A stretch of DNA of 23,733 nucleotides from IMG/VR virus record IMGVR_UViG_3300030099_004557, positions 1 through 23,733 of that record, one strand, 5' to 3'. Positions 1-23,733 of the stretch are shown one piece after another. The translations under genes and the position numbers were made by a program. Numbering within the stretch: the first letter of the stretch is position 1; the number at the start of each line of letters is the position of its first letter. The stretch is from a virus. The notes beneath the pieces were generated by a model. That model was not told the origin of the DNA. It saw nothing but the letters and a program-made list of their open reading frames with translations, and did no database searches.

Positions 1-446
1 GTGCGTGGCAGGCCAATCATGTCGAACAAATCACCATGCACTTTGAGATCCTTGTATGTAAGTTGAAACACACGCTCCTTCGGTGATGCCAACTTGTTGA
101 ATGGCCCCGGATGTGATGTAAGGCGCATGCCATGTTCACGGGCAAAGTTGCCGGCTTTCAAGCAGGCTGCAAGAATCTGATTGTAGTCTGGTAATTCCTC
201 CATCTCATACTCGCTGGCCCACGGAATAATATCCGATGACAGACGGTAGAAGTAGATGTCGTTTTCCAGATTCCATTGTAGAATCTTGTAGAGATCTCGC
301 ACGTTCTGCAGAGCAAGTTCGGACGCATACCCAATACCTTTCTCGAAGAACGTTCGCTTGATCATTGTTCTGTTAGTTGTGATGCGTTGCGACTTGGGAC
401 GATTTGAAAACCCCATGTTGATGCAAGCATATCCGTAGTTTCGCAT
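1..446 (-). CDS. uvsE: UV-damage endonuclease UvdE/UvsE, 3' part missing
   Basis: This is the N-terminal 148 or so residues of a UV-damage endonuclease, which nicks DNA 5' of cyclobutane dimers and 6-4 photoproducts. The gene runs off the window edge. Translation from the ATG at 446 gives the family signature in order: an N-terminal GYACIN strand, TTNRT near residues 23-27, YRLSSDIIPW near 67-76 and TSHPGPF near 110-116, matching the TTNRT, IPFASH and SMHPGQ blocks of the Thermus enzyme from memory. A strong Shine-Dalgarno site (complement of 451-460) fixes the start. Oddity: the ASH motif after IPW reads ASE, so a His that I recall as a metal ligand is Glu79 here; His112 is kept. The gene has its own sigma70-type promoter at 475-503, which suggests early expression. 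The family call is confident; activity cannot be judged because the C-terminal metal ligands are outside the window. Confidence 0.88.
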   Translation of the reverse strand, partial: MRNYGYACINMGFSNRPKSQRITTNRTMIKRTFFEKGIGYASELALQNVRDLYKILQWNLENDIYFYRLSSDIIPWASEYEMEELPDYNQILAACLKAGNFAREHGMRLTSHPGPFNKLASPKERVFQLTYKDLKVHGDLFDMIGLPR

Positions 447-474
447 GAATAACCCTCCTTCATGATTATATCTT

Positions 475-503
475 ATTATAAACAATCCGAAGGGTAAAGT
501 CAA
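475..503 (-). promoter_or_regulatory. Consensus sigma70 promoter for the UV endonuclease gene
   Basis: On the minus strand TTGACT (503-498) is followed after exactly 17 bases by TATAAT (480-475), five of six plus six of six consensus positions with optimal spacing. It sits just upstream of the Shine-Dalgarno site and ATG at 446. The -35 box overlaps the TGA stop codon of the upstream small ORF (502-500). A second TATAAT lies at 470-465 but is not properly spaced from this -35. This is the only near-perfect host-type promoter I found in the window, and it implies recognition by unmodified host RNA polymerase. Confidence 0.85.
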
Positions 504-700
504 CCACTTTTTTTATATTCAGACCACATTTTATCTCGGCGCGATATTGCCATAGAAATCATGTAATGTAGCCTAGCCCAATCGGGATTTTTAGATAAAA
601 TCCTCTCTGCAATCTCGCCTGGTTGCGGAAAACCTTCGGGCGTATATTCTAGTGGGACTTTTTCGCATGCTCCACATATGTCGTGATGCGTTTTACTCAT
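500..700 (-). CDS. Small hypothetical protein coupled to uvsX
   Basis: A 66-residue protein that I do not recognise. Its ATG (700-698) overlaps the uvsX stop codon in an ATGA arrangement, the usual sign of translational coupling, and no independent strong Shine-Dalgarno site is visible. It has a CGAC pair of cysteines near residues 9-12, a Pro/Gly-rich stretch (PEGFPQPGE) near 21-29, and a helical, charged C-terminal half with DWARLHYMISMAISRRDKMW near 40-59. There is no signal peptide or membrane segment. A single CxxC is too little to call a zinc site unless the protein dimerises. The stop codon lies inside the next gene's promoter. Position suggests a recombination or repair accessory protein, but that is inference only. 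Confidence 0.6.
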   Translation of the reverse strand: MSKTHHDICGACEKVPLEYTPEGFPQPGEIAERILSKNPDWARLHYMISMAISRRDKMWSEYKKSG

Positions 701-1845
701 TCTTTAACAGGCACAGTAAGATCGTCTTGATCTTCGTAATATGCGCTAGCATCACCCTCTCGTTTATCAAACTTCTGAACAATTTCTTCATCCATAATCT
801 GAATGACGCGGCTTCTGAACTCTTTGTCATTTGTTACCAGTTCGGTCCACTTGGATGGTTGAAACTTTTTTGTGTATCCATCTGTTGTGGATAGAGTATA
901 CCATGCGCCGGCAGATGTTAGACTCTCGGATCCTTTAATTGCATCAAACCAAGACTCTTCATCTCGAATACCAATTTCATTAGTTCCCCATAGAATGCGG
1001 AACGCACATGAGCGACCTTGTGAACCAAAGCGTGATTTCTCCAGCTTTATCTTAACCTCCGAGCCAATTCGAAAGCCCTTTTCATCTTCAATAAATGAAG
1101 ACTTTGCTTTCCGACCAGTGAGCCAGATACGCAACGAATATGCGTAATGCATTGCCTTGCCGCCGGGCGTCATGTAAGGAGTTGTCATAGCAACAATTCG
1201 TGCATTTGGGCCTTGTGGAATATTTGTCTTTAACTGGTTAAGAACAATAAACGTAGCTTGCTTGTCTGCCAGTGGAATAGTCAGCTTCGACATTCCTTTA
1301 GCCAAGATACGTGCTTTAACAGCCATTGACGATTGTGGGTTGAAGTCACCTTCAACGTCAGAGATTGATGGTGTAAATGCCAGTGAATCCCAGATAAGGA
1401 CAAGCTTTTCATCAGTAGCCCCAAGAAGTTCTTCGATAGTCTCTAGAACAAACTCGACAGAGGATGCTTGAACATACATTAAACGGTTCAAATCGCACCC
1501 AGAGCGCTCCAAAAAAGTTGGGTCGATTGCTGACTCGGAATCAAAATATACAACCAATTTACCTTGTTTCTGAGCGTTTGCTGCAATCTGTGCAGCCATG
1601 TAAGATTTGCCTGTTGCTTCTAGTCCAGCAATCTCAGTAACCTTGCCGACTGGAATGCCTGCAACTTGGCCTTTGCAGATGATTGAATCAAGCCACCGAG
1701 AGCCTGTAGGAATCCATTCCTTGACAGAAGTTGGGTTGTCGCCTGTTAGATCGTGTGCAACATTGCGACCAGCCTTCTTGTTCACTAATTTCATCAGATC
1801 TTGCATATCAACACGACCTGCCTTTGGTTTTGCTTTTTTGGCCAT
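697..1845 (-). CDS. uvsX: UvsX/RecA-type recombinase
   Basis: A strand-exchange recombinase that coats single-stranded DNA and pairs it with duplex DNA for phage recombination, repair and recombination-dependent replication. At 382 residues it is close to the usual length (T4 UvsX about 390). The Walker A loop GLEATGKS lies at 74-81, a YFDSE strand with the catalytic Glu at about 100-104, and Walker B LVLIWDS at 148-154. Later come the IVLNQLK strand and the GGKAMHYAYSLRIWL block, equivalent to the RecA GGNALKFYAS segment. The C-terminus is acidic, as in RecA proteins. The ATG at 1845 is preceded by GGAGGG. The leader directly upstream is an intrinsic-terminator-like hairpin (1861-1893) whose U-tract runs almost into the Shine-Dalgarno site, so expression may depend on readthrough. 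It acts with gp32, encoded two genes upstream. Confidence 0.93.
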   Translation of the reverse strand: MAKKAKPKAGRVDMQDLMKLVNKKAGRNVAHDLTGDNPTSVKEWIPTGSRWLDSIICKGQVAGIPVGKVTEIAGLEATGKSYMAAQIAANAQKQGKLVVYFDSESAIDPTFLERSGCDLNRLMYVQASSVEFVLETIEELLGATDEKLVLIWDSLAFTPSISDVEGDFNPQSSMAVKARILAKGMSKLTIPLADKQATFIVLNQLKTNIPQGPNARIVAMTTPYMTPGGKAMHYAYSLRIWLTGRKAKSSFIEDEKGFRIGSEVKIKLEKSRFGSQGRSCAFRILWGTNEIGIRDEESWFDAIKGSESLTSAGAWYTLSTTDGYTKKFQPSKWTELVTNDKEFRSRVIQIMDEEIVQKFDKREGDASAYYEDQDDLTVPVKE

Positions 1846-1860
1846 GGGCCCTCCATAAAA

Positions 1861-1893
1861 AATTAAAAGCGGCAGACTTTACACCGGTCTGCC
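1861..1893 (-). terminator. Intrinsic terminator or leader hairpin ahead of uvsX
   Basis: The minus-strand RNA folds GGCAGAC (1893-1887) with GTCTGCC (1877-1871), seven perfect pairs around a nine-base loop. After two further bases comes a broken U-tract, TTTTAATTTTTT (1868-1857). It follows the stop codon of the Thr/Glu-rich small gene and immediately precedes the uvsX Shine-Dalgarno site. It closely resembles the hairpin at 2163-2200 upstream of the same small gene. Confidence 0.72.
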
Positions 1894-1905
1894 AGCGGCT
1901 GCAGC

Positions 1906-2142
1906 TTATTCTGTTGCGGTTGTTTCAGTAGTCTCGGTAGTCTCAGTTTCAGTAGTAGTCTCATCAACTGCTTCGACCGTTTCGGTTGTTACGGTTCCAG
2001 AAACAGGAACAACTTCAGCCTCTGAAACCGTTTGCGGGTCAAAAGAGCATGTCCCATATGCGGTCGCAACAACAAGTGTTCCTCCCACCACAGCTACCCT
2101 AACTCTCCAACTGGCCCAAGCGGCCTTTAACCAATCTAACAT
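1906..2142 (-). CDS. Small membrane-anchored Thr/Glu-rich protein
   Basis: A 78-residue protein with no family I recognise. It has a short N-terminal amphipathic stretch rich in Trp (MLDWLKAAWASWRVR), then one hydrophobic segment at about 16-30 (VAVVGGTLVVATAYG), a Cys at 32, and a tail of about 40 residues made almost only of Thr, Glu, Val and Ser that ends in repeated TET units. The start is well supported by AAGGAGATATA upstream of the ATG at 2142. The layout suggests a single-pass inner-membrane protein with an acidic, disordered tail outside or inside the membrane. The Cys might be a lipobox remnant (YGTC), but the residues before it do not fit well. The gene sits alone between two related terminator hairpins, like an independent cassette between gp32 and uvsX. 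A host-membrane or exclusion function is possible but unsupported. Confidence 0.72.
   Translation of the reverse strand: MLDWLKAAWASWRVRVAVVGGTLVVATAYGTCSFDPQTVSEAEVVPVSGTVTTETVEAVDETTTETETTETTETTATE
1909..1990 (-). repeat. Degenerate ACT/GAG codon repeats encoding the Thr/Glu tail
   Basis: The 3' end of the 1906-2142 gene is built of short degenerate tandem units (plus-strand variants of tcagtagtc and tcggtagtc) that encode repeated Thr-Glu-Thr. This reads as slippage-type expansion of a disordered tail rather than a separate element. Length variation between related phages would be expected here. Confidence 0.55.
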
Positions 2143-2162
2143 ACTATATCTCCTTCATTGGT

Positions 2163-2200
2163 AAAAATATGGCAGACTATTTTTTATCCCGGCCTGCCAT
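2163..2200 (-). terminator. Intrinsic terminator after gp32
   Basis: The minus-strand RNA pairs ATGGCAGGC (2200-2192) with GTCTGCCAT (2177-2169), nine pairs including one G-U, around a 14-base A-rich loop. The run TATTTTTAC follows. It lies between the gp32 stop codon and the Thr/Glu-rich small gene. The stem and loop share the pattern TGGCAG-CCGG-TAAA-AGTCTGCC with the hairpin at 1861-1893, so the two look like copies of one element. Confidence 0.72.
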
Positions 2201-2224
2201 CGGTGACACAAGAGTCTATTTACT

Positions 2225-2995
2225 TTAGCCAGACATCAATTCATCAAATGCTCGGTCAACACTACTCTTACCGTTGGAGGGACCGTATTTGGCTGTTTCA
2301 GACGAGCGACCTTCTGCAGACGTATCACCAGAAAGTTGCTCATCTAAGATGGCATCGACTTGTTGGGTGCTAAGACGTTCAAAAAGTCCGTCAAAGTCGG
2401 GCATGCGATCAAGGAGGGCGGGGATCGCTTCTGCATCTTCCAACAAGGTGGATGTGTTTCGACGCATCTTTAGACTCGTTTGTGGATATGCACCAGGCTT
2501 ATTAGGCTTGGTGTAGGTAAGGGTGATATCGGTCCCCTCCTTGGAGTCTGTGATATCACCATATTCTGGATCGAGAATATATCCAAGAAGAAGCTCATAG
2601 GCCTGTTTACCGTAGCCGTAAACCTTGATTCCTTCATCTTCTCGACCTCGAACAACGACTGGAGAGAAGTAGCGGGTTCGCACAAAGAGGCTCTTTGCAA
2701 GCTTCTTACTTTCCTCATCGTTGTTGTCAACTCCCTCGCGCCAAAGCTTGGAAGCGAATTCGCAAATTGGGCACTCGTCACCGAAGTTCCGCTTCGGGCA
2801 CATGATGCCTCCCTTGTGATCTCCAACATTATAGTGGAAGAACATTTCCTTCAAGGGGTCGCCATCGTTGGTCGGCACAATACGAATATCAGTGTCGCCC
2901 TCATCTGGCTTGAACCAAACAGACGTGCTGTCTTTCGTTCCCTCGCCACGAAGTGCGGCAAGTTTTTTTCTCATTAGTTCCATATTAATTGACAT
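2225..2995 (-). CDS. gp32: gp32-like single-stranded DNA binding protein
   Basis: The phage single-stranded DNA binding protein, which coats template and recombination intermediates and works with the polymerase and UvsX. At 256 residues it is a little shorter than T4 gp32 (301). The N-terminus (MELMRKKLAAL) resembles the basic segment used for cooperative self-interaction. A zinc site is visible as His60, Cys66, Cys75 and Cys78, equivalent in order to the T4 His-Cys-Cys-Cys set but more tightly spaced. The OB-fold region is rich in aromatics (FFHYN, TRYFSPVVV, VYGYGK). The C-terminus is not the strongly acidic tail of T4; it ends in a Ser-rich linker and FDELMSG. AGGAG lies nine bases before the ATG at 2995. 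The leader holds a hairpin followed by A/U-rich RNA (3028-3042 onward), which could allow self-repression as in T4. Confidence 0.85.
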   Translation of the reverse strand: MSINMELMRKKLAALRGEGTKDSTSVWFKPDEGDTDIRIVPTNDGDPLKEMFFHYNVGDHKGGIMCPKRNFGDECPICEFASKLWREGVDNNDEESKKLAKSLFVRTRYFSPVVVRGREDEGIKVYGYGKQAYELLLGYILDPEYGDITDSKEGTDITLTYTKPNKPGAYPQTSLKMRRNTSTLLEDAEAIPALLDRMPDFDGLFERLSTQQVDAILDEQLSGDTSAEGRSSETAKYGPSNGKSSVDRAFDELMSG

Positions 2996-3027
2996 TAGTT
3001 TTTTCTCCTATTTGTTTGTAAAGTATA

Positions 3028-3042
3028 CTGTGCGTTCCACAG
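3028..3042 (-). promoter_or_regulatory. Leader hairpin of the gp32 gene
   Basis: Five perfect pairs (CTGTG with CACAG) enclose a GAACG loop, 33 bases upstream of the gp32 start codon. Between the hairpin and the start lies A/U-rich, apparently unstructured RNA containing the AGGAG site. T4 gp32 represses its own translation by nucleating on a pseudoknot and spreading over such RNA. I see the hairpin and the unstructured spacer but no downstream complement to the loop, so a pseudoknot is not supported. TATACT at 3027-3022 could also serve as a -10 box, with no convincing -35. Confidence 0.4.
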
Positions 3043-3053
3043 CATCTAATGTA

Positions 3054-3920
3054 TCACTCTTGCTCTAGCTTGTCAAGAGTTTTTTGGTTTTTTTGAACTA
3101 CGTTAGTATGGGCAACGCAGAACCCAAAATCGTTATAAGGTGTTTCATAGATTGCATATGACAGCTTTCGATAAGCATTGCGAGGCTTGTCTTTCAACAT
3201 TCCAACAATTCGTCTATGCAGCCCTCCCTCGGTTTCTAATCTTTCGTTATTGATAGCTAAATAATAACACAGTTCTCTCGGGCTGTCAAGGTCAAAAAGC
3301 CACATTTCTTCAAGATTTTTAACATTAAGACCTGCGATGGAGCGAATCCTGTTTATTTCCGCGGGCTTAGCGACTTGACCAATTTCTGGCTCAGAGTGTG
3401 CAAAATAATTAAGGTGGTGAATTGTTGAGAAGATAAAGTTATTCATGCTGTCATAGTAGCTTTTAATTGGCAAATCTCCCATCGATGCTTCGATATTTAA
3501 ATTTGAGATAAGTGTGATTGAGTTAAGAAGTCCAGAGCGAGAGTATTCTTGCAAAACGCCAAATACAGTGTTTTCAATTAATACAGGAAACCCGGTTAAC
3601 AACTCAGTGTCAGGCTTAATATAAATAACGTCAACTTTCTTTTTATGAAGCTGTTGCAAAACACCCAAAGAGTAATTAGAGCTATATGAACCACCAACAA
3701 TAATAAACTGTATATGATCGTCAACTTCAGAAAAGAATTTTTTTAAATCTGGTATATTTTGCTCATACTCTTCTGGGTGCTCAAAAGACTTTAATTTGAA
3801 GTTCTTTTTCGAGTTTCGCTTAACACTACTGTTAAGTTTATACACATTATACTGTGGTGTAGAGGCAAAGCATTCCGCAATTGAGCTTGCGGCGTTACCA
3901 AGTCCAATAATCGAAATCAT
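3054..3920 (-). CDS. Putative divergent FtsZ/tubulin-like protein
   Basis: A 288-residue protein with no obvious close family. Its layout matches FtsZ/tubulin by eye. A first strand and glycine loop IIGLGNAASSI lies at 4-14 (compare FtsZ VIGVGGGGGNA). A strand plus Gly-rich loop IIVGGSYSSNYSLG is at 73-86, where FtsZ has its GGGTGTG loop, and a next strand VDVIYIKP at 96-103 matches FtsZ LTVAVVTKP. Long central helices at about 113-170 follow, with a C-terminal strand pair YAIYET and FGFCVAHT at about 255-271. The GGGTGTG motif is degraded and I cannot find the NxDxxD/E catalytic loop, so GTPase activity is doubtful. The alternative is a Rossmann NAD(P)-binding protein, given GLGNAA at the N-terminus. 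Its ATG overlaps the polymerase stop codon (ATGA), so the two are translationally coupled. Fold call is inference from pattern. Confidence 0.45.
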   Translation of the reverse strand: MISIIGLGNAASSIAECFASTPQYNVYKLNSSVKRNSKKNFKLKSFEHPEEYEQNIPDLKKFFSEVDDHIQFIIVGGSYSSNYSLGVLQQLHKKKVDVIYIKPDTELLTGFPVLIENTVFGVLQEYSRSGLLNSITLISNLNIEASMGDLPIKSYYDSMNNFIFSTIHHLNYFAHSEPEIGQVAKPAEINRIRSIAGLNVKNLEEMWLFDLDSPRELCYYLAINNERLETEGGLHRRIVGMLKDKPRNAYRKLSYAIYETPYNDFGFCVAHTNVVQKNQKTLDKLEQE

Positions 3921-5089
3921 ATATCCAACTCATCAAGTGAAAATAAATCTTTACCACCACTCATGTTACACAAATATCCATCTTCAAATTCTGATTTTAT
4001 TTTTTGTATTAAATCTCTATCTTCATCACTATAGTCAATAACTAATTCGTCATGAATAATGAATGAAATAAAAGATTTACGACCCTCTAAGATTTTATCT
4101 ATTTTTACCGCTTTTTCAAGAACCCTATCAGCTGTTGTGCTTTGGATCAAGTAGTTTAAAGCTTTTCTTGGCTCTACCTTAATTTTTCTGTTGTATGGGG
4201 TATTAATATAGCCGTTTATATAATACTTGTCAAGAACTTTTTCCTTATCGTAGAAAGTAGTCTCAATATCATCTGATTCTGGATTGTATAACCAAGCAAA
4301 GAACCTGACCTTACATTCTTCTCGTGTAACTTCTTGTTCAAAGAGATGCAACGTGTTCCATTGGTGTATATCAATATCCGGCTGCGGTTCTCCACTCAGT
4401 TCAAGCAGCGTCCTAACTTCAGCACCGTTGTAATCTAAACTAATAAACAAATCATTAACTGGTTTAGCTATCTTTCTATATTCTTTTTTAACTGTCAATA
4501 TCGGGAAGCTTTCCTTGTTGGTGGTTAACCTTCCGGTCACGGTGCCAAACATATTATAATCAACAAAGCGGTAATTATTTACCAATTCTTGCAGCTTCAT
4601 TCTGTGGATGCTAGATGTCATGAGTTCTCGACAACCATCTACACTTAGGTTTAATTCTTGATATTTTATTTTTTGAAGCAGCTTTTGAACATTCTCTAAG
4701 TGTTGATAATTTTTAGGAATTTGGTAATTTTCAAAGACGTGTTCAGTAATTTTATTTTTTATTTCACAAAATTGAGCCAAAAAATCATGCGGAATCATAT
4801 CGAAAACACAATGGTCGTTCATATTTATTTTGGCAATCTTGAAAGACTTTATGTATGCTGTCATCTTTTTTTGTGCTGCCTCAAGCTCAGGCAAAAGTTC
4901 GTCAGGGCAGCATTCTGCTAAGTTTTTTCCTTCAGCAATAATACTGGCATATTTAATTTTTTCGTTGCTTACTGAACCTGAATATTTCCAAGTTTTAGTA
5001 AGGTTTGTCGGTATATTATCAAAGTGCATTTTACCATCTACATAAACCCCAATGCACTCTGTTTTATCATCAATAGTTTGAAAAATCAC
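3917..5089 (-). CDS. Family A DNA polymerase, polymerase domain only
   Basis: A short DNA polymerase of the PolA family, about 390 residues from a GTG start at 5089. Motifs in that numbering: TGRLTT 185-190; motif A LDYNGAEVR with Asp219 and Glu224; motif B Arg256, Lys260, Phe264 and Tyr268 in the R-x3-K-x3-F-x3-Y spacing of the O-helix; IQSTTAD at 315-321; and motif C IIHDELV with His346, Asp347 and Glu348. All catalytic residues are present. There is no room for the 3'-5' exonuclease or 5' nuclease domains, so proofreading must come from elsewhere, as in Rhodothermus phage RM378 where polymerase and exonuclease are separate genes. The GTG start overlaps the upstream gene by 20 bases. The frame stays open to an upstream start at 5164, but that would overlap by 95 bases; Met46 of the longer frame (5029) is the other option, without a Shine-Dalgarno site. 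Confidence 0.9.
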   Translation of the reverse strand: MIFQTIDDKTECIGVYVDGKMHFDNIPTNLTKTWKYSGSVSNEKIKYASIIAEGKNLAECCPDELLPELEAAQKKMTAYIKSFKIAKINMNDHCVFDMIPHDFLAQFCEIKNKITEHVFENYQIPKNYQHLENVQKLLQKIKYQELNLSVDGCRELMTSSIHRMKLQELVNNYRFVDYNMFGTVTGRLTTNKESFPILTVKKEYRKIAKPVNDLFISLDYNGAEVRTLLELSGEPQPDIDIHQWNTLHLFEQEVTREECKVRFFAWLYNPESDDIETTFYDKEKVLDKYYINGYINTPYNRKIKVEPRKALNYLIQSTTADRVLEKAVKIDKILEGRKSFISFIIHDELVIDYSDEDRDLIQKIKSEFEDGYLCNMSGGKDLFSLDELDI

Positions 5090-6332
5090 TGTTATCGTCC
5101 GTAATAATAATGTTCTCGACTGTTCCTTCTTCAAAGGCCGCCGCCATTTTTGCCCTATCTGCATTAACAGTATATGTCAATGAACCTCGTTTGTCAAATG
5201 TTTTATTGATAATACTTTCGAATTTTTCATTAATAGAATTTGTTGCGCCGGTTGAATTAAAAATTCTGTTTTGTTCTTTTATAATGTTGCTGACCTCGTG
5301 TTCTGGCATCATTGGTTGTTCTTCATATATTCTAATTTTGAGATACAAGTCTACAAAATAACTTGCAGGATATCTTTCAAAAAAATCAGACGGATTATAG
5401 TTTTGCGTTTTAATAGTCATTCTTTTAGTGCTACCGTCATCACAATTTACGGTTTTGTGATATTTTTGTGGTCTAATGTTGTTATATAGATCCAATAACA
5501 TTTTTCCTAATTCTTGCAGCCCTTTTATTGACGCATATGAATATTGTTGCCCTAATATCTGTTCAACATTATTTAATCCATATCTTTTCGCCACCTCGAT
5601 GCAATGCTCAGCGCCAATATCAGCCACGATTCTCCACGGACAGTTATAGTCTATCATAAACCCATAAGAATCACAAGCGTTAACAAAAAACCTCCAATTT
5701 TTACTTTTTACAAAATTATTAATCTTGTCTAAATCATTGTCATAGCTAAGATTTGCAATCTCTATAGCCAAGCCGGTATTTAGAACATTACAATTATTGC
5801 TCTTAATGTAGCCAGTATATGTTAAAGGTTGTTTTGCGGCAGATATTTTGATTATTGGCATCAGCAAATTGATGAACTCATCAAAATCTTTAAATCTAAT
5901 TAGATTTTTTTTGAAATGATTTTTAAGCGCGTTAAAATATACAAGCTTGTATGTCTCATATTGCGCTTCTGGGTCCACATATGCTTTATATGCTTTTAAT
6001 CTAGATAAAAATGGGTCGTTAGCGTCTATTTTTCCCGTTGTCGAGCACTTATCAAACTGCAAAACCATTTCGTTAAACAAATCAGCGACGAAATTTACAG
6101 CTTTTACCGGCTTGAGAGAGTCGGCGGATACGCCCACGTATTTTAACGACGAGTTGGAAACAGTGATCGGCACAAAACGTCGATCCATTCGACCAAACAA
6201 TATCTTTTCTCCATCTAAAAACGAAACAACGTTTTTAAATCTTGAGCCATGAACTAAGTTTTTATACAGTAATCTTTTGTTAAATAAATTTTTTGATGAT
6301 CCTCTGTTTGATTTAGTAAAGTATTTTGACAT
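5070..6332 (-). CDS. Unrecognised 420-residue protein upstream of the polymerase
   Basis: I do not recognise this protein. It is mostly helical, Lys/Asn/Tyr-rich and soluble in appearance, with no signal peptide, membrane segment or enzyme motif that I can name. Noticeable blocks are FVPITVSNSSLKYVGVSADS near 53-72, DPFLSRLKAYKAYVDPEAQY near 105-124, and FFVNACDSYGFMIDYNCPWR near 214-233, the last looking like a conserved core. The acidic C-terminus (TDDNSDFSNY) overlaps the polymerase start. AGGAT precedes the ATG at 6332, and the gap to the hub-like gene is only 11 bases. It is AT-rich like its neighbours. It could be a virion component, because it follows the baseplate genes, or a replication protein, because it overlaps the polymerase. 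It lacks the DEDD-type exonuclease motifs, so it is probably not the missing proofreading subunit. Confidence 0.85.
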   Translation of the reverse strand: MSKYFTKSNRGSSKNLFNKRLLYKNLVHGSRFKNVVSFLDGEKILFGRMDRRFVPITVSNSSLKYVGVSADSLKPVKAVNFVADLFNEMVLQFDKCSTTGKIDANDPFLSRLKAYKAYVDPEAQYETYKLVYFNALKNHFKKNLIRFKDFDEFINLLMPIIKISAAKQPLTYTGYIKSNNCNVLNTGLAIEIANLSYDNDLDKINNFVKSKNWRFFVNACDSYGFMIDYNCPWRIVADIGAEHCIEVAKRYGLNNVEQILGQQYSYASIKGLQELGKMLLDLYNNIRPQKYHKTVNCDDGSTKRMTIKTQNYNPSDFFERYPASYFVDLYLKIRIYEEQPMMPEHEVSNIIKEQNRIFNSTGATNSINEKFESIINKTFDKRGSLTYTVNADRAKMAAAFEEGTVENIIITDDNSDFSNY

Positions 6333-6343
6333 TGTGTTTTATC

Positions 6344-9300
6344 CTATTGGGCCTGAGAGTTTTCTTTACGCGGAAGAGTGCACTTGGTAATCTCGGTAAG
6401 TGCGCTAGCATTTGCTTGTTCGGCCCTGTTTGCTTCAGTTTCTATTTGAGCAACCCACTTAGCATAAATTTTGCTATTAGCTTCGCCGGCGGCAAAATTG
6501 TGTGATGAGCGATATATCATATAGTAGCCACCAATACCAAATTTTGTTAAATCCATATCGGCGCCAGGGTCAAATCCTTGAGGTGGTATGTAGATGTAGG
6601 TGCCGGGAAAAGCGTTGACATTTGCATAGCAATCAATCTCAACATCATATACCACTCTTAACTGTTCTAGCCCATCATAACCCTCTTGTTCAAATCTAAC
6701 TTCTTGCAGCCCGGGAGTTTGTGTTTTTTGCAATTTAATATTTTTTACAATACCCTTATCTCTACCTAAAATATAGTGGAATATGCCACCTTGCAAATCT
6801 TGCGCCATATCGCCAACCATACGATCCGCAGGTCTTGTCCTGGCGGCGAAGAAAACAAAGTAATTTATTTCGTGGGAAAGGGGCGCATAATTGCTCTCTT
6901 CACCGGCCACACCAGATATGTTAATTAATGGTAACGATGTAATTTCGGGATCATTTAGAAATAATCTTGATGGAACACCACTTTTTCGCTGGCGCTTAAG
7001 TCTAGCCGCTTTTGTCTCTAAAAGAGTGGTGATTTCATCTTTAGATTTTCCACCGCGTTGTTGATATGCATATGATGTCAGCACGCTTTGGTTAACTCTA
7101 ACTTTCTGTGAAATATCGAAATTAAAACATGTTTTAGAATTTAAAAAATTATTAACGAGATTGTTGAATAAGTCATTTAAGAATCTAGGTAAAGAATATA
7201 CTGTCTCATCGTTTTTTAAGGCAGTGGAGGCTAAAAACTCAGCAAAATATCTAACAGATATCGGAAGGTCGCCAAAATTAACAAAGGTCGTTCGGTAAGG
7301 TGTCTCTTCGGCAACTGGTTCAGCTAATTCTACTGGCCCTAGCAAGATTCTTAATCTTTTAAAGTTGTTCAAGTATTTGTTTAAATCAGCGATTTTTTCG
7401 CTAAGATCTGATTCCTCAAATTTCATGAACATGTCTTCTTTTCTAACCTCTGACGTGATGTTTTCTTTCAAATATGTTAGCTCTTTTTCGATATTTGCCA
7501 ATACTACATCAACTAAATCACTTAAATAAAAGAATGTTAAATAGTGTTGTCCGGGTTCAAGTGCCACTAGAGAGCTTCTTAGTTTATTCATGGCTTCTTC
7601 ACTAGACACTTGGTCTTCGTCATCAACGGCAGCTGCTTCTTCTAACGCTTGTTCGACTCTTTCAGCAGCATATTCTGCTTGTTCAGTGCCAGTTAATATT
7701 TCTGGGACATAACTGGTTCCTATGCTATATTCATCTTCTAATACATAGCCATCATAAGCCGCGAAGGGGCCCATAGAAGTAAACTCTCGAATATTTTCCA
7801 ATGGTAAATTGATGTAGTGTATTCTGTTTAATTCAACTAATGTGTTTATAATACTCTGCACAGCTATTGTCTTTTCTGTGCTGGCAATTTGTGCGTATTC
7901 TCTTTTTAGTTCATTAAGTTCTTTAGTGTTACTTTCAGAGCATTCTTTAGTATATTTTTTGGTTTTTAATTCTCTTTTTGTTCGATTCATACCATTTCGA
8001 CCGGATGGATCAGCGAAAACATTATAAGCTCTATCGTCAAAAAAGTCTTCTACATATGCTAAATAATTAATTTCAAAAATAACTCTCCCTTGCTCATCAA
8101 AGTCAAAATTATGAACCGTAGGGGTCAGATTAAGAGTTACATAAGATTCTTTTACTGCGTCTTTTACTTCTCTGTTTGTATATATTCCGCTTGGTTCGGC
8201 TACATTTGCATGCTTTGGCTCAGACCAACCTACTACCGCCTTTAATCTAAAATTTAGTTTTGATTTATTTACATTTTCATTGACTATTTTTTGCCACTCT
8301 GTTGGCTTCATGTCTTTGTTTATTGTTTTTGAGAATGTTTTTATGGCTAAATCGACATATTTGTAAAGAGCTGGCTGACCGGGAGCCGGTGTTCCTTGGT
8401 CTTGATCTATGGTAGTAGTTTCTCCCGGTCGATCTTCAAATAGTTCGTTAAAACTATTAGCAAAAATTTTTAAGTTCGCTTTAATACTTTTCTTGGCTGA
8501 AAATGGATTGCTTCCATCATAGGTAAACGTAAAGCTTTTTAAGCCTACCCCAACGCCACGAGCCTTGGTTGATTTAAATAAATCCATTTCGTCTTTAGAG
8601 AAAGATGAGTTAAATCTCATTTCAACTTCAGTCTCATTTCCTTGTTCATCATATTGCACTTTGAAAAGTCTTATTTTTGGTTGCATATTAGAAAGCATCC
8701 AATTGTCAATATCAAAAAACGCAGCGTGTTTTGGGCTTTGAGTCAATCTGTTAATAAAGCCATATGCATCTCCGTTGACTTGGAGACTGGCGTTATATTG
8801 GCCCGGTGTTTCAGTGGTGACCCCAGAAGATAGCGGAAAACCACTTACGGTATATGACATTTTTTTATGTGTAGAGCCAGCACGGGGAACACCGTTAGAG
8901 ACATAGTCTAAATAATTTTTTTTGTGTTCTGCTATTGTTGAAACAAAACTCAATAAGAAACACTGCTCTCTGAACAGCACCCTTTCTTCACTTCTGGCGA
9001 TAAACGCTGCCGGAGTTACGTCTTCTAAATTGGCTTTTGCTGCATCGATAGCAGCGTTTAAGGAGCGGTTTTTGAAATATCCAAATAGGCCTTCGCTAGC
9101 CATTTCGCCCATAGACGCTTCGGCTAAATCAAACTGAAGGTCTGCTTCTTCGGCTTTTTCTAATATACAATCGGACGCTTGTTTGATTTCAAGCATTATG
9201 TTATACAATTCACTGATTTTTGTTTGAATAGCTTGAACGTCCGTCAATGCTGGAAAATACGTCGATAGTTTTTGTAGTGCTGCGTTGGCACTGGCATAAA

Positions 9301-10606
9301 TTCCGCTAACGGTTAGTCGCGATACTTCTGGTGCGAATACTCCATTGAATAACCTCTGCGAAGCCATAGTTTGTAAGTTTTTTGTTGCAACAGAGTTCCT
9401 GGGCAAGAGATAGGTGGCAGCCTTATTAAATACGGCATGTGGAGAGCTTCTATATGGTATATCATATAAATCTTGCTTGGTATTTGGTCCGTGATTTTTC
9501 ATAGAAATGGACATCCAAGCGTTTTCTGTGTCGCCTGACTGTAAGGAAGCCATTTCTTGATCATTTGGGGCCCTTGAAGCAATAAAGTCAGCTATCCTAA
9601 TAAAATTTATAATCAATCCTGCCCAGTAAAACGGAAAGTTTTTGAGATTTCCAGATACTGGCTCACCATATTGATCGGTAAAATTACCACCATCATCAAC
9701 ATAAACTCTTTCCGGATACTTTAGAGTTTCACCTAGTCCCGCTTGAAGTCCGATTGGCAACATTAAGCCAAGTCCTGAAAAGTTGGCTGGCATCACTGTC
9801 GGTGAAACAACTCCATTTTCAGCTTCTTCCCACGACATAGTGGATAGTCCATATTCATCTGGCAACTCATCTCCATATATTGAGGATATTACTATTCCAG
9901 TGTCAAGACCAAACCAGTCAGCACGCGATATTGGTGGATTAGGCACTGATCCAGGATTAATGATTGTGTGCCTAGAGGTCATGGTGTCTATATCATAACC
10001 TTCTACAAATATATTATCTACTGCTTCTTTTTTCCAAAAATCTTCAATTCCTATTTTTAATTCAACAGCCTTATCTTTGTAAATTTGTGCACATTCGGCA
10101 AACTCACCCGTGATAGGGGCAAGGTTCTGAGTTAGCACATCACCAACACCACCTTCGGCTTCAAAAATATGTGCCATTTTAGCTTTTTCATATTCGTAAT
10201 CCATCAACTCGGAGGGTGATGTTGAATCCCCCAAAGCTTCAACCGGCACTCGACAATTATTGCGCATCCACCTGTGAGCGGAGGCGCCTTGTTCATAAGG
10301 CACAACACCAACAATATAGTCAACAAAATCTGGCTCTAATGTGCTAAGCGTCGACTCGTTCTGTATTATCTGAGTAGTTAAAGCAGACTCACCCACCGCA
10401 TACGCATGAGATGTGTTGTTAATATCTATCGCGTGACCGGTGCGGCCATAAAAAGTAGATACAAGGCTCTTACAAGTGGTGCTGTATGGGTATCTTTCTG
10501 TTACATCGCTAGCATTCGAGCCAAACCATTCGAATTTATTTGGAAAGTTTTCTGCTAATTCTTCTTGAGCGTCTGCATCTGGATATGGCACTGTTGTATC
10601 TGACAT
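6344..10606 (-). CDS. Very large baseplate or tail-hub-like structural protein
   Basis: A 1420-residue protein, probably a baseplate hub or wedge component. ATG at 10606 is chosen because TTGGAG lies about ten bases upstream; the frame also has a TTG five codons earlier that overlaps that site and the upstream gene. The C-terminus resembles the barrel domain of tail-hub proteins (T4 gp27, P2 gpD): GTYIYIPPQGFDPG, then FGIGGYYMIYRSSHNFAAGE near 1357-1376 and a final strand IYAKWVAQIE. A central segment (MQPKIRLFKVQYDEQGNETE, RGVGVGLKSFTFTYDGSNPF, KSIKANLKIFANSFNELF) has the look of a baseplate beta domain. Long helices rich in Glu lie around residues 460-510 and 880-1060. It is not an enzyme by sequence; no lysozyme or peptidase motif is visible. 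It follows the LysM baseplate gene by one base. The exact T4 equivalent is uncertain. Confidence 0.75.
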   Translation of the reverse strand: MSDTTVPYPDADAQEELAENFPNKFEWFGSNASDVTERYPYSTTCKSLVSTFYGRTGHAIDINNTSHAYAVGESALTTQIIQNESTLSTLEPDFVDYIVGVVPYEQGASAHRWMRNNCRVPVEALGDSTSPSELMDYEYEKAKMAHIFEAEGGVGDVLTQNLAPITGEFAECAQIYKDKAVELKIGIEDFWKKEAVDNIFVEGYDIDTMTSRHTIINPGSVPNPPISRADWFGLDTGIVISSIYGDELPDEYGLSTMSWEEAENGVVSPTVMPANFSGLGLMLPIGLQAGLGETLKYPERVYVDDGGNFTDQYGEPVSGNLKNFPFYWAGLIINFIRIADFIASRAPNDQEMASLQSGDTENAWMSISMKNHGPNTKQDLYDIPYRSSPHAVFNKAATYLLPRNSVATKNLQTMASQRLFNGVFAPEVSRLTVSGIYASANAALQKLSTYFPALTDVQAIQTKISELYNIMLEIKQASDCILEKAEEADLQFDLAEASMGEMASEGLFGYFKNRSLNAAIDAAKANLEDVTPAAFIARSEERVLFREQCFLLSFVSTIAEHKKNYLDYVSNGVPRAGSTHKKMSYTVSGFPLSSGVTTETPGQYNASLQVNGDAYGFINRLTQSPKHAAFFDIDNWMLSNMQPKIRLFKVQYDEQGNETEVEMRFNSSFSKDEMDLFKSTKARGVGVGLKSFTFTYDGSNPFSAKKSIKANLKIFANSFNELFEDRPGETTTIDQDQGTPAPGQPALYKYVDLAIKTFSKTINKDMKPTEWQKIVNENVNKSKLNFRLKAVVGWSEPKHANVAEPSGIYTNREVKDAVKESYVTLNLTPTVHNFDFDEQGRVIFEINYLAYVEDFFDDRAYNVFADPSGRNGMNRTKRELKTKKYTKECSESNTKELNELKREYAQIASTEKTIAVQSIINTLVELNRIHYINLPLENIREFTSMGPFAAYDGYVLEDEYSIGTSYVPEILTGTEQAEYAAERVEQALEEAAAVDDEDQVSSEEAMNKLRSSLVALEPGQHYLTFFYLSDLVDVVLANIEKELTYLKENITSEVRKEDMFMKFEESDLSEKIADLNKYLNNFKRLRILLGPVELAEPVAEETPYRTTFVNFGDLPISVRYFAEFLASTALKNDETVYSLPRFLNDLFNNLVNNFLNSKTCFNFDISQKVRVNQSVLTSYAYQQRGGKSKDEITTLLETKAARLKRQRKSGVPSRLFLNDPEITSLPLINISGVAGEESNYAPLSHEINYFVFFAARTRPADRMVGDMAQDLQGGIFHYILGRDKGIVKNIKLQKTQTPGLQEVRFEQEGYDGLEQLRVVYDVEIDCYANVNAFPGTYIYIPPQGFDPGADMDLTKFGIGGYYMIYRSSHNFAAGEANSKIYAKWVAQIETEANRAEQANASALTEITKCTLPRKENSQAQ

Positions 10607-10607
10607 C

Positions 10608-10952
10608 TTAGTAGACTCCAAGGACCATTAATATTTTTTCTAAATTTAGTGGTATTTCGATGTAATCTCCAGGAAATATGTCAGCTTCTGTGAGATATCC
10701 GTTATACCAAGCAATTACCCACCAGTATTCGGGGTTACCGTAATACTTGTGTGCAAGGTTGTAGTATCGATCTCCCAGTTTCCAGATATATCCTGTAGAC
10801 TCTAACGATGCTCTTTCTGAGATCGTTGGATTTTTCATTATGGGAGTTTCTTGGTGTTTTATGTTTTTAAGATTTCCTCTTTTCTTACGCAAAAAACTGT
10901 AAAACTCAGTATCATTATCGATGTTAAATATTCTAATATATCTAGAGGCCAT
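10608..10952 (-). CDS. LysM-containing baseplate wedge protein, gp53-like
   Basis: A 114-residue protein whose second half is a LysM-type module at about 55-102: YIWKLGDRYYNLAHKYYGNP, then YWWVIAWYNG, then IFPGDYIEIP. This arrangement, with paired Trp in the second helix, is typical of small baseplate proteins such as T4 gp53, where the LysM fold acts as a structural joint rather than a peptidoglycan binder. The N-terminal half is basic and probably extended. AGGGAT precedes the ATG at 10952. It ends one base before the hub-like gene and starts eight bases after the tube-initiator-like gene, within the baseplate block. LysM fold is confident; equivalence to gp53 is inferred from size, fold and position. 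Confidence 0.82.
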   Translation of the reverse strand: MASRYIRIFNIDNDTEFYSFLRKKRGNLKNIKHQETPIMKNPTISERASLESTGYIWKLGDRYYNLAHKYYGNPEYWWVIAWYNGYLTEADIFPGDYIEIPLNLEKILMVLGVY

Positions 10953-10960
10953 AATTATCC

Positions 10961-12106
10961 CTATTTAATCCAAGACCAGCGATCTTGGCGCTCTGCTCTT
11001 GCTTCTTCAGCGGTGCTGTAAGCGTCAATACTGGCTTGGCGAACGTTTGCACCGGTGGCGCCTTTTTCTGTTGATCGGAGGGCGCCGGCGTATGCAGCGG
11101 CCTTTTCTGAATTCTTAACTTTTCCTTTTTTAAGGCGCCTTTGCAGTCTTTGCCCTCTTTTATTAAGAGTTCCATCAGCTTTTAATAATTTTGCTTGCGC
11201 AAGATCTTTAGCTGCTTGCAAGGTTCGTTCATCAGCCTCTTCTTGCCGTTGTTGTCTAATACCTTCCGTATAGCCGGCTGCTTCTTCATGTTGCGCTGCT
11301 AAAAGCGACTCTTTGTTTCCTCTACCGGATTGTTTTAATGAACTTACTAGGTCTGTTCCATATGGGAACAATTCATCTGCAAAATTAACATTACCTTTTT
11401 CATCATCAGACCAACCCAAGTTATTCTCATGCAAAGCCTTGAAGTCAATTGTTACTTCTATAGCTTTTGGTATGACTGTCCCTGAAGCTATATGAAATAC
11501 GCCATAATCTGGATTGTCAAGATTGTGGTTAATCGCAACGTTGGTTATCGCCCCCAATAAGCCACTGGTGGAGTTTGCAAGCCCCAGCGTAAGCGCATTT
11601 AAATCTCCTTGGGTTGCCACATTATTATCCATGTTATTAGAAATCAAGTTCATCAGTTTAAGTCTAATCAAGGGTGATTGAGAAATAGTTAGTGCATTTC
11701 CAATATCACTGTAATTGGGATATAAGAACGATACTAATTTTTGCACTTTTGCAAGGTTTTCGTAACCTTCACCAGTTGTTGCCGCAGGAATAATAAACGA
11801 TAAAGTAATTGACCGAGTGGTTTGCTTAAACATTCGAATAGGGTCAGAGCGACCAAAAACCGACTCTTCAGCCCAATCACTATTGTAAGATTCGTTAAAC
11901 GCTTGGATAAATGCCTTAAAGTGCACCATTCGTGAACTAGGCACATGTTCAAAACTAATTGTTAGTCCATCGTTCGCAAGAGCATCAGAACCATCTGCAT
12001 AGAATAAGTTTCCTGCATTCGCTTCAACTTCTTTCAAACCCGCATTTGGTCTTTTGGCCATTTCGCCAAGTTTACTGGCATCAAAAAATTTGTCATCAAT
12101 GGACAT
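10961..12106 (-). CDS. Probable baseplate or tail-tube initiator protein
   Basis: A 381-residue protein from the ATG at 12106, chosen because TAAGGAG sits at ideal distance; the frame stays open upstream to 12148 but that would overlap the tape measure gene. Blocks of interest are ISFEHVPSSRMVHFKAFIQA near 50-69, VFGRSDPIRMFKQTTRSITL near 83-102, SPLIRLKLMNLI, and VIPKAIEVTIDFKALHENNLG. The FGRSDPI...TTRSITLSF pattern is familiar from phage proteins that cap the baseplate and start tube polymerisation (T4 gp48/gp54 position), but I cannot prove the match. The last 110 residues are a highly charged, Ala/Gln/Lys/Arg-rich helical region, probably coiled coil. It lies between the tape measure and LysM genes, which agrees with a baseplate-tube junction role. 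Confidence 0.62.
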   Translation of the reverse strand: MSIDDKFFDASKLGEMAKRPNAGLKEVEANAGNLFYADGSDALANDGLTISFEHVPSSRMVHFKAFIQAFNESYNSDWAEESVFGRSDPIRMFKQTTRSITLSFIIPAATTGEGYENLAKVQKLVSFLYPNYSDIGNALTISQSPLIRLKLMNLISNNMDNNVATQGDLNALTLGLANSTSGLLGAITNVAINHNLDNPDYGVFHIASGTVIPKAIEVTIDFKALHENNLGWSDDEKGNVNFADELFPYGTDLVSSLKQSGRGNKESLLAAQHEEAAGYTEGIRQQRQEEADERTLQAAKDLAQAKLLKADGTLNKRGQRLQRRLKKGKVKNSEKAAAYAGALRSTEKGATGANVRQASIDAYSTAEEARAERQDRWSWIK

Positions 12107-12123
12107 TTTGGTTCTCCTTAGTT

Positions 12124-14733
12124 TTACTCGTAGTAGCCGTCGCGGCACGTAAGGCCATCTGCTTCTTCGTATATACTAATTACCTTATTCTCAAAAAGAT
12201 CAGTATCGAATTTGATTAATACCTCTCCAATCTTTCCTCGCGGTGTTGTTCCTGCTGCTGTATTGTTGTTAGTTCCTGTGTTTGTGGGAGATATTGGCCT
12301 TTGTGTTCTGCTAGCTTCCGAAACCGCTGTGGCTGTTAAAGCTGTTTGATTAAGAACTGCATCGAACATGATAGCTTTGTCAGTATCAATCTCGTCTATC
12401 GCTTTTGCAATTAATTTGATTTGTTTTACAACTGCTTTCATTTCTGAAACCGATGTGCCGGCTAGCGATTCTGTGAAAAGTGCAATTGCTTGGAGATCGT
12501 CAGTTGCGATAAACTTAAGCGCTAAACCTAAAGCTCCCATACCAACCGCCATCGCGCCAAGTCCAACACCGGCTAAAAGCAACAGAGGGGCGCCCAACGC
12601 TAATGACGCAAACATACCACCTAAAGCAATTATACTATCAGGCTCTATTGCAGTGAACATCTCTGAAAACCCTGCGGCCATATACCCTATTCCTGCTGCC
12701 GCTATTCCTATTGCTGCACCAATTGCAAGTATTGGAACAGACAACATCATCAAAGGCTTGGCTGCAGCGGCAGATGCGGGCGCTAGCGGTATCAGAGCAA
12801 CGGCCAAAGCCTTCATTCCAAAAGCTAACGCTGCGATAGGAACAGCCATGGCTGCTATTTGACCAACTGACATGTCTTGCATCGCTTCAGCCATAAATGC
12901 CACGCCTTTGCCTGCTGCCATAAATCCAAGTCCCAAGCCTATTAGTGCTGCGCCAATTGCTGCAATTGCTGGCGCACTCATCCCGCCTGCAATCGCGCCC
13001 GGGCTACCAGCGCCGATTTGGGCACCTCTTGTCTTTGCTTTGTTTAGGTTTCGCTGCGCTTGAGTCTGGAGTTTGAGCGCTCCGGTAATTGATTTGATCT
13101 GTGCTAATTCAGCAACTCTTTTCGTGCCAAAAAGTGTTTCTTTGACTGCCATCGCGCCTTTAGCAAATGAAATCAAGGCCAAGATACCTTGATAAGCAAT
13201 ATATCCAACAACAACCTTCTCAACAATTGCTGCATTGTCTGCTAACTTTCGAGCAACAGATGCTAATCCGTTCGCAAATTTCTCAACAGTATCTGCGTTC
13301 GACAAAAATATAGATTGCAAAGTTTCTTGAATTGTCATCAGTGCTTTGGCGCGCTCCGCTTGTTCTTTATAAGAGGCAGCACTTTGATTGCCGGCATCGG
13401 CCATTAATTGAGTATTACCGCTTAACATTAGTGCAAGATCGCCAACATCTGACAAGCCGAGAGCGTTGGTGTAAAATTGCTTTTGATAATAAGACATAGT
13501 ATCGAAAGTGAGTCCAGTGTCTAATATTGCGTCACGGATCATGTTGAAGCGCTCTGCTGGATCTGTTGCCATCATAAGATCCATAGCATTAACGAAGTTT
13601 CCACCCAGTGCAGCGTTTAGTTGTCCTGCTTGCTCTGCAGCGCCTTCAAATGTATCAAATTTATTTGTAACCGCAAGAATCTTGCCCATTTCCATACCAG
13701 TAATCTTGGAAAGTCTTGCTAATTCTTTGAATGTTTTACCGCCTTCGGTTCCAAACTTAGCCAACTGTGGGCCCATTTGCGCAAATTGTGCTGACAGCTG
13801 TTGTGGTGCCACTCCAAGAGCTTGTGCAGAGGCAACGATTTCTCCTTGGAAAGTTTTTGCTTCCATGGCTCCCATTCCCATCATTTTAGTGGAAAATTGT
13901 ATTCCTTTCGCGAAGTCTTGCGTAGCTACACCATACGATTCTTGCATCACAGTGGCAGTTTTTGCCAACTCTTCTCTTTGGGCCGGAGCCAACATAGTAA
14001 AGTCAGTAAAGTTGGTAATTAAATCGCCCATACCCTTGGTTAATTCTTCCATCGAAACACCCAAGCGCGCTTGTTCACCGTAAATTGAACCTAATTGCTC
14101 TTCGTATTGTTGACCCATCGCGAAGTTGGTCTCAAAGGCCTTTGAGGTCTCATCAAAAGCTTTGATCATGCCAACCATACCATCAATAAATTTACCCGTC
14201 AGGAATCCACCAAGCTTCTGGAATCCAACATTCATCTCACCCAATATTAAGGACGGATTTTGCAAAGAAAGACCAAGTTTCATACCTGCTTTTGATGCCG
14301 CTTGAACAAGCGATGTTGTTTGGCGCATATTTTTGTTCATTTCTTGTTGAACATCTAATATGTCATCTTGAACTTCAAGTTGCTTTTCTAATGCAGCAAT
14401 TCTTTCTAAGTCTGCATCATCAATCTGTTCTTGTGTTTTTATTTGCGCTTTAAGAAAGTCTAATTCTTTTTCTAAAAGATCTCTTGCAACTTGTCTTTTT
14501 AGTAAGTTGCCATCAATTGTGCTACCAATACCTTGGAGTTGTGATTGATATTGTTGAAGGGCTGAGATCTGTTTTTGTATGCTTTCAAGATTTTTTGCTT
14601 CTGCAGCAAATATCTCTTCAAGCTTTTCAAGTCTTTTTTGTTGTGATTCGGTTAACTCATCAGATGATTGTTTGAGTTGGTTGTATTCTTCCCGTAATCT
14701 CCTGGCATTTTCTATTTCTTCTTCGGTGGCCAC
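12124..14733 (-). CDS. Tail tape measure protein
   Basis: The protein that sets tail length by filling the tube during assembly and is thought to leave at DNA ejection. The 869 residues show the expected order: a long charged coiled-coil N-terminus at about 1-135; a Met/Ala/Gly-rich middle; hydrophobic segments at about 507-529, 583-616, 624-690 and 701-743 that could insert in the host membrane; and a short polar Thr/Asn linker before a C-terminal domain at about 834-869. The start is GTG at 14733, preceded by GAGGGA. At the commonly quoted 1.5 angstrom per residue it would specify a tail of roughly 130 nm, similar to lambda gpH (853 residues). It follows the gp26-like chaperone pair, the usual position of a tape measure gene, and is preceded by a terminator at 14778-14811. 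It is larger than T4 gp29 (590). Confidence 0.88.
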   Translation of the reverse strand: MATEEEIENARRLREEYNQLKQSSDELTESQQKRLEKLEEIFAAEAKNLESIQKQISALQQYQSQLQGIGSTIDGNLLKRQVARDLLEKELDFLKAQIKTQEQIDDADLERIAALEKQLEVQDDILDVQQEMNKNMRQTTSLVQAASKAGMKLGLSLQNPSLILGEMNVGFQKLGGFLTGKFIDGMVGMIKAFDETSKAFETNFAMGQQYEEQLGSIYGEQARLGVSMEELTKGMGDLITNFTDFTMLAPAQREELAKTATVMQESYGVATQDFAKGIQFSTKMMGMGAMEAKTFQGEIVASAQALGVAPQQLSAQFAQMGPQLAKFGTEGGKTFKELARLSKITGMEMGKILAVTNKFDTFEGAAEQAGQLNAALGGNFVNAMDLMMATDPAERFNMIRDAILDTGLTFDTMSYYQKQFYTNALGLSDVGDLALMLSGNTQLMADAGNQSAASYKEQAERAKALMTIQETLQSIFLSNADTVEKFANGLASVARKLADNAAIVEKVVVGYIAYQGILALISFAKGAMAVKETLFGTKRVAELAQIKSITGALKLQTQAQRNLNKAKTRGAQIGAGSPGAIAGGMSAPAIAAIGAALIGLGLGFMAAGKGVAFMAEAMQDMSVGQIAAMAVPIAALAFGMKALAVALIPLAPASAAAAKPLMMLSVPILAIGAAIGIAAAGIGYMAAGFSEMFTAIEPDSIIALGGMFASLALGAPLLLLAGVGLGAMAVGMGALGLALKFIATDDLQAIALFTESLAGTSVSEMKAVVKQIKLIAKAIDEIDTDKAIMFDAVLNQTALTATAVSEASRTQRPISPTNTGTNNNTAAGTTPRGKIGEVLIKFDTDLFENKVISIYEEADGLTCRDGYYE

Positions 14734-14763
14734 AAAAAGTCCCTCGCAATATTGCTACAATAA

Positions 14764-14778
14764 TTAGTTATTAACTAA
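14764..14778. repeat. 15-base palindrome ahead of the tape measure gene
   Basis: TTAGTTA (14764-14770) and TAACTAA (14772-14778) form a perfect inverted repeat around a single base. It lies between the terminator at 14778-14811 and the tape measure Shine-Dalgarno site. Symmetry of this type suits a protein-binding site on DNA better than an RNA hairpin, since a one-base loop cannot form without opening the stem. Function unknown. Confidence 0.4.
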
Positions 14779-14811
14779 AAAAGACAAGATTCTTAAGAAC
14801 CTTGCCTTTTT
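14778..14811 (-). terminator. Strong intrinsic terminator between chaperone ORF and tape measure
   Basis: The minus-strand RNA forms a 15-pair stem, 14811-14797 with 14792-14778, with two G-U pairs and a TTAA tetraloop; the 3' arm ends in TCTTTTT. The TAA stop codon of the short chaperone ORF lies in the loop (14795-14793). The A-rich 5' arm and U-rich 3' arm would make it work mainly in the direction of the genes. On DNA the two G-U positions are mismatches on the plus strand, which indicates selection on the minus-strand RNA. Confidence 0.78.
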
Positions 14812-15044
14812 ACTCTTTCTGCCAATTCATGTGGCATTTTTGGTTGATTAAACGATGTTAGCTGTTGAGAGCCGCCGCTTTGTCCTTTGGACGCGTTTTC
14901 ATATGCTTCGTTTTCTGCTTTGATTTGTTTCAGCAACCGCGCAACAAACCATTTTCTAAGACCTAAAGGTAAATTATAAGCTTCCGAGAATGACCAGCCG
15001 CCGCTATATTTTAAGAAGAAAAACTGTTCATATACGCTTTCCAT
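14793..15044 (-). CDS. Short tail-assembly chaperone ORF, probably read by +1 frameshift
   Basis: A short reading frame following the gp26-like gene in the +1 frame. The protein carries EYMESVYEQFFFLKYSGGWS followed by AYNLPLGLRKWFVARLLKQI, an aromatic helical motif I associate with the second product of tape-measure chaperone pairs (the T part of lambda G-GT, and small proteins beside gp26 in T4-like phages). The ATG at 15044 has no Shine-Dalgarno site. A GTG at 15119 keeps the frame open but also lacks one and lies 70 bases inside the upstream gene. The frame is continuous across the seven-T run at 15063-15069, so it can be fused to the upstream protein by one +1 slip, giving a product of about 370 residues. 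The tail after residue 55 is Gln/Ser/Gly-rich and ends basic. Its stop lies in a terminator loop. Confidence 0.75.
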   Translation of the reverse strand: MESVYEQFFFLKYSGGWSFSEAYNLPLGLRKWFVARLLKQIKAENEAYENASKGQSGGSQQLTSFNQPKMPHELAERVKRQGS

Positions 15045-15048
15045 ATAT

Positions 15049-15900
15049 TCATCGGTCAGGCCAAAAAAAGTCCGCGGTGAGCGGCACCTCCATTTCTTGT
15101 TCGTGGCCACAATTTTCACATGAAAAATGTTGTGTTAAATCAATATTAGGAGATGCTGTCTTATAACACGTTCTTAAATGTCTAGCATCTAGTGAAGGGA
15201 TATTTTCAATCAAATAATTTAGCGCTTGTGGTGTGTTATCACCATTAACAGAAACTACCATACTTCTTATCTGACTGGTTACTGCTTGCTCTGGTCTGTT
15301 TCTCTTACGAGCGCTTTCGGCCTGATTGACCATTGCTTTCTCATCGTTGCCGTTCAGCAGCCTAAACACAACGTTGACTTGCGTTCTTGGCAAAATAGTG
15401 CTAAAAGTGCCGTCATCGTTTGAAGTTAGAGACAACGCCGTATCATCATTTCCTGAGTGGATATAAGCCTCTTTTAAGTCAAACGAATATTCTTGCGCAG
15501 TGCCGCAAGCTGGACAACTAACTGTTGTATTATAATCATTACCATATCCAGAGACTCGGGCAGCAATCAAAATAGCATTTCTGTCTCCCACCAACAGAGA
15601 ATCGGAGTTAACTCTCTTGTCTGTGATTAAGCTCTGTATTACTCTATCGATTGCAACGCCGTTTTTGAGAAGGGTTCTTGATGTAAGAATATCTTCCTCT
15701 TTAGCAGTCATTTGCTTAATTTCAATTGTGCTTTGTCCATGTAGGGGATGGTTCTCAGGATAAAACCTACCTCCCGATGGAAGTTCTACAAATTCAGTCG
15801 GAACTACGAATGCGAATCCCGGGTTTTCTTGTAGAGCTTGTTGTGGGGGAGAACTATCTTGTGGAGCGTTCGACCCCAAACGATCTCTATTGCGTGACAT
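15049..15900 (-). CDS. gp26-like zinc-ribbon baseplate/tail chaperone protein
   Basis: A 283-residue member of the T4 gp26-type (T4_baseplate) family by eye. Conserved blocks are LPSGGRFYPENHPLHG at 40-55, IKQMTAKEEDILTS near 61-74, AIDRVIQSLI and LLVGDRNAILIAARVSGYG near 102-120. Two CxxC pairs, Cys129/Cys132 and Cys261/Cys264, should form a zinc ribbon. The C-terminus, EVPLTADFFWP, is where the candidate frameshift lies. By position directly before the tape measure it is probably the functional counterpart of lambda gpG, a chaperone of the tape measure, whereas T4 gp26 is described as a hub assembly protein; the two views are compatible. It is longer than T4 gp26 (208). GAGGTG precedes the ATG at 15900. 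A Pro/Gln-rich disordered segment occupies residues 10-27. Confidence 0.78.
   Translation of the reverse strand: MSRNRDRLGSNAPQDSSPPQQALQENPGFAFVVPTEFVELPSGGRFYPENHPLHGQSTIEIKQMTAKEEDILTSRTLLKNGVAIDRVIQSLITDKRVNSDSLLVGDRNAILIAARVSGYGNDYNTTVSCPACGTAQEYSFDLKEAYIHSGNDDTALSLTSNDDGTFSTILPRTQVNVVFRLLNGNDEKAMVNQAESARKRNRPEQAVTSQIRSMVVSVNGDNTPQALNYLIENIPSLDARHLRTCYKTASPNIDLTQHFSCENCGHEQEMEVPLTADFFWPDR
15057..15072 (-). other. Candidate programmed +1 frameshift site
   Basis: The upstream frame reads GAC TTT TTT TGG CCT before its TGA at 15051-15049. Skipping one T of the seven-T run (15069-15063) gives TTT TTT GGC CTG and enters the downstream frame, which lacks a good start of its own. A Phe tRNA on TTT can re-pair with TTT after a +1 move. 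I see no stop codon or obvious rare codon in the A site, which many +1 sites use. A -2 slip would reach the same frame. Tail chaperone genes just upstream of a tape measure are the classical location for programmed frameshifts. Confidence 0.5.
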
Positions 15901-15917
15901 TTACACCTCTATGTTGT

Positions 15918-16508
15918 TTATGCGTTAAAGAAACTTTGTGCGCCTGAACCGGCTGCGGCTCTCTGATCTTTGCCAACTTGCAATCTTGCCCAATCATATT
16001 TGATTGTAACAGAAAGTTCGGTCAAATCATCATTACCATACTCTAGACTATCACCATATTTCACTTCTGTTAAGAAAGAATTCCAGAGAGTCCATGTTTC
16101 AAGTGGGTTTCCATCTGAATCAAGCTGAGTTATAATGACAGTGCCCAGCGAAGCGGCCGATTTGGCTTTAGAAATAGATGCTCTTTCTTCTGATGAACCA
16201 GGGGGCTTATAACCAGAACCCTCAACAATGGCCGAAAGGGTTGCAGACATATCAGGATCAACAGGATCTACCATCGTAACAGTAATATCATTCCAGGTAA
16301 CGTTACCTGGATAGTAAAATGTATGATTTAAATACTTATGCTCGGCTGCATTAATAGCAAACGAAGGCTTTGTGGCTGTCTTGGCATACCAAAGCTTTGC
16401 GCCTCCTTGAGCGGCTTGAATTCCTTGAAATTCAACTGTAAACCTAAAATTTCTTTTTGGATCTTTGAGGCTTGCGTCCTCTCCAAAGTTTTCTGACCAG
16501 AATGGCAT
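15918..16508 (-). CDS. gp19: Tail tube protein gp19
   Basis: The subunit that stacks in rings to form the inner tail tube. Its 196 residues follow the T4 gp19 layout: MPFWSENFG near the start, the FRFTVEFQGI strand, AKTATKPSF, HTFYYPGNVTWNDITVTMVD near 63-82, then LWNSFLTEVKYGDSLEYG and a final strand ELSVTIKYDWARL. The match in order and in the conserved TW, GD and YDWA features makes the call strong. It is about 30 residues longer than T4 gp19 (163), with extra sequence in a Ser/Ala/Lys-rich region near 100-120 that could decorate the tube or contact the larger sheath. AGGAG lies ten bases before the ATG. It follows the sheath gene across a 78-base gap that holds a GC hairpin, in the usual 18-19 order. 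Confidence 0.92.
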   Translation of the reverse strand: MPFWSENFGEDASLKDPKRNFRFTVEFQGIQAAQGGAKLWYAKTATKPSFAINAAEHKYLNHTFYYPGNVTWNDITVTMVDPVDPDMSATLSAIVEGSGYKPPGSSEERASISKAKSAASLGTVIITQLDSDGNPLETWTLWNSFLTEVKYGDSLEYGNDDLTELSVTIKYDWARLQVGKDQRAAAGSGAQSFFNA

Positions 16509-16557
16509 AATGTGGGTACTCCTGTTGATATGTTTTTCTAAATTTAATTAGTAGGGT

Positions 16558-16573
16558 GGGGGGAAATCCCCCC
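16558..16573 (-). promoter_or_regulatory. GC-only hairpin between sheath and tube genes
   Basis: Six G pair with six C around a four-base loop, 14 bases after the gp18 stop codon. On the minus-strand RNA it is followed by ACCCTACTAATTAAATTTAG, not a U-tract, so it is not a standard terminator. It may protect the 3' end of the sheath message or set the ratio of sheath to tube by processing. The tube Shine-Dalgarno site lies about 40 bases further on. Confidence 0.5.
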
Positions 16574-16586
16574 TTCATTTGTTCGA

Positions 16587-19478
16587 TTAGTCGTCGAACG
16601 ATGCACCAGTCGAGGCGATAACAAAATCAATTGCAATATATTCGATAGCGCGTGCAGGCTTGACCATAATCTTCGCATACAAGATGTTTTGATCGATCAA
16701 GTCAGGGGTTGTTGTGGTCTCGTCCAGAATCAGTCTATAATCGGTGATACCAAACTGAACCTTAACATTTGAAAGGAACGGCTCAACAACTGATATAAAT
16801 CTGTTCCATGTCGATTGCACATTTTGCTCAAACAAAATCTGAGTTGACAGAATGGAAATTTGCTTTTTCAAGTAAATTACCAGTCGACGAACGTTGATTC
16901 TATCGAGAGCACTTTGTCGCTCTTGAAGAGTTTTCTGACCGAATACCACGATTCCACTTGAAGGGAACGAGGCAATTGGGTTAATGTTTGCTTCATACAA
17001 GCTGTCTCTTTGTTTGGATGTAAGCTTCTCAGAAACATTTGTCACTGGAATACCAGCGGCACCATCCGAAAGACCGCCGCGGTTAAACCCTGCTGGAGCA
17101 AACCAAAGGTGCGATGCTGCTTGAGAAGAAGCCAACACACCCATCATTGCGACAGAAGGTGGCACCCAAAGGGCGCGGCCTGTGTTACCATCGCGAGTTT
17201 GAACCCAAGGATAGAATGTAGCGCCATAAGATGAGTCGATTCTTCTATCTTTCAGGCTGGTTGCAGATTGCTCAACACCGACACCGATTCTATCTTTCTT
17301 AGAAGATGTATATTTCTCATGTTGTGGGTAGTAGACATCTTTAAGATCAATTAACGAAAGGGCGTCACCACGGGCCTCGCACACATCAATCATGTGATTT
17401 GTAAGTGACTCGTTTGTAATACCTGGAATAGTTAACAAGTTCATATCAACTGATTCAGGATCTGCTACTGTGTCAACTGCTCTTTTCAGCGAGTAGTATG
17501 CTGAACTGTTGGCCTCTGTAGTGGTTGATGCAGGCATGCCTCCGTTGTAGAGAGGATCGGGAATTGTAATGTTGAATCCATCGAAACCTCCAACAAGTGG
17601 TGCTGTAAACCTGTCGTAACCAGCATCAAGAACTGTTTTGTATGTTCCACCGGAAGCGATAGAAGCTGCTTCCCCTCGCTTGTAGGAGCCGGAATCATAG
17701 TAATATGTATTGGTTCCTGCACGTAAGTCGTTCATAGTAAACACATAGGCCGCCCTATATTGATCGGTTCCTGACATGTCGTAAGCTGAGAGATCTGTCA
17801 CATTACCATCAAGCAACTTATTGACATCTTTTACGCTGGCATCCGCTCTAGAAGAACCGACTGTTCTGGAGTTTTGATAGCCAAAGTAAGCATTTCTCTG
17901 ATCCGCTAATCCTCCATCGGAGGCAGAAACACGGAGCCTGACTTGTGGCCAATCAAATCCGGCCATAGCTTGTGCTGCGCCGGCCGTCGCGTCGTTGCAA
18001 ACTAAAGGCTTAGCGCCGGCATTTACCAAAGAGGCCGAGTTGGCCCAGTAAATCATGGCGTTTGTCGTGTCAAGAGAAGCAGTATTTGTTGATTTAACTT
18101 GCTTGTATCTTGGTGGACCATAATATCCGAAAGGCAAGAGAAGTGGGTTTGCACCGCCATCTTCAACATCACTCTCACATTGAACGTAAATATATTTTGA
18201 TTTATTTGCATAATCGCCATATGATATAAGCCTTCTTTCTGCTTCACTCCATTCTTGGTAAACATCTCCAATTCGTCTAGAAATAAAATCTGGACTGGTT
18301 GGATCTAAGTTCAAGTTGTCGAACCGCTCTAATACTTGAGGTTTTGCATCAGTATCTCCGAGCGCTCTAACGACAACTGAGAAAGAACCATAATCGCTTA
18401 ATGTGGTTCTGGAAGGTCTGATTTTTTCAATTGAAATTTTTGCATTTTCACTCAACCAAGCACCATGGCCACGACCAATAAATCGGAATAATTTTACCAT
18501 TGCTTCGGGGTTGAAGTCGGCAGCAACACCTTTGAGATCTTGACCGATAAACCAGCCAGTATATGCTTCGCGATGAGCAGTTTGCTTAATAGCTGGCCCA
18601 ACAGTGGTGTGTGCTCCAGCGGAAGCAATCGGCATTATAGCACCGAGAGCCGCAGACGATTCTAAGCCCGCATCTCTTATTTCTTGCTCAAATGTTTCCC
18701 CAAGCCAATAAGGTTGGAAACTAGCAGACGCATAAAAGTCGCCTTTACCAGTGGTTAGCTGTGGGTTTGTGTTAAATGCTTTTCTTATGAAATTTTCTGA
18801 CGAATCTGAAAGCGTGAAATTGATTCTTTCGTTAAAATCACCCGAGGCTCGATTAATCACCACATCGAAAGAATTATTACTGTCTGTCGTAATAACGTGC
18901 CCAATACCACCACTAATTTTAGCCGAGCTTGAGCCCCACAATGTTCCTGTTAATGCAATTGAGGAACCTGAATCAAGATACCATACAGCAGCAAGAGAAC
19001 CTGTGCCTAGTGGCGCAATGGCGCTACCGGTAGCGCCAGCCGCGGCTGCCATCGATGCAGAAGGCCATACCCAAAGCCCAAATGCTCCACCGTTTGCAGG
19101 TGCGAGCCCAGGTTGATTTGTGGTTTTCCATCCAGCGCTATTGTCGGAGTCGTTTTTCTGCTCTCCGAGAATACGTATGTAAGTTAAGGGCGCTACATTT
19201 GACACCAAAAAGGCTTTAGCGGCGTAAGTTCCGTACATGGGAGACTGAAGGTTTCCATCTCTAGAAATATCTCCACCAGCCTTACCTGGAACTGTATCGC
19301 CAAATAATTCGACGAATTCTGAATACGATTCAACCTGTGTAGGCTGCATCGCGAGTCCTCTCTGGGAGCGTCCGATAACTACTGGTCCGATTGCACCGGC
19401 AGATCTTGGAATGAAAGAATTATCAATCTCGTTGATAAACACTCCAGGAGATACAAATTTAAAGCTTTTTACTGACAT
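16587..19478 (-). CDS. gp18: Contractile tail sheath protein gp18
   Basis: The sheath subunit whose contraction drives the tube through the host envelope. The N-terminus carries the sheath signature FVSPGVFINEID at 8-19, followed by VVIGRSQRGLAMQPTQVESY. The C-terminal third holds the conserved core: YPWVQTRDGNTGRALWVPPS, FAPAGFNRGGL, VRRLVIYLKKQISI, and FILPFL-like VVEPFLSNVKVQFG, then the closing strand ARAIEYIAIDFV. This last domain is the part that links neighbouring subunits and binds the tube. At 963 residues it is about 300 longer than T4 gp18 (659). The excess is in the variable middle, including a Gly/Ala/Ser-rich stretch at about 120-190, and should form extra outward domains. GAGGGA precedes the ATG at 19478. 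The codon usage is more GC-rich than in the replication genes, as expected for a highly expressed late protein. Confidence 0.93.
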   Translation of the reverse strand: MSVKSFKFVSPGVFINEIDNSFIPRSAGAIGPVVIGRSQRGLAMQPTQVESYSEFVELFGDTVPGKAGGDISRDGNLQSPMYGTYAAKAFLVSNVAPLTYIRILGEQKNDSDNSAGWKTTNQPGLAPANGGAFGLWVWPSASMAAAAGATGSAIAPLGTGSLAAVWYLDSGSSIALTGTLWGSSSAKISGGIGHVITTDSNNSFDVVINRASGDFNERINFTLSDSSENFIRKAFNTNPQLTTGKGDFYASASFQPYWLGETFEQEIRDAGLESSAALGAIMPIASAGAHTTVGPAIKQTAHREAYTGWFIGQDLKGVAADFNPEAMVKLFRFIGRGHGAWLSENAKISIEKIRPSRTTLSDYGSFSVVVRALGDTDAKPQVLERFDNLNLDPTSPDFISRRIGDVYQEWSEAERRLISYGDYANKSKYIYVQCESDVEDGGANPLLLPFGYYGPPRYKQVKSTNTASLDTTNAMIYWANSASLVNAGAKPLVCNDATAGAAQAMAGFDWPQVRLRVSASDGGLADQRNAYFGYQNSRTVGSSRADASVKDVNKLLDGNVTDLSAYDMSGTDQYRAAYVFTMNDLRAGTNTYYYDSGSYKRGEAASIASGGTYKTVLDAGYDRFTAPLVGGFDGFNITIPDPLYNGGMPASTTTEANSSAYYSLKRAVDTVADPESVDMNLLTIPGITNESLTNHMIDVCEARGDALSLIDLKDVYYPQHEKYTSSKKDRIGVGVEQSATSLKDRRIDSSYGATFYPWVQTRDGNTGRALWVPPSVAMMGVLASSQAASHLWFAPAGFNRGGLSDGAAGIPVTNVSEKLTSKQRDSLYEANINPIASFPSSGIVVFGQKTLQERQSALDRINVRRLVIYLKKQISILSTQILFEQNVQSTWNRFISVVEPFLSNVKVQFGITDYRLILDETTTTPDLIDQNILYAKIMVKPARAIEYIAIDFVIASTGASFDD

Positions 19479-19521
19479 GTTTTGTTTCCCTCGTTATAAA
19501 ATGGTATTAATTGATGCCTCA

Positions 19522-19552
19522 ATCATACTTTAAATAGTATTTTGGATTTCAA
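19522..19552 (-). promoter_or_regulatory. Weak sigma70-like promoter candidate for gp18
   Basis: TTGAAA (19552-19547) and TATGAT (19527-19522) each match consensus at five of six positions but are 19 bases apart, longer than the preferred 17. The segment also forms a short inverted repeat ATACT/AGTAT around TTTAAA. It lies in the 123-base gap before the sheath gene, where an independent promoter for an abundant product would make sense. No T4-type TATAAATA late box is present here. Confidence 0.3.
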
Positions 19553-19553
19553 A

Positions 19554-19569
19554 AGGATATCAGGATATC
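19554..19569. repeat. Tandem 8-base repeat in the gp18 leader region
   Basis: The unit AGGATATC occurs twice head to tail. It lies directly upstream (in transcription direction) of the weak promoter candidate. Each unit contains the palindrome GATATC, so the pair could be a binding site, but chance is possible in AT-rich DNA. Confidence 0.45.
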
Positions 19570-19601
19570 AATAAAAAGCACCCTTTAAGTTCCTGAACTG
19601 T

Positions 19602-20480
19602 TTATTGGTCATCAAACAGCGTCATATTTCCTGCTGGTACCGTTGATTCTTGCGGAAATACATACTCTACTGTGTTTTCATCCACTCTTACAATTGGGCG
19701 ATCATCATTTGGCCCTTCCCCTATAAGATATCCCAAAACTCTTATGTTTATTTCAGTATTAAACTCTCTAACATCTTCAGCTAATGTGGCTACGTTGTTG
19801 TTGTGTGTGAAGTTTTGATCAATAAATACTTCGTATGAATGTCCATTTCTCTTAAGCGATAATGCGTTAATTTGCCCTGTTCTCCCTATAAATGGAGTAA
19901 CCAATGTGTTCATTTGTTGCTGATATTCGGTTTTTATGGATATTTTATATTCAACATTTACGTAAACTGGAATCGGTATAGATATCGTTTGGATAACAAT
20001 TTTTTTATTTACTCTTGGAAAATATCTTTGCTTATTGCCAGTATTATTGGTTCTAGTGCCGGATGCGACTGCAAAATTACGGGTCTTATCAGGAACTATT
20101 TTTTTAGATATTACAAATCTACCAGATCTACCGTTTTTGTCATCAGAATAATAGTGAGCTTGGAACGAACCTTTCCGCTCTGGATCTTTTACGATCCCTG
20201 TTCTTTCAATGCTTATTAGTGGTAACTTGAAAGCGTCATTATCATCTCTTAACTCTTTTTTGTTTTTAACTTGATATGCGCGCTCTGGAACTTGCCACAA
20301 AACAGGCACAGTTTTATACCCTTCGTTTGTTCGGCAACTAAGTTCTAGATCCTCTTTTAACCATGAAGTTATAACATAATCGATATCTTCTATTGTAGAA
20401 GAATACATGCCCATCTCCCTCAAGGTAAACTGAGAAGAACCAGAAGGTATCATAGCGAAGTCAAAATTATTAGGTAGCAT
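19602..20480 (-). CDS. gp15: Tail completion / sheath stabiliser protein, gp15-like
   Basis: About 292 residues from the ATG at 20480, which overlaps the upstream gene by 11 bases and has GGGG upstream at a fair distance; the frame stays open to 20546 but that start would overlap by 77 bases. The order of blocks fits T4 gp15 (272 residues): a VPVLWQVPERAY strand near 57-68 (T4 has VPITYASKEH), a LPLISIERTG strand (T4 LPRINLHLVD), then IPVYVNVEYKISIKTEYQQQMNTLV (split here as IPVYVNVEYKISIKTEY and QQQMNTLV) and a LNTEINIRVLGYL-type closing strand. gp15 forms a ring at the head-proximal end of the tail, stops tube and sheath growth and joins the tail to the neck. The location after gp13 and gp14 and before gp18 is the T4 order. 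A Lys/Arg-rich insertion near 95-150 is not in T4. Confidence 0.72.
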   Translation of the reverse strand: MLPNNFDFAMIPSGSSQFTLREMGMYSSTIEDIDYVITSWLKEDLELSCRTNEGYKTVPVLWQVPERAYQVKNKKELRDDNDAFKLPLISIERTGIVKDPERKGSFQAHYYSDDKNGRSGRFVISKKIVPDKTRNFAVASGTRTNNTGNKQRYFPRVNKKIVIQTISIPIPVYVNVEYKISIKTEYQQQMNTLVTPFIGRTGQINALSLKRNGHSYEVFIDQNFTHNNNVATLAEDVREFNTEINIRVLGYLIGEGPNDDRPIVRVDENTVEYVFPQESTVPAGNMTLFDDQ

Positions 20481-20958
20481 CGAATAACCCCTTTCTGGCT
20501 CTTTTGCATGTTGCAGATATCTCAAACTCTTGATCAGTTTGGCCAAACAACAGTCTCGATTCTGATAACTTTACAATTTCATAGTAATTATCATTGTATA
20601 AGACAAAATCGCCCTCACGAACATACATGTTCTGATCTTCTTCTAATCTCCGACGATGAAAATGAACCATAATTTCCCACGATTTATCAATACCATAACC
20701 AGGCATATAATCGGTTGAGAAGTCAGTGTATTCAACTAGTGCATAAATACGAACTGGTGGTAGGAAGGTTTTTTCTACTGCTTCTCCGTAAAGGTCATGA
20801 AATTGTGTTGTTTCCATGTCAATAGAATAATAAAGTATTTGTTGGCCGATGACCTTTTCAATAAGTTCATCATTAACTTGTTTTACTAAATCACGTTCTT
20901 TTTTTCCTAAGAATAACGGCGGTGGTGGTGTTTTCGGCCTTTTCCATTCATCAGACAT
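20470..20958 (-). CDS. gp14: Neck protein gp14-like
   Basis: A 162-residue head-to-tail connector. The order of blocks resembles T4 gp14: ILYYSIDMETTQFHDLYGEA near 41-60 (T4 CYYVPREYVSPDLIFGED), FLPPVRIYALVEYTDF, GYGIDKSWEIMVHFHRRRL near 87-105 (T4 FGMQVQDEVTLSINPNLF) and VREGDFVLYNDNYYEIVKLS near 113-132 (T4 [20 protein letters not shown]). T4 gp14 has 256 residues, so this is a shorter form lacking the C-terminal extension. It starts with a Pro-rich segment (KRPKTPPPPLFLGKKERD). It would act with gp13 to close the filled head and dock the tail. Seven bases separate it from gp13, and its end overlaps gp15, so the three are made together. Confidence 0.72.
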   Translation of the reverse strand: MSDEWKRPKTPPPPLFLGKKERDLVKQVNDELIEKVIGQQILYYSIDMETTQFHDLYGEAVEKTFLPPVRIYALVEYTDFSTDYMPGYGIDKSWEIMVHFHRRRLEEDQNMYVREGDFVLYNDNYYEIVKLSESRLLFGQTDQEFEISATCKRARKGLFDAT

Positions 20959-20965
20959 ATCTTAG

Positions 20966-22234
20966 TTATCCTACAAAAATACCCAATGGAGTCACCTTCA
21001 AAACATTTGATGCAGCATCTGTAAGTTCTTGATCCGATTTCGCCAATGCAGGGTATTCCACTTCTTTCAGCATTTCTTTCAGCTTGTCTTTGAGTTGCTG
21101 TTGCTCTTCTTTTGCTTGAGAAAGCAATTCACTGTGGTTTAGGGTAACGCTCTCGCCTGGAATTGGCATCGTTGTAAACTTACCACGAATTTGGCCAAGC
21201 ATTTCTTTGCATAACGCAAGAGCATACTTGCGAATCCATTGCTTACCCATTGAATTTATATTTTCATACGGTATATTGTCGAAAGGAACAGTGTTTAAGT
21301 TATTTACTCCCTCCACACCTGCATTAAACGAGCCAGTCTCATACGGCTCCATGTCAACATAAAATTTAACCCACATTTTTTCACCATTACCATCTGACCA
21401 ATAACTAGGAGTAGGATAAAGTCTAATTTTGTTATTTATTAGCTCGTAAGAATAATGAGAAGTTCTTGTAAAAATAGAATCTTCATACATTATTGCTTGC
21501 ATTTTGTTTTGCCATGTCGGAATAACCTCAAATGTAGAATCATCTGCGAACTGGCCATATGTAGAGTAGTTTCCTACTACTCCGACCCCGCCATAATAGC
21601 CGTAAAAACGCCACATGGCCCTAGGGGACCTATAATAAACTTTAGTGACTATAACGCGTTTATTGTTAATCTTTCCAGCATAGTCAACTGTATTGCCAGA
21701 TTGATCAACGCCCGAATCGGAGGCGTCTTGAATAATTTTTTGAATATCGTAGTCTTGAACATTCTGTCTTGGCAAGAAAGATGCTGAATATTGTGGCGTT
21801 GTGCCACCAAACCCGCCGGCTGCTGCTGCACCATCTCCAACGCGACTTGAATAGCCCAAAGAAAATCTTGGATATTTTATATTACTGCCAGTTGGCCCTG
21901 TTTTTAGACCACCTTTGTGATCAAAAGTTCCAGTTTGTGTGCCAAGGACCGTTGAAAGAACATTTTTACCTTGATGTAGGTTTATAATATAAGAATATTC
22001 TAAGACCGCTTCTTCATACGCTGCGTATACATTAGAAGGTGTAAGCTCAATATCTACTACGTCGCCGCCAAGCTTCTTATATGTATAGGCAACTTGAGCA
22101 GATGCACCGCTTAAAAACTCAGTTGATTCATTATAAACACCAAAAGGTAGCGAGGCTGTTACCAAAGAAGTGCTACCCGTGGATGTTAGCACAATAGCAC
22201 TAGTTTCAGACTTTGGATTAAGATTAGTTGGCAT
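20966..22234 (-). CDS. gp13: Neck protein gp13-like
   Basis: A 422-residue neck protein that would bind the portal after DNA packaging. The N-terminal part has the connector helix NVYAAYEEAVLEYSYIINLH near 68-87. The C-terminal part, WIRKYALALCKEMLGQIRGK then PIPGESVTLNHSELLSQAKE and a Lys/Glu-rich helix, resembles the helical bundle of T4 gp13, in which a WGxNLxKY-type helix is followed by a PGG loop. The middle holds a Tyr-rich beta region (YYRSPRAMWRFYGYYGGVGV) and a Gly/Ala-rich stretch near 133-147. It is longer than T4 gp13 (309). GAGGGAG precedes the ATG at 22234. It follows a hairpin terminator and starts the gp13-gp14-gp15 cluster. Confidence 0.72.
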   Translation of the reverse strand: MPTNLNPKSETSAIVLTSTGSTSLVTASLPFGVYNESTEFLSGASAQVAYTYKKLGGDVVDIELTPSNVYAAYEEAVLEYSYIINLHQGKNVLSTVLGTQTGTFDHKGGLKTGPTGSNIKYPRFSLGYSSRVGDGAAAAGGFGGTTPQYSASFLPRQNVQDYDIQKIIQDASDSGVDQSGNTVDYAGKINNKRVIVTKVYYRSPRAMWRFYGYYGGVGVVGNYSTYGQFADDSTFEVIPTWQNKMQAIMYEDSIFTRTSHYSYELINNKIRLYPTPSYWSDGNGEKMWVKFYVDMEPYETGSFNAGVEGVNNLNTVPFDNIPYENINSMGKQWIRKYALALCKEMLGQIRGKFTTMPIPGESVTLNHSELLSQAKEEQQQLKDKLKEMLKEVEYPALAKSDQELTDAASNVLKVTPLGIFVG

Positions 22235-22277
22235 TTATAAAAACTCCCTCACATTAAATAGTAAACCATTAAACAAA

Positions 22278-22300
22278 ACCCCCACGTATAGCGAAGGGGT
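22278..22300 (-). terminator. Intrinsic terminator before gp13
   Basis: The minus-strand RNA pairs ACCCCTTCG with CGTGGGGGT, eight pairs of nine with one wobble, around a five-base loop, and continues TTTGTTTAATG. It lies between the Lys-rich small gene and gp13. The stem is short, so it is probably partial, leaving neck gene expression reduced relative to the upstream gene. Confidence 0.6.
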
Positions 22301-22321
22301 GTTTGAATTAATTAAATTACA

Positions 22322-22558
22322 CTACTTTTTTGTAGTTTTGTTGTCGGCCTTTTTGTCAACTTTTGGAGCGACCTTTTTGCTTGCCTTTGATACAGATTTT
22401 TTCTGTGGCTTAGGATCAGCTTTTGGTTGCTGTGTTTTTTGTTCAACTTTTGGTTCCGCAGTTTGAGCTTTCTCTGCCGGTTGTGTGCTTTCTTGCAGAG
22501 CAGCAGCTTTTTCAGCACGTGCGCGGTTCTTAAACATTAATCTTCTACGGGGGTTCAT
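22322..22558 (-). CDS. Small Lys/Ala/Pro-rich basic protein
   Basis: A 78-residue protein with a strong Shine-Dalgarno site (AAGGAG) and its own terminators on both sides, so clearly expressed. The first 20 residues are Arg-rich (MNPRRRLMFKNRARAEKAAA). The rest is disordered and made of Lys, Ala, Pro, Gln, Val and Thr, with repeated KK, KVE and KVAPKVDKK units. No Cys, His zinc set, membrane segment or enzyme motif is seen. The composition resembles histone H1-type tails and other nucleic-acid-binding low-complexity proteins. Placed directly after the capsid gene, it may be a DNA-condensing or internal head protein, or a capsid accessory; that is inference from composition and place. There is no T4 gene with this position that I recognise. 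Confidence 0.72.
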   Translation of the reverse strand: MNPRRRLMFKNRARAEKAAALQESTQPAEKAQTAEPKVEQKTQQPKADPKPQKKSVSKASKKVAPKVDKKADNKTTKK

Positions 22559-22615
22559 AATACTCTCCTTATAACTTATAAGTATCTTTGGTAATTAGTT
22601 TTTAAAACCGAAAAT

Positions 22616-22645
22616 CTCAAAAAATTGCCGGCGAAAAATTTTGAG
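22616..22645. repeat. Inverted repeat with GCCGGC centre
   Basis: CTCAAAA (22616-22622) and TTTTGAG (22639-22645) flank the palindrome GCCGGC (22627-22632) nearly symmetrically. It lies between the capsid terminator and the Shine-Dalgarno site of the Lys-rich gene. A nearby perfect palindrome, ACTTATAAGT, is at 22574-22583. There is no U-tract in the right place for a terminator. A regulatory binding site or leader structure is possible. Confidence 0.4.
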
Positions 22646-22684
22646 GGATCGATATTTTAAAGTTTTTATTACAATTTGAAATAA

Positions 22685-22716
22685 AAAGACCCCCCTGTCA
22701 AAGCAGGGGGGTCTTT
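22685..22716 (-). terminator. Strong intrinsic terminator of the capsid gene
   Basis: A perfect 13-base stem (AAAGACCCCCCTG with CAGGGGGGTCTTT) around a six-base loop, followed on the minus strand by TTATTT after the stem's own TTT. It lies 27 bases after the gp23 stop codon. It is the most stable hairpin in the window and would cap the abundant capsid message. The plus-strand direction also ends in TTTATTT, so it could work both ways, but no plus-strand gene is seen. Confidence 0.88.
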
Positions 22717-22742
22717 ATTTAGTCAGTAATCTGAATTATTTA

Positions 22743-23733
22743 TCAGCTACTACCGGATTCTCCAAGGAGACCGCGGATGACAACAAGACCGTACATATCA
22801 GGACGCACCATCTTCTTGGCATAACGCGTCATGACTCCCTTACGGGGTACGAAGTCTTCTGGTCCGAAGATCGTAGGAGTGGTTTGCAGTGGGACGTATG
22901 GAGCATACACATATCCGCTTTCAAGGAAAGAGTTACCACGGCGACCAACAAGAATCACGTTGCGGAGGAAGTATGGGTCAACAATGACATCAAACTTCTT
23001 GCTCAGCGAGCCTGTATTGACAGCACCAATGGAACCAGTCTCGGAATCGGCAGTGACATTCGCACGGAATCCAGCAGTAAACTCAAGGATGTTCGCAACT
23101 TCTGGTCCGCAGACGATGAAGTTAGCACCACCACGAAGAGTCTTGCGGTGAATTTGCGCAGACACATCGTTGATAGTTTCAACAAGAGTCTCATACCACT
23201 CAGAAACTGTACCAGTGAAGTCTGGAGCAGCTGCCGAAGCACCAATCTCATTACCGTTAGAGTCTACAAAGAGACCTGGAGCACGAGCCCAGTAACGAGT
23301 CTCAGCAGTTGCACCGTTAACGAGGTCAGCAAGGATCTCGCGGTCAATCTCAAGAGCAATTTGCTCAGAGAGAATGCTGGTTAACTCGACCTCTGCATCA
23401 AGGTTGTGGTAGGCGTTAAGGTCTTGACCTAACTCCGGAGTCCACTTGGCCTTGAGCTTCTTGGTTTGAGCGGTAACAGCAATGCTATCAACCTTGATGT
23501 CGATCTCTGGGATCAACTCAGAACCTTCAAGTCCCCATGCAGTTGCACCAACAACAGAACCAAGCGCTCCGCCATTTGTAAGGTTATCGCGAATCGGGAA
23601 CTCAGCAGTAAGACCAGTTGCAATTGCAGCAGTTTGCGGAATAACACCAGTCGCACCATCTACACCGAAAATAACAAACTGAACGTTGTCGGTTTTAGGG
23701 TTAGAACCGGTTTGTTGAGTTAAGCGACGAATT
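22743..23733 (-). CDS. gp23: Major capsid protein gp23, C-terminal part
   Basis: The 3' 991 bases of the major capsid gene; the start lies beyond the window. About 329 residues are visible with no stop. The C-terminal block is typical of gp23: DIKVDSIAVTAQTKKLKAKW, then ELGQDLNAYHNLDAEVELTS with EIDREIL, FIVCGPEVANIL, FDVIVDPYF, GYVYAPYVPLQTTPTIFGPE, and GVMTRYAKKMVRPDMYGLVV. This is the HK97-fold subunit that builds the icosahedral head, in T4 cleaved by the gp21 protease. The residues YAPYVPLQ and the AHNLDAE-like motif are hallmarks used in gp23 marker surveys. The codon use is GC-richer and more even than in the replication genes. A strong terminator follows. Confidence 0.95.
   Translation of the reverse strand, partial: IRRLTQQTGSNPKTDNVQFVIFGVDGATGVIPQTAAIATGLTAEFPIRDNLTNGGALGSVVGATAWGLEGSELIPEIDIKVDSIAVTAQTKKLKAKWTPELGQDLNAYHNLDAEVELTSILSEQIALEIDREILADLVNGATAETRYWARAPGLFVDSNGNEIGASAAAPDFTGTVSEWYETLVETINDVSAQIHRKTLRGGANFIVCGPEVANILEFTAGFRANVTADSETGSIGAVNTGSLSKKFDVIVDPYFLRNVILVGRRGNSFLESGYVYAPYVPLQTTPTIFGPEDFVPRKGVMTRYAKKMVRPDMYGLVVIRGLLGESGSS

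Follow-up and report, generated by a model that had tools for sequence, protein, structure and literature searches.

The question raised by this locus is whether a 288-residue protein, encoded directly after the DNA polymerase gene of an uncultured virus, belongs to the FtsZ/tubulin superfamily and, if so, what its place among the replication genes implies for its function. Among phage tubulins, PhuZ of jumbo phages is the best known and is an active GTPase. PhuZ has been linked to the positioning of phage DNA (PMC4244570, PMC3678025). The window analysed here is the whole 23,733-nucleotide stretch of the IMG/VR virus record IMGVR_UViG_3300030099_004557, and the gene is designated tubL. A first-pass annotation, made by eye from the sequence, had proposed a divergent tubulin-fold protein, perhaps GTPase-dead and tied to replication, with a Rossmann protein as the main alternative; a structure prediction with a fold search, profile searches, and a survey of homologues for position beside the polymerase were suggested as checks. 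The genes concerned are arranged in the window as follows.

697..1845, minus strand: UvsX/RecA-like recombinase of the replication block (PF00154, phrog_97)
2225..2995, minus strand: gp32-like single-strand DNA-binding protein, the next gene after tubL (PF08804, phrog_1192)
3054..3920, minus strand: tubL, a 288-aa protein of predicted tubulin fold, glycine-poor, probable pseudo-GTPase (ORF list, predicted structure, fold search, conservation)
3917..3920, minus strand: ATGA overlap of the polA stop TGA with the tubL start ATG, a translational coupling signal seen directly
3917..5089, minus strand: polA, a family-A DNA polymerase of about 390 aa, probable GTG start at 5089 (PF00476, E 2e-13)
5070..6332, minus strand: orf420, conserved and with no assigned function, directly upstream of polA with an overlap of about 20 nt (synteny)

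The open reading frame, previously listed as 3054-3920 and 288 residues with no strand given, is a real gene on the minus strand with an ATG start codon, as judged from its relatives—in 46 loci at 57-100% identity, with 466 recognized among profile-scan candidates—and from strong purifying selection (pS 0.66, pN 0.055 between the window and a second locus, L002). Within the group, members are 46-100% identical to the window copy, and carriers number hundreds of IMG/VR contigs. No relative was found by tblastn in isolate phages (50,697 phage records), and sequence homology to PhuZ was thus not detected; the weak hits obtained, such as one to gp264 of phage G (E 0.5, 29%), were at chance level. 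Searches of Pfam, PHROG, and PDB sequences with the protein and its alignment as queries returned nothing significant, and none of 28 tubL members matched PF00091 (Tubulin), even at E values up to 10.

The fold prediction gave a different picture. An AlphaFold2 model built from an alignment of tubL and 27 IMG/VR relatives reached a mean pLDDT of 79.7 and a pTM of 0.82, with four of the five models at a mean pLDDT of at least 72. The model comprises an N-terminal nucleotide domain, a long helix H7, and a C-terminal alpha/beta domain: strand S1 (residues 2-7), helix H1 (9-20), S2 (24-30), and S3 (40-42), then short helices; S4 (69-75), H4 (81-89), S5 (95-102), and a long helix (113-129); S6 (134-139), H6 (140-147), and the core helix H7 (152-175); and a C-terminal sheet (192-198, 215-224, 254-260, and 267-272) with a helix at 234-243. 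In a Foldseek search of the PDB, the best 50 of 582 matches (E ≤0.001) were all TubZ, FtsZ, or CetZ, at E values of about 1e-10 to 1e-9. VIA-align gave Z scores of 20.9 for CetZ, 19.8 for tubulin, 19.4 for TubZ, and 19.3 for FtsZ, all within about 1.6 of one another, with 255-268 residues aligned over residues 1-279. Among viral models, the eight significant matches in BFVD were phage FtsZ, PhuZ of Noxifer, other phage tubulins, or unnamed entries. The tubulin N- plus C-terminal arrangement is therefore present in the model—the opposite of what the first-pass annotation had named as refuting its claim—and tubL almost certainly has the tubulin fold, placing it, according to the model, in the FtsZ/tubulin structural superfamily. 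The profile searches, by contrast, did not bear the claim out at the sequence level: hhalign of tubL against tub2 (see below) or FtsZ gave weak local matches (E 0.04-0.08). Since there is no significant sequence-level link, homology to FtsZ and tub2 rests on the fold; on the model, the fold makes this a genuine family, one that routine annotation misses.

Whether such a protein could still hydrolyze GTP was judged from its nucleotide-pocket motifs, with conservation counted over 135 distinct tubL sequences.

3885..3905, minus strand: T1-like loop, residues 6-12, G-[IL]-G-x-[AG]-[AG]-x, at the first strand/helix turn in the nucleotide pocket (model, conservation)
3675..3695, minus strand: T4-equivalent loop, residues 76-82, GGSYSSN in the window, following strand S4 in the model and replacing GGGTGTG
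3501..3503, minus strand: Asn140, at the T6 position of the guanine-contact Asn of FtsZ/tubulin (weak hhalign and model secondary structure)
3441..3443, minus strand: Asn160 in core helix H7, at the position of the guanine-contact Asp/Asn of FtsZ/tubulin (conservation, weak hhalign)
3348..3395, minus strand: T7-equivalent loop, residues 176-191, lacking an invariant acid and helix H8 (model, composition)

Residues G6 and G8 of the T1-like loop, D104, N140, and N160 are 99-100% kept (N140 in 133 of the 135 sequences, D104 and N160 in all of them). In a local hhalign comparison with 27 Bacteroidota FtsZ sequences, residues 133-167 pair with the FtsZ T6-H7 region, and N140 and N160 land at or beside two guanine-contact residues; this mapping is tentative because the alignment is not significant (E 0.04). 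The T4-equivalent loop, for its part, has the family consensus G-[SAG]-S-x-S-[SA]-N, most commonly GSSFSAN or GSSYSSN, with a mean of 1.1 glycines per seven positions; the glycine-rich GGGTG(T/S)G loop is absent. Nor was an NxDxx(D/E) motif with H8 found in the T7 region: no acid is invariant across residues 174-191, with E at position 177 in 85/135 sequences and mainly T, S, or N in the rest, and no helix is predicted between the end of H7 (residue 175) and the start of S7 (residue 192). H9 would also be absent, because the stretch between S7 and S8 is too short for it, as judged from the known FtsZ/tubulin topology. Both loops had been described as not conserved, and the family-wide counts agree. 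The earlier "perhaps GTPase-dead" likewise agrees with the loss of the T4 and T7 loops and the absence of H8, and tubL is probably a hydrolysis-dead pseudo-GTPase because the glycine-rich T4 loop, the T7 acid, H8, and H9 appear to have been lost. The picture suggested by the model is one of a pocket retained in shape, with its chemistry lost.

Comparison with known systems sets tubL apart. It resembles PhuZ and phage TubZ (phiKZ-like Chimalliviridae jumbo phages) in being a phage-encoded tubulin-fold protein, and PhuZ models are among its best viral fold matches, but tubL is shorter (288 aa), lacks T4, T7, and H8, is coupled to polA, and occurs in ~195-kb T4-like phages. With CetZ, FtsZ, TubZ/RepX, and alpha/beta-tubulin it has the two-domain fold in common (Z 19-21), but at 7-15% identity, with degenerate phosphate-binding and catalytic loops and without H8 and H9. 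Given the results for T4, T7/H8, and profile similarity, tubL is not filed as FtsZ, TubZ, CetZ, or PhuZ. FtsZl1 and FtsZl2 have been described as highly diverged superfamily members without some standard elements (Makarova and Koonin 2010, PMC2875224). FtsZl1 retains T1/T4 without a recognizable T6-H7, whereas tubL shows the reverse, T6-H7 being apparently retained and T4/T7 lost; furthermore, the context of FtsZl1/FtsZl2 is cellular membrane remodelling (PMC2875224), and that of tubL is phage replication.

Association of tubL with the replication genes extends beyond the window. The polA/tubL junction reads gatatATGAttt, with the polymerase TGA inside the tubL start, confirming the ATG/stop overlap noted at first sight (ATGA at 3917-3920), and among distinct loci that include 600 nt of upstream sequence, the overlap is exactly 4 nt in 144/144. 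The homologue survey placed tubL between polA and gp32 throughout: the order orf420-polA-tubL-gp32-uvsX is constant wherever the contig reaches (104 loci, first two scans). The proposed tie to replication is thus supported by both the invariant gene order and the universal coupling. On this basis, tubL would be made together with the polymerase, and a replisome role is inferred from that coupling. Between gp32 and uvsX, many loci conserve a 78-aa protein (window 1906-2142) that has a single apparent membrane segment and a low-complexity tail rich in T and E.

The polymerase itself is a family-A enzyme (PF00476) rather than a family-B one of T4 type. A search of six contigs of 187-196 kb found no family-B polymerase; five of them contain one PF00476 family-A polymerase (two pieces, one frame), and in G011, the sixth, a sequence beside tubL matches the window PolA at 51% identity. 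Judged by sequence, this short PolA (about 390 aa) is the sole recognizable DNA polymerase in the large related T4-like contigs. The Pfam T4 sliding clamp was likewise not found in any of the six, although divergent clamps can be missed by such a search. Comparison of loci indicates that polA probably starts at the GTG at 5089 rather than at the ATG at 5164. The upstream orf420 has no Pfam or PHROG match; a programmed frameshift fusing it to polA was considered since the two frames overlap in different phases, and was rejected because most of the listed loci have an ordinary ATG, GTG, or TTG directly before the conserved IFQxIDDK start.

A Pfam Tubulin search of large tubL-bearing contigs revealed a second, intact-looking FtsZ-like gene, designated tub2, encoding 379 aa (378-383 aa across copies).

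L110, 9055-10194, minus strand: tub2
G001 C1, at 181522: tub2
L115, 3001-4137: tub2

In four genomes, tub2 passes the Pfam Tubulin cut-off (33.9-36.3 bits versus 33); it matches FtsZ among PDB sequences with an E value of 8e-12, and hhalign to FtsZ gives a probability of 97.8% over the full length. Its motifs are GVGGGGNKM in T1, AGGGGGTGSS in T4, and FDSKDL in the T7 region, the last aligning with the DFADV/DLKDA stretch of FtsZ, and ahead of these the N-terminus is extended by about 65 residues, a conserved and acidic stretch. Thus, tub2 has the features of an FtsZ-like GTPase and is predicted from its sequence to be intact; its AlphaFold2 model was poor (pLDDT 41.8). Copies are 84-99% identical to that in a 195,690-bp contig, placing tub2 among the most conserved proteins compared and making it far slower evolving than tubL. 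Its neighbors include a fused gp46/47-like nuclease, a primase, and a terminase, and no relatives were found in plasmids or isolate phages. In the vicinity of tub2, many small ORFs (L110, L111, L112, L113, and L114) begin with MKITKxxLKxIIKEEI or MKxxxENWRKxxxE, N-termini that resemble the capsid-targeting sequences of T4 internal head proteins, which the prohead protease cleaves.

Wherever a contig covers both expected positions, as ten do, tubL and tub2 are both present, on the same strand and with tubL 38.7-47.1 kb (about 40 kb) downstream of tub2. In one of these, G009 (IMGVR_UViG_3300025096_000001), the distance wraps the contig end (9,069 + 195,459 - 162,045 = 42.5 kb), and the spacing fits only when the 195-kb contig is treated as circular, which suggests that the genome, about 195 kb long, is circularly permuted. 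In an eleventh contig (G008), tub2 lies at the right distance but is truncated where the contig ends. Another nine contigs carry just one of the genes and stop short of where its partner would be expected (only narrowly in G016), so that no contig contradicts a constant pair. Such constancy indicates a stable clade genome, and not by itself a functional link; it may reflect mere common descent, because nearly every core gene would co-occur.

The clade consists of large, widespread, uncultured marine T4-like phages of ~195 kb, viruses of bacteria, just under the jumbo limit. The nearest isolates by terminase are Flavobacterium phage immuto (47%) and Microcystis phage Mel-JY01 (44%), neither of which has a Pfam Tubulin match anywhere in its genome. 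Both resemble the tubL phages in having a gp32-RecA/UvsX-helicase block, with a family-A polymerase at its head in immuto, but differ in the small proteins encoded upstream of gp32. Those in the immuto polA-gp32 gap and upstream of gp32 in Mel-JY01 were considered as tubL candidates and set aside as dissimilar by eye. A 15-kb contig with a tub2 copy (L275, PAAD01000063.1) is binned in a Flavobacteriaceae MAG; a host in the Bacteroidota is weakly hinted at. The tubL/tub2 gene pair was not found described in the literature, and the phage group carrying tubL seems to be undescribed.

Shown computationally are the tubulin fold of tubL, the loss of its motifs, its coupling to polA in every case, and its constant co-occurrence with tub2. 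The explanation that we tentatively prefer, with slightly less than even confidence, is that tubL is a pseudo-GTPase of tubulin fold serving as the replisome-linked component of a two-tubulin system with tub2. In this scheme, tubL would be translated from the polA message by way of ATGA stop-start coupling, giving a roughly polymerase-like, low copy number. It would keep a guanine nucleotide, bound without hydrolysis, or an empty pocket of the same shape, and would donate no catalytic T7/H8 to a neighboring subunit, making dynamic filaments of tubL alone unlikely. It would then work with the polymerase, gp32, and UvsX, binding PolA and/or tub2, and dock to the end or side of tub2 filaments, thereby anchoring or positioning replicating DNA; gamma-tubulin-like or inactive subunits have a somewhat similar anchoring role in other tubulin systems. 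Because filament formers are normally abundant and have intact T4/T7, tub2 appears to be the better filament candidate, and tubL an anchor, a cap, or a polymerase partner. The distance of 40 kb between the genes counts against a partnership, and the more specific proposal that a hydrolysis-dead tubulin, as a replisome subunit, physically couples the viral DNA polymerase to active FtsZ-like filaments is rather unlikely.

Chief among the rival readings, though somewhat unlikely, is that tubL has no filament role and acts as an accessory factor of the polymerase—a tubulin fold recruited as a nucleotide sensor or a processivity (clamp-like) partner, with no link to tub2. In its favor are the invariable ATGA coupling, a polymerase of just about 390 aa, the missing Pfam T4-clamp domain in the six large contigs, and the loss from tubL of T7/H8, which in FtsZ/tubulin are parts of the longitudinal filament contact. 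The clamp search, however, can overlook divergent clamps, an FtsZ-like tub2 in the same genomes makes a role in a tubulin system more economical, and the two isolates with related terminases and gp32 have no Pfam-recognizable tubulin. Self-polymerization of tubL into static or nucleotide-free filaments that center phage DNA in a PhuZ-like manner, independently of tub2, would suit the complete two-domain fold of the model and the observation that superfamily members characterized by 2010 formed filaments (PMC2875224). It is improbable, as elements central to nucleotide-driven longitudinal assembly (T4, T7, H8, and H9) are missing or degenerate, coupling to polA implies a low copy number, and tub2, slow evolving and with intact loops, seems to be the one that forms filaments.

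The constant pairing of a degenerate with an intact subunit could also mean that tubL and tub2 alternate in a single heteropolymer, like alpha/beta-tubulin or BtubA/B, yet genes 40 kb apart in different blocks have no built-in equimolar expression, tub2 evolves far more slowly than tubL, and H8 is absent from tubL, leaving this reading very improbable. Least credible of all, and hardly worth entertaining, is an ordinary Rossmann dinucleotide-binding or other alpha/beta protein. Some tubL members do have weak, non-significant Pfam matches to GARS_N, F420_oxidored, and ApbA (best E 0.0045), presumably owing to the GxGxxG-like start, but no Rossmann enzyme is among the best 50 PDB matches, and the similarity to the tubulin superfamily (Z 19-21) runs over the whole chain, including H7 and the C-terminal domain. 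Structure comparison thus refutes what had been put forward as the main alternative, unless the model is wrong.

Overall, one large uncultured marine clade encodes two tubulin-superfamily proteins, one of them, tubL, locked to the DNA polymerase gene; what is new here is the second, intact-looking tub2 in the same ~195-kb genomes. TubL adds to the set of degenerate tubulins, and the hundreds of related sequences make the proposed link testable at once. Together, tubL and tub2 suggest a two-part skeleton system tied to the copying of viral DNA, which, if true, would directly connect a tubulin-like skeleton with a replication machine.
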